Assembly: GCA_963971535.1 (NCBI GenBank)
Contig: OZ020591.1
Span: 19,658,290-19,722,289 of the forward strand
Source of the DNA: Notolepis coatsorum
Taxonomy: Eukaryota > Chordata > Actinopteri > Aulopiformes > Paralepididae
DNA length: 64,000 nt
Direction: 5' to 3'
The notes below the pieces were generated by a model. That model was not told where the DNA came from. It made no database searches and saw nothing but the letters and a program-made list of their open reading frames with translations. Both the position numbers and the translations under genes were made by a program. Within the stretch, counting starts at the first letter, position 1; each line of letters starts with the position of its first letter. Below, piece after piece: positions 1 through 64,000 of the stretch.

Positions 1-908
1 CGACACAACGGTGGCAGCAACACTTGAAACGGAGTAACATTAACGGTATGTCGAGTTCATACTACACTACACGTATGAACTCGACATAACGTTAGCGTTA
101 CTCCGTTTCCATGAAGTGTTTAATTAGCAGCAATCTGTTATTGAAAATTTAACGTTAAACCGGAAATGGTAACGCAAGGACAGGAAGCCGTCATCAAATC
201 GTTGTAGTCATATTGTAGTCTTTTAGTCTTATTAACTAAAATATTTTAACAAAATAAAAAGCAGCAGCACTATTGCATAACTGAGTCATGTTTGCTATGT
301 ATTTTTTTCTTTAGGGGAGTAGGACATTTGTTTCACAGTTTTAGCATGATGTTTTATAGATGGCTAGGTTAAACACAGGTTTTTGTTTTTAAGAGGGGGG
401 GTTTGATTTGATTTGATTGAAGTTTATTTCAAATATGCAACACAACAAACAAACATCAAGTACATCAACACCTCTTGTGTGTGTGTGTGTGTCTTTATGC
501 AGATCTGTATGCAGTTTTAAAGCACCTTGGCTTTGTTCTGAATGCACTTTGTTGTAGTTATCCTACAGAGAAAAGAAAATGCACTTGACTTTAATGCACA
601 TTTTGTTGTATGCTGAAGATTGTACAGAATTTAAACATTTTCTCTTTGCAGTCAGTCTGGAATTAATGTATGCATTCAAAAGTGCTGAATAAATGTTATA
701 TGGGCCCATAATAGTGATTATTAATATTATTTAAGTTAAGTTTAGCCATAATCATGTCTTTTGCCATAATCAGGTAGCTAAAAAAAAGAAATACATTATA
801 TATATTCATATTAATAATTTTCGGCCTTTCGGCATTCGGTTTTCGGCCAACTGTTTCCTATTTTCGGTATCGGTTTCGGCCAAGAATTTTCCACTCGGTG
901 CATCCCTA
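1..908. mobile_element. hAT-like non-autonomous element, one end visible
   Basis: The right end at 908 carries the terminus whose reverse complement reads TAGGGATGCACCGA. The adjoining bases, built on repeated ttcggcc words, recur at 4590-4682 and 57253-57350, so this is a multi-copy family. The other end lies outside the window or has decayed. An inverted repeat built on gtcgagttcatac lies at about 48-92, and part of this stretch is also found at 3900-4030 inside another element. The hAT assignment rests on related elements here that have 8-bp TSDs. No coding capacity is seen. Confidence 0.6.
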
Positions 909-1760
909 GAATCAGGAGCCACCCCAATATCAGAGGCATTAAGATAGGGGACCTGGAAAGCCGGGTGAGCCTTTACGCTGATGACACATTGTTATATCTC
1001 TCATAGGGCTGGGCGATATAACGATAATGATAAATATCGCGATATATGTTAATAATCGATATCGAATATTGAAAAGAAAAAAAAATCGAAAAATCGTTTT
1101 TTTTTTTTTTTTTTACCTGCAACAGGGCAGTTTTAAAACCAGAGACAGTGGACAGACTTGTCTTTCTTGCCTGCAACTTAAAGTAATGGCTTTGCTTGTC
1201 CAAATGACAATACTGACCAAATTCAGATTTCTTTTTCTCTTGTCCATTTATTTTGTTTGCTTTCTAATTTAAAATAAATTTTGAAACCGTCTGTACACAG
1301 TAGGCTATGTGTACTAGCAGAACTAGACTCCAGTCACGAGTCACAGTGCACATGTGCGGTGGTTTGTCCACCAAAAAAGCGCCAAAAGATCGAAAATAAA
1401 CTAGCAGAGCCAGAACTGTTCAACTCCTCTGGAGCCACAGCCAGCAGAGAAGCCGGTTTACTTTAGCTTTTAAACCAGCTGCAGCCTGAGAACTGGAGTG
1501 TGAGGGGATGTAACACTAAAGATGGCGGCAATGACAAAGAATTGCTGCAAAATAAACATAAATCTGTTGTTAAAAATAAAAATAAAAAAAATCTTTTTTT
1601 TTAATTTTTTTTTATACTTATAACAATTCGATAATTATCGATATCGAGAAATAAAATAAAATTATCATATCGTTATCGTGATATGATTTTTTTCCATATA
1701 TCGCCAAGCCCTAATCTCTCAGACCCAGAAGCCTCTGTTCCTCCCTTGTTAGATTTTTCT
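909..1760 (+). mobile_element. L1-type LINE reverse-transcriptase fragment, split by a hAT element
   Basis: Reading 910-1003 and then 1722-1757 in one frame gives an L1-like reverse-transcriptase stretch with the YADD catalytic motif at 974-985, followed by LLYLS and DPEASVPPLL. The two halves join exactly once the element at 1004-1713 and one TSD copy are removed. Only about 45 codons of the palm domain remain, so it is a dead fragment. Confidence 0.7.
1004..1713. mobile_element. Non-autonomous hAT element, 710 bp, 8-bp TSD
   Basis: The ends are TAGGGCTGGGCGATAT on the left and its near-perfect reverse complement (ATATCGCCAAGCCCTA) on the right. The direct repeat atctctca lies at 996-1003 and 1714-1721. 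The interior is AT-rich, with cgatat words near both ends. No transposase frame is visible. Confidence 0.85.
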
Positions 1761-2035
1761 TTTCTTTTTTTTAACCTTTTTTTTTTAAATCGTAAGCATC
1801 TGAGGTTTCCCTCATTTACAGAAACGACGATTGTACAGTACATAATAAAAACAATATTCACAGAAATGTAAACACCAGAGTAAAACATTTAAAACGTTTC
1901 AAAATAATTAAAAAATATCAACTAAAACAGTTACAGGTAGTCACACAATGGTCTGAAATCATACGTTTAAACATTCCAAGGGAAGGGAGAACCTCCAATT
2001 TCAGCGCGAGTTGAAGGACATTCCATGAGGTAGAG

Positions 2036-2942
2036 CAGCGGTTCCCAAACTTTTTTGGCCGCGCACCCCCTGTCACCTGCCGACCTAGCTCGCGCACCCC
2101 CCAATGCAAACATAAAAAATAATAAATAAATAAGTCCCGAGACTCCGTGCTGCTGCTGACTTTAAATCAAATAGGTGTCTGTGGGCAGTCAGCCGACATT
2201 AATAAACAACAGGGTGTTTTAATCACATTTTTATGTAGCTAACGAATTCCGTTATATTGGACATTTGTATTAATTATATCAAGCGAATAACTGAGAAATT
2301 TGGCAGAGAGAGACGGCAACATTATCGTGAAATATAAACGTTGCGTGATGACTATTATATCTCCGCCTCCCAGTCCCAACGAAGCACATACCAATAGTAT
2401 GCAACTGCAGAGCCGCAGAGCCAGCGGCGCTCTCATCCCGGTCTGGCGAAGCTCAGCAGCGCGCCCCACCCAACAGCTGAATTGCCAATGGCTGAATTGG
2501 AGTATTGCACTGTGCGCGCACAACTGTCTGCTCTGCGGCTGCATGCTTCTCGCAAATCTAGCTCTCGCTGCCAAACCAAATGAATCTCGACATCGCTTCA
2601 CCAATAGTCGTTATCAGAACACTACACACATATCATAATCGTTGTCATTATTACCCTGTTTTCTTGGTGGAGGGCCGGGCTGTTGTGTCTGTGCTCCAGC
2701 TGTCATCATCACTCTCTGTCTCCACTCTAACGCTGCTCTCGCCTCCAATTCCTCCTGTCCTCTTTCATTACTTTTATTGACTTTAGATTCACCTGACAGT
2801 TTCCCTGTTTTTAGCCAGCTCTGCATGTTGTAAGTGCCACAATCCCGCGCTGGTCCCGCGCTTTTGGCAGGAAGTTATTAATGCACTGGCTCGCGCACTG
2901 GCTCGCGCTCGCTACTGTCATCGGCCCGCTGTTAGCCCGCAC
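2036..2942. mobile_element. hAT-like element with CAGCGGTTCCCAAACTTTTT terminus, far end not found
   Basis: A hAT-type terminus starts at 2036 and is followed by the gcgcacccc run typical of this family. The frames across 2239-2833 are short, overlap on both strands and carry no domain, so I do not call a gene. The element probably runs up to or into the (TATC)n tract, but no matching terminal repeat was located. Confidence 0.4.
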
Positions 2943-2945
2943 ATC

Positions 2946-3119
<174 letters not shown>

Positions 3120-3169
3120 ATCCATCCATCCACCTCTTTCTCTCTCTCTTGGGGGGGGGGGGGGGGGGG

Positions 3170-4346
3170 ACACTGTACAACTGTACAAGCAAAGCTGTAC
3201 ATTGGAATATTGACAACCATACTAGGTAATTGACTGTACATTGGAGGGGGTACTTTTATATAAAATGCTTACTGTAGCCACTACAGTAACATCATTAAGT
3301 CTCCTATAAGCTATTCTCCCTCTCATGTGTGCAGATCTTTATGCAGTTTTAAAGCACATTGGCTTTGTTCTGAATGCACTTTGTAGTTATCCTACAGAGA
3401 AAAGAAAATGCACTTGACTTGGAATTAATGTACTGTATGCATTAGTGTTGTCAAAAATATCGAAGTATCGATACATATCGATACTGAATATTTAAAACGG
3501 CTTCGATACTCATTTCCCGAAATACCGATACTTTCTGCAGTATCGGTACCAGCTGGCGAGTGTTCTACAGCAAGTTGTTGACACGCTGTTCAGAGCGCGC
3601 TTGCCCCTCCGCCTGCTCCAGCCCGCCCCCTCACAGAGTCACAGAGCCGTCTTCAGTTTGTAAATAAACATTTTAGCAGTGCCAGCGCGGATCTCCATAA
3701 AGAAATGAAAGAGGTTCGTGACAGCTGCTCTTTCAACGTCACTGTGACTGAAGCATTAAACCATTAACTCTAGTTTAATACATGATACGTTGTCTACTGA
3801 TGGCGCATAATATCAACAGCTGATTCGTTGTAACGTTACAGCTGAGCTATCAGCCAACGTTAGCTCCGTTAGCTTAGCTGGCCACCGTTATAATTACTGC
3901 ATGGAAACGGAGTAACGTTAACGTTTAAACGTTATGTCGAGGTCATACAATACTACAGTCGACATAAGGTTAACGTTACCCCGTTTCCACCAAGTGTTTA
4001 AATAGCAGCAATCTTGTTGAAAATGTAACGTTACTAAAATGCTCCGAGCATAGCCTCTCTCTCTCGCTCGCTCTCGTTATCTTTAAATAAAAATCGTTAC
4101 TAACTGTAATACAAACAGTTCAGTTTGTCAGGTACATGCAACACAGATTACAGTGTTTACATCTGTCTGCTTGAGAAAATACCATGTTCTGCATTTGCAA
4201 TAAAAATTATTGAAGTGAGATGAACAGTTATTTTTAAATGTGTGATCTAAAGATAAACAAAGGGTTTTAAAAGTGTTATATTTATCTTCTCTTATAGTAC
4301 CAGAGAGAAGCTGAGGAGAATCAACCAGCAACAAAAGCTAAATTGG

Positions 4347-4378
<32 letters not shown>

Positions 4379-4682
4379 TTTTTTATGGTATCGATACTTT
4401 TCAAGGTATCGTATCGAAGTCGAAATTCCACTATTGTGACAACACTAGTATGCATTCAGAAGTGCTGAATAAATGTTTTATGGACCCATAATAGTGATAA
4501 TTTATTTAAGTTAAGTTTAGCCATAATCATATATTTTTCCATAATCAGGTAGCTGAACAACATTGGTAAAAAAAAATTCTATTCTATGAATCATTTTCGG
4601 CCTTTCGGCATTCGGTTTTCGGCCAACTGTTTCCTATTTTCGGTATCGGTTTCGGCCAATAATTTCCTTCGGTGCATCCCTA
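3170..4682 (-). mobile_element. hAT-like element (TAGGGATGCACCGA family) carrying a LINE scrap, interrupted by another hAT
   Basis: The terminus at 4682 is the same as at 908. Bases 3240-3442 and 4456-4682 are the reverse complement of 57253-57672. The left part (3170-3250) is the LINE 3'-UTR scrap that also sits inside the copy at 57253-58694, at the same junction (around 3252 and 57673). The body is split by the element at 3443-4447. Confidence 0.65.
3443..4447. mobile_element. Non-autonomous hAT element, 1005 bp, 8-bp TSD
   Basis: The ends are TAGTGTTGTCA and TGACAACACTA. The direct repeat gtatgcat lies at 3435-3442 and 4448-4455. The interior has repeated atcgatac words near both ends and gttaacgtta words at 3830-4030. 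No coding frame. Confidence 0.85.
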
Positions 4683-5821
4683 ATTAAAGCCCTATTTGTT
4701 GCCTGTCGATTGCCCTTTCAGGTGACAAAATCCATTCAGCGGTTCTCGAGTTACATGCCGATATGTGAGGCGTGCCCCAAAGTACGCAAAAGTACACATT
4801 AGCACCCCCGACTCCCGGGGCTCTAGCTCCGTCAATCATTTGGCGATCTCGAAAATCTTTTCACAGGGTTGTAGCCAATGAGTGTGGCTTTCCAATGAGA
4901 CCCCATGATATGATAATTTGGGATCTAATACGGTCTCTATTGATCGATTTATGATAAAGAAAAGCCCCCTATATTTAAAGTAAGTTTGCTTGAAGTACCC
5001 TCTAAATGGGCCAACACTTATGGGACATAGTGTCTCTCTCTCTCTCTCTTTCTAAGTGTGATACAGAACAGGCAGATACAACCATGAGGAGACGCCTATT
5101 ATTTTCTTTATACATGTGCATACATTTATTTTTAGCTTTTTCTTAGCTTTTTTTGTACATGTAGATCTCTCTCATATTATATATTACTATACTATTATAT
5201 ATCTAATGTGTTATATGTCTAATGTATTCACCTCTATATATCTAACGTGTGTACATGGCATCAAATCAAAGTGTTGTCACTGTAGGCCTGCCTGGGCCCA
5301 GCCATTGGAATAACAAATACTATAAATTGGGCCTTTGTTCCAGGTGTGAATTGGTCTAGTGACATTGACATCACATTGCATTCTGGGAAGAAGTGTAGTT
5401 CTCTTTTCATTTAGCTGAATTCACTGAATTCTTTCAGACCCTCCTGCTGCAAATTGGTAAGGATTGTACCAGAATGTTTCATAGTACATTGTAATCAATC
5501 GGCTCGAATTTTACAATTGATGGCTTATTTTGAAGGTATGAAGCTGTAGTTTCATATTATGTAAAAAAAAATCGGAGGAGGAGCATAATCGGCTAGACTT
5601 CAGAGGGGTAACCATAGCCATGATGTAACCACTTAAACCACTTTGAAACAAAGTGGTTTAAGTCTAGAACTGTAGACCACTCTGGACTACACTGTGTTCT
5701 TAAACGATAAAACCCAGCTACATACCATTATGAACCTCTTGCATAGAAACTAAAGCTGAATAAAGTCACTTATCTTTCTCTCCTTCCTCTGACACTCTTC
5801 TCCATCACTATCTCCATCCAG
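4683..5821. other. Stretch without recognised gene, probably intronic
   Basis: Nothing identifiable apart from a short CT tract at 5032-5053. It leads into the pyrimidine-rich splice acceptor of the zinc-finger exon at 5822 and is likely intron of that gene. The first 300 bases may be an old repeat. Confidence 0.4.
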
Positions 5822-6978
5822 ATAGCTGTGTTGTCAGGCCTGGGAAGAAACCAGGAGACTTGGATGGAAGAAAAGGTCTCTGCTGTGACCAGTGTGGAAA
5901 AAGCATCAGTTCAAAGATGAATCTCAATAAACACCAACGCATTCACACAGGAAAGAAACTCTACTCCTGTGACCAGTGTGGGAAGAGCTTTAGGCATCGG
6001 AGTATTCTGCAATCACACCAGAGAATTCACACCGGAGAGAAGCCCTACTCCTGTGACCAGTGTGGGAAGAGCTTTAGTCATAAAAATTGTCTGCAAACAC
6101 ACCAGAGAATTCACACAGGAGAGAAGCCCTACTCCTGTGACCAGTGTGAGAAGAGCTTTAGTCGACTGTCAAATCTGAAATCACACCAGAGAATTCACAC
6201 CGGAGAGAAGCCCTACTCCTGTGACCAGTGTGGGATGAACTTTAGTCGACTGAGTAGTCTGAAATCACACCAGAGAATTCACACAGGATGGAAGCCCTAC
6301 TTTTGTGACCAGTGTGAGAAGAGCTTTACTCAATCGAGTAGTCTGAAATCACACCAGAGAATTCACACAGGAGAAAAGCCCTACTCCTGTGACCAGTGTG
6401 GGAAGAGCTTTAGTCAATTGAGCAGTCTGAAAGGACACCAGATAATTCACACAGGAGAAAAGCCCTACTCCTGTGACCGGTGTGGGAAGAGCTTTATTCA
6501 ACTGGGTAATCTGAAAACACACCAGATAATTCACACAGGAGAAAATCCATACTCCTGTGACCAGTGTGGGAAGAGCTTTAGTCAACCGAATAATCTGAAA
6601 ACACACCAGAGAATTCACACAGGAGAGAAGCTCTATTCTTGTGACCAGTGTGGGAAGAGCTTTAGTCAATTGAGTAGTCTGCAATCACACCAGAGAATTC
6701 ACACAGGAGAGAAGCCCTACTCCTGTGACCAGTGTGGGAAGAGCTTTAGGCGACTGGATAGTTTGAAATTACACCAGAGAATTCACACCGGAGAGAGGCC
6801 CTACTCCTGTGACTGGTGTGGGAAGAGCTTTAGGCGACTGGATGGTTTGAAATCTCACAAAATAATCCACACAGGAGAGAAACCATACTCTTGTCACCTG
6901 TGTGGACAAAGCTTTCGTCAGCCGTCTAGTCTTAAATCCCACAAGAGAATTCACACAGGAGAGAAACCCTACTTCTGA
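5822..6978 (+). CDS. Tandem C2H2 zinc-finger protein, terminal exon, 13 fingers
   Basis: A probable nuclear DNA-binding factor. The exon encodes 13 consecutive C2H2 fingers (CX2C-X12-HX3H), the first starting near 5881 and the last ending near 6957, mostly joined by canonical TGEKP linkers. Most fingers begin [10 protein letters not shown], so the array has grown by local duplication. A strong acceptor, a long pyrimidine tract ending tctccatccag, lies at 5821. The frame is open from 5822, so the first codon is split and coding continues from an upstream exon not seen here. The open frame has no ATG near its 5' end, and 5860 is a TTG codon, so the true start must be elsewhere. A KRAB-like or other effector domain is not visible. 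The array ends at a TGA (6976-6978) exactly where the first Cys of a 14th finger is expected. Likely a gene or a recent pseudogene of the large fish zinc-finger family. Confidence 0.8.
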
Positions 6979-7237
<259 letters not shown>

Positions 7238-7287
7238 GAATAATAGTGGTAGTAATATTTGACTGTTTTGAAATGAAAAACTACTAC

Positions 7288-8042
7288 TAGGCTTGGGCGG
7301 TATGACGGTATTACGGTATACCAGGGTATTTAGAAATCCCGACGGTATTGAAAATCAATACCGTCCGTCACCGTCAAAATCACAGATGCGCTTAAGTTTC
7401 TATTACAGTGAAACGGAGTTTTGAGTGTAGTGCACACACGCGCCAGCAGAGGGCGAGACCAGTCCTCACTAGTGGAGTGAGTGGGTCACAACGGTGTTCA
7501 CGTTTTACGGTAATGGAATAATCCGTCTCTTATTATATGTGAACTAAAGAGTACAAGGTTTACACAACAGCCCCCACCCGCCTTTTTATTGTATTTGTAC
7601 CGTCCTGTACTATCCGCTGTTTATCTCTCTCTCTGTGAGCTTGATTAACTAGAGTTAGCTCACGTTAACTAGCGTTAGCTCTGCGGCTAATCTTAGATTA
7701 CCCTGAACTAAATCAATGACTAGGTTATAAAGCATTCGAGTAGTTTTCACTGCACATAGAAGTAGCCAAACAACGGGAGCATATGACCAAAACCCAGGCA
7801 ATTTCGAGCCCTTAAGGAATCAAATAGTCTGCCATGGCTAGGCTAGATGCTAACTCTAACGGTGCAGGCGTCTGACTACCATTCTGAGAGCTGACGATGA
7901 TTTGTTTACTTGGTAACACGGGTTGCCCCCCCCCCCCCCCCCCGCTGGTGGAATTGAAAGTCATACCGTCATATACCGTACACCGGGGTATTATGTCACC
8001 AAGATATGACGGTGTGAAAAAAAATTATACCGCCCAAGCCTA
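7288..8042. mobile_element. Non-autonomous hAT element, 755 bp, 8-bp TSD
   Basis: The terminal repeats are TAGGCTTGGGCGGTAT and ATACCGCCCAAGCCTA. The TSD actactac lies at 7280-7287 and 8043-8050. It belongs to the same family as 40642-42753 but lacks that copy's minisatellite. A C homopolymer at 7927-7943 is also present at the matching place in the other copy. Confidence 0.9.
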
Positions 8043-8693
8043 ACTACTACCAAGAGATTTTGACCTGCACAGAAGCCTCTGAGAGAGAATCGGTACTAAC
8101 ATAGACACAGTTTTCATTGACAACAACCGTTGTGTTTCTGTCGCTCTGAGGAGTGAGACAGACTGTGTGGATGTTCCTGGGACAATATGTCATTGGTATA
8201 AGAGTGAACACACATTGTTCTAGTGTTTTAAATACTGGGATCATAGGAACTTTCTCACTTCAGTATAGGGTGACTAGCCAAAAGCCAAGATGGTTAACAT
8301 CATTATTAGATAGAGTTGGTCGTTTATTGATTGTTTATAAGTTAGTTTTTTGTATTAGTTCTGTTCCAATGTGTTTTTTGTATGTCTGCCAACAGGGACC
8401 TCATGGAAATATGATTTCTTAAGTACTTTAACGAGTTTAATTCCCTGACAACCTGTGTTTTTAATGTATATGATTTATGCATGTATGTTTTAAATGAAGT
8501 GTTGTCTAATCAAATCAAATAACAAACATGTCGTGTACACACTGGAGGGAAAACTGCTTCTGGTATGGACTTTTATATTTTGATGTGGACACTAGTGATG
8601 TATTGAACTAATGTCACACACATTGTCAACATTCCTAGTGGGACATGTTTTTTACTTTCACAAGAAGTGTTTATTTTTTAGTAATGTTCCATG
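8043..8693. other. Intergenic stretch, nothing recognised
   Basis: Short overlapping frames on both strands (8047-8422) show no domain and no coding signature. No repeat family is recognised. Confidence 0.4.
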
Positions 8694-9470
8694 TAGGCCT
8701 GCCGCGATGAGCAATAAATCGATTAATTGCCGCGATAATTAAAATGAATGCAATGATTTTGACGGGCGCGATTAATTGCTATTTGCGCGTTTGTTTTAAT
8801 GAGGCGGAACCAGTGCCCCTTGTCAGTCTCTCTCCGTGTGGGGGGCCGCTGGCGTTACTACAGAGCACAGCACGGGAGCTCCGTGGGGCAGTAGCAACGC
8901 CACATATAGCTTAACTACATTTCTCAATAGTGTTGCTCCTTTTAACCAAGTAGCGTTATTTGTAGTGTAACGTTAGAATAACACAGAATAACGTTAATAC
9001 AATTACATGCATCATTGTTTACAATGAACGGGTGGGGCTAGTCAAAGGACTGGAGACGGGGACAAGTTAAACATGAATTAATTTATTATAACGGGTCGTT
9101 TTCGAGTCGTGCTGCAGTGCCTACGCACCACAGCTATTCTATTATATACTGCTTTGACGCTTCCTCCTCATCGTTGATTGCCTGTAGTAGCTGCATCTAA
9201 CGTTAGTAGCTAACGTTAAAACTAAAAAACACAACCGGACGAGACAAGTTGTCGGCTAGGATAATCACAACAATACTTCCGGTCCGGTCGGTGGGCTTCA
9301 AAATAAAAGTCTTAAACACCGGAAAAGACGGAGCGGTGGGCTTCAAAATAAAAGTTTTGGGAAATAAATGTCTCAAAAAAATTCTCTAACCGGTCGCAAT
9401 AATATCGCTTATCGCGATATTTTCGGGGGCAATTAATCGCCCAGCAAAATGTGTTATCGTGGCAGGCCTA
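8694..9470. mobile_element. Non-autonomous hAT element, 777 bp, 8-bp TSD
   Basis: The terminal repeats are TAGGCCTGCC and GGCAGGCCTA. The TSD gttccatg lies at 8686-8693 and 9471-9478. gcgataat and gcgatatt words lie near the two ends. No transposase frame. Confidence 0.88.
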
Positions 9471-9478
9471 GTTCCATG

Positions 9479-10174
9479 TATTGTCTTCATTGGTATTCTA
9501 TTAAAGGAATGGATGTTCCTTTATATGAATTTATCATATTTAGTGGTTTTTCTACCATCTTAACTGCTTGTGGGTTCCTGGGAATTGTAGAGCAACCTGT
9601 TGCACAAGTAACTATTTTGTCATCATTGTGTGTATATTGGTGAGTAATAGCTGTAGTATTGATGACACTATGAAAACATTCCAGGATTGGAATCAATTCA
9701 CTTCCAATCAATTCAAAATCCAAACAAATATTTACTTGTCATTAGGTTGGATTGTAAAACCTTCATGACAAAAGTTGTACAATATTTTAACACATTCTCA
9801 TTAGAATGTATGATATGCTACTAATATGGATGAATTGTAAGGGTCAAGATAAGTAGGAAGGTGTGAATTGATGTCTTAGAAGTAAACTATCTCAGAAGTA
9901 TGAAAATGAAATAAACCATTACATTTTAACCTACTTTGTATGAAAGGCTTCATCTTCTGAGTGCAACAATGATAATTTTTTGAAAATGATACGCCATTGA
10001 CTAAAAACACCTCTTCAAACAATATCAGAAATAATAAAGAAATAAAATCTTATACTACTACCTATCTTGCTAATATGTCTATACTACGATGCACTCAGAG
10101 TGTAACAGTCAAGCTTGATATTATTTGACGAACAATGCCACTGACCCTTAGTTGCCACAGATGTACCTCCTAGT
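9479..10174. other. AT-rich intergenic stretch, nothing recognised
   Basis: Only short frames without domains (9449-9768). No repeat termini seen before the parvovirus-like block. Confidence 0.4.
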
Positions 10175-10221
10175 GGCGTGTATATTTTCCCTAACGGAGT
10201 TGCACTTCCGCGTTCGGTTTG
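10175..10221 (+). repeat. Outer 47-bp inverted repeat, left copy
   Basis: Exact reverse complement of 14505-14551. It may be the outermost part of the viral terminal repeat or the terminal repeat of an unrelated mobile element. No convincing target duplication is visible outside it. Confidence 0.8.
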
Positions 10222-10234
10222 CCCCTGCCTAGGA

Positions 10235-10422
10235 GTGTGGGAGGGCCTAGGAGGGGGAAAGGACATGTGGCACTGCAGGAGCAAGGACATTGGACGAGAG
10301 GAGGAAAAGGGGAGGGATTTGCAAGGTCAGTCACAGGATGCCCACATGAGGCTAGTTAAGGCTTCATTACTAGAATGAAATCGTGACATTGAGTAATGAG
10401 GGGGTGTGTGCATGTGACGTAG

Positions 10423-10452
<30 letters not shown>
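10235..10452 (+). repeat. Inner inverted repeat, left copy (candidate parvoviral ITR)
   Basis: About 205 bases up to the CT tract match the reverse complement of 13740-13944 with essentially no differences by eye. GC-rich at its outer end (gtgtgggagggcctagg). It lies beyond the 3' end of the capsid gene, as a parvoviral terminal repeat should. Confidence 0.75.
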
Positions 10453-10461
<9 letters not shown>

Positions 10462-10612
10462 GTCTCTCTCTCTCTCTCTGTCTCTCTCTCTCTCTCTGTC
10501 TCTCTTTCTCGCTCTCTCTCTCTCTCTGTCTCTCTCTCTCTCTATCTCTGTCTCTCTTTCTCGCTCTCTCTCTCTCTCTCTCTGTCTCTCTGTCTCTCTC
10601 TCACTCTCTCTC
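10426..10612. repeat. (CT)n-rich microsatellite
   Basis: An interrupted CT/GTCTCT tract between the candidate terminal repeat and the capsid 3' region. The matching place in the right arm (13723-13754) has a much shorter GA tract. The apparent frame here is low-complexity and not coding. Confidence 0.95.
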
Positions 10613-11031
10613 TCTGAATACAGTCTATGGTTAGTTTATGTAAGATGGCAGATGTCTTCTAATATGCCCTCTTTGACATGCTGACGTGGCCTTATTAAAT
10701 GAATGTTATTGTGAATAGGATACAGACGAATACCTTTGCGTTAATTATTCTTAATTGAAGGACAATGACATATCTATGCAGCCCATTACGGTGTGTGATT
10801 TTTACATTATTATATTGCCATCTTGGGGCCTGTAATCTGATATGGCCCTCTTTGACATGATGACATGTCTTATTAAATGACCCTTATTGTGAATAAGATA
10901 CAGACGAATACCTGTCTTATTAAATGACCCTTATTGTGAATAAGATACAGACGGATACCTTTGCGTTTAATTATTCTTTATTGAATGACAATGACATATT
11001 TAGGTATCACATTACATTGTATGATGTTACA
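10613..11031 (-). repeat. Capsid 3'-untranslated region, duplicated, with poly(A) signal
   Basis: Downstream of the capsid stop on the minus strand lies AATAAA (plus-strand 10977-10982), about 50 bases past the stop. A block of roughly 180-200 bp that includes the last capsid codons is present twice in tandem, with a further 40-bp internal duplication near 10870-10955. The whole region is the reverse complement of 13263-13632. Confidence 0.7.
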
Positions 11032-12603
11032 TTAATATGTTGCCATCTTGGGTCCTGTGATTTGATCCCTCTTCCAGTATTGTGCGTTCTGGGCGACGAC
11101 AGAGGGGGTGATACCGCCTGCAACTAGGTTCAGACCCCCCGGGCCCGGGGCATTGGAAATGTACCCTGCCCAGTTCTGTCTTGTGTGAGGCGTCTTCTTA
11201 ATCTTCCATAATATGGATACCTTTACTGTGCAGCTGACAGTTTGTTTCATCTCAGACATACCATCAACACCTAAGGTGGGGAGAACCCGAAAGAATACCT
11301 GTGGAGGCGGGCGTCTACATACTGGAACCCCCAGATTGGAACATGTTACGTCACTGTTGGCAGGGGCCGGTTTGAATATAGGTCTGTTCAGGTCTATCTC
11401 TCTGGTATCGGTATTGCCCACTCTACCTCTTGCACCGTCGCTATCCGCTGACCCATACGTCTTTACCTCGTCCTTACCGGCTACCTTTTGTACCCTAATT
11501 GCTTGGGTGAGCCCTGCATGATGTGAGATACGTCCCGAGAATGTTGGATCTAATTTGTATAGTGCGCTCGTACTATTGTTGTTACGTTCATTCATCAGAA
11601 GCGTGGTGTTCTCAAATAGCATGGGGAACGTGTTCTCTGCTTCTAACTCTCCGACGACAGCGGTCCCTGTGCCCATCATGCCAATGCACTCTGAGGGATT
11701 AGCCCTTCCCGGTAGAAAGGAGCATAGCTTCTGAGGATCCTCTGTCATGATTCTATTGAGGTCGTCACTATTACATCTGTAGGCGTAATCAGGCTGCCAT
11801 GGTGGGGTGGTATAAATGTTGTTCTGAACCCATTCACATTCCAGACCGTACCTCACCTTGATGTTCCCCTGCTGGTTGATAGCCTCCACTACACCTGCCT
11901 CTATCACTGGCACACTACAATCCATCTGGCCGGCCTTCATAGATGTAATGGGAGAATTCCACCACACGTTAAACATCCTCTTGGGTGGCGCTTGTATGAT
12001 GTTATCGGCCCAGTTCGTTTTCTTGTCCCATTCCTTGTTATGCGAGTCATATTCCATCTGATATCCTGTCATGACAAAGGGGAATTCGTCATTAGTCCTC
12101 CTGGCAACGGCGATGAGACCCGTAGGCATAGGGGTTGTAACCTTGGTTCCACCTATGTCGGTCTCCGTCACGCACTGGAAGTTTGCATACTCTGCTTCCA
12201 CTATCATAGGCTTGTAACAGTCATAGTCCATTAATAGCCTTTGTAGATCATTGGGCTGCCACTGTCCCTTCATGCTGTTATAGTCCGCATAGTACCAGTC
12301 ATACTTCACAGATCCCTGTGTATGTACGGCTCCATTGGGCTGTTTGGGGACGGTGTTTGATTTCCATGACTGCATCGTGCTTTCATTTAAGAGTCTTTCA
12401 TTGTGGAAGAAGAACCTCCTTGTGGATGTTGTGATCACATGTCCGTCTCTCTCATTCCATATAGCCCGATTTACAATCAGGACCGGAGGTGGTATCGCAC
12501 CTCCACCTCCTGCCGGTTCACCTACAGGTCCCCCTACAGGATAAGGGGCAACATCAACAACATCCGTACCCTCAGGCCCGGTATCGACCTGAGTAATATC
12601 CAT
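11032..12603 (-). CDS. VP: Parvovirus-like capsid protein (VP), intact 523-codon frame
   Basis: A structural protein expected to form the icosahedral shell. The frame runs uninterrupted from ATG at 12603 to TAA at 11032. The N-terminus is glycine/proline-rich (about residues 24-42), like the flexible glycine-rich N-terminus of parvoviral VPs. Near residues 100-130 it carries the parvoviral capsid signature: a W-x-Y-x-D-x-N segment (WYYADYN) followed by P-x-D-x-QRLLxDY and a proline-containing basic strand. No phospholipase A2 domain (no HDxxY motif) is visible, which recalls the Hamaparvovirinae (chapparvovirus-like viruses), but that placement is inference. TATA-containing repeats lie upstream and AATAAA lies downstream. 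With no stop or frameshift, integration is either recent or the frame is constrained. A distinct N-terminal exon joined by splicing cannot be excluded. Confidence 0.78.
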   Translation of the reverse strand: MDITQVDTGPEGTDVVDVAPYPVGGPVGEPAGGGGAIPPPVLIVNRAIWNERDGHVITTSTRRFFFHNERLLNESTMQSWKSNTVPKQPNGAVHTQGSVKYDWYYADYNSMKGQWQPNDLQRLLMDYDCYKPMIVEAEYANFQCVTETDIGGTKVTTPMPTGLIAVARRTNDEFPFVMTGYQMEYDSHNKEWDKKTNWADNIIQAPPKRMFNVWWNSPITSMKAGQMDCSVPVIEAGVVEAINQQGNIKVRYGLECEWVQNNIYTTPPWQPDYAYRCNSDDLNRIMTEDPQKLCSFLPGRANPSECIGMMGTGTAVVGELEAENTFPMLFENTTLLMNERNNNSTSALYKLDPTFSGRISHHAGLTQAIRVQKVAGKDEVKTYGSADSDGARGRVGNTDTREIDLNRPIFKPAPANSDVTCSNLGVPVCRRPPPQVFFRVLPTLGVDGMSEMKQTVSCTVKVSILWKIKKTPHTRQNWAGYISNAPGPGGLNLVAGGITPSVVAQNAQYWKRDQITGPKMATY

Positions 12604-12737
12604 TTTGATTACACCATCGGTCGACTGAGGGGTCTGAGATATTGCCGTTTCTTCATGTCCTACCGTCTCACCGCGTATCCTTTCGTAGGATGTCCGGTGT
12701 TTTTGGTGGGATCATCCTCTTCTCCCCTCCTCCGATT

Positions 12738-13020
12738 GGACTATCCTGTAAAGTGTGATGGCCGGTGGAATGTATCGTGTCTTCTAAACTCCCTGCCACT
12801 GTAGGGAGTATCCCCGCCTCCCCTAGCCTTATATGGTTTCCTCCTCCAATTGGCCTATCCTCTACAGTGGGACGGTCGGTGGAATGTATCATGTATTCTA
12901 AGATCCCGGACACTAAAGGAAGTATCCCGCAACTCCTATCTTTATACGGTTCCTCCATGCGATTGGCCTATCCTGTACAGGGTGACGGCCGGTGGAATGT
13001 ATCATGACTTCTAAACTATC
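12738..13020 (-). promoter_or_regulatory. Tandem 114-bp repeats with TATA motifs upstream of VP
   Basis: Two full units (12738-12851, 12852-12964) and a partial third (12965-13020) share the word ggtggaatgtatc. On the minus strand, the two full units carry TATA-like motifs (catataaggc and cgtataaaga) pointing toward VP. A duplicated VP promoter is the simplest reading. A 96-codon minus-strand frame over the repeats looks incidental. Confidence 0.6.
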
Positions 13021-13115
13021 TTAAAAACGATCACCCAACAGAGAACCATGATAGTCAAAAACAGTACACTATTGATGATGAATGTAACAGTCTGATATAA
13101 TTATATCACACAAAA

Positions 13116-13262
13116 CAGAACTGGGCAGGTTACATTCCCAATACCCCGGGACCGGGGGGTCTGTACCTAGGTGCAGGCGGTCAACCTCCATCTATCGTCC
13201 GCCAGAACGTAAAATATTGGGAGGATAATCAGATTACAGGACCCAAGATGGCAACATATTAA
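13116..13262 (+). pseudogene. VP: Second parvovirus-like VP C-terminus (49 codons including stop)
   Basis: Plus-strand bases encode a capsid C-terminus that aligns end to end with the last 48 residues of the minus-strand VP. Both finish QITGPKMATY and stop. I count about 25 nucleotide differences over 147 positions, many of them replacing residues, whereas the 3' region that follows is identical for at least 70 bases. It is a fragment: nothing capsid-like precedes 13116. It seems to come from a related but distinct virus or paralogue. Confidence 0.7.
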
Positions 13263-13587
13263 TGTAACATCATACAATGTAATGTGATACCTAAATATGT
13301 CATTGTCATTCAATAAAGAATAATTAAACGCAAAGGTATTCGTCTGTATTTTATTCACAATAAGAGTCATTTAATAAGACATGTCAGCATGTCAAAGAGG
13401 GCCATATCGGATTACAGGACCCAAGATGGCAACATAATAATGTAACATCACACACCGTAATGGGCTGCATAAATATGTCATTGTCATTCAATAAAGAATA
13501 ATTAAACACAAAGGTATTCATCTGTATCTTATTCACAATAAGAGTCATTTAATAAGACATGTCAGCATGTCAAAGAGGTCATATTAG
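13232..13587 (+). repeat. Two 178-bp tandem units covering the VP end and 3' region
   Basis: Each unit starts at the word gattacaggacccaag (13232 and 13410) and contains an AATAAA (13312-13317 and 13490-13495). The duplication therefore copies the last VP codons with the poly(A) signal. The left arm has the same arrangement. Confidence 0.75.
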
Positions 13588-13632
13588 AAGACATCTGCCA
13601 TATTCCATAAACCAACCATAGACTGTATTCAG

Positions 13633-13693
13633 TAGTGGTGCCATGTACCCATCTGCATGAGCCTTATATAGATGTAAAGCAGTGAGCCACAAC
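13633..13693 (-). promoter_or_regulatory. Inverted copy of the NS1-type promoter
   Basis: The reverse complement of 13633-13680 repeats 14005-14055, including the TATA box (plus-strand 13663-13671). Here it faces the VP 3' region instead of an NS1 frame, a junction that requires rearrangement. Confidence 0.6.
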
Positions 13694-13717
13694 CACTAAC
13701 CACACACACACACATGC

Positions 13718-13727
<10 letters not shown>

Positions 13728-13749
<22 letters not shown>

Positions 13750-13944
13750 AGAGAACCTACGTCACATGCACACACCCCCTCATTACTCAATGTCACGATT
13801 TCATTCTAGTAATGAAGCCTTAACTAGCCTCATGTGGGCATCCTGTGACTGACCTTGCAAATCCCTCCCCTTTTCCTCCTCTCGTCCAATGTCCTTGCTC
13901 CTGCAGTGCCACATGTCCTTTCCCCCTCCTAGGCCCTCCCACAC
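13728..13944 (-). repeat. Inner inverted repeat, right copy (candidate parvoviral ITR)
   Basis: Reverse complement of 10235-10452, with the microsatellite part shorter. It is followed at 13950-13990 by a very GC-rich stretch with short palindromes (ggccggcc, gggcccc) that could be a hairpin end. Confidence 0.75.
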
Positions 13945-14017
13945 CCCACCCTGTGCGCGCAAGGCGCGGCCGGCCATAGATTGATGGATGTGCGGGCCCC
14001 TGGCCAAAGCTTTACAT

Positions 14018-14026
14018 CTATATAAG
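14018..14026 (+). promoter_or_regulatory. TATA box upstream of the NS1-like fragment
   Basis: ctatataag lies about 50 bases before the ATG at 14075 and just inside the terminal-repeat region, the usual place for the left parvoviral promoter. Confidence 0.55.
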
Positions 14027-14074
14027 GCTCATGCAGATGGGTACATTGCACGACTCCTCCGTAAGCCTATAACC

Positions 14075-14392
14075 ATGTCTGGAATATGTTATCTGATCAA
14101 ATGGGGCCGCCAATCTCCCAATTCCTGGATGGATGGTGTACGATTTAGCTCAACGCAGGCCGCTGGTAGGAATAGATTCAATTTCGAGGAGGACTTGGAG
14201 ATCATACTAAGGATACATGGTATCGAGAGATGGTGTTATTCCAACGAGATAAATAGATACAGAATGTATCACACACATATCGTCATCGATGGTACCGACT
14301 GTTCAGCATCTTATCTGCCAATCACGTTACTCCTAACAAACTGGTTAAGCTTGGCGACTCTTTCGAAGTCACTCTCTTTCGAAGTTGGTTAG
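14075..14392 (+). pseudogene. NS1: NS1-like N-terminal fragment (HUH nickase start)
   Basis: The frame from ATG 14075 (also open from an upstream ATG at 13988) encodes a charged N-terminus and then YHTHIVID near 14270-14294. That H-x-H between hydrophobic residues is like the metal-binding HUH motif of parvoviral replication proteins. NS1 normally continues for about 600 residues through a catalytic tyrosine and an SF3 helicase. Here the similarity ends near 14325 and the frame stops at 14392 in unrelated sequence. The identification depends on the promoter, the position and one motif, so it is less certain than VP. Confidence 0.5.
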
Positions 14393-14504
14393 GGTTAGTT
14401 GGTTAAGGTTATGGTTAGTTGGTTAGGGTAACAGCCTGCTGGCGCGATTGTTAGGAGTAACGCGATTGGCGCTGAAAAAAACGTCAGTGGCCAATCAGAT
14501 CGCG

Positions 14505-14551
14505 CAAACCGAACGCGGAAGTGCAACTCCGTTAGGGAAAATATACACGCC
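14505..14551 (-). repeat. Outer 47-bp inverted repeat, right copy
   Basis: Exact reverse complement of 10175-10221. Between it and the NS1-like fragment, a separate 15-bp inverted repeat lies at 14329-14343 and 14448-14462 and encloses ggttagggtta-like words. Confidence 0.8.
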
Positions 14552-14570
14552 TCCTGGTGACATGCTGTTC

Positions 14571-14632
14571 ACAATCTGTAAGTCGCTTTGGATAAAAGCC
14601 TCAGCTAAATGACTAAATTGTAATTGTAAAAT
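14571..14632 (+). mobile_element. L2-type LINE 3'-end scrap
   Basis: The tail gtaagtcgctttggataaaa followed by gctaaatgactaaa is the same 3' end seen after L2 coding sequence at 22725-22772. Confidence 0.6.
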
Positions 14633-14779
14633 GTGAGAATTAAAAAGGTCATTGTTTATTTATCCTGATGAGTCTCACTGAGAAATAAGTTAATGATATA
14701 TATATATATCCTTTTTTTTGTGTGAAAAATCTACATTGAATCAATATTTAATAACAGCCACAGTTAAAAAACAAAATAA

Positions 14780-15740
14780 AAAGGGTTATTGAACAGTATA
14801 AGGATTATGGCATGTTTTCAGAACTGAAATGTCAAGTATTAAACATTTTACAAAAGGTCCAGCGTTTCCATTTGTTTTCCATTGTTTAACCATGAGGAGA
14901 TTCTGACCAACACTGTTATTGTTTAACCATGAGGAGATTTTGTCATTTGACTTCTTTTTGACCTTTAATGGAGCGACAGCATCCAGTGTAAATGATAGGG
15001 TGCTGTTGAGATTTTCAACCATGCAGTTTAAAGAGCAGTCCAGACAGGATGGTTCAGTTGGTCTCATGATATTTGAGAACTTCTCTTCTGCCATGTCATC
15101 TACAGTAGTACTCTTTACGCTTTACAACGCTTACCATTTTTGTCTCTGTTTAGTTCAGTCATTGGAAAATACACAGTGATTGTCAGATATAGGTCATTTG
15201 ATTACTGATACTTTATCAATGTTCAACCTAGATATCACTAAGTCAACGGTGTTGCCATGTTGATGAGTGGGTTAATTTACATTTTGTATTAGCTCAAAGC
15301 TGTCCAGTAGGTTGATAAATTGTCTAGTAGATTGATCAACTCAAAGCTGTCCAGTAGATTGATAAATTCAATAGCCTTGGGGTCGTTCTTCTCATTAATA
15401 TGACTATTCAGATCTCCATGTATGGATAATATTTCACATCTAATAATCCCAACTCAGATTAGCTCTGAGAATTCCTGCAGAAATACTGATGAGTATTTTG
15501 GTGGTCTGTATAATGTGATGATGAGCAAAGACGGTTCAGTTTTGAGCTCAATAGCAAGATATTCAAATAATATAAATTCACCAGGTCAATGTCATTACAT
15601 ACAAACAATGTAGATACAATAGCGGCAACCCCTCCCCCTTTCCTGTTTTCTCTGACCGACATAATATTTATATTTTGGAGGGCAGGCTTCTATCAGCGTT
15701 GTCGCACCAGTAATGTAGTTTAGCCAGGTCTCGACTAGGA
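14780..15740 (-). mobile_element. LINE endonuclease-to-RT linker fragment (L2/Rex1-like)
   Basis: Read on the minus strand from about 15740, broken frames give an AP-endonuclease-like stretch (RENRKGGGVAAIVS, then words such as YRPPK and GDLN-like), followed by the linker before reverse transcriptase (MAEEKFSN, LDAVAPLKVKKK). There are several frameshifts, stops and a local duplication near 15300-15360. It is an old dead copy. Confidence 0.6.
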
Positions 15741-16148
15741 ACATGCATTGTAATAAAAAAGAAAGAAATTGTCAGTGATTTTGTGATGGGCGGTGAGGCC
15801 GGCCTTGGCTGAGCGATGATAGGTCTGAGGTTACTAGGTGTTACAGAGCGTGTTGAGTATTTCTTCTTGAGTCTGATACTAGTGAGAACAGGAACAGCAT
15901 GGTTTGTTATTGGAACAGACTGATAGCAGTAGTTTGGGGGTGGGGGGGGGGGGCGTGGTGGACGTTTCGTGGGTTGCAGTTGCGGGCTGTCGAGGAAAGA
16001 GGGCGGAATAGTTATTTTCTGGGGTTTTGGAGATTGTGTAAATCATACCAGCCTTTACCAGATTGTCCATTCTGGGTGTGAATGTCAGGTGAGTGGGGGA
16101 GGAAGGGGAGGAGAGCAGGGAGGGGGCTAGTGACTGTTCACTCTCCAG
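15741..16148. other. Stretch with no recognised gene
   Basis: Contains a G-rich tract at 15936-15953. The frames at 15879-16157 are incidental, and no repeat family is recognised. Confidence 0.35.
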
Positions 16149-17954
16149 GGCCCTCATTCATCAACGTGTTCTACGCACAGATCTGTGCTTACCCTGTGCG
16201 TACGATCATTTCTAAGCAAAGAGTGGGATTCATCAATTTCGATTTGAACTTGACTCCGTGCTTACATCTACGCACAGGTCAGACCACACTTACCTGACGC
16301 CCAGTGGTAGAATATATTATTACAACAAGGAAATGAGCTTCTGTGCATAATAACACTGGCATGTTCTGTACGAACCGTAGTTCATTATAGTTCATTGTAA
16401 AATAGCAACAGTAGTGTAATTATGGTCAAAACCCTATAAATAGCATTTGGAATAATAGATCTTTCTCTCAGAATGAATGCAGCATGGTTTATATAGCGTT
16501 ATCGGAATATACGGGGTGTAGGCTACTGACTGACTGCGCTCCGCGTAGCTTGATTGATTGATTGATTGAAAAGTTTATTAACAGATTGCAGAATGGGTAC
16601 AGTACAGTACAGCTCAGTACATACAATTGTTAATTGGGGATGCAGACCAACTTTCGTCTTGTTTACATCAGGGTCCCCCATTTTCAATTCATCATAAATC
16701 ATAAAGCTCAACTCGTTATTATTTTGCGCACAGACCGCCGAAACACGGGAACGTTTTGATTATATTTAAAAGGCTTTACGTTAAACGAAACAAGTGGAAT
16801 TTCGAAGCTGTAAGCAGAATAAGTCATATGAATATAGTGTTCTTCCCCCTTTTTACTGTATAAGAAAGGATAGAAAACGCATTGCAATGACACCATGCAG
16901 ATAGTGGACAGACTATGTATATGATGGGATTCAAGTTTGCGTTTTTGTTGCTCATAGGCATGCTGTCAGAGTATGATATCTTAATCAAACATTCTAGAAC
17001 ATTTGTCGTCACAGATCATGTCCTAATAGAACATAGGCTATGGCATGGATCGTGATATTGTGTGGACTGTAATTATTACTGTACCGGTACCACCCATTGT
17101 GACAACAGCCTTGTGAGTCCCGCACACAAACATGATGGAATTCAAGTTCATGTATTGAAAGGCATGCCTACATCATACATGCAGTGAGATTCATTGTTCT
17201 TGTATATGCTCTCTATTATTGTTTATATAGGCTACCCAATACTGACATCAAAATAGATTGTAGTATGCCTCTAGAAATCATATGCAGCAGGTAGAAAATT
17301 TACGGGAGATCCATCGCGATTTGGAATAGAATTGAGGAGAACTTTAATCCCTGGGTATCAATCAAACAACACGGGAAAAGGCAGTCATATTCCAGCGCGG
17401 TCTTTATTAGCCGACAACAAAATAGATGCCTCTAAAAATCATATAGCCAATCGAACACAACTAATAAAGGCATTCATATTACAGCACGGTTATAATGACA
17501 CACAACCAACGCCAAACAGTGGTCAACGAACGGTCTTTATTAGTATTCTGAGCTGTCCAGGCAGAATTGCAGCAATGGTCTTAGGGAGCCGTTGATATCT
17601 GACATCACCGTTTACAAGTCCGCCTTTTATTATTTATCCCATAATACGCGATAGTGTCTTCTTGGTTCGACAGCAGTGAACAATCTTCGTGGAGTTTCTC
17701 AGGGTTCCGCTCGGGTCAGTCCATTATTTCACATCCCATGGGGGGTGTTTCCTCATTTTCATGACCATATATGGATAATCATGCACGAGCATTGACGGTA
17801 GAACAAAGTGGTATTCATCAACACGGAGGGGCATAGAGCCTGCGTACGCACCGTGTGATGAATCCCGACTTCCCTGTGCGTACACTAGTTCTACATTCCG
17901 TGCTTACGTGTGGAAATAGAAATGTTCTACGCACACTATTGATGAATGAGGGCC
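16149..17954. mobile_element. DNA transposon, possibly Harbinger-like, 1.8 kb
   Basis: Terminal inverted repeats GGCCCTCATTCATCAA and TTGATGAATGAGGGCC. A 3-bp CAG direct repeat flanks it at 16146-16148 and 17955-17957. A 3-bp TSD suits PIF/Harbinger, but no transposase is visible, so the superfamily is tentative. The repeated word tacgcac lies near both ends. Confidence 0.6.
16551..16704 (-). mobile_element. CR1/Jockey-like LINE 3' end
   Basis: A minus-strand LINE 3'-UTR with the tail visible as tgattgattgattgaaaa, then attaacagattgcagaatgg. It matches 27541, 32102, 44188 and 58893 and is nested in the 16149-17954 element. Confidence 0.75.
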
Positions 17955-18044
17955 CAGGAACCTAGGTTGGTGTCTGGTTTTGGAGTTGTTGGGTGGTCCA
18001 TGGAGTAGATAGTAGAATATATGTGAAGTGTACATCTTTCCTCC

Positions 18045-18856
18045 ATTTACATTTAGTCATTTACTTACGCTTTTATCCAAAGCGACTTACAAGTTCTGTA
18101 CGATAAGTCATCAGGAAGGGCACAACTCTATCAAATCAAATTTATTTATAAGGCCCGACAACACACGTTAATGTCCCCATGGGCCGTACATGTCTTCTTT
18201 AAACAAGTCAAGAAGAAAACATAACAATAAGTCAAGAACAGAACAAGAACACCATAAGGTCCAACAAATTTAAAATAAATGCAAATAAATGAAAGAATGC
18301 AAGCACTCCCAGACATACCCCACGCGAAGGTAAGGAAAAACTCACTAAAACCTAACAATATGGAAAAATGCTCCACAGGCAGTGTGGAGGAGAGAAACCT
18401 TAGAAGGGCCATTCAAGGGGGGATCTCCCTTCTTAGATGTCGGTGATAGTAGTGTTGCAGACGGACAGTTGGTAAGCATGCACTCAAGTGTGTAGTGAAA
18501 CACAGATGAGTGCATGCAATAGCAACTGAACATTTTGAAAGATTAAAGATAGAGCTGATAGCGGATAGCAACTGAACATTTTGAAAGATTGAAGATAGAG
18601 CTGATAGCGAATCTATTTGAGGCACAGGAGCGGCGCAAAGAGGGTCGCATCTTCCCCGTCTTAATCACGGGACATTCAACACTCCGGTCATTGCTCAGGG
18701 ACAGCCGGAGACAGGGAGATAGGGGGCGGCGCAGAGAGGGTCGCGAACTCCCCGACATCATCAGCTGAGTAACAACAATGTTCATCAAAGTGTTGCGTGT
18801 TACAGTGTAGGTTAGTTTGTTAGGACAAGTGCATGACAGTAAGGTTAGTTAGGGTT

Positions 18857-18880
<24 letters not shown>
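18045..18880 (-). mobile_element. L2 3' end split by a retroposed repeat
   Basis: 18045-18134 and 18766-18880 are together the reverse complement of 22590-22772. Between them, 18135-18765 is another interspersed repeat starting aaatcaaatttatttat. A short ATCA duplication marks the junction. The frames in the insert (18146-18788) have no domain. A TA microsatellite lies at 18858-18891. Confidence 0.6.
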
Positions 18881-18892
<12 letters not shown>

Positions 18893-18999
18893 TTTTTTAT
18901 TATTATTATTTTTATTATTATTCTCTGTTTAGAGAAAATCCATTATTTTGGAAACAATTTCCACGTCTCCAGAAGTTAACATATGAAAGTTTGCAATAT

Positions 19000-19306
19000 A
19001 ATAGACATTGTGTAGCACATTTGTTTAGCTGAAGGAGTCTGCTGTTTGGCCCTCAGTGATTAAGGGACCACTGATGTGGGCCTTGATAATTGTGGAATCC
19101 AGCATTTTCAGCAATTCAGTCAAGTCATGTTTCAGCTTTTGAGACTGTCGATTTGGGATGTCATTTGCTCCTACGTGAATGATTAATTTCTTGGCTGCTG
19201 TGTTTTCAGATAGGATCATTGGAATTTGCTTTGTTATTTCACAAACAGTTTCTTCAGGGTAGCAGTATATCTTGGCATTTCTTTTATCATCATCGTTGAT
19301 GACACA
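19000..19306 (-). mobile_element. LINE ORF1-like (SGNH/esterase-type) fragment
   Basis: The minus-strand frame at 19025-19219 reads KLIIHVGANDIPNRQS, then HISGPL, like the esterase-type ORF1 domain of CR1/L2/Rex1 LINEs. It is truncated on both sides. Confidence 0.55.
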
Positions 19307-19510
19307 GTAGAGTCAGTATTATCAGCGTTGTAGTGTTTTCATGTTTTCAAATAAAGCTACTACTGTTCATGATCAACTCATCATTTAACTACCGAACAAA
19401 ACATGGTACCAGGAGTGAAAACTACATTGTGACATGGATTCCTTAAAGCCACCAGTTTGAAACTAACTGGAAATGTCGACAGCAACTGGCGCACCTTCAA
19501 ACGGCAGTTA
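19307..19510 (+). mobile_element. Ty3/gypsy-like LTR end, PBS and gag start (remnant)
   Basis: A sequence ending ...aacaaaaca at 19403 is directly followed by tggtaccaggagtg (19404-19417), complementary to the 3' end of tRNA-Leu. At 19434 an ATG opens MDSLKPP, and a LTGN-like word follows after a frameshift, as at the start of fish gypsy gag. The LTR is 5'-truncated at about 19307, and gag is lost after about 19510. Confidence 0.55.
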
Positions 19511-21886
19511 TATTATCTTACTGTCATCGCGTCTCGCTGTTGCCATTATGAGATAACTCTTATCTCCTAGCACCTACTGTGCTCATGAACAAACAATTTG
19601 CACCCATGCACGTGACCAGGCCACGCCCCCGCGTCCTATAAGACGCCGGACATGGTCACACTCTACCTTCCTCTTTTTTTGTTTCCAACATGGACGCTGC
19701 AGTGCACTCCATGAACTAGTTCTTATGAAATGCAGAGAGAAATTACACAATGTTGGGTTTTCGCCGGAGATTCACCAGCCGCTGGAATCTTCTCTGCACA
19801 TCCTAACAGCGCATCGGGCCTGTCCTGGGGTTTCCTCGTCTCGTGACAGCGGATCGAGGGACGTCGCACGGCGGCTAGGTCGCGCACAGGTAGGTCCTGC
19901 GCTGCCAGGCATTAATGCTAGCATTTGTAATACTGCTCGTTGTCCCGTGAGACAGCCGAGTCGTGTATTAGCGCGAGGGGCAGGATATTTGGGAAAACAT
20001 GGTCGTCATGACTCTGTTTTGGGTGTTTTCCCGGCTATCCTAGTGCGCACGGCTAATGCTAATGCTACAATGCTGGGTCTCCGTTCTTGTTCCCAGCCGA
20101 GGGCTGTCTTTACTAAAAGGTCTTCCCTCCTCTTAACCATTCATGCTGACGGTCAATCGGTGTCTAATGTTGGGAGTTTTGACGGGGGCTTGTTTACCTT
20201 TTTCATGGGTGGATGGGCTGAGGCCTAGGGCTGGTGTGCTTTTTGTGAATCTATGAATTGTTTGCTGGACTGGTGTTTTTCTCTGGTCTGCATCCCCTTA
20301 ACATTTGTGTGTATGGGCTAGCCCATTCTGCAGTGTGTTAGTGGAGTTTTCGTTCATTTATTCATTTACCCCTTCATGGGTGCACACCACAGTGGAGGTT
20401 GCTGCATGCCTACTAGTGTGGCAGTGCTTCACTAGTAGTAGTATTTTGTCTGCAGCCACCACTGGTGCTCCGTGCTTGTGAAGCAGGTGACATCAGTCCA
20501 TTGCCTCTGACATGGTGGAACGGTGTCCCGCCCGGCTGACGCCATGAGGCGAGTCGGCCCGGCAGGTGGCTGGTGGGCTGTTAAAGCCTATACCAATGCG
20601 GGATATAATTAGCAGCGACTAGCGACATTGTTCGAATTGCTGTTTTTTCTGTCAAAAATGGTGTCGGGTGGTGGGGCCTTAGGGCCAGCCGACGTCGAAA
20701 CATCGCGCAAGGTTTTGAGGTTATTAGCTTTTGACCTAGCCGCAAGCTATAACCGCAGGGAGGGCTAGGATGCTGTCAACGGTTGTTTACAGACATCTTG
20801 GTTGGATCAGTCTCCCCTTGAAGAGGAGAGAAGTTTTTTCCCTCCTCAGGGCTCCCCTCTCCGCAGAGGGACTTTGGTCTTTCCGCAGGAGCGCGAGCGG
20901 TATTTGACCTAGGCCCCACACCGCCTCACACCGCGCAGACAGAGGTGAGGGCACGGCCTCGCCAGCAGCTGTGGCGAGGCTCTCAACCAGCGGCCGTGTT
21001 TCCCTCGCCTGAGGTACCCTGGACACAAAGAAAACAGGTGATCGCAAGACAGACAACCTTGGCGGCCGAGGGATCGGCTACATTAGATGAGCACGCCCTA
21101 AAAAAAACATTGCTGTCTAGCTGTGTCTAGCTCGCTCTCCGGTCACTCCCCCCCCCCCAACACCAGCGAGATTGGAAGGTTGGTGGTAAAATCTGTTCAG
21201 CTCATCCGGTAGGGAGGCAGCAATGTTAGCGGTGCTGTTGGGTTTCCTGTTAAGGTCCGATGTTGTGTGTAGTCCCGGCCACACGCCACGTGGGTCATAG
21301 CTGCTTAGCTCCTTTCCAGGTGTTGGCTGTTCCAGGGAAGCCCCAAGCAGATGGGGCTATCTTAGTGGCCCAACCACATGCGACTGTGGCACAGAACCCC
21401 AGACCAACCTCTTCCAAGTCCTCTGTTAGGTGGACCCTGCACAGCAAAGGACCTAGCACTCTACAACACCAAGGGACAGCCATGTACCAAGCACTGGCTG
21501 GACGTTATATAAGCTGAATAGCTTTGTATATGGACAGGAAAAGAAGAAGAAGAGCTCCTTTCCGGGTTTGCACTCGTCCGTCGTGTTCTCATGTCTCGGG
21601 CTCTCTCCTGCATGACCTCCCAGTCCGTGTTTTACTCAGGGCTGACCAGACGTGTGCACCAATCAAGGGGGGTGACCTCATCGCCCAGCCGAAGGGCATT
21701 GTCTCTGATTAGTACAACGTTGGGGAGAATTAAGAGGAGGGACGAATGCAAGGGAACAAACAACACACACATACAGTAAACAAAAACAACAACAGCACAT
21801 CAACAACATATTTTTCATACATAAATAAACTCCACATTGACTGATGAAAGTAACCACTACTGAGATACATTTATTTTTCCATTTTA
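19511..21886. other. Unassigned GC-rich block with TATA-like element
   Basis: 2.4 kb richer in GC and CpG than its neighbours. cctataagacgcc at about 19636 resembles a core promoter. A 167-codon frame at 19725-20228 opens on an ATG 90 bases later but has no recognisable domain. The block could be part of an LTR or DIRS-type retroelement. I recognise no protein. Confidence 0.3.
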
Positions 21887-22772
21887 GTGAAATGTGGTGA
21901 CTTTTATGGGTTTATGTGTAGCTGTGACCGCGTCCCCGACCACCAAGAACCTTGGTGTTGTCCTCGACGACCAGTTGAACTTCTCTGCTCACATCGCAGC
22001 GACAACCAGAACCTGCAGATTCCTCCTGAGCAACGTCAGAAGGATCCGCCCCTTCCTGACAAAAGAAGCCACCCAACTCCTCGTCCAATCAACAGTCATC
22101 TCCCGCCTCGACTACTGCAACGCACTGCTCGCTGGCCTCCCGGCCACTGCCACTAAGCCTCTTCAACTCATTCAGAACACAGCAGCCCGCCTGATCTCAA
22201 ACCATACCGAAGTCGGCCCATGTCACCCCACTTCTTAGGGACCTGTACTGGCTCCCCATTGCTGCACGAATCCGCTTCAAGGCCCTCGACCTAGCATACC
22301 GTGCGGCAAAGGGAACCGTTCCCGCCTACCTCCGGTCAATGGTCTCTAACTACACACCCTCAAGACCCCTACGCTCTGCATCTTCTGGCCGCCTCAGACC
22401 TGCTCCTATCCAAGCTCCAGGAGGGTCATGAAAGAGAAGTCGCCTATTCTCAGTCCTTGCCCCACAATGGTGGAATGAACTACCCACCCCAGTTAGAACA
22501 GCCGAAACCCGTCCAATATTTCGCCGTCGACTAAAGACGCACTTCTTCAACCATTATCTGAATAAAAAAAAAGTATATATATATATATATCTAACCCTAA
22601 CTAACCTTACTGTCATGCACTTGTCCTAATAAACTAACCTACACTGTAGCACTCAACACTTTGATGAACATTGTTACTCAGCTGATAGAGTTGTGCCCTT
22701 CCTGATGACTTGTCGTACAGAACTTGTAAGTCGCTTTGGATAAAAGCGTCAGCTAAATGACTAAATGTAAAT
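21887..22772 (+). mobile_element. L2-type LINE ORF2 C-terminus and 3' end
   Basis: Frames joined across frameshifts give the L2 C-terminal pattern: KNLGVVLDDQLNFSAHI, then RLDYCNALLAGLP, LQLIQNTAARLI, YWLPIAARIRFKAL and QWWNELP. The conserved tail gtcgctttggataaaagcgt ends at 22772. The 5' part is missing and there are several frame breaks. A TA microsatellite lies at 22573-22590. Confidence 0.75.
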
Positions 22773-22908
22773 GTGTTTAAGACGCATTTTAAGATACACT
22801 GGAAGCAATTAGCACCACATTTTCAGTAATGGTTAAAGATGATGAAAAAGGAACGGCACAGTGAGTGTATCAAGGCAAGAATGACTTGGAACCCACATGT
22901 CAAAAAAT

Positions 22909-23390
22909 AGGGCGGCTGGGTGGCGCAGCGGACAATGCGCTCATCACCAATGCAAGAGACACTGGTATCGAATCCAGCTGTCAGCGTTGCTTCCGGCTTG
23001 GCCGGCCGTCATACTGGCTCGATTGGCAGAGTCAGCGTGAGGGAAGCCGGTGGGTGAGTCTGGGGCGTTGTGGACAGCGACTCCTACAGTTCGGTCGGGG
23101 TGCCTGCACAGCGAGGGAAGGATCTAAGAGAGGTAGTATGACCTTCCACACGTTACACTCTCTCAGTGAGAGTCCGCACTGCCAGGTGAAAAGAAGTGGT
23201 GGGCTGGGTACACATGTGTCGGAGGAAGCATGTGATAGTCTCCGCCCTCCCAGACCGACGGTAGGGGGTAGAGTGCGCAACGACCAGGAAGGGGATTGGG
23301 AATTGGCATAACGACTAACATTGGGAGGGGAGAAAAACGGAAAAAGAAGGGGGAAAAAGATAATTCAAATTTTTTATAAAATAAAAAATA
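22909..23390 (+). mobile_element. tRNA-derived SINE, full-length copy
   Basis: The head carries an A box (tggcgcagcgg) and a B box (ggtatcgaatcc), as in a tRNA promoter. A unique body follows and ends in gggggaaaaagat and an AT-rich tail. Same family as 32649-33140 (minus) and 33655-34085 (plus). The frames over it are not coding. Confidence 0.75.
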
Positions 23391-23973
23391 ACTTTGTTGA
23401 TATCCAGGGGGATAGAGAACAAAGGGATTTAGTCATAATGTTCTCAACAACAACAGTTCTAGCATTTTGGGTAATTTTATGTCAACATACATTCTGTTAA
23501 AAAATGTAAAAAGTGAAGTGTGGCACAGTAATTGATCAGCGTTTCACACAGACCATACTTGTATTGGTAAATGAGGCTCTCAGATATCTAATAAACTTTT
23601 AAGTTCAAAGTTCTACATGTGTCTCTCTTATCAATAAATTATCATTAAATAAAATCCAGACCCATGTTTATTTTGTTGTAAGTATGTTGTTTATTTAAAC
23701 CCATGATCATTACAGTATTAAATATAGTATATACCATAAATAGATGGTATATTGCACTCTATTTACCTTGATCTCGATCCTATATATTAGGCATATTTGG
23801 GGTTTTAATGTGACATGATCCTATGCTGAGGAAATCTCCATATCTGCTTATTTTTAAACCAAACTACAAAATAATTCTCATATCCAAAAGTAGTAGATAG
23901 ATAAATAGGTCATACATGTAGGTATGCATTTGGTTATGTGGGTGGGTAGGTTTGTAGGCAGGTGGGTGGGTAA
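23391..23973. other. AT-rich stretch, nothing recognised
   Basis: No frame or repeat family recognised. Confidence 0.4.
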
Positions 23974-24969
23974 CAGGGGTGTAAAAAGTACCCAGAAATT
24001 ATACTTAAAGGGGAACTATTTTACTATTTCTTTCACTATTTGGGCACTTTTACACAATTCCTGTGAGTCTATGGAACACCTCTGTAATATATATATTTTT
24101 TTTTATTCATTGTTTTGTATTTCTAATCAAGTCCTCAAAAACAGCATTTTTCTACCTCAAGATCTCGAGCTGTTTTGAGCCTGGGCTCCTAAACCACTGC
24201 GCAGCGGCGTCGTCGCCTGAACATTAACATGCAGCGGTGTCTCTCTGACATCACATATCGCGCACATTTTCAAATGACTCAGTTCAGTGAGGGGGAATAT
24301 TGTGAGAGGAGAATTGGAAGAATGCGCCAATATGAGAATTTTTAGACATAGATCATATTAATATAAGTTCACATAGCTAGGAAACAATGCTAAACACTCA
24401 AAAAGGCCATTTATAAGATAGTTCCCCTTTAAGTGAAAGTATGGGTACCGTCTCAAAATCGTACTCAAGTAAAAGTCTGGCTAAAAACACACTTGAGTAA
24501 AAGAAAAAAATGTCTACTTTTAAATGTACTTAAGTACTAAAAAGTAAAAACGTGTTTTCTGACTGTATTCTTCTGATAGCAGGTGTTTAATCAAATATCC
24601 CCACTCTCTAGTCTTGCACAAGGACCAATCAGCATGGGTAAATTGGGTATGGGCGGGTTCATTTTCCATTGATGGGGATTTGATTGGCTGTTTTTAAATA
24701 AAGAGCGGCCGCAGGATTAATAGTTAGTTAGTTCGGCCAGAGAAACAAATATACAAATTAAAATGGTTGGACCTGCGAGATTTGTACTTTGTACTTTGTA
24801 GGTCTGCATTTTAAATGTAAGGAGTAAAAAGTATGTTTTTTTTCTCTGAAATGTAATTGAGTAAAAGTACAAGTATACGAACCTAATAATACTCAAGTAA
24901 AGTACAAATCCCCCAAAACAGTACTTAAGTATTGTAACAAAGTACAATTACTCAAGTACTTTACACCCC
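23974..24969. mobile_element. hAT-like element with (AAGTA)-rich ends
   Basis: The left end CAGGGGTGTAAAAAGTAC faces GTACTTTACACCCC at the right end, and the subterminal parts are full of aagtac and gtactt words. I could not find a clean 8-bp TSD. It carries the nested element at 24009-24428. Confidence 0.55.
24009..24428. mobile_element. piggyBac-like MITE with TTAA duplication
   Basis: The ends AGGGGAACTAT and ATAGTTCCCCT are inverted repeats, flanked by TTAA at 24005-24008 and 24429-24432, the signature of piggyBac-type insertion. 420 bp, no coding capacity. Confidence 0.65.
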
Positions 24970-25302
24970 AATACTGCGTACTGTATGTACGCAGTATACA
25001 GTATATGCATGTATGTACTGTGTGTATGTATCTTTGTATTAACACGTATCTTTTGAATGTATTCTGGTATTTTATAATATGCATATTTTTGTATTTTTGT
25101 ATGTTTGATTTTATAAAACAGGGGAAGTTCTTGATAAGCCTCTAGTCTTCTAACTTCTCTTTCACAATCGTTATAACTTATTATGTATTGTTTTTACTTC
25201 TGTTTAACTGTGTTAATAAACAAACAAACAAACAAATGTATATATAATGAATACATGTTTAATGTGCAGATGTTTCTGTCTTCAGGTGCGATACAAATAA
25301 AG

Positions 25303-25416
<114 letters not shown>

Positions 25417-25584
25417 ATGTTGGGTCTGTGGCCCAGGGATGCTTGAGGCGCTTCCAGGGGGTCCACAAAAAATGGGGAATATTTTAACTTCACTATTTCA
25501 TTCACTAGAAGTTAGTCTAATGAGAGCATATACTGTATAAGAGTGACTAAAGCTAAGAAAGGGATTCAAAGGAGATGTATTTCT

Positions 25585-26386
25585 TTGTATTTTATTTTTT
25601 TATTATTTTTTAAACAAACATATAAACAAACATGACAACACACGATAAGATATACAAGCATTAATTGTCAGGGCACATCCAATGAGATCACATTTTAGTT
25701 AGTTGTCTTATATAAGATATACCCCTAATACCTGTTATCTAAAAAACCTACACACATATGCTCAGCTCGAACCCCCCCCTCCCGGACCCCACCTTGAGAA
25801 GTACCTCCACTATCCCTCGCACCTAACCAGACACTACCATTATAAGCTAGCTTTTATTCTCTCCACCACTTCTAACCACATTGACATTTTGGATTCATTG
25901 AGACCCAGAATTCTTGCTGTAGATATTTCTTGGTAAATTACATCGAGATATGTAAGAAACCAAACTTTACGGCACATTTTTTCCGGTTGAAACCAGCGTG
26001 ATGCGATCAGCTTTTTAGCTACTGTGATACCCGATAAAACCAATCTCTTTAGCTGTGGATTCACTGCAAACTCAAAAACATCATTCAATAGTAATACCGA
26101 GGGGTGTACAGGTATATTCCAAGATACTAGTTTTGATATTTGTTGGGTCACATCTTTCCAGAATGCCTTAACTGGTGAGCAGTCCCAATACATGTGCATA
26201 CATGTCCCTTCGTCCCCATTTGTACATTGGGAGCATTTGGAGTCTTGTTTAAGCCCCATTCGGCACAGTCTTATAGGAGTCAAGTATGTCCTGTGAATAT
26301 AGTTAAGATTGATTTGTTGATGATCCGGGTTCCTTGATGTAAGTCGGACATTTGCCCAGGCTCCTTGCCAATCAAAGTCATTTTCC
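25585..26386 (-). mobile_element. 5'-truncated L1-type LINE (ORF2 C-terminus) with 16-bp TSD
   Basis: The minus-strand frame 26388-25840 encodes the L1 ORF2 C-terminal region with the zinc-knuckle-like cysteine/histidine pattern (CSQCTNGDEGTCMHMYWDC) near residues 57-75. A 3'-UTR and a T-rich tract on the plus strand follow. The perfect direct repeat aaggagatgtatttct lies at 25569-25584 and 26387-26402. This is a classic truncated target-primed insertion, and its 183-codon frame is still open, so it is fairly young. Confidence 0.88.
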
Positions 26387-26402
26387 AAGGAGATGTATTT
26401 CT

Positions 26403-27099
26403 ATGGTTGGGGTTAACTTGTGGAACAATGCTGATATTTAAGAATAAGTCATTCGCTTTTGGTTTTCAAGAAAATGGTTTGTGTAGCTATTTTTGAGGAT
26501 TGCAAATGTAATAATCCTTATTTTGTTGAATTTTGTTAATTTCATAAGAATATAGGACAGGCATATCTAAGCATTATGCGTCAGCCTGTACCTTTTTAGT
26601 CACTGCCCAAATCAGACTGTTGACCGTCTGGAATGATTGTGCATACTATTATTGTTTTGTGTGTGATGGCTGAATAAAATAATCTACTACTACTATTCTG
26701 ATAGATTTCAATCTCTCCACTCTTATCTCCCCACTTACAGTGTGTTGTTTAGATGCTATATCACTCTATTTACCTTGATTTACCAGTAACGGTAAAATAG
26801 TATGGAAAAAGGGCACCTTGATTGTTGTATTAAGGTAAGAATGAGTATTGATTATGGCTTATTGGCAATGGACTTGTTTCTTTTTTTAACCATTACTTAG
26901 CAGGTAAAAATCCCTTGACATTAAGGATGTCTTTTGTGATGGAGATCTGACCAACATAAACCTGGGCAGCATAAAAAGTGACAGACAAAACAACACTAAT
27001 TACAAAAGAGAGACATACAATGACGATACCATCATCTATGTGTTTCTAAACCAGCTAGCATGGCAGCTGAGCACATTATGGATTTAAGAAGGTCAAGAC
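26403..27099. other. Stretch with no recognised gene
   Basis: Only short frames; no repeat termini recognised. Confidence 0.4.
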
Positions 27100-27482
27100 T
27101 AATTTAAACTCTTTTCGTTTTTATTAGAAGGGATCTGTCAACTAAAGCTGCTCAACTTTATGTACGGCGTTGGGTGCCGCGTAACGCGGCCGTAGCTGAT
27201 TGGTCCGGCCCTCCCTGACGTCACCAGGAAATACGGAAATGCCATGCAGTATCTCGTCCTAGCCACCAGGGGCACCACACTCCATGCTTCACCTCGTTGT
27301 CTGTGGCTATAACGAGCTAATGCTGCTAATCTCTAACGTTAACTCTCTGAACAGATCTAGATGCAGTGATCGTGTAAAGAACGGACTAACTGCAGCTGCT
27401 GGAGACACATTTGAACTGAGGAGGAGTCGAGACTGGCCGTAAACTTCAGAGTGTTGTGAAAGTGAGATGAAGAAACACAAAG
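27100..27482 (+). promoter_or_regulatory. Possible CpG-rich promoter and first non-coding exon
   Basis: The stretch is CpG-rich against an AT-rich background. It holds an inverted CCAAT box (gattggt, 27197-27203) and a perfect CRE (TGACGTCA, 27216-27223). A GA-rich leader-like sequence follows and ends cacaaagcag/gtttgt near 27482, a possible splice donor. It resembles the promoter and leader of fish zinc-finger genes, but no downstream coding exon on this strand can be tied to it. Confidence 0.3.
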
Positions 27483-27540
27483 CAGGTTTGTTTAATCAGA
27501 AGGTCCTTTGGACATTATTCTTTGATCAATAGGTATATGT

Positions 27541-27835
27541 TGATTGATTGAAAAGTGTATTAACAGATTGCAGAATGGGTACAGTACAGCTCAATACATA
27601 CAATTGTTAAGGGAATGCAGACCAGAGAAAGACTTTCGTCTTGTTTACATCAGGGTCCCCCATTTTCAATTCATCATAACATAATATATGACATACACGA
27701 CATACAGATAGACAGTACTGCTACATTTATACATTTATGACATACCAGATTTGCAAATACAGTACTGCTTGTGATACAAAAAGTGTCCAGAAAAAGAGTA
27801 TACATTTGACGTAGAAACTGTACATTGGAGTGAAA
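27541..27835 (-). mobile_element. CR1/Jockey-like LINE 3'-UTR
   Basis: The plus strand starts with the complement of the tail (tgattgattgaaaa) and runs through the shared 3'-UTR to ctgtacattggag. 5'-truncated within the UTR. Confidence 0.8.
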
Positions 27836-28195
27836 GGAATATATCAACCATCAAATTCCTGTCATACCCTTTTGATAAGGTGATAGAATTAAGATGTGAT
27901 AGAATTAAGATCCTACATTGTGTTCTCCCGCATTTTGGGTTGACCTACTTACTCGTGGTGCAGGCTGAGGCCCCAGTCTGTTCTACACACAGCTTGGTTT
28001 GACCTGCCGACCTGCCGACCTTTTGACTCCGGACCCCTCTCCCCACACACACCCACACATGCACACACAAACAGATCTCTTGCTTGCTGCTTGCGTCTGA
28101 CTGATAGGTTTTTCAGTTGAACATGCAAAATCATGTAGCAGTTATGCAAAACCTAAAACAAAGACACAGTCATTCCCCCAAGAACGTTGGAGCAT

Positions 28196-28266
28196 ATCAG
28201 CACACACACACACACCAGCACACACACACACACACCAGCACACACACACACCAGCACCCACACACC

Positions 28267-28328
<62 letters not shown>

Positions 28329-28408
28329 AGCACACACACACACACACCAGCGCACACACACACACACCAGCACCCACACACCAACACACACGCACGCACA
28401 CACACCAA
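28196..28408. repeat. (CA)n compound microsatellite
   Basis: CA runs with regularly spaced ccag and ccaa interruptions. The Thr/His and Cys/Val frames on both strands are artefacts. Confidence 0.97.
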
Positions 28409-28667
28409 TTATATGACGCGACAGCTATCAATCATTAAGCCAGGAGGAGGGGTGGAAACGACAAATGTATAAATTATGTGACGATGTATTGACGAGACCA
28501 CCACTTGGCACTGGCTCGCTCCGTGTGCGGAGGTGCGTGGTCCGGATTGTGATCTACTTGTGCTGTGAGGGTTCAGTAAAACTCTACAGACTGCCATCTG
28601 ACTCTGTCTCATCTCTCTGTTCACCTCGCCGACATTCAACTAAAAGAACTTAGGTTACATTATAGGA

Positions 28668-29904
28668 GGAGGCCAGTGATAGAATTTCCTTTCAGGAGGA
28701 GGTTGGGTAGGTGGGGTTGGGTGGGTGGGGGGGGGGGGCGCTGTACATTGGGGGGGGGGGGGGGGGGGGGGTTGGGTAGGGGGGGGTGGGGGACACTGTA
28801 CATTGGAATACTGACAGAGCCATATTGGTAATTTACTGTACAACTGGGTTAGGACATTTGTAGGGGCCAGTTTCTAATTGCAGTCTCCCGTAGGTGTTTT
28901 TTGAGAGTGTTTTTGAAAGTGGGTAGTGATTCACATTCCTTTACAGCTTTGGGTAGGGCGTTCCACATTAATGTGGCATAATTGTGAAACGTGTTTAGTC
29001 CCTTGTTTGAGCCGAATCTGGGTTTAACATGATTTGTGGAGCTCCCTCTGGTGTTGTGATCGTGGTATTCACTGACCTTTGGGAAGTATTTTGACATGTA
29101 CATGGATACCTTGGTCGTGTAGTGTATCTTGTAGACCAGGCCCATTGCAAGTTGCTGTACTCTGTCGTCAACTCTAAGCCATCCTAGGTTGTCAAAGTGG
29201 GCAGGGGTGAGGTGGGTTCTAGGGGTAAGGTCAAGTAGTAGTCTGACTAGTTTGTTTTGAGATGTTTGTAATTTGGTTTTTAGTGCCTTTGAGGTGCTTT
29301 GGTACCATGAGGTGCAAGCATAGTCGTAGTACCCTTGAATGAGTGCTCCTGCCAGAGTCTTCAGGGTATTCTTGTTTACCAGAGAGGAGATCCGGTACAA
29401 GAATCGAGTTCGTTGGTTGACTTTTTTTTATTACATTGGATGCCATTTTGTCACAGGAAAGATTAGCCTCTAGGATGGAACCCAGGTAGGTAATTTCATC
29501 TTTCCTTGTTGTGACAATATTGTCACCCACCCACGGTCTTGCTGAGTTTGTTATTTGAACCGAAGAGAATGGACTCTGTTTTGCCCATGTGTAATGATAG
29601 TTTGTTGTCGGCGAGCCAGATGCAGATTTTGCCTAATTCCGAGCTGAGGGTTTTTTCAACCTGTAACTTGTTCTTGTCAGAGACCAGCAGGGCTGAGTCG
29701 TCCGCAAACAGGAACAAGTTGCAGTCACAAGCTGACGACATGTAATTTGCATAAATTAGGAACAGTAGCGGTCCTAGTATGCTTCCTTGTGCAACACCAC
29801 AGCTCACTGGGAGGGGGGGGGGGTAGGGTACCGTTTACCTCCACCATCTGTTCTCTCCCCTCCAGGTAGGATTGTATCCAGCTCACTGATAGACTATCAA
29901 AACC
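28668..29904 (-). mobile_element. CR1/Jockey-like LINE, RT C-terminal half and 3'-UTR
   Basis: Minus-strand frames 29807-29523, 29530-29231 and 29400-28849 cover the reverse-transcriptase motifs GVAQGSILGPLLFLIYA and FADDSALL (catalytic DD near 29698-29709), then the thumb and C-terminal region, ending at a stop at 28849. Two frameshifts separate them. The 3'-UTR contains G-rich homopolymer tracts at 28728-28795. The 5' end is truncated near 29904. The coding part is nearly identical to the plus-strand copy at 45123-57000. Confidence 0.85.
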
Positions 29905-30096
29905 ATAGTCTGTTCCTGTTTGTGATTACGGTATTTCACAATTGCCTAAACTTAAATAATGTACCCAACTGTTAGACCAGCGGTGCTGCCATATATAAAA
30001 CATTAGATGCGACATTACGCCATAAATCATGGGATAACCGTCCGCCATCTTACCTGGATATTGTTTAGGCAGCAAAACTATGTTTGTCGGCTGTGC

Positions 30097-30830
30097 AGCC
30101 TAGTTACTGACTGTACTAACATGATCAGAGAGACTAGTGCAGCCTAGTTACTGTACTAACATGATCAGAGAGACTAGTGCAGCCTAGTTACTGTACTAAC
30201 ATGATCAGAGAGACTAGTGCAGCCTAGATCCTGTACTAACATGATCAGAGAGACTAGTGCAGCCTAGTTACTGTACTAACATGATCAGAGAGACTAGTGC
30301 AGCCTAGTTACTGTACTAACATGATCAGAGAGACTAGTGCAGCCTAGATCCTGTACTAACATGATCAGAGAGACTAGTGCAGCCTAGTTACTGTACTAAC
30401 ATGATCAGAGAGACTAGTGCAGTCTAGTTACTGTACTAACATGATCAAAGTGACTAGTGCAGCCTAGTTCCTGTACTAACATGATCAGAGAGACTAGTGC
30501 AGCCTAGATCCTGTACTAACATGATCAGAGAGACTAGTGCAGCCTAGATCCTGTACTAACATGATCAGAGAGACTAGTGCAGCCTAGTTACTGTACTAAC
30601 ATGATCAGAGAGACTAGTGCAGCCTAGTTACTGTACTAACATGATCAGAGAGACTAGTGCAGCCTAGTTACTGTACTAACATGATCAGAGAGACTAGTGC
30701 AGCCTAGTTACTGTACTAACATGATCAAAGAGACTGTGCAGCCTAGTTACTGTACTAACATGACCAGAGAGACTAGTGCAGCCTAGTTACTGTACTAACA
30801 TGATCAGAGAGACTGAGGAGGCTGGCATCA
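30097..30830. repeat. 40-bp minisatellite, about 18 units
   Basis: Unit agcctagttactgtactaac followed by atgatcagagagactagtgc. Most units are identical, with a few gttcct or gatcct variants. No CRISPR-like unique spacers. Confidence 0.97.
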
Positions 30831-30984
30831 CTTTATACACATGAGTATGGAGGAGATTAGATCACACAAGGCTCAACTACTCTCTTTCTAACACACACAC
30901 ACACGCACGCACGCACGCACACACACACACACACACTCACAATTGCATACACATAGCCTTCACTCCCAGATCTACACACACTAC

Positions 30985-31085
30985 TAGGGCTGCAACTAAT
31001 TACTATTTTGGTAATCGACTAATCTGTCGATTATTTTTTCGATTAGTCGACTAATCGAAAAAAAATTACATTAAAAAAAAATATA

Positions 31086-31123
<38 letters not shown>

Positions 31124-31505
31124 TTGCACTACCTATCTTTGTGAAAGTGGCTTCTCAGCTCTGGTCCAGCTGAAGACAGAGCAGAGGAACAGATTTGACA
31201 TTGAGCATGACCTCAGAGTTGCTTTTTCTACCATCACCCCAGACTTTGAGACTCTTGTCAGGACCAAACAACATCCCCAGTTATCCCATTAGTTCCCCCA
31301 AACTTACTGTCGGTCTGTTATGTTAAGCTAAGAAGTCTTCAGCTGGACCAGAGCTGAGAAGCCACTCAGTCACAAAGATAGGTAGTGCAAAAAAAAATTA
31401 AAAATAATAATAATATTTTTATTTTTTTTAAACTACTAATCGACGCAACAATTCCTCGTCGACGATTTTTTATAATCGACGTCGTCGACTAATCGTTGCA
31501 GCCCT
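30985..31505. mobile_element. hAT element carrying a transposase C-terminus, 8-bp TSD
   Basis: The ends are TAGGGCTGCAAC and GTTGCAGCCCTA. The TSD cacactac lies at 30977-30984 and 31506-31513. Between them, a plus-strand frame ending at 31292 encodes the hAT dimerisation-domain tail (TYLCESGFSALVQLKTEQRN, then FETLVRT), of the ZBED/SCAND3-related type. Part of the same coding segment, about 55 bp, returns in reverse orientation at 31335-31390. The element is therefore a fold-back built from a transposase gene end, with no catalytic domain left. Confidence 0.8.
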
Positions 31506-31513
31506 ACACACTA

Positions 31514-32101
31514 CCCCAATCCCCTTGCAACTTGTACACATATGCACAAAATACAATCATCTCATATCTATGATCTCCTTTTCTGACACATACATATACA
31601 CACACACACACAGCCTTCACTCATATCTCTACGTCATTCACAATCATATCTACGTAATTATCTCTGTGTACATCTCATATCTATAATTCATATTATGTAT
31701 GTCAATGTTCCACTTAGTTTAGTCTACTCCTGTAGCTCACCATTCTAGATCTGGGCTATTCGGCCATTGCTGTAAGCTAGGTCTCTCCATGTTGCAACAT
31801 GTCATTCTGTCAGTAAACTCTATCCTTAATCAAAGACTGTTGTCTGCCTCTGAATAATCTCATCAAATTATTCCACAATAGCTCTTAACAGCATTGATCT
31901 GTTAGCTAAACAGAGGCAGACAGATGATTAATTGGGTCTAATGCATGAATAATAATAATAATAGGCCTACAGTAGCCTATATTGTTTGTATAATAAGTGA
32001 GATCAAATATACATTTTACTGGACCCAAATTTCCAATGAAAAACTTTATTTTACACATGTAACAGTGAATACGGCATTACAATAAACAGAAACCTTATTG
32101 T
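31514..32101. other. AT-rich stretch, nothing recognised
   Basis: A short CA tract at 31600-31612 only. Confidence 0.4.
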
Positions 32102-32500
32102 AATGTGATTGATTGATTGATTGAACATTTTATTAACAGATTGCAGAATGGGTACAATACAGTACAGCTCAATACACACAATTAAGGGGATGCAGACCAG
32201 AGAAAGACTTTCGTTTTGTTTACATCAGGGTCCCCCATTTTCAATTCATCTTAACATATATGACATACAGATAGACATACTGCTATCTAGACATTTATGA
32301 CATACCAGATTTACACAGTACAGTTTGCGATACAAAAATAGTCTAAAAAGTATATACATTTGACGAAGAAACTGTACATTGGAGGAGGTTGGGTAGGTGG
32401 GGGTAGGGGGGGGGGTAGGTTGGGTAGGTGGGGTGGGGGGGTAACTGTACATTGGAGGGGGTTGGGTTAGGACATTTACAGGGGCCAGTTTTGAATTGCA
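32102..32500 (-). mobile_element. CR1/Jockey-like LINE 3'-UTR
   Basis: Starts with the tail complement (gtgattgattgattgattga) and continues through the shared UTR with G-rich tracts at 32400-32460. 5'-truncated. Confidence 0.8.
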
Positions 32501-32648
32501 GTGCTCTTTGTTGGTTGGTTGTTTTGGTTGTTGTGTTGGTTGGTTGCCTAGGCTAAAGTTAAAGCCATTGCTATTGTTAGGCTTGGGTTCCAGAGCACAT
32601 TTCTTATAAGACTTGTGGAACATTAATGCCGGTGTATAATGTGACAAT

Positions 32649-33140
32649 ATTTTTTTTTTAATCCTATTTTTCTCCTCCTGATTTTTCTGTGTTTTTCCTC
32701 CCATCCCAATTTAGCCGTTATGTCAATTCCCCCCTCCCCTACCTGGTCGTTGCGCGCATGTGCCCCCTACTGGTCGTTCTAGGGAGCCCTGAGGTCTATC
32801 ACATGCTTCCTCCGATACATATGGAGACAGCCAGCTGCTCTCTTTTCACCTGCCAGCGCGGACTCTCATTGGCGAGGAGTAACGTGTAGGAGGCTCACAC
32901 TGCCCCCGCCCTCTCCTGTCTTTTGCTGTGCAGACCTGCACCTGTGTCCTGTCCGACCTGTAGGAGTCGCTGTCCACAACGTCCAGATTACCACCCCATC
33001 GACTTCCCTCCCGCTAACTCTACCAATTGAGTTAGTATGACGGCCGGCCCAAGCCGGAGGCAACGCTGACAGCCGGAGTCGATACCGGTGTCTCGTGCGT
33101 TGGTGACGAGCGCAATGTCCGCTGCGCCACCCAGCCGCCT
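32649..33140 (-). mobile_element. tRNA-derived SINE with 12-bp TSD
   Basis: Same family as 22909-23390, reverse orientation, with the tRNA-like head at 33140 and the A-rich tail at 32649. The TSD taatgtgacaat lies at 32637-32648 and 33141-33152 and is perfect. Confidence 0.85.
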
Positions 33141-33654
33141 TAATGTGACAATTCTATGTAGATTGCCTAACTGATTAACACTAGCAGGGTTCCCACGGTA
33201 TCTGGAAAACATTGAAAACATGGGATTCATTTTTTCATTTTCCAGGTATGGAAAGGCATGGAAACTGAGCAAAAGTGACCAATTACATGGAAATATAAAC
33301 AGTTGTCCTGGAAAATTTTATTGGATGATTTGTAATAAAATTTAACTATTGAGCACAGAATTAACATGAGTTTATAAAAACCCTTTACATGTGAACCGCT
33401 TTTACTGTAGATAGAAATGGATGATCCCATGTTGTAGAGCATGCTCTTGGCATCCTATATGGTATATTGGATGTTGGAATTTGATGCAGGCAACTTGGTG
33501 AGCCAAGGGAGCCTTGGCATCTACAGTGAAACTTGAGTGAAACTTCTTATGCAAGTTTATCCTCAAATGTAAGTAGCTGTGTTTTAACTGTGTGGTAAAC
33601 CTGAGTTTATCAACATTAGTTAGTAAGCAGTGCAATCTTGCTAACTAGCTAGCC

Positions 33655-34085
33655 AAGATTGTGTTCGTCACCAACGCCGGAGATGCTGGATTCGCGTGTT
33701 CGAATCCAGCTCCCGGCATTGTCACCAGCTTGGCTGGCCGTTCACACTAATACAATTGGCAGTATTAGAGGGTGGGAAAGCTGGCGGGTGGGTCCTGGGC
33801 GTTGTGGACAGCGACCCCTACAGTTCGGTCGGGGCGCCTGCTCAGCGAGGGTAGGATCTGGAGAGAGGTAGTGCGGCCTCCCACACGTTACACTCTCCCA
33901 GTGAGAATCTGCGCGGCCAGGCTGGCCTGCCGGCTGGCTGCACATGCGTCGGAGGAAAGCATGTGACAGTCTCCGGTCTCTCGGACCAACAGTAGGGGAA
34001 AGTGCGCAACAACCAGGAAGGGTGGGATGGGAGAAAAATCGGAAAAAGGAGGGGGGAAAAGATAAAATAATATAAAAAAAAAAAA
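33655..34085 (+). mobile_element. tRNA-derived SINE, 5'-truncated
   Basis: B-box region gtgttcgaatccagc, then the body shared with 22909-23390, and a terminal poly(A) at 34075-34088. Nested in the 33185-35723 element and directly abutting the minisatellite. Confidence 0.75.
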
Positions 34086-34087
34086 AA

Positions 34088-35262
34088 ACTAGCTAGCCAA
34101 CGTTAGCTCTCACAACGAGCCAGTTAGCCAGCGCCAGGTACAGTAGCTAGCCAACGTTAGCTCTCATAACGAGCCAGTTAGCCAGCGCCAGGTACAGTAG
34201 CTAGCCAACGTTAGCTCTCATAACGAGCCAGTTAGCCAGCGCCAGGTACAGTAGCTACCAATGTTAGCTCTCATAACGAGCCAGTTAGCCAGCGCCAGGT
34301 ACAGACTGTAGCTAGCCAACGTTAGCTCTCATAACGAGCCAGTTAGCCAGCGCCAGGTACAGTAGCTAGCCAACGTTAGCTCTCATAACGAGCCAGTTAG
34401 CCAGCGCCAGGTACAGTAGCTACCAACGTTAGCTCTCATAACGAGGCAGTTAGCCAGCGCCAGGTACAGTAGCTACCAACGTTAGCTCTCATAACGAGGC
34501 AGTTAGCCAGCGCCAGGTACAGTAGCTACCAACGTTAGCTCTCATAACGAGCCAGTTAGCCAGCGCCAGGTACAGTAGCTAGCCAACGTTAGCTCTCATA
34601 ACGAGCCAGTTAGCCAGCGCCAGGTACAGTAGCTAGCCAACGTTAGCTCTCATAACGAGCCAGTTAGCAAGCACCAGGTACAGTAGCTAGCCAACGTTAG
34701 CTCTCATAACGAGCCAGTTAGCCAGCACCAGGTACAGTAGCTACCAACCTTAGCTCTCATAACGATAGCCAGTTAGCCAGCACCGGGTACAGTAGCTAGC
34801 CAACGTTAGCTCTCATAACGAGCCAGTTAGCCAGCGCCAGGTACAGACTGTAGCTAGCCAACATTAGCTCTCATAACGAGCCAGTTAGCCAGCGCCAGGT
34901 ACAGTAGCTAGCCAACGTTAGCTCTCATAACGAGCCAGTTAGCCAGCGCCAGGTACAGTAGCTACCAACGTTAGCTCTCATAACGAGGCAGTTAGCCAGC
35001 GCCAGGTACAGTAGCTACCAACGTTAGCTCTCATAACGAGCCAGTTAGCCAGCGCCAGGTACAGTAGCTAGCCAACGTTAGCTCTCATAACGAGCCAGTT
35101 AGCCAGCGCCAGGTACAGTAGCTAGCCAACGTTAGCTCTCATAACGAGCCAGTTAGCCAGCACCAGGTACAGTAGCTAACAACCTTAGCTCTCATAACGA
35201 TAGCCAGTTAGCCAGCGCCGGGTACAGTAGCTAGCCAACGTTAGCTCTCATAACGAGCCAGG
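34088..35262. repeat. 54-bp minisatellite, about 21 units
   Basis: Unit: agctagccaacgttagctct, then cataacgagccagttagcca, then gcgccaggtacagt. Variants lack agcc or add act. The array begins at the SINE poly(A) tail. Confidence 0.97.
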
Positions 35263-35797
35263 AAGAGAAGAGACCGCGAAGATGGAAGAGGAGGATGACA
35301 GAGGAAAAGGGAGAACAGTGGAGAGGAGTTGAGAAGAGTAGGAAGAGAAGACGGGAGCGGACACGAGGGGAGGTGTGGAGAGAAGAGGACAGGATGAGAT
35401 AGGAGAGTGGAAGAGAGAACATATATCAATCCCAGTGCTCATGTGTTCAATAAATTGTTGTTCATCTACAGCTTGTTGCATTATTTCATGCATTGATATT
35501 ATCAATAAGACATAATCTCTAAGCATTTACAATGTAGACTTGACTGGCACATCTTTTAAATCAAGTAAATAGTCAGGTGTCCTAGGGGGTTGAGTCTGTG
35601 AGGGGAGGGGGGAGCGGATGAGGGCGGAAAACTTCAGGGGCCTATAGATCATCACTTAATATGGTACCTGGAAAATCAGGAGGTAGTATGGAAAAAAATT
35701 TCAAGGCAACCGTGGGAACCCTGACTAGCCATCATAGCTAACGTTACAGTAGCCTGTAGAGTAGACTGTCCCTGACCAAATACAGTCAGGAATAAAT

Positions 35798-38658
35798 TAG
35801 GGGTGGAACGGTTCACAAAATCCACGGTTCAGTTCATATCACGGTTTTGGGGTCACGGTTTTCGGTATACGTTGTTTTTTATTGAAACATGTTTGAACAC
35901 TTCAAAAATACCATACATCAGCATAAGATATATAGCCTAAAAATAATCCAACTTTTCAGTTATTCTCAAGGACGTAGTCATGCAAAAACTGAAAGAATGA
36001 GGCAGTTTGACATCACACACAACATTTTGACAGTGACCAGCAGGGGAGGAAATTAGGCCACTTTACTCGCCAAATGCAAGTATTTTTTACGTTTGGCGAG
36101 TGATTCATGAAGACCACTCGCCAGTCTGGCGAGTATACAAAAAAAAAAAACATTCTGCAATCACTGCACTGGCAAACGGTGCGCGTCTTCTGAGTGCTCG
36201 CTTTAGTTGACAGTGCCACGAGAGCACTGCACAAGACCACCCGCGGACATATAATGTTTAATAAAAGTTCGCGCAGTACTGGCCAACCCGCGGACACATG
36301 ATAAAAGTCCTGCGTTACTAGGCTAGCCATCAGGAGCACTCTCAAACGGATAACGTTAAACACAGCAGAAGATGGAAAACAGACAGACTGACCAACGGGG
36401 AACTGCATCCAACCCTGGTACAACCCTTGAGCAGGGTGCGATCCAGGAGGGGAGCCCGGGGAGCTATAGCTCCCCTAGATCAGACATCAGCTCCCCTGCA
36501 AACTTGATTTGCGATTTTTTGGGGGGTCTCTAAATTACTATTATATATTATTCACTGACAGTGAAGCTGACAGAGCAGCAGGAGGCGGGAATCGGATCAT
36601 CTACAGGCGCGCCGCGCAATTACACCTGCGGCTGGTGCTGCTCCGGTGGCCGTGGGGACTATTATTAGTTAAATATAAATCATTGTTTTGAGATTCACGT
36701 CACTCACAGTGGTGACTGTGGTGGGCGTCAGCGTCACTGCAGGCAGCCAATGTATCGATTCGTCGCAGCCAATGTAAATGCAGCAAGCAAATAAATGTAG
36801 CCTATTAGGGTCTTCAAATATGATATGAAATATGGGCGCGTTTCCTAGTGGTCGAAGCAAGCTCAGTGACTCGTCAGTCGAGAAAATAATGCTTGGGACC
36901 AGGAGTATTTCATATTGTTAGTAAGTCAGGAGTCTGAGAGATAATCATCTCTATCTAACTAAATAGATATTTTTTTTTATCATGGAATGTGCTGTGGAAG
37001 CCCCGTCCAGACGGCCGGACGGTAAGTGCGTTGTCCTGAGCACTCCTCGCTGAGAGGCGCGGCGCGGCTAATATTGTGAAGAGTAGAGATTAATGTTTTA
37101 TGCTAATAAATATTTTAAAGAGTAGAGACACGGTGTGATTATTTTACTATGATTGAAAATCAATTTAGACGAAGACATACAAAGAAGTAATTATCACAAT
37201 TAGCGATTTTTTTTGTCTGGTAAAAAATCTGTTTGGCTGGTAAAACAAAATCAGATACTCGCCAGTTGGCTGGTAAGCCAAAAAGTTAGTTTCCTCCCCT
37301 GGTGACCAGTTAGAGCTAGGAGAGATTTTGGTACAGCAAGAGGGGAGGCATTGCTGATTTAAACATGCTTCTCATTTATTTGGTAAAAATAAGGTTTACA
37401 GCGGTTTGCCTTAAATAATGTTTGGCACACTAAGACCGAACTGACTGAAAAATATAGGCTACATTGGTCAAAGTATTAACTTAGTGCAAACAAACAAAAT
37501 AATTAAACCTTTCTATTTTTGTGGCCACATTATATACAAAGGCCATCAACATAAAGTATGCATATGCTCAACCAGCACTAGACTTTCTTTTCTTTAAAAT
37601 AAACATAAAAAAAACAATGTCAACAATGTTTAAATTCCCTGATTGTCAGTTCTTAACCCTTTCACTGCCGCACTACCAAAGGGTTAACCCTTTCACTGCG
37701 ACAATACACAGAAGGTTAATGGAAAGATTCGTTTTCCGCTTGAAATTAAAGTGCAGTATTTGAAATACAATGAAAGGAATATGGCTGGATTTCTTATGTC
37801 ACTGTGTTATTTAAAATAAATAAACAAACAAATTAGAAGGCCATCAATATAAAATGCAGCATAAATCAAACTAACACACACACTACTGTTTCAAAACAAC
37901 ACTGTTCTGTTCATTCTATTTTTAAAATATGTACATTGTCTGTCTTTATTTAGACTAACATTATTTAAATATTGAGTGCAACACAGTAATTGTGAAACTG
38001 TGGTGGATTAACGTAATTCACCCACGGAACTGTCTATGGGTTGGGGGGTCCACACGGACAATTTAGCGTGTGGTACCTTACTACCTTCGTACCTTCTCGA
38101 ATCTACCTGCAGTGGAAGTAGAGTAGAGTCTAATCGAGTTGATACCATGCAGTGGAAAAGCTGCAATAGTCCCGGTTGGATAGTTAGTAAGTAAACACAG
38201 TTGTATGTTAGCCTTCTTGGATGTTGAATAAACGCCTAGCATTGTCTTTCGATACCCCACCTCAGACTCCCATTTTCTTCTCTGCTAGCTACGGTAACAT
38301 TTCATTGATGTTTGATAATGATTTCACTGGCTGTATTGGAGCTGGCGGGCTACCATAGTTAAACGTGCATTGTACTTGTAGCGTCACAAACCGTGCTAAC
38401 GTGTGTAGGCCTATGTAATGTTAATGCCTGTTTTTAAAGTTGTAATGAAGATTGATTTATATTGCGCTTGCCATTTCCACAAACTTTCTACAAACTGACT
38501 AGCACCTGCTGCTGCAGCCGGCGCTTCACCGCTCCCGCCTCCGTGCCAAATGAAGATTTTTTTTGCACATCCCCTGAACCGAACAATACACACATGCCCC
38601 GAACCGTGGAGGTCGTACCGAACGGTGTACGGTTTGAATGCGTACCGTTCCACCCCTA
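35798..38658. mobile_element. hAT element, 2.9 kb, 8-bp TSD, interrupted
   Basis: The ends TAGGGGTGGAACGGT and ACCGTTCCACCCCTA are inverted repeats. The TSD gaataaat lies at 35790-35797 and 38659-38666. No transposase frame survives. It contains the second hAT element at 36041-37301. Confidence 0.85.
36041..37301. mobile_element. Nested hAT element, 1261 bp, 8-bp TSD
   Basis: The ends are CAGGGGAGGAAATTAGGCC and AGTTTCCTCCCCTG. The TSD gtgaccag lies at 36033-36040 and 37302-37309. The word actcgcca recurs near both ends. A second copy is at 43788-44550. Confidence 0.88.
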
Positions 38659-38666
38659 GAATAAAT

Positions 38667-39310
38667 CCATGGGGGAATAGATCCACAGATTGAAGATGCT
38701 GTGCAACTTAGATGTGTTTAAAACCTCTTCCACCCGACGGGACCGGTACAGGTGCCGAAATTACATCTGGTCATAAATCAATATTTTCCAGATTGTTCTA
38801 TAAAAGTAGCGATTTTTATTTCAAACGTATTCAAGTATAAACATCATAACCATGTCACAACAGCATGTATAATGTATATTATCATCAATACGTTTGTTTA
38901 GGAATAGGTTAAAGTGTTAGATCGATTTTCCTCTTTGAAATGTCTGTATATTCCGCAAGAGGCGACCATTTTGTAAAACCTTGAATCATGGGAATTGTCG
39001 TTTTTTCCTTCCTGTAAGTTTCTATGGGGTTCAAGGTTCAATGTTCTGTATGGATTATTTCAATAACTGTTATTATTCGGGATAATTCTACCACAAAAGG
39101 TAAAGTTTTTGACAAATATTGAAACACAGTTAGTTTCTCTTCCCTATTGTTAGCATGCAGCAACAATTAGATCTGAAATTAGTTTCAAAATGGTTGCACT
39201 GTGGTGAAAATAAAAAAGTACAGTAGATTTCATTATCTGTTCCTATGCACGCCTGGTGATACTAAGTCCAAATTGAACTCGGCCATTTGAAAGATAATAT
39301 GTATATATAT
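38667..39310. other. Stretch with no recognised gene
   Basis: No coding frame or repeat termini recognised. Confidence 0.4.
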
Positions 39311-40641
39311 TAGTGCTGTCAATCGATTAAAATATTTAATCTGATTAATCGCATGATTGTCCATAGATAACCCACGATTAATCGCAAATTAATCGCATTT
39401 TCTTTAAAAAAAATGTATCTACCTTAACATTTTCCTTGCCAAAAACGCTGTACAGCGATATTGCCCGCCATGCGAATTCTGCCAATACCGCTGTCCAGCG
39501 ATTTTGAGATCAATATTTCATTTTTTCGCCATGGCATTCATAATTCATATATACACCCGCAACGCTGCAGCTGGACCCTAAAGGTGAAGGCAACGACGGC
39601 TCAATACCGCCGCCTGGTGGATGGTCGGGCGAGTTACACTCGCCTACAGGATATGGCTGGTGTGCGTCGATTAAACTCATCCGGCCGTCAGATATCGTTG
39701 CATGACTCCCGACAGACACAAATACACAATGTACATAATGGATAGCTTTCTAAACTTAATAATCTATATGATTTCGGCGTTTATTGCGACATACAAACCG
39801 GAAATGGACCTAGGCGATCAACGTCGTATACTTGGGATCTTTCACCGCCAGTCTCTTTGACCCATGGTAAGAGGACACTAACGTTATTTTCAACCCAATT
39901 GTGAGTTTCCTTGTTTGCAAACCATCTGATCAATATATCCACCCATATCCACCCATACTACATAAAGCAGTTACTGATGATCGGGGAATTATAAACGACC
40001 CCCCCCCCCCCCTTTCCTGCATAACGTATACCGATCATATACAGTTTAATTTTTTAATATAGCGTGTATAGGGGGGGAACGGCAATCGATAAGCTATATA
40101 TGCGTTTAGGCCTATAACTCACGTTCTAGGAATTACTGCAGAAAACGATAAAAACACTTATATTCTAGAAGGTATTTTTGTATGAATGTATGAATGAAAA
40201 AGTATAACGTTCCCACATCCTGAACGATAGATAATCGATGTTGAATGGGCCATAGTAATGTCAATATAGCGATCAAATTTAAAAAGTTATAGCCCTGCAA
40301 AGAAGTTGAGCCACTCCCTAGACTTATAGCGCTGGCAGACTGGGTACAATGATGGGCACAATGCCCGGCGGGCAATGTGTTAAACGGATCTTTTTCAAGT
40401 TCCAAGTTTTAATACTCTTATCAACATGAGAGTCAACAAATGCTTGCTTTATGCAGCCATTTAACACAAAAGGATGACCCTCATGCATTGCAAATTTGCA
40501 TCAAATTCAAAACAGTGATGCACAAAATAACTTAAAAGAAAATAATCATTTAAAACAATGAATAAAGTGTGCATGAAATAATAGGGGAAAGAAAACGTTA
40601 GTAACTTGTTACATTCACCCACACAAGGGCTGAGTACTCAC

Positions 40642-42753
40642 TAGGCTTGGGCGGTATGACAGTATTACGGTATACCAGGGTATTTCGAGATCCCGCCGGT
40701 ATGATTCTCAATACCGTGACGTCACAGACTGCTATTACAGACACGGACTTGATTCTAGTGCACAGCACGCGCCAGCAGAGGGTTACGTGGCTATCGTTCT
40801 GAGAGCTAACGTCTCTGCCTGGCTGGTTGCTGGCTAACTAATGTGGCTAATCGTTCTGAGAGCTAACGTCTCTGCCTGGCTGGTTGCTGGCTAACTAACG
40901 TGGCTAATCGTTCCGGGAGCTAACGTCTCTGCCTGGCTGGTTGCTGGCTAACTAACGTGGCTAATCGTTCTGAGAGCTAACGTCTCTGCCTGGCTGGTTG
41001 CTGGCTAACTAACGTGGCTAATCGTTCTGAGAGCTAACGTCTCTGCCTGGCTGGTTGCTGGCTAACTAACGTGGCTAATCGTTCCGGGAGCTAACGTCTC
41101 TGCCTGGCTGGTTGCTGGCTAACTAACGTGGCTAATCGTTCTGAGAGCTAACGTCTCTGCCTGGCTGGTTGCTGGCTAACTAACATGGCTAATCGTTCCG
41201 GGAGCTAACGTCTCTGCCTGGCTGGTTGCTGGCTAACTAACGTGGCTAATCGTTCTGAGAGCTAACGTCTCTGCCTGGCTGGTTGCTGGCTAACTAACGT
41301 GGCTAATCGTTTGGGGAGCTAACGTCTCTGCCTGGCTGGTTGCTGGCTAACTAATGTGGCTAATCGTTCCGGGAGCTAACGTCTCTACCTGGCTGGTTGC
41401 TGGCTAACTAACGTGGCTAATCGTTCCGGGAGCTAACGTCTCTGCCTGGCTGGTTGCTGGCTAACTAACGTGGCTAATTGTTCTGAGAGCTAACGTCTCT
41501 GCCTGGCTGGTTGCTGGCTAACTAACGTGGCTAATCGTTCCGGGAGCTAACGTCTCTGCCTGGCTGGTTACTGGCTAACTAATGTGGCTAATCATTCTGA
41601 GAGCTAACATCTCTGCCTGGCTGGTTGCTGGCTAACTAACATGGCTAATCGTTTTGAGAGCTAACATCTCTGCCTGGCTGGTTGCTGGCTAACTAACGTG
41701 GCTAATCGTTCCAGGAGCTAACGTCTCTGCCTGGCTGGTTGCTGGCTAACTAACGTGGCTAATCGTTCTGAGAGCTAACGTCTCTGCCTGGCTGGTTGCT
41801 GGCTAACTAACGTGGCTAATCGTTCGGGGAGCTAACGTCTCTGCCTGGCTGGTTGCTGGCTAACTAATGTGGCTAATCGTTCCGGGAGCTAACGTCTCTA
41901 CCTGGCTGGTTGCTGGCTAACTAACGTGGCTAATCGTTCCGGGAGCTAATGTCTCTGCCTGGCTGGTTGCTGGCTAACTAACGTGGCTAATCGTTTTGAG
42001 AGCTAACATCTCTGCCTGGCTGGTTGCTGGCTAACTAACGTGGCTAATCGTTCCTGGAGCTAACGTCTCTGCCTGGCTGGTTGCCGGCTAACTAACGTGG
42101 CTAATCGTTCCGGGAGCTAACGTCTCTGCCTGGCTGGTTGCTGGCTAATTAACGTGGCTAATCATTCCGGGAGCTGACGTCTCTGCCTGGCTGGTTGCTG
42201 GCTAACTAACGTGGCTAATCGTTCTGAGAGCTAACGTCTCTGCCTGGCTGGTTGCTGGCTAACTAACATGGCTAATCGTTCCGGGAGCTAACGTCTCTGC
42301 CTGGCTGGTTGCTGGCTAACTAACGTGGCTAATCGTTCTGAGAGCTAACGTCTCTGCCTGGCTGGTTGCTGGCTAACTAACGTGGCTAATCGTTCTGAGA
42401 GCTAACGTCTCTGCCTGGCTGGTTGCTGGCTAACTAACGTGGCTAATCGTTCTGAGAGCTAACGTCTGCCTGGCTGGCTAACTGGCTATCGTTCTGTGAT
42501 ATGTTTACTTGGTAACACGGGTTGCTAAGGAAGGTTATTCGAGGTTGAAAGTGCACTTTTAGGTTGAAAGAACGGCCCTAATGTCAACGTGTTTCAATAT
42601 AAGCGTTATGTATGGTGATAACGAGTATATTGTTAGCTCCGCCCCCCCCCCCCCCCCTGATGAAAATTAAAGTCATACCGTCATATACCGTATACCGGGG
42701 TATTATGTCAGCAAGGTATGACGGTATGAAAAAAATTATACCGCCCAAGCCTA
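40642..42753. mobile_element. Non-autonomous hAT element inflated by a minisatellite, 8-bp TSD
   Basis: Same terminal repeats as 7288-8042. The TSD gtactcac lies at 40634-40641 and 42754-42761. About 1.7 of its 2.1 kb is the 57-bp array. Confidence 0.92.
40790..42478. repeat. 57-bp minisatellite, about 29 units
   Basis: Unit: taacgtggctaatcgttctg, then agagctaacgtctctgcctg, then gctggttgctggctaac. Two main unit types alternate (tctgagag and tccgggag), which points to higher-order duplication. Confidence 0.97.
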
Positions 42754-42769
42754 GTACTCACACCCCCCC

Positions 42770-42948
<179 letters not shown>

Positions 42949-43591
42949 TGAGTCATAAACAAACATAGTATCAATGTTAGTATCAATAATACACCTGAGT
43001 GAAGTCTAGTTTAAAAAAAAAGTTAAAAAAATTATATATTATATTTCTAAAAAGTTAATCGTGAGTTAAAAAAATAGTGGCGTTAATAGAATCGGGCGTT
43101 AATACCGCATTCACTTTTTACAGCCTTAATATATATATAAATGTGCGAATTGGCTATAATAAGGTCATTTATAAGCCTGCTATTCTATATTCTATAATAA
43201 TATTTCTAATTGCATTGCTCCGGATGGGAGAATTCAGTACTGTATCTACAGAACCTTCTGTTTAATCATCTTCCCTTTATTCATTTCCTTAGATTTTTTG
43301 GTACATGATCTCAAGGAGGTACTGAACGAGATCAGTGGCAGTTTTTAATGTTTGGTCAAAGATGCAAAGAAAAATCATAATTCATATTCTCCTTTGTTTC
43401 ATCACAATTTAAGCAAGCCTAGTAATAGACACAATATTTCTGACACTGGGAATACATTCACTGAGGTCCATAGATGTCCCTAGATACCAGGAATATGCAA
43501 ATGGACCTTGTAGAAGTGGAGCAATATTACATTTACTTAGGTATGTATTTTAGGCGGATTTTCAGAAAATATGCTCCGGGCTTAAGAGGTT

Positions 43592-43787
43592 AAGTCTCCT
43601 GATGTGATCTGTTTAGGTCTCCTGATGTGATTTGTTTAGGTCTCCTTATGTGATCTGTTTAGGTCTCCTGATGTGATCTCTTTAGGTCTCCTGGTGTGAT
43701 CTGTTTAGGTCTCCTTATGTGATATGTTTAGGTCTCCTGGTGTGATCTGTTTAGGTCTCCTGATGTGATCTGTTTATGTCTCCCAAT
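43592..43787. repeat. 23-bp tandem repeat, about 8 units
   Basis: Unit ggtctcctgatgtgatctgt plus tta. The last unit is interrupted by the hAT element at 43788. Confidence 0.95.
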
Positions 43788-44550
43788 CAGGGGAGGAAAT
43801 TAGGCCATTTTACTCGCCAAATGTGAGTATTTTTTATGTTTGGCGAGTGATTCATGAAGACCACTCGCCACACTGGCGACTAAGTAAAGAAAACAAAACA
43901 AAAAAACCATGAACTTCGGAAAATGCGTCAGAAATGTCAACTGGAATAGCTGGGAGTTAACATGGCTAGCTAGTTAGCTGTAATGGATCATATGACGTGG
44001 TGTGCTGTTAGTTATCTGAAAATAATACGGGGGTAATTAACGTGAGCTAATGTTAGCCCTTCGACGAGTGGTTTGCATGGACACTGGACAGTAACGTTAG
44101 CTACAGCTTCTAGTGTGCTGACAGGAAAGTAATAAACAACATGGTCCGTGCGGAACCCTTCCCCAACACATAGTTCCGTCGGTGGTTTGATTGATTGATT
44201 GATTGAAAACTTTATTAACAGATTGCAGAATGGGTACAGTACAGCTCAATACACACAATTGTTAAGGGGAAAACTTTCGTCTTGTTTACATCAGGGTCCC
44301 CCATTTTCAATTCATCATAACATATGACATACACGACATACAGATAGACAGTACTGCTACATCTATACATTTATGACATACCAGATTTGCAAATACAGTA
44401 CTGTTTGTGATACAAAAAGAGTCTTTGTTAGAGTTGTTGATCTTCCACAAAAGATTTATTTTTGGCTGGTAAAAAATTTGTTTGGCTGGTAAAAAAAAAT
44501 CATCTACTCGCCAGTTGGCTGGTAAGCCAAAAAGTTAGTTTCCTCCCCTG
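43788..44550. mobile_element. hAT element, second copy of the CAGGGGAGGAAATTAGGCC family
   Basis: Flanked by ctcccaat (43780-43787) and ctcccgat (44551-44558), an 8-bp TSD with one mismatch. Much of the interior is replaced by the LINE 3'-UTR scrap at 44188-44425 (minus strand). Confidence 0.85.
44188..44425 (-). mobile_element. CR1/Jockey-like LINE 3'-UTR
   Basis: tttgattgattgattgattg then the shared 3'-UTR read in reverse, nested in the hAT copy. Confidence 0.8.
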
Positions 44551-44642
44551 CTCCCGATGCGTGAGGTTATGAATTTACCGGCGCAGGTTTTTGTAAATCC
44601 TTTTGATTTTCAAGAATCGGCACCAACCGTGTGGGTAAATTC

Positions 44643-45122
44643 TAGGGATGCACCGATCCGATATTGGTATCGGCCACCGATATCAGTAAAATAGCTGGAT
44701 CGGGTATAGGTAAAAGAAATATATATATATTTTTTTAATAATAAATAAAATAAGAAATAACAATTCAGTACATTTATATCTGTGTTAATTTGTTACATTT
44801 AGTTTCACTAAGTTAGGAAAGTAATGTTTTAAGTCAAGCCTGATGTTGCCTTGCACAAAAGAATGATCCCAGTCTCTTCCACACAGTGACAGTCAGGCAT
44901 ACAGTTTATTAATTGAATGAATGAAGTTTATTTTCTGTCTTTGTTTACAACAAATCAAAAACACACTTGTGATCCTTTACAATTCTTAAAAAAAAATTAA
45001 ATTAAAAAATTAAAAAACGTGGATAAAATAAAATGTTTTGACTTTTTTGGAAGAAAAATGTAACAATGGGTATTGTATCGGTATTGGCCGATACCCAAAC
45101 CCAGGTATCGGTATCGGGATTG
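44643..45122. mobile_element. hAT-like element fragment (TAGGGATGCACCGATCC end)
   Basis: The left terminus is followed by tatcggccaccgatatcag, and related words return at 45075-45120. The right terminus is missing; LINE sequence begins at about 45123. Confidence 0.55.
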
Positions 45123-46012
45123 AAAAAGTCTCCTCAGAGACTCAGCAGCCGCCATCATTCCAGTCATCACACACATAATAAACCTCTCCATAAAACAGGG
45201 ACACGTCCCCAAGGACTTCAAAATTGCGAGAGTAACACCCCTGCACAAAAAGGGCAGCAAATTAGACCCAGGCAACTACCGCCCTGTTTCTATCCTTACC
45301 TCCATCTCGAAAGTCATGGAAAAAATAGTATACCATTACGAACAGGTCGAAAAGTACCTTGCGGAAAAAAATCTAATCTACGAATTCCAATCTGGCTGCA
45401 GAACATCCCACTGCACTGACACATGCCTTCTCTATTTGAACGACCACATCAAACAAGAGGTGGATGCGGGCAAATGCTGTGGCATGGTCATGCAAATGCT
45501 GTGGCATGGTCATGCTGGACCTACAAAAGGCCTTCGACACTGTCAATCACACCATTCTGATTGACGAGTTAAAAGCAATTGGTTTTGATAGTCTCAGTGA
45601 GCTGGATGCAATCCTACCTGGAGGGGAGGGAACAGATAGGTAAACGGTACCCTATCCCCCCCCTCCCAGTGAGCTGTGGTGTTCCACAAGGAAGCATACT
45701 AGGACCGCTACTGTTCCTAATTTATGCAAATGACATGTCGTCAGCTTGTGACTGCAACTTGTTCCTGTTTGCGGACGACTCAGCCCTGCTGGTCTCTGAC
45801 AAGAACAAGTTACAGGTTGAAAAAACCCTCAGCTCGGAACTAGGGAAAATCTGCATATGGCTCGCCGATAACAAACTATCATTACACATGGGCAAAACAG
45901 AGTCCATTCTCTTCGGTTCAAATAACAATATTGTCACAAGGAAAGATGAAATTACCTACCTGGGTTCCATCCTAGAGGCTAATCTTTCCTGTGACAAAAT
46001 GGCATCCAATGT
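45123..46012 (+). mobile_element. CR1/Jockey-like LINE, RT segment (part 1 of a split copy)
   Basis: Frames across 45180-46012 encode reverse transcriptase: PLHKKGSK, NYRPVSILTSISKVMEK, then GVPQGSILGPLLFLIYANDM and FADDSALLVSDK (catalytic DD near 45774). A 22-bp duplication at about 45472-45516 and frameshifts disable it. The copy continues at 54631 after removal of the LTR element. It is 5'-truncated, lacking the endonuclease. Confidence 0.85.
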
Positions 46013-47408
46013 TGTTGTGAAGGATCAGATTAAACCGAATATATATATTTATTTATGGATATATATTTAATAGTATTTGTATATCGTTTGATATCCCCTG
46101 TATATTCCTTGTACAATATGCACTGAATATCCCTTTAGTCTACTAACAGCCCATAATAGTTTCATTCTACCATTGGACGAGAACCTGGCGCCAGCAGCCA
46201 TGCCCCTTGGTTCAAGTTCAATCGTGCCGACCAACATGTCGTGGCAAGCCCGGTTCCGCGTAGGAATACGTCTGGCGAAATACGAATGGTACTATTTGTT
46301 CACAGCGCATATATATATATGGCGCAAGTAAAGTAGAACCTTCTTTTAGTCCATTAGTCCTTTACCCTCCAACCTAGTAACAGACGCGAAGCCTCACCCA
46401 CGACGCACGTGTGGTGTAGTAAGGCCTACTTGGCCTCAGAATAGGCATTGAGACATCGTGTGGATTAATAGTTGAATTGTCATAGTTTGGCACTATACCG
46501 TCGAGTTGGACGTATTTCTATTAAGTTAATAATAGTCTATTATGTATGGTGCATCGTTCGGTTAGAGTTATAAAGTGAGCAGTACCCCCATCGTTCCTGA
46601 CGTTATCTGGAGTCTTAACCAGGCTGGGCAGACCACGTGTGGTGCTTGCATCCGAGGAGCTCCGGGCCAGGACGAGTGGACCTGTACATTGGATTACTTT
46701 ACCCGGACGACGGCGAGCCTTCCACGGCTTGGATTATCTACATGCTTTGGGTGCTTTGATTATTCCATGGATAACGGCCAACACTGCTGAGTGTTGGAAC
46801 TACCCCCCGGAGAGGAGTCCAGGTGAGACGGCGCTCTACCCCAGTGAGGTCGCCTCACGTCTCTTCGTTGTGGACCGGCAGCTACCGTCCACCAGAGGGT
46901 CCAGCTGTATTCATCTGCGGACCGAGGTTCTGTGGGCATCGTGTTCAGGACTCTGAATTCTCCCAAGAAATCGTCGGCCAGATGGGATACCGCCAGCGGC
47001 TCTTCTAACCCCCCCCCTACTGTCTTACAACCAGCGGGACCCCCCCCCTTAGTGTATCCAGCTATAATCATTTAAGTACCATCGCTATAGTTCCCTAAAG
47101 AACCAGGTTGTATATTTGCTCCCTGCGTAACCAGAGACTGGACATTCAATGTTGATTTACCTACGAATACTCATTTGCCTTACAAGTGCATTTCAAATCA
47201 TAAATGTCATTAAGTGAACGTTGTATATACCCTTTGCTATATAAAATATTCGAATTATACATTTGTGTGGACTTCGTTTCATCAGGTGGGAAAGTGTTCA
47301 TCATATCTATATCATGTACTTGATGGCCAGAAGTTAAAGTACAAGCGGTAGTGGTTTAATAATACCATACTTATCAATACAGTCAGGGAATTGTACCCCT
47401 CAGTTACA
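46013..47408 (+). repeat. 5' LTR of the BEL/Pao element
   Basis: 1396 bp, nearly identical to 53237-54630. Contains catatatatatat followed by ggcgcaag near 46310, a possible core promoter. Frames inside it (46575-47071) occur in both LTRs and show no domain. Confidence 0.95.
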
Positions 47409-47410
47409 AT

Positions 47411-47427
47411 TGGTCCTTCGAGCCGGA
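47411..47427 (+). promoter_or_regulatory. Primer-binding site for tRNA-Tyr
   Basis: tggtccttcgagccgga, two bases after the LTR, is complementary to the 3' end of vertebrate tRNA-Tyr (...CCGGCTCGAAGGA plus CCA). Confidence 0.85.
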
Positions 47428-47476
47428 GGGTAACTAGTGTAATATTAATATAGTGTTATTAATATTAAAATGGCCT

Positions 47477-50400
47477 ATGATGAACACTCCACGAAACGGT
47501 CCTCCTAACGTAGAACGCCCGCAGCGCAGACGACAGCCACCTCAGTACTTAGAGGATTACGCTGTCAGTCAACTACCTAGCCTTCGACAAACGGTAAACG
47601 CGGTAAAAGTAGAAAGTAAAATTATGTCTGACCTTAACGACCAGGTTTCCCCGACCACAGAGGCCCTAGTGGGTTCTAATGTAACTGACCAAGCTCACGG
47701 TGGGGACCAGGAGGGAGCTGACATGCCTTTACCCCCCGCCAATACCGAAGAAGTAGTCCCCGACCAGCCCCGGGAGGAAGACAACCCTACAGAGAGAGAA
47801 CTCTGCACGGAAGAAGAGGAGGAGAGCGCCGAGGAAATAGAGCTCCAGGACTCCCCAACGAGCGGCTCACCCAGGAGCGGCTCACCTCTACAACCGTCTT
47901 CCCCCAGCGAAGCGGAGAGGATGCTACAACAGGCGTTCCTCGTCAGCCTGACAGCCTCTACCGAACGCGATCGACTTCAGGGTGAACGCGATCGACTCCA
48001 AGCACAGACGCTTAGCGAGCGCGAACATTCTACCATTGAAAGAGAACGCCTCCAAGCGCAGCAACGGAGCGAAGAAGAGCGCATACGCCTGGAGATGAGA
48101 CGCCTTCAGACGGAAGAGAATATGGCAAGAGACCGAGCAGACACCCAGCGTGCCGCTGACGGTGCCCAAAGAGAGGCAGAGCGCGACCTCGCTCTCATCC
48201 AGCGCGAAACCGAGCGCGACAGACTACAGGGCGAGCGCGACAGACTACAAGCCGAGCGCGACAAGCTACAAGCGCAACTAATGGAGCAGCTGATCCTCAA
48301 GGCAACACCCTCTCCCTCCGCCAGGGGTTCAAGGAACTCGTTGAGACAACAGTCAAGGGCAGCGTCTCCTAACCGAGCAAGCGACCCTGAACTTGACCAA
48401 CAGACCAAGCCTATACCCCCCGCAGACCCCCTTCCCAGACCGGTCCAAGCGAGACCCAGCTACAAGGAAGGAGCGGCATACACTGCGGAGAAGCTAAATA
48501 AACGACTACAGGATCTAGAGGACCTGATAGAAGAAGAAGAGGGAGAGGAGGAGAACCAAGCCCGACGACAGCACAGTACTCCACCGGACCAGGAGGTCCA
48601 GTACAGCCCAGGCTATACCCCCGCGGCGCTGCGCTACAGACCCCCGACTCTATTCACGGGTGAGCACGACGCACGACCAGCCCCGAGGAATAGCACCTGG
48701 ACCAGCGGGCCATGGTACCCTGTCGGTACCAGCCCACAGAGAGGCGCAAGAGGAGACTCGCCTAGGAGGTCTCTCGCCCAACGCTCGCCGATGTATCAGC
48801 CATCCACGGCGTCATACATTGCCACGCCGTCGTTTCCAGACTTCACCTATGAGAATCGAGCACAGTACACGGAGCTCCGGATGTGCTTAGAGACAATGAT
48901 GGTGGATGTCGCTGATGAACGCCACAAGTATGCAATATTACTGAAGCACCTGAAAGTACCGCGACCGCACAATATAGCGCTAGCCTATGCCACCTCTACG
49001 ACCCCATACACCGCGGCTCTAGCAGCGCTGGACCAGAGATATGGACGTATATGGGATTACGTAATCCAAGAGATAAGGCATATTGATCGCCTACCCCCAG
49101 CAACAGACAATCGCTCATTAGACGACCTGTCAATCAAAGTGCAGTCCCTGGTAGGGATGCTGGGAGCGCAACGGGAAAAGGGCATGCATGAGCTATACGC
49201 CAACTCTAACGTCGAGAGGATTCTAGAGAAGCTGCCACCCGCAAGACAAGAGCGTTTTAAGCGGCAGAGAGACCACCGTGATCCTAACGGTCCCGAACCA
49301 TCCCTCCTTGATCTAGCCGACTTCCTGGCGAGAGAAGTCAGCAGCTTACGACTGGATACGTTCGTGCGGAGCACGCCAAGCTCCAGAGAGGGACCCAGGA
49401 GAATAAACGATGGAAGAAGATCGGTGACTGTCATGCACCAATCAGAGTCAGTACCGAGCAGTAAGAGCCACAGTACCCCCTCGAGAAAAGAGAAGTGGAA
49501 GATGGTGTGCCCCTACTGTGAGAAAGAACACTGGCTGTCACAATGTGACCTGTTCACAAAGATGAATGCAGAAGAAGTGAGTCAATGGATAAAGTCCAAC
49601 AGGCGCTGTTACCGATGTGCGCGCAGTCACATGGCAGCCGAATGCCGCCTAAAGAAAAGGTGCAGTCGGTGTGACGGAGCCCATCTAGATATACTACACG
49701 ACAGTAACAGAAGACGGCCTTCACCTGCACCATCGAGCGGCACCAAGGCAAGTGTCATGTACATTGACCCCGCCAGCAGCAGCGGCGCCCAAGTGCTCTT
49801 AAAGGTAGTCCGTGTGACATTGAGCTACCAAGATAAAGTCATGGACACTTACGCCGTCATTGATGACGGGTCAGAGAAGACCCTTCTGCTCGCGTCCGCT
49901 GCGGCCCAGCTGGGACTGCGGGGGAGCGAGAACCAAATGACGATTCGGACAATAAGAAGAGATTTAAAGACGATAAAGGGCGAGAATGTCTCCTTCACTA
50001 TCGCAGCAAGCGGGCAGCCAGAGCGACGGTATAGGATTACAAATGCTTTCACCAGCCAAGAAATAGGACTATCGCAGTACACCTACCCCATCGCCAAGCT
50101 GATGGATAAATATGTGCACCTGCGTCAACTACCTATCCCGCTCATAGACGGCGCCACCCCGACCCTGCTGATAGGCTCCGACCATGCAGAACTCATAGTC
50201 CCGATTGACCGGGTCCATACAGGACCCCGAGGCTGTCCTGCAGCAGTCGAGACCCGCCTAGGGTGGACACTACAAGGCCCCCTCGCTAAATCTCTCAACC
50301 GAACAGCAGCCACTAGCTGCCTCCACTCCAGAACGACAGAAGGAGACACCACACTCCTGCAGCATGTCGAGAAGAAAATTGACTGGCGACGTCGTGCGCT

Positions 50401-52201
50401 GCTCCGCGCCTCCCTGATCAAAGACGGCTTTGATCTCCGGCAGCGGGCCAGCAGCGACCGCCCAGTATTGCGCAACCTCAACCCAGAGGTCGCAGAGGAC
50501 CCAGCAGCAGATGAAGAGGTCCGACACAGTGTGAAGAACAGTTTCTACGTGGACAACTGTTTACAAAGCGTTTCGACTCAAGAAGAAGCCGAGGCTCTCC
50601 TAATCAAGCTACGCGCCTCCCTGATCAAAGGCGGCTTTGATCTCAGGCAGTGGGCCAGCAGTGACCCGCACGTATTGCGCAGCCTCTCCCCCGCGGACAA
50701 GGCTGCCAGCAGCGAGACCTGGATGGCGACCATCCCAGGAGAAGCCCAAGAAATGACACTAGGACTAGTCTGGCGCTTCAAAACAGACTCGCTCCACTAT
50801 AGACACAAACCCCTGACTCCAGAGCAGGGAAGGTCGACGGCGACACCGACCACCAGACGGAGTGTGTACAGAACACTCGCCAGACAATATGACCCGTTGG
50901 GATGTATTCTACCTTACACCACCAGGGCAAAGATGATTGTACGAGCACTATGGGACAAGGACCAGGGCTGGGACGACCCAATACCCGCACACCTTGCCTC
51001 CACATGGAGAGAGTGGGAGACGGAACTCCGCTCACTCCCAGGCGTCAATATACGCCGCAGCTACTTCCCACCCACGGTGAGGCCAGAGACATGCAAGATG
51101 GATCTACACGTCTTCAGCGATGCCTCCGAAGTAGCCTATGGATCGGTGGCCTACTTGCGTGCCCAAGAGAAGGGAGGAGAGATACACACCGCTTTCATCC
51201 TGGCTCGCTCAAGAATAGCCCCACGAAAGCAACAATCTATCCCGCGTCTAGAGCTCTGCGCAGCCCTAGCAGGAGCGCATCTAGCCACGTTAATCCAACG
51301 TGAACTCACCATTCCGGTGCACAGAACAATCTTGTGGTCAGATTCCACGACAGTACTCACATGGATCAAGTCTGATTCATGCAGATACAAAGTCTTCGTG
51401 GGAGTCAGAGTCACCGAGATTCAAGAGTTAACAGAAGCAGCGAGCTGGCGGTATGTGGACACCAAACACAACCCAGCTGACGTCATCACCCGGGGAATGT
51501 CCCTGGATGACCTCACCCGTCGCAACATCTACAGTGACGGACCAGAATTCCTCAAGCTCCCGGAAGAAGAGTGGCCTACGCCCACCCCACGGGAAGCAAG
51601 TAAAGAGGAGGCTGAGAACAAGAAACCTATGTTCTGTGGACTGAGCACAGTCGCCTCCACAGACCCCAACATAGATGACTGCATTACCCTACAGAGTGCG
51701 CAGCTAAAGACATTCCTGTGGCACCACCCAGAGATTCAGTCCACCACTGACATTTCAGCAGCTGACTACGAAGAAGCAGAACTTCTTCTACTACAACGAG
51801 CCCAGAGAGACTCGTTCCCTGATGAGCTAGACTGTCTACAGGGAGGAAAGCCCGTCCCATCAGACAGCAGACTGCTCCACCTGGCACCCGAGAGTGACGC
51901 CCATAATCTCATCAGAGTGGGTGGTCGCCTGCGGAGAGCCCCCAATCTACCGGATGACATTAAGTACCCGATAGTCTTGAACAGCCGACACAAGGTCACA
52001 GAGCTGATCATAAAGAAATACGACGAGGATGTACACCACGCAGGAGCAGAGAGAGTCTTCGCGGAGATCAGACGTCGCTATTGGATACTTCAAGGAAGAG
52101 AAGCGGTGCGACGCTTCCAGCGAACCTGTCTAGACTGCCGAAAGTGGCGCGCGCAGCCCAGCATACCACGGATGGCTGACCTACCCCCCTGTCGCCTCTG
52201 A
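47477..52201 (+). CDS. gag-pol: BEL/Pao gag-pol polyprotein, open to an in-frame stop in integrase
   Basis: The frame is open from 47453, and its first ATG is at 47477. In order: acidic linker; long Arg/Gln/Glu coiled coil (47910-48290); BEL gag domain (about 48840-49260); zinc knuckles CPYC...C (from 49507) and CYRC...CSRC (49603-49690); aspartic protease with IDDGSEKT near 49857; RT; RNase H (FSDAS near 51110, WSDST, KHNPAD); integrase HHCC zinc domain (51990-52150). The RT is abnormal. Between TLLQHVEKK and FYVDNCLQS (50546-50557) the fingers and most of the palm, including the first catalytic Asp, are missing, and a 78-bp segment is present twice (50402-50479 and 50609-50686). Reverse transcription by this copy is therefore not expected. 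A TGA at 52199-52201 separates it from the integrase core, which continues in the same frame. Not a host gene. Confidence 0.9.
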   Translation: MMNTPRNGPPNVERPQRRRQPPQYLEDYAVSQLPSLRQTVNAVKVESKIMSDLNDQVSPTTEALVGSNVTDQAHGGDQEGADMPLPPANTEEVVPDQPREEDNPTERELCTEEEEESAEEIELQDSPTSGSPRSGSPLQPSSPSEAERMLQQAFLVSLTASTERDRLQGERDRLQAQTLSEREHSTIERERLQAQQRSEEERIRLEMRRLQTEENMARDRADTQRAADGAQREAERDLALIQRETERDRLQGERDRLQAERDKLQAQLMEQLILKATPSPSARGSRNSLRQQSRAASPNRASDPELDQQTKPIPPADPLPRPVQARPSYKEGAAYTAEKLNKRLQDLEDLIEEEEGEEENQARRQHSTPPDQEVQYSPGYTPAALRYRPPTLFTGEHDARPAPRNSTWTSGPWYPVGTSPQRGARGDSPRRSLAQRSPMYQPSTASYIATPSFPDFTYENRAQYTELRMCLETMMVDVADERHKYAILLKHLKVPRPHNIALAYATSTTPYTAALAALDQRYGRIWDYVIQEIRHIDRLPPATDNRSLDDLSIKVQSLVGMLGAQREKGMHELYANSNVERILEKLPPARQERFKRQRDHRDPNGPEPSLLDLADFLAREVSSLRLDTFVRSTPSSREGPRRINDGRRSVTVMHQSESVPSSKSHSTPSRKEKWKMVCPYCEKEHWLSQCDLFTKMNAEEVSQWIKSNRRCYRCARSHMAAECRLKKRCSRCDGAHLDILHDSNRRRPSPAPSSGTKASVMYIDPASSSGAQVLLKVVRVTLSYQDKVMDTYAVIDDGSEKTLLLASAAAQLGLRGSENQMTIRTIRRDLKTIKGENVSFTIAASGQPERRYRITNAFTSQEIGLSQYTYPIAKLMDKYVHLRQLPIPLIDGATPTLLIGSDHAELIVPIDRVHTGPRGCPAAVETRLGWTLQGPLAKSLNRTAATSCLHSRTTEGDTTLLQHVEKKIDWRRRALLRASLIKDGFDLRQRASSDRPVLRNLNPEVAEDPAADEEVRHSVKNSFYVDNCLQSVSTQEEAEALLIKLRASLIKGGFDLRQWASSDPHVLRSLSPADKAASSETWMATIPGEAQEMTLGLVWRFKTDSLHYRHKPLTPEQGRSTATPTTRRSVYRTLARQYDPLGCILPYTTRAKMIVRALWDKDQGWDDPIPAHLASTWREWETELRSLPGVNIRRSYFPPTVRPETCKMDLHVFSDASEVAYGSVAYLRAQEKGGEIHTAFILARSRIAPRKQQSIPRLELCAALAGAHLATLIQRELTIPVHRTILWSDSTTVLTWIKSDSCRYKVFVGVRVTEIQELTEAASWRYVDTKHNPADVITRGMSLDDLTRRNIYSDGPEFLKLPEEEWPTPTPREASKEEAENKKPMFCGLSTVASTDPNIDDCITLQSAQLKTFLWHHPEIQSTTDISAADYEEAELLLLQRAQRDSFPDELDCLQGGKPVPSDSRLLHLAPESDAHNLIRVGGRLRRAPNLPDDIKYPIVLNSRHKVTELIIKKYDEDVHHAGAERVFAEIRRRYWILQGREAVRRFQRTCLDCRKWRAQPSIPRMADLPPCRL

Positions 52202-52231
52202 CTCGGCGACAAGCCATTCCACTCCACAGGC

Positions 52232-53143
52232 ATGGACTGTTTTGGCCCGTTGTATATAAAGAGAGGAAGAGGAACCGAGAAGCGGTGGGGTATTGTATTC
52301 AAATGCATGACCACCAGAGCGATCCATATCGAACTCCTTCCGACCATGAGCACAGACTCATTCCTTATGGCCTTCCGAAGATTCACATCACGGAAAGGAA
52401 AACCGTCTACATTGTTGTCTGATCACGGGACAAACTTCAAAGGCGGAGAAAGAGAGCTGAGAGAGAGCTTCCAAGCTATGGGCCCAGAACTTAAGACCCA
52501 CCTCGCTCCATCCCAGATTGACTTCCAGTTTAATCCCCCGAACGCACCCCACTTCGGTGGAACCTGGGAAAGAGAAGTACGTTCTATAAAGACAGCCCTG
52601 TACGCCGTGCTTGGGGCCCAGACTGTGGCGGAGGAAGTCCTAATGACAGTCCTCACGGAGATCGAGGGAGTATTGAACTCCAAGCCCCTTGGCTACGTCT
52701 CCAGTGATGTAGCAGATGTCGACCCAGTCACCCCCAACACACTCTTAATGGGGCGGCTGGACCCCGCGCTACCCCAGACAATGTACAGGCCTGAAGAAGC
52801 GAACGGCCGAAGAATGTGGAGGTACAGTCAAGTGCTAGCTGACAAGTTTTGGAGCAGCTTCCTACTCCACTACCTACCGTCTCTACAGACCCGCCAGAAG
52901 TGGGTAAAAGAGAGAGACAATTTGACAGAAGGAACAGTCGTCATGATTATCGACCAGTCACTACCCAGAGCTATGTGGCCGGCTGGCCGCGTAAGCAAAG
53001 TGATCACCGGTGCCGATGGCAAGGTCCGAGCAGCTGAAGTGCTCGTCCAAGGGCGAACTTACACACGACCCGTGGCGAGGCTAATAGAACTGCCCCGACT
53101 CCCAGACACTATCGATGATGACCATGACCCCATGACTTTGTGA
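52232..53143 (+). CDS. pol: BEL/Pao integrase core and C-terminus, in frame after the stop
   Basis: The same reading frame as the preceding polyprotein resumes after TGA 52199-52201; the first ATG is 52232. It carries the DDE integrase core, with Asp in MDCFGP, Asp in LLSDHGTNF and Glu in GGTWEREV, followed by the BEL-type C-terminal domain (WSSFLLHYLPSLQTRQKW, then VARLIELPRLP). It most likely belongs to one polyprotein split by a point mutation and is not a separately expressed gene. It ends about 90 bases before the 3' LTR. Confidence 0.88.
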   Translation: MDCFGPLYIKRGRGTEKRWGIVFKCMTTRAIHIELLPTMSTDSFLMAFRRFTSRKGKPSTLLSDHGTNFKGGERELRESFQAMGPELKTHLAPSQIDFQFNPPNAPHFGGTWEREVRSIKTALYAVLGAQTVAEEVLMTVLTEIEGVLNSKPLGYVSSDVADVDPVTPNTLLMGRLDPALPQTMYRPEEANGRRMWRYSQVLADKFWSSFLLHYLPSLQTRQKWVKERDNLTEGTVVMIIDQSLPRAMWPAGRVSKVITGADGKVRAAEVLVQGRTYTRPVARLIELPRLPDTIDDDHDPMTL

Positions 53144-53212
53144 GTTGACTGACCCTTACAGCGGACCTTGAGTGGTAGACAGTGCGGTTAATCTGTCTCT
53201 GCTTAGCTAATT

Positions 53213-53236
53213 AGGTGGGACTAATTAGGGGGCGGC
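53213..53236 (+). promoter_or_regulatory. Polypurine tract
   Basis: ggtgggactaattagggggc directly precedes the 3' LTR. Its G-rich part is the likely plus-strand primer. Confidence 0.5.
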
Positions 53237-54630
53237 TGTTGTGAAGGATCAGATTAAACCGAATATATATATTTATTTATGGATATATATTTAATAGTAT
53301 TTGTATATCGTTTGATATCCCCTGTATATTCCTTGTACAATATGCACTGAATATCCCTTTAGTCTACTAACAGCCCATAATAGTTTCATTCTACCATTGG
53401 ACGAGAACCTGGCGCCAGCAGCCATGCCCCTTGGTTCAAGTTCAATCGTGCCGACCAACATGTCGTGGCAAGCCCGGTTCCGCGTAGGAATACGTCTGGC
53501 GAAATACGAATGGTACTATTTGTTCACAGCGCATATATATATGGCGCAAGTAAAGTAGAACCTTCTTTTAGTCCATTAGTCCTTTACCCTCCAACCTAGT
53601 AACAGACGCGAAGCCTCACCCACGACGCACGTGTGGTGTAGTAAGGCCTACTTGGCCTCAGAATAGGCATTGAGACATCGTGTGGATTAATAGTTGAATT
53701 GTCATAGTTTGGCACTATACCGTCGAGTTGGACGTATTTCTATTAAGTTAATAATAGTCTATTATGTATGGTGCATCGTTCGGTTAGAGTTATAAAGTGA
53801 GCAGTACCCCCATCGTTCCTGACGTTATCTGGAGTCTTAACCAGGCTGGGCAGACCACGTGTGGTGCTTGCATCCGAGGAGCTCCGGGCCAGGACGAGTG
53901 GACCTGTACATTGGATTACTTTACCCGGACGACGGCGAGCCTTCCATGGCTTGGATTATCTACATGCTTTGGGTGCTTTGATTATTCCATGGATAACGGC
54001 CAACACTGCTGAGTGTTGGAACTACCCCCCGGAGAGGAGTCCAGGTGAGACGGCGCTCTACCCCAGTGAGGTCGCCTCACGTCTCTTCGTTGTGGACCGG
54101 CAGCTACCGTCCACCAGAGGGTCCAGCTGTATTCATCTGCGGACCGAGGTTCTGTGGGCATCGTGTTCAGGACTCTGAATTCTCCCAAGAAATCGTCGGC
54201 CAGATGGGATACCGCCAGCGGCTCTTCTAACCCCCCCCCCTACTGTCTTACAACCAGCGGGACCCCCCCCTTAGTGTATCCAGCTATAATCATTTAAGTA
54301 CCATCGCTATAGTTCCCTAAAGAACCAGGTTGTATATTTGCTCCCTGCGTAACCAGAGACTGGACATTCAATGTTGATTTACCTACGAATACTCATTTGC
54401 CTTACAAGTGCATTTCAAATCATAAATGTCATTAAGTGAACGTTGTATATACCCTTTGCTATATAAAATATTCGATTTATACATTTGTGTGGACTTCGTT
54501 TCATCAGGTGGGAAAGTGTTCATCATATCTATATCATGTACTGGATGGCCAGAAGTTAAAGTACAAGCTGTAGTGGTTTAATAATACCATACTTATCAAT
54601 ACAGTCAGGGAATTGTACCCCTCAGTTACA
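53237..54630 (+). repeat. 3' LTR of the BEL/Pao element
   Basis: 1394 bp. Differences from the 5' LTR: one AT dinucleotide, single C/T, A/T, T/G and G/T substitutions, and C-run lengths. Confidence 0.95.
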
Positions 54631-54747
54631 AATGTAATAAAAAAAGTCAACCAACAAACTCGATTCTTGTACCGGATCTCCTCACTGGTAAACAAGAATA
54701 CCCTGAAGACTCTGGCAGGAGCACTCATTCAAGGGTACTACGACTAT
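54631..54747 (+). mobile_element. CR1/Jockey-like LINE (part 2 of the split copy)
   Basis: Continues the RT coding region from the BEL insertion point, matching 29345-29445 in reverse, up to the hAT insertion. Confidence 0.85.
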
Positions 54748-56257
54748 TAGGGGTGCACCGATATGAAAATTGGCCACCGATACCGATACCGATTGTTCAA
54801 CTAACACAATCGGCCGATACCGATACCAATACCGATACTTGTGGCAAAAAATAAGTATTTGTAATTTTTTTTAATATTATTTTGTTTAATTTTTTTAATG
54901 AAACTACTGTATATTTGTATGTGTATGTTTGTATTTGTAGGCCTCTTTACTTACTTAAAAAAAGGAAACATCAAGAAATATGTTTATGGTATCCTTATCC
55001 CTCTCCCAGTATCGTCTGGCGGCCTGCAGAGGGATACTATTTTCTCAACCAGAGCTTTCAACCAATGCAATGGAACCATTCTGGCGGCCTGCAGCGGGAT
55101 ACTATTCTCTCAACCAGAGCTTTCAACCAATGCAATGGAACCATTTTGATTGACAGTCGATTCGGCCAATTACGCCACACCGCTAGCACCCACCTCCTGC
55201 TGTTCTTACCACCAATCGGCAAGCGTTTATTCATTTTCTACTTCGGGGCATGCCGCCATTGATCTGCTTGCGAGAATGCGAGTCAAACTCAGAACCACAA
55301 CAAGCTAATACGTTAGCTGCCCGGCAGTGCCCGCCGACCAGCGCGCTCCACAGGATGGCCAAACGAGACACAATGATTTTACTGCAACAAATGTTATAAT
55401 AAAACAAAGCCTTTCTATACATTTGTCTGGTTGAAAACTTTATTAACAGATTGCAGAATGGGTAGTTGGGTACGGAATGGAACCGAGCTATGAACGACTT
55501 GCTTGCTATTTTCGGGTAAATACTATGCTGATGTAATTGAACGTGTAACTAACTATATAACGTTAATGCCACAAAACGAATGTTTGTGTCATTTTAACAG
55601 CAGATACTTTCTTAAATGCCATCCTCCCGACAGAGCGGTGTTGATGGGGAGCTCTGATGGGTTCGCTTGGTTGTGTTATTAGCATTGAACAGCTAACCGA
55701 AAGCTAGCATTAACTAATGTTAAAGGTTTAGCCATAACGTTACGTTGGCTAAAGTTGGGGCTATTCATAACCCAGCAATAATGGCTGCAGACCTGCAAGC
55801 AAAGTACAGCAAGTTGGCAAAGGAGTATTCCAACGTAAATCACATTTTCACCAGTAACGTTAGTCTTCTGCCTCCCGGTAGCTCATGCTGCAACGGAATG
55901 GAACTGAGCTATGAACGGACTCGGAGTAATGCCTTGCTGCTATGGGTAATAATAATATGCTGATGTTATTGTCCGTGTAACACTAACTATATAACGTTAA
56001 TGCCACAAAACGAATGCCTTGTTAATCATAAGTAGTAACTTTGATGCAGTAGCTTGTGTGTGTGTGTGTGGGGGACGGCGGGCGTTGTGCAGGTAGGTCG
56101 CGAGTAAAAAAAAATGTTTTGCCTTTTGACGCTACACAAATTGATGGTTATTTATCGGCGACTGCTATCGGCACATTTGAGCTTATCGGCCGATAGCAGT
56201 CAACAAGGCACTTATCGGCCGATACCGATACCCGACCGATATATCGGTGCACCCCTA
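54748..56257. mobile_element. hAT element, 1510 bp, 8-bp TSD, nested in the LINE
   Basis: The ends are TAGGGGTGCACCGATA and ATATCGGTGCACCCCTA. The TSD acgactat lies at 54740-54747 and 56258-56265. It contains an internal 57-bp duplication (ggcctgcagcgggatact-like, 55020-55145) and a fragment of the LINE 3'-UTR at 55428-55465. No transposase. Confidence 0.88.
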
Positions 56258-56379
56258 ACGACTATGCTTGCACCTCATGGTACCAAAGCACCTCAAAGGC
56301 ACTAAAAACAAAATTACAAACATCTCAAAACAAACTGGTCAGACTACTGCTTGACCTGACTCCTAGAACCCACCTCACC
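56258..56379 (+). mobile_element. CR1/Jockey-like LINE (part 3 of the split copy)
   Basis: Coding continues (TSWYQSTSKALK-like) up to the SINE insertion. Confidence 0.8.
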
Positions 56380-56615
56380 AGGGGAGCTCCAGTAGCTCAC
56401 CGCGTACCTCGGACGCTATTTCGGCATCGGGGACAACCGTGCGCGTCACGGATCTGGGGTACACGAGTTCGACTCCCGGACTCGCCGTATTTTATCAGAG
56501 TGTCTTTCCCCCGATCTATACCCCATTCAACCTGTTTCTGTCTGTCATGCTTGACCAGAAAAAGCGATAAACGCTAAAAGAACCAGCTGACTGGTCAAAG
56601 TAAAAAAAAAAAAAA
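56380..56615 (+). mobile_element. tRNA-derived SINE, second family, 13-bp TSD
   Basis: A 236-bp element with A-box-like tagctcaccg and B box gagttcgactcc, a short body and a poly(A) tail. The direct repeat aacccacctcacc lies at 56367-56379 and 56616-56628. Different from the 22909 family. Confidence 0.88.
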
Positions 56616-56628
56616 AACCCACCTCACC

Positions 56629-57252
56629 CCTGCCCACTTTGACAACCTAGGATGGCTTAGAGTAGACGACAGAGTACAGCAACTTGCAATGGGCCTGGTC
56701 TACAAGATACACTACACGACCAAGGTAGGTACCCATGTACATGTCAAAATACTTCCCAAAGGTCAGTGAATACCACGATCACAACACCAGAGGGAGCTCC
56801 ACAAATCATGTTAAACCCAGATTTGGTTCAAACAAGGGACTAAACACGTTTTGCAATTATGCCACATCAATGTGGAACGCCCTACCCAAAGCTGTAAAGG
56901 AATGTGAATCACTACCCACTTTCAAAAACACTCTCAAAGAACACCTACGGGAGACTGCAATTCGAAACTGGCCCCTGCAAATGTCCTAACCCAACCCCCT
57001 CCAATGTACAGTAAATGACCAAGTATGGCTTTGTCAATATTCCAATGTATAGTGTGCAGTGTCCCCCACCCACCCCCTACCCAACCCCCCCCCCCCCCAC
57101 CCCACCCACCCAACCACCTCCAATGTACAGTTCCCCACCCCACCTACCCAACCTCCTCCAATGTACAGTTTCTACATCAAATATACTCTCTTTTCTGGAG
57201 TCTTTTTGTATCACAAACAGTACTGTATTTGCAAATCTGGTATGTCATAAAT
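56629..57252 (+). mobile_element. CR1/Jockey-like LINE (part 4: ORF2 end and 3'-UTR start)
   Basis: The frame 56735-56989 ends the ORF2 protein (KYFPKVSEYHDHNTRGSST ... NWPLQMS). The UTR with C-rich tracts follows up to the hAT at 57253. Confidence 0.85.
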
Positions 57253-58694
57253 TAGGGATGCACCGAATGGGAAATTCTTGGCCGAAACCGATACCGAAAA
57301 TAGGAAACAGTTGGCCGAAAACCGAATGCCGAAAGACCGAAAATGATTCATAGAATAGATTTTTTTTTACCAATGTTGTTCAGCTACCTGATTATGGAAA
57401 ATATATGATTATGGCAAAACTTAACTTAAATAATAAATAATCACTATTATGGGTCCATAAAACATTTATTCAGCACTTCTGAATGCATACAGTACATTAA
57501 TTCCAAGTCAAGTGCATTTTCTTTTCTCTGTAGGATAACTACAAAGTGCATTCAGAACAAAGCCAATGTGCTTTAAAACTGCATAAAGATCTGCACACAT
57601 GAGAGGGAGAATAGTTTATAGCAGACTTAATGATGTTACTGTAGTGGCTACAGTAAGCATTTTATATAAAAGTACTCCCTCCAATGTACAGTAAATTACC
57701 TAGTATGGTTGTCAATATTCCAATGTACAGCTTTGCTTGTACAGTTGTACAGTGTCCCCCCCCCCCCCCCCAACCCCTCCTACCAACCCCCCCCCCCCCC
57801 CCACCTCCTCCAATGTACAGTTTCTACGTCAAATGTATATACTCCCTTTTCTGGACTCTTTTTGTATCACAAACAGTACTGTATTTGCAAATCTGGTATG
57901 TCATGAATGTATAGATGTAGCAGTACTGTCTATCTGTATGTCATGTATGTCATATATGTCCTGATGAATTGAAAATGGGGGACCCTGATGTAAACAAGAC
58001 GAAAGTCTTTCTCTGGTCTCCATCCCCTTAACAATTGTGTGTATTGAGCTGTACTGTATTGTACCCATTCTGCAATCTGTTAATAAAGTTTTCAATCAAT
58101 CAATCGATCAATCAGAGAGAGAGAGGTAGATAGATAGAGAGAGAGAAGACATGTGTGGCTGCCGCCATGGCGGACATCTGTGCTCTACTGAGCGCACCTT
58201 TCTAGTCCCCAGATGAATGTGCTCTCTTGACTTTGGCACAGTAGACGCGCAACGTGTATTCTCGAGAATGATAATTATAATAATGCTCTTCAGATTATAT
58301 TATCAACGACAGACAGCGTCAATGTGAGAAACACAATCCCTCCCCCTCTCGCTCTGAAGAATATGCATATTAGATCACTCAGTGATTAACCGCGACGGGC
58401 ATATAGTAAATAAGGATATAAAGCATGTTAAAGACGCATTTATTGGACGCGTTGCACGCAGAGTTTACATAGAAACAGCGCGACTCCTGAGTCCCAAGAG
58501 GAGTTATCACAGGCTGCAGAATGCAGGACTGAATAGCTCACGTTGCGCATGTAATGACTGAAGCCGCGTTTTGATGACATCATCACAACAACACACGTTA
58601 GGTTACACGTTGTTTCTGTTTCAGTGATATATTTTCGGTGAAAAAACTCTTTCGGCCGAAAACTTCCGGTGGCCGAAATTTTCGTGCATCCCTA
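57253..58694 (+). mobile_element. hAT-like element (TAGGGATGCACCGA family) carrying its own LINE insertion
   Basis: The ends are TAGGGATGCACCGA and CGTGCATCCCTA, and the ttcggcc words match the other copies. It splits the LINE 3'-UTR (tatgtcat before, atgtatag after), but a clean 8-bp TSD is not visible. LINE 3'-UTR at 57675-58113 is nested within. Confidence 0.7.
57675..58113 (+). mobile_element. CR1/Jockey-like LINE 3' end nested in the hAT copy
   Basis: ctccaatgtacag to the tail caatcaatcaatcgatcaat. Contains C homopolymers at 57757-57802. Confidence 0.8.
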
Positions 58695-58893
58695 ATGTAT
58701 AGATGTAGCAGTACTGTCTATCTGTATGTCGTGTGTCATATATGTTATGATGAATTGAAAATGGGGGACCCTGATGTAAACAAGACGAAAGTCTTTCTCT
58801 GGTCTGCATCCCCTTAACAATTGTATGTATTGAGCTGTACTGTACTGTACTGTACCCATTCTGCAATCTGTTAATAAAGTTTTCAATCAATCA
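58695..58893 (+). mobile_element. CR1/Jockey-like LINE (part 5: 3' tail of the split copy)
   Basis: Resumes the UTR at atgtatagatgtagcag and ends taataaagttttcaatcaat, the 3' end of the copy begun at 45123. Confidence 0.8.
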
Positions 58894-59027
58894 ATACATT
58901 GCAAGACAATGAACTGACCATAAAGAGGAACGTCTACCGGCTAACGTTATATATCTTGTATATCTTTTATATCTTGTCTCAAATTCCAATCACTTTTCCC
59001 ACCTGTGAAATAAAATATGTTTATTGC

Positions 59028-59885
59028 TTACGTCAGCATGTCTGTAAGAGTAAGCAGTCCCTGTCCCCTCCTCTACGTCTCTCTCTGTAAGAGTAAGCAG
59101 TACCTGTCCCCTCCTCTACGTCTCTCTCTGTAAGAGTAAGCAGTACCTGTCCCCTCCTTTACGTCTCTCTCTGTAAGAGTAAGCAGTCCCTGTCCCCTCC
59201 TTTACATCTCTCTCTGTAAGAGTAAGCAGTCCCTGTCCCCTCCTTTACGTCTCTCTCTCTGTAAGAGTAAGCAGTCCCTGTCCCCTCCTCTACGTCTCTC
59301 TGTAAGAGTAAGCAGTCCCTGTCCCCTCCTTTACGTCTCTCTCTCTGTAGGAGTAAGCAGTCCCTGTCCCCTCCTTTACGTCTCTCTCTCTGTAGGAGTA
59401 AGCAGTCCCTGTCCCCTCCTTTACGTCTCTCTCTCTGTAAGAGTAAGCAGTCCCTGTCCCCTCCTTTATGTCTCTCTCTCTGTAAGAGTAAGCAGTCCCT
59501 GTCCCCTCCTTTATGTCTCTCTCTCTGTAAGAGTAAGCAGTCCCTGTCCCCTCCTTTATGTCTCTCTCTCTGTAAGAGTAAGCAGTCCCTGTCCCCTCCT
59601 TTACGTCTCTCTCTGTAAGAGTAAGCAGTCCCTGTCCCCTCCTTTACATATCTCTGTAAGAGTAAGCAGTCCCTGTCCCCTCCTTTACATCTCCCTGTAA
59701 GAGTAAGCAGTCCCTGTCCCCTCCTTTACATCTCTCTGTAAGAGTAAGCAGTCCCTGTCCCCTCCTTTACGTCTCTCTCTCTGTAAGAGTAAGCAGTCCC
59801 TGTCCCCTCCTTTACATCTCTCTCTGTGAGAGTAAGCAGTCCCTGTCCCCTCCTTTATGTCTCTCTCTGTGAGAGTAAGCAGTCC
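59028..59885. repeat. Minisatellite of about 41-46 bp, about 20 units
   Basis: Unit gtaagagtaagcagtccctg then tcccctcctttacgtctctc plus a variable CT run. The last unit merges into the Penelope-like coding fragment. Confidence 0.95.
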
Positions 59886-60070
59886 CTGTTCCCTCTTTTC
59901 AAGGGATTCACTACCTCAATGCTCTGGAACCTCAGCCTACAAACCTCATGGCCTGCAGCAGTGAGATGCTTGGCTACAGGAGACTTTTCATCCTGATTTC
60001 CAATGTTGCTCTTATGTTCAGAGACTTGGGTCCTCAATTCTCTTGATTTGACCAACAAAGCAGAATCCAC
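59855..60070 (-). pseudogene. Penelope-like element GIY-YIG fragment
   Basis: The minus-strand frame contains RTQVSEHKSNI, then SPVAKHLTAAGHEVCRLRF, matching the part of Penelope/Neptune GIY-YIG endonucleases around the conserved R..EH and SPVA.H...GH residues. The C-terminal end runs into the minisatellite (KRGNRDCLLSQRE). The GIY and YIG motifs themselves are absent, so the piece is dead. Confidence 0.6.
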
Positions 60071-60139
60071 ATGAGTACTAAGAGGTGGATTAGGAGTAGT
60101 CTCCTTACCTCAAAATCCTCCCTTGCCTTTTCTTAGCTA

Positions 60140-60345
60140 CATGTACAGTATTGGAGGTGTACATGTAGTTGTGTGTACATGTACAATAATGGAGGTGTAC
60201 ATGTAGTTGTGTGTACATGTACCATAATGGAGGTGTACATGTAGTTGTGTGTACATGTACAGTATTGGAGGTGTACATGTAGTTGTGTGTACATGTACAG
60301 TATTGGAGGTGTACATGTAGTTGTGTGTACATGTACAGTATTATA
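60140..60345. repeat. 38-bp minisatellite, about 5 units
   Basis: Unit tgtacatgtagttgtgtgta plus catgtacagtattggagg. Each unit is partly palindromic (tacatgta, gtacatgtac). Confidence 0.95.
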
Positions 60346-60534
60346 TTATATAAGTATTGCCTTATATAATAAAAACTCTAAATCTTTGTCCAACATCTCA
60401 TCAAGCAGAATCAGCAGGAACATTGTCCTTCTTCTTCTCCACCATGCACTGCTGCTGGGATATTAGTGGAGGAGGATGCTTTATGACAACGTGGTAATGG
60501 ATCAGACCACCTGTAGTCGATACTGATCACATGT

Positions 60535-60595
60535 AGCTAGTATCAGCTTGATAGCGGTATTGGGTATAGGATCTGTGCATCCCTATATATTGGTT
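60535..60595. mobile_element. hAT-like terminus remnant
   Basis: Ends ggatctgtgcatcccta, preceded by tatcagcttgatagcggtat, like the right ends of the gatgcaccgat families. No partner end is identified. Confidence 0.4.
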
Positions 60596-60716
60596 CAGCG
60601 TGTTGTTACTTTCCTATTAAGAGAGTAGTGTGAAATAGTGACCTGTCCCTTTGTTACTTTCAAAAGCAATGGTTACACCAAATTACATTTAAATGATTGT
60701 ATGCCCTTCTTTCTAG

Positions 60717-63166
60717 ACTCCATGGCCTTACAGCTGTTTATCTGTGAAGAGGAGGTTCCCCCTGAGCAGCAGGAGAGGAGCCCCAGTCTGGTCCAGGAGG
60801 AGCCAGAGCGCCTACAGATTAAAGAGGAACAGGAGGAACTCTGGATCAGTCAGGAGGGAGAGGAGCTTCCTGTCTCTGTGAAGAGTGAACATGATGAAGA
60901 GAAACCTCAGTCCTCACAGCTCAGTCAAACCCAGGACACAGAGCCCCTCCAGATTAAAGAGGAACAGGAGGAACTGTGTCAAGATCTAGAGGAGGCTGAT
61001 GGCTCCAAGATTACCTTACAACCTATGAAATGTGAAAATGAAGGTGAGAACACTCTGTCCTCACAACTCAGCCAAAACCGGGACCCCGAGCAGATTAAAG
61101 ATGAACTCGATCAAGGGCTGGAAGAAGCTGATCTCTCCAAGATCACAGTTCACCCAGTGAAACCATTTGTTTGTTCAGTTTGTGGAAAAGGATTCAGTAG
61201 GAAGGCAGTTCTGACGACACACACTATAACTCATACTGGAGAGAAACCATTTGTTTGTTCAGTTTGTGGGAAAGGGTTCAGTATGAAGGGATATCTGAAG
61301 ACACACATGAGAACTCACACTGGAGAGAAACCATTTAGCTGTTCAGTTTGTGGGACAGCGTTAAAGTACCAGAAAAATCTGAAGACACACATGAGAATTC
61401 ACACAGGAGAGAAACCATTTAGCTGTTCAGTTTGTGGGACAGCGTTCAAGTACCAAACAAGTCTGAAGACACACATGATAATTCATACTGGAGAGAAACC
61501 ATTTGTTTGTTCAGTTTGGGGAAAAGGATTAAGTACAAAGCCAAATCTGAAGACACACATGATAATTCATACAGGAGAGAAACCTGTCCCTGTGAAGAGT
61601 GAACATGATGAAGAGAAACCTCAGTCCTCACAGCTCAGCCAGACCCAGGACACAGAGCCCCTCCAGATTAAAGAGGAACAGGAGGAACTGTGTCAAGATC
61701 TAGAGGAGGCTGATGGCTCCAAGATGACCTTACAACCTATTAAATGTGAAAATGAAGGTGAGAACACTCTGTCCTCACAACTCAGCCAAAACCGGGACCC
61801 AGAGCAGATTAAAGATGAACTAGATCAAGGGCTGGAAGAAGCTGATCTCTCCAAGATCACAGTAGACCCAGTGAAATGTGAAGATGGTCAAGAGAACGCT
61901 CTGCCCTTCCAGCCTCTTCAAACCCAAAGGGAGAAAAACAGAGAAGCATACTCTTTACCCAGCACCTCAACTGAACACATGAAAACAGAACCTGAAGGAG
62001 AGGACTGTGGAGTAGCGGAACTAACCAGTAACTTAGATCCAGCGGGTGATTTAGAACCAACTAGAGATAGCCAGCCTCTCTCTTCAGACTGTTCTCTAAC
62101 TGAGACTGATGACAGTGATGATGACAGTTCTGGAACTGAGACTGATGACGGTGATGATGACAGTTCTGGAGCTGAGACTGATGACGGTGATGATGCCAGT
62201 TCTGGAGCTGAGACTGATGATAGCGATGAATGGAAGGAGAGTGGAGGTCCAGGTTTGATGGCAGTCAAACAAAAGAAGACACAGAAAATACAAACGTTGT
62301 CTAACAGGCCTGGGTTCAGCAAGAAGAGAGATCTGAAGATACACATAAAAAATCATACCAGAGTGAAACTATTTGGTTGTTGCGTTTGTGGGAAAGGGTT
62401 CAGTATGAAGGGAAATCTGAAGAAACACATGCAAATTCATACTGGAGAGAAACCATTTGTTTGTTCATTTTGTGGAAAAGGATTCAGTAGGAAGGGAGTT
62501 CTGAAGACACACACTATAACTCATACTAAACCATTTGTTTGTTCAGTTTGTGGGAAAGGGTTCAGTACGAAGGGAGATCTGAAGACACACATGAGAACTC
62601 ACACTGGAGAGAAACCATTTAGCTGTTCAGTTTGTGGGAAAGGGTTTAGTACAAAGCCAAATCTGAAGACACACATGGGAACTCATACTAAACCATTTGT
62701 TTGTTCAGTTTGTGGAAAAGGATTAAGTAGGAAGGGAGTTCTGAAGACACACATGAGAACTCATACTGGAGAGAAACCATTTAGCTGTTCAGTTTGTGGG
62801 AAAGCGTTTAGTACAAAGCCAAATCTGAAGACACACATGATGATAATTCATACAAGAGAGAAACCATTTAGTTGTTCAGTTTGTGGGAAAGGGTTCACGT
62901 ACCAATCACATCTGAAGACACACATGCTAATTCATACAGGAGAGAAACTATTTATTTGTTCAGTTTGTGGGAAAGGGTTCAATGACCAATCACATCTGAA
63001 GACACACATGAGAATTCATACTGGAGAGAAACCATTTAGTTGTATAGTTTGTGGGAAATTGTTCAATATCCAATCAAATCTGACGGGACACATGAGATTT
63101 CACACAGGAGAGAAGCCATTTATTGTTCAGTTTGTGGGAAAGGAGTCAATGACCAATCACATCTGA
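60717..63166 (+). CDS. Tandem C2H2 zinc-finger protein, terminal exon with duplicated acidic module
   Basis: A probable nuclear DNA-binding factor of the large fish zinc-finger family. An acceptor (cccttctttctag) ends at 60716. The frame is open upstream only by chance (a GTG at 60638), and the first exon ATG is 60722. Order: PPEQQE- and IKEEQEEL-rich acidic leader; acidic module 1 (60877-61163); five fingers (61165-61583); acidic module 2, a near copy of module 1 (61588-61878); TETDD-type 12-residue acidic repeats (62099-62230); nine further fingers (62368-63115). Oddities: finger 5 of the first array has Trp (TGG 61517-61519) in place of its second Cys; two inter-finger linkers in the second array lack Gly-Glu (near 62527 and 62692); one finger has HX4H spacing. 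A one-base loss near 63120 shifts the frame inside the last finger, giving a stop at 63166; the ancestral frame ran to the TGA at 63208-63210. Coding may still be functional with fewer fingers. Confidence 0.8.
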
Positions 63167-63460
63167 AGAGACACATGAGAATTCACACAGGAGAGAAACT
63201 ATTTAAGTGATAAAGGAAATGTGAAGATATGAAGACACACTAGAACTCATACAGGAGAGAAACCATTTAGTTCTTCCGTTTAAGCTGAGAGTAGACTTGA
63301 AAAGAATAAAGAGAACAGTTCCCCAAACACAGTTTGCAGTATATTAAATAGAAACCCCATGTACTTTTTTAGAAGAAGAACACACACGAGAGAAAAATGC
63401 ATACACTGTAATGCCGCAACAATTACCAATGTGTTTTACACAAATGGCTTAATAAAGGAA
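63167..63460 (+). other. 3' region of the zinc-finger gene with poly(A) signals
   Basis: A degenerate finger (gaagacacac, catacaggagagaaaccatt) is visible at 63230-63270. AATAAA occurs at 63306-63311 and again near 63451, so the transcript could end here. Confidence 0.5.
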
Positions 63461-63479
63461 TCTGAATCTAAATCTCTGC

Positions 63480-63780
63480 ACTTTTCCCATTCCATCGTCC
63501 TTCCCCCCCCAAGGGCAGCCGGGAGCAATCCAAGTGCTCCTGTCCCTCTTTGTCAGGGACGCGACAGCGATCTACATGTTTTTCCTTTGGGTTTATTTTA
63601 TCTGGAGGTGGATCCCTTGCGAGCACAGGGAGAACATGCAAACTCCACACAGAAAGGCCAGGGAGATACCCCACCTGGGTACCTGGCAACACAGCAACCT
63701 GGTCCCCAAGCGAGAATCGAACCCAGGACCTTCTATTTGTGAGGCGACAGTGTTAACCCCTACATCACTGTGCCGCCCAA
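63480..63780 (-). mobile_element. tRNA-like SINE, third family
   Basis: Read on the minus strand, it begins gggcggcacagtgatgtagg, then gtcgcctcacaaatagaagg and tcctgggttcgattctcg (B box). The central domain tgtggagtttgcatgttctc follows. This is a widespread fish repeat. The frames over it are incidental. Confidence 0.65.
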
Positions 63781-63789
63781 AAATTCTGT

Positions 63790-64000
63790 TCCCATACTAA
63801 GCAGTATACACAATAGGAACCCCATGTACTTATACTAAGCAGTATACACAATAGGAACCCCATGTACTTATACTAAGTAGTATACCCAATAGGAACCCAA
63901 TGTACTTATACTAAGTAGTATACACAATAGAAACCCCATGTACTTATACTAAGTAGTATACCCAATAGGAACCCAATGTACTTATACTAAGTAGTATACC
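63790..64000. repeat. 38-bp tandem repeat running off the window
   Basis: Unit cccatgtacttatactaagc plus agtatacacaataggaac. At least five units; the array is cut by the window end. Confidence 0.95.

What the first reader, a model, noticed from the sequence alone, without database searches (positions are those of the whole stretch)
10175..14551. Parvovirus-like endogenous element with inverted, mixed architecture
Seen: nested inverted repeats of 47 bp and about 205 bp, an intact capsid-like frame, a second capsid end on the other strand, an NS1-like start and two copies of its promoter in opposite orientation. Known: parvoviruses replicate through hairpin-primed palindromic dimers. Inference: the locus captured a recombined dimer-like intermediate, or two integrations collapsed into one. 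I do not recognise this arrangement from any described fish element.
Basis: partly seen in the sequence, partly recalled or inferred. Interest (0 to 1): 0.88.

Follow-up and report, generated by a model that had tools for sequence, protein, structure and literature searches.

The report
Two-segment parvovirus fossil in vertebrate genome
The window holds a recent germline insertion of parvovirus DNA inside an ordinary small transposon, and dozens of sister copies suggest that this virus kept its capsid gene and its replication gene on two separate DNA segments, as a known cricket parvovirus does.

Summary
Window 10232-14317 is parvoviral DNA: a truncated hairpin arm, an open 559-codon capsid (VP) frame, an inverted copy of the VP end, a second arm, and 81 codons of an NS1 start. 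The outer 48-bp repeats are not viral but the ends of a 316-bp MITE, in which viral DNA replaced about 33 bp. The host genome (3.42 Gb, MHC class I present) holds at least 68 loci: 39 VP only, 21 NS only, 8 both. VP and NS1 sit on separate hairpin-bounded units of about 3.7 and 3.8 kb with shared ends; hairpin arms lie between them at 7 of the 8 mixed loci, the eighth being too decayed. Best reading: an endogenous bipartite parvovirus with PLA2 in full-length VP1. The window copy belongs to a recombinant 'snapback' capsid segment found with the same breakpoints at 9 loci, without PLA2; VP of the 7 compared shows purifying selection. Closest parallel: cricket AdSDV. My literature searches listed no vertebrate case.

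The parts
10167..10175 (.). left 9-bp target-site duplication of the MITE (one mismatch to the right copy)
   Evidence: flanks printed, compared by eye; the C32 copy has its own 9-bp duplication
10176..10231 (.). left part of a high-copy MITE (matches to 10222) plus 9 nt filler at the viral junction
10232..10424 (.). viral terminal hairpin arm, truncated; 192/193 identical to the right arm
10425..10615 (.). TC microsatellite at the inner edge of the arm
10614..11031 (-). 3' end region of the capsid segment, with short repeats
11032..12711 (-). capsid (VP) reading frame, 559 codons, no stop; first Met at 12603 gives a VP2-like protein of 523 aa
12726..13041 (.). 113/114-nt tandem repeats at the 5' side of the VP frame (three copies)
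   Evidence: family D3
13024..13106 (-). 83-nt fragment of the NS segment, reversed, 83% (fusion point)
13106..13754 (+). inverted (copy-back) copy of the VP 3' end, including the last 52 VP codons on the + strand; it runs on into the right arm
13662..13670 (-). TATA box facing the VP frame
13760..14005 (.). right viral hairpin arm at the junction of the VP and NS segments
14019..14027 (+). TATA box before NS1
14009..14317 (+). start of the NS segment, 308/309 identical to the C24 copy; NS1 codons 1-81 from 14075, with an HTH motif
14318..14550 (.). right part of the MITE
14551..14559 (.). right 9-bp target-site duplication of the MITE

Best explanation
The locus is a young germline insertion of linked viral DNA from a bipartite parvovirus into a pre-existing MITE. 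Shown: the insert joins a recombinant capsid segment to the truncated start of an NS segment at a hairpin arm; elsewhere in the genome VP and NS1 occur on separate hairpin-bounded units of about 3.7-3.8 kb that share their ends; both genes diverged mostly under purifying selection; one capsid segment is a clean crossover between two segment types. Inferred: in the virus, NS1 (HUH-type motifs plus SF3 helicase, Rep-like) replicated both segments from their common hairpins; each was packaged alone; segments joined end to end at hairpins in germ-line nuclei and entered chromosomes by end joining. The window's capsid segment arose in two steps: fusion of the VP gene to the middle of the NS segment, with loss of the PLA2-bearing VP1 start, then a copy-back that gave it the same TATA-bearing end on both sides. 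It is now at 9 loci or more.
For: Family: VP Parvo_coat 3.7e-11; NS1 Parvo_NS1 6.3e-51 and PLA2 domain 7.5e-23 in the full VP1 of C24; NS1 to Rep68/Rep40 chains about 4e-35; HTH, YFLEK, GVANAGKT, IIWEE motifs. Segments: at C24 VP (3688 bp), NS (3801 bp), VP in order, with palindromic joints; three NS units head to tail every 3655 bp at C7; 39 VP-only, 21 NS-only, 8 mixed loci; 13 of 15 NS1 copies that reach the C terminus have no VP on the same strand within 10 kb downstream, the other two only beyond hairpin arms; arms between VP and NS at the window, C24, C1:42M, C1:143M, C6:124M, C4427 and C8:191M. C24 palindrome folds at -212.8 kcal/mol against -62.5 for shuffles. Spread as replicating DNA: same fusions at 9 loci on 9 contigs; L018 crossover; VP of 7 of these 9: 18 synonymous to 22 nonsynonymous single-change codons, P 0.0011, or 0.006-0.016 allowing for transitions; NS1 C24 against C9 omega 0.26 at dS 0.50. 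MITE first: 9-bp TSD outside, viral DNA inside. Age: the arms of the insert differ at 1 of 193 sites.
Against: No virion, read or exogenous relative was seen: IMG/VR scans with NS1 and VP confirmed none. An old copy at C43 has NS1 and VP pieces in line on one strand, 0.67 kb apart, with the joint lost, so a monopartite ancestor is possible. The separate units could be deletion derivatives of a monopartite parent not held in this assembly. One snapback unit is shorter (L012, 3425 bp between its ends), so the length is not strictly fixed. The 257-aa frame on the other strand of the NS segment is open in all 7 distinct copies compared (11 rows, some from overlapping loci) but shows no selection signal, matched no family, and the opposite strand there is open too. 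Close NS1 pairs vary (C24 against C1:42M: 1 synonymous, 8 nonsynonymous; C21:11M has a stop). The window's own arms do not fold better than shuffles. Fold prediction was not obtained.
Confidence: 0.76

Rival explanations
1. Monopartite parvovirus, fragmented: the virus had NS1 and VP in one genome, and the separate units are internal-deletion derivatives that kept the hairpins and were integrated or amplified as such.
For: Short defective hairpin-bounded units exist (L040, L041); the C43 copy has NS1 and VP pieces in line; the passages I saw describe parvoviruses other than AdSDV as monopartite.
Against: 0 of 15 NS1 copies with a C terminus lead into VP without hairpin arms between; a Parvo_NS1 family search added no further NS1 locus (20 matches, all at loci); both kinds of unit hold whole genes, have similar length and share ends; a parent with NS1, VP1, the 257-aa frame and hairpins would be roughly 6 kb (my arithmetic), and none was seen.
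Confidence: 0.17
2. Intragenomic mobile element (not exclusive of a bipartite origin): after a founding infection, NS1 made in the germ line moved hairpin-bounded units as a transposon, without virions.
For: At least 68 loci, lone arms and short non-autonomous units; open NS1 frames that could act in trans.
Against: VP shows purifying selection between copies, which a capsid-free element would not need; the window insert shows no target duplication of its own and replaced about 33 bp of the MITE, as in end joining; four snapback units keep 3691-3698 bp after rearrangement (L009, L010, L011, L018), which fits a packaging limit, though L012 is shorter.
Confidence: 0.2
3. Assembly artefact: the inverted arms and joined segments were made by misassembly of palindromes.
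For: Long palindromes are hard to assemble (general knowledge); some loci are on small contigs (C2597, C4427, C789).
Against: The fusion recurs without gaps over 210 bp at 9 loci on 9 contigs; the flanks of the four loci compared differ (window, L009-L011, output partly cut); the window insert has unique MITE joints and a TSD outside.
Confidence: 0.03
4. A MITE or MULE-type transposon that captured a capsid gene and carries it about.
For: Perfect 48-bp terminal repeats and a 9-bp TSD surround the viral DNA in the window.
Against: In the loci held (L005-L037) no other viral locus is framed by these MITE ends; there were only short or weak MITE matches (77% over 48 nt in L017; pieces of 25 to 33 nt near one edge of L037). 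The MITE is high copy on its own (81 matches from 40 scored of 1679 candidates). Most of the 68 loci were not fetched with flanks.
Confidence: 0.02

Closest known systems
Acheta domesticus segmented densovirus (AdSDV; PMC10267136, abstract and sections 7 and 13 read)
   Same: [quoted passage not shown] 3801 and 3688 bp between junction centres here); the same terminal hairpins on both segments; PLA2 in the VP segment.
   Different: Cricket virus of Hamaparvovirinae with a separate, non-structural PLA2 frame and hairpins of 208 and 220 nt that are not inverted repeats; here a jawed-vertebrate genome, PLA2 fused in VP1, Rep68/Rep40 as best solved matches of NS1, and long palindromes of about 500 bp.
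Zander parvovirus and salmon parvovirus (passages in PMC11357303)
   Same: Fish-associated parvoviruses; zander proposed as a new genus of Parvovirinae, salmon unassigned.
   Different: No segmentation is mentioned in the passages seen; I had no sequence of either to compare.
AAV snapback genomes (PMC8235507, abstract and outline seen)
   Same: Copy-back genomes; the 3' kind contains the capsid region and raised capsid protein levels.
   Different: There they are defective particles of a virus stock; here one copy-back form with fixed breakpoints is found at 9 loci and took part in recombination.
Endogenous parvoviral elements of vertebrates (PMC9707805, PMC11089739, PMC11521997; passages seen)
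   Same: Germline parvoviral DNA, some with open frames.
   Different: No segmented organisation is mentioned in the passages seen.
Densovirus loci of Echinococcus multilocularis (PMC6880638, abstract and outline seen)
   Same: More than 20 loci with NS and VP information, mostly head-to-tail concatemers in repeat regions.
   Different: Tapeworm host and densoviruses; segmentation is not claimed in the abstract.
Bidnaviridae (PMC10267136 section 13; PMC4061559 seen in a search listing only)
   Same: Two segments and a parvovirus-like capsid protein.
   Different: Bidnaviruses use a protein-primed DNA polymerase; here the NS segment carries a parvoviral NS1.

Membership tests
Parvoviridae | NS1 with SF3 helicase | tested here: met
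   Parvo_NS1 6.3e-51 over residues 239-479; Rep68 about 4e-35
Parvoviridae | HUH nickase domain in NS1 | tested here: inconclusive
   HTH at 66 and YFLEK at 134 seen by pattern (meaning of the motifs recalled); no Pfam match to an N-terminal domain
Parvoviridae | parvoviral capsid protein | tested here: met
   Parvo_coat 3.7e-11 for the window frame; PDB VP matches down to 7.4e-5, 1.7e-4 with the profile; fold not predicted
Parvoviridae | palindromic hairpin termini | tested here: met
   palindromic junctions and fold energy at C24, paired arms at L009 and L010; the window's own arms are truncated and do not fold better than shuffles
Parvoviridae | monopartite genome with NS and VP together (the customary definition, not kept by AdSDV) | tested here: not met
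   AdSDV is placed in the family all the same. Formal placement is left open
Parvovirinae (subfamily) | NS1 phylogeny within the subfamily | not tested
   no set of parvoviral NS1 sequences at hand; PDB ranking and PLA2 in VP1 are only pointers
Bipartite parvovirus (AdSDV type) | NS and VP cassettes on separate segments with the same termini | tested here: met
   left ends of the C24 VP and NS units 97.9% alike over 381 bp
Bipartite parvovirus (AdSDV type) | one segment per particle | not testable with these tools
   needs virions
Bidnaviridae | protein-primed DNA polymerase gene | tested here: not met
   the long frames of the C24 units are NS1, VP and the 257-aa frame; none matched a polymerase
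MITE (outer repeats) | many copies with the same TIR and a target duplication | tested here: met

The most novel reading that the evidence does not exclude
A bipartite parvovirus lineage infected a jawed vertebrate within the recent past, and its capsid segment gave rise to a third, stable segment type: a PLA2-free, copy-back capsid segment with a TATA-bearing end on each side that was kept under selection, recombined with the full capsid segment and was inherited and spread like a mobile element together with the NS segment.
Probability: 0.35. Interest if true: 0.9.

Novelty: new variant of a known kind. Interest (0 to 1): 0.8.

Why it matters
Parvoviruses were defined by a single-segment genome until AdSDV (2023). 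A two-segment parvovirus preserved in a vertebrate germ line would suggest that segmentation arose in a second line of the family, with PLA2 still in VP1. The many copies, with full segments, a crossover, snapback forms and short defective units, form a record of how a split single-stranded DNA genome replicates and recombines, so the question of how such genomes become segmented could be tested by sequence in related species.

Tried and rejected
Outer 48-bp repeats as viral hairpins: rejected, they are MITE ends. A single integration with local rearrangement: rejected by the copies elsewhere. Relatives in IMG/VR: the NS1 scan gave 5 pattern stretches, none confirmed; the VP scan none. The 257-aa frame on the NS segment: no Pfam match, one PDB match at E 0.45, no selection signal; left unexplained. 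C43 copy as proof of a monopartite ancestor: joint lost, inconclusive. Window hairpin folding: the truncated arms do not fold better than shuffles. Fold prediction and fold search: not obtained. Other viral pieces in the window outside 10000-14600: none. Host species: not determined; MHC class I matches (3) point to a jawed vertebrate (0 of 14 control genomes, whose kinds are not stated), and fish is inference only. In one search I dropped 8 of 52 NS pieces, those shorter than 36 aa, before counting loci, with a clustering distance of 12 kb; the counts are lower bounds, as the searches scored 78 of 146 VP and 81 of 133 NS candidates. In one search some rows are the same locus twice: 10 NS1 rows are 9 copies.
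Full report
1. Observation. The region carries two nested inverted repeat pairs, 10175-10222/14504-14551 (48 nt, 100%) and 10232-10462/13717-13947 (231 nt, 99%), and further inverted blocks between 10614-11188 and 13106-13632. The minus strand has an uninterrupted frame of 559 codons at 11032-12711 that matches Parvo_coat at E 3.7e-11 and solved parvoviral VPs down to E 7.4e-05. On the plus strand lie a copy of the last 52 VP codons (71%) and, at 14075-14317, 81 codons of an NS1 start. Two 50-nt promoter-like copies face apart.

2. The outer pair is not viral. Window 14318-14551 recurs over the genome (81 matches from 40 scored of 1679 candidates). A full copy on C32 is 316 bp long, flanked by a 9-bp duplication; in the window a 9-bp duplication with one mismatch lies just outside the MITE ends, and about 33 bp of the MITE are replaced by the viral DNA. 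In the loci held no other viral locus is framed by these ends; there were only short or weak MITE matches in L017 and L037. So the MITE was most likely there first and the viral DNA, 10232-14317, went into it without a target duplication of its own.

3. The family in the genome. VP matches 79 pieces and NS1 52 pieces in the window's own 3.42-Gb genome. Grouped within 12 kb, and without 8 NS pieces under 36 aa, they form 68 loci: 39 with VP only, 21 with NS only, 8 with both. Several full-length VP matches lie in longer frames, up to 825 codons; the 825-codon frame of C24 holds a PLA2 domain (7.5e-23). NS1 is 504 aa from its Met, with Parvo_NS1 at 6.3e-51 and Rep40/Rep68 chains among the best solved matches (that these are AAV proteins is recalled). 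A search with the Parvo_NS1 family itself gave 20 matches, all at loci.

4. Two segments. On C24, VP unit (3688 bp), NS unit (3801 bp) and VP unit follow each other, with palindromes of 547 and 579 bp at the two inner joints. The left ends of VP and NS units are 97.9% alike over 381 bp. On C7 three NS units stand head to tail, 3655 bp apart. Of 15 NS1 copies reaching the C terminus, 13 have no VP on the same strand within 10 kb downstream and two have it only beyond hairpin arms. Of the 8 loci with both genes, hairpin arms lie between them at 7: window, C24, C1:42M, C1:143M, C6:124M, C4427 and C8:191M; the eighth, C43, is an old copy whose joint is lost. This is the pattern expected of a bipartite genome.

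5. The window's segment type. Nine loci (window, L009-L014, L018, L033) share, without a gap over 210 bp, the fusion of VP to an 83-nt reversed piece of the NS segment and from there to a reversed VP end. Four others (L015, L017, L019, L020) share only the first fusion, and in the midpoint-rooted VP tree they lie at the base of the group with both: first the fusion, then the copy-back. Four units keep 3691-3698 bp between their ends (L009, L010, L011, L018); L012 has 3425 bp, and the others lack part of an end in the tiling. L009 and L010 hold one such unit with a whole palindrome at each end, beside GA/TC tracts whose origin, host or viral, is not resolved. In the window the inverted arm 13106-13384 is 98.6% like the full VP segment of C24, while 10614-12936 is 90.3% like it, so pieces of two lineages are joined. 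L018 is a crossover: about the first 2.2 kb match the full VP segment of C24 at 99-100%, save the outermost 200 bp (92.5%), and the next 0.6 kb match the snapback segment of L009 at 100%. So full and snapback segments replicated side by side.

6. Selection and age. VP pairs with the window copy give omega 0.20-0.42 (20 pairs). Among 7 of the 9 snapback copies, 18 synonymous and 22 nonsynonymous single-change codons (3 complex ones set aside) depart from neutrality at P 0.0011 by sites, 0.006-0.016 with transition weighting. NS1 pairs mostly show omega 0.16-0.48, but close pairs vary, one has 1 synonymous to 8 nonsynonymous changes, and C21:11M has a stop; the deep pair C24-C9 gives 0.26 at dS 0.50. 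These counts treat copies as independent, which they are not fully. The frames therefore diverged mostly while in use. The two arms of the window insert differ at 1 of 193 sites, and its NS piece differs from that of C24 at 1 of 309, so the insertion is young; no rate was measured here.

7. Mechanism. Inferred from parvoviral biology: NS1 nicks and unwinds hairpin ends, so DNA with those ends can be copied and packaged; two genes can then live on two molecules. End-to-end joining of both kinds before or during integration would give the mixed arrays seen. The snapback segment has a TATA-bearing end on both sides; AAV 3' snapback genomes raise capsid protein levels (PMC8235507, abstract). Without the VP1 start it would depend on full segments for the PLA2 step.

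8. Known and new. AdSDV is the only bipartite parvovirus in the papers and listings I saw. My searches for vertebrate or fish cases (open PMC papers, no preprints; the lists were capped) listed none by title and abstract start. I saw passages or abstracts of eight papers and read whole sections only of AdSDV (7 and 13). Absence in these searches is not proof that nothing is in print.

9. Limits. No virion, expression data or related species was available. Host species unknown; MHC class I points to a jawed vertebrate. Fold prediction was not obtained.

Noticed in passing
L040 (G000:C4427:165600-167460) and L041 (G000:C8:88403600-88405660): Short hairpin-bounded units of about 1.8 kb without an NS1 or VP frame: one joins the right ends of the VP and NS segments round a minisatellite, the other the VP ends round about 0.9 kb of other DNA; they look like defective genomes.
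   Followed up: partly
G000:C1:79000042, C29:109237164, C29:119956130, C30:11319171, C1:93057240: Hairpin arms with no VP or NS match nearby in the hit lists, possibly solo hairpins.
   Followed up: no
L027:6802-7572 (+) and copies: A 257-aa frame on the opposite strand of the NS segment, open in all 7 distinct copies compared, no known family and no selection signal.
   Followed up: partly
L037 (G000:C43:4313500-4319500): A decayed, more distant relative (NS1 46%, VP 43-60% in pieces) with NS1 and VP pieces in line on one strand; short MITE pieces near one edge.
   Followed up: partly
G000:C6:124441218-124450049: An array of VP start and VP end pieces in both directions next to an open NS1 frame.
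   Followed up: no
window 47438-53143: Pao/BEL retrotransposon with long open frames (Peptidase_A17 2e-47 in the first).
   Followed up: no
window 5764-6978 and 60629-63166: Tandem C2H2 zinc-finger gene pieces.
   Followed up: no
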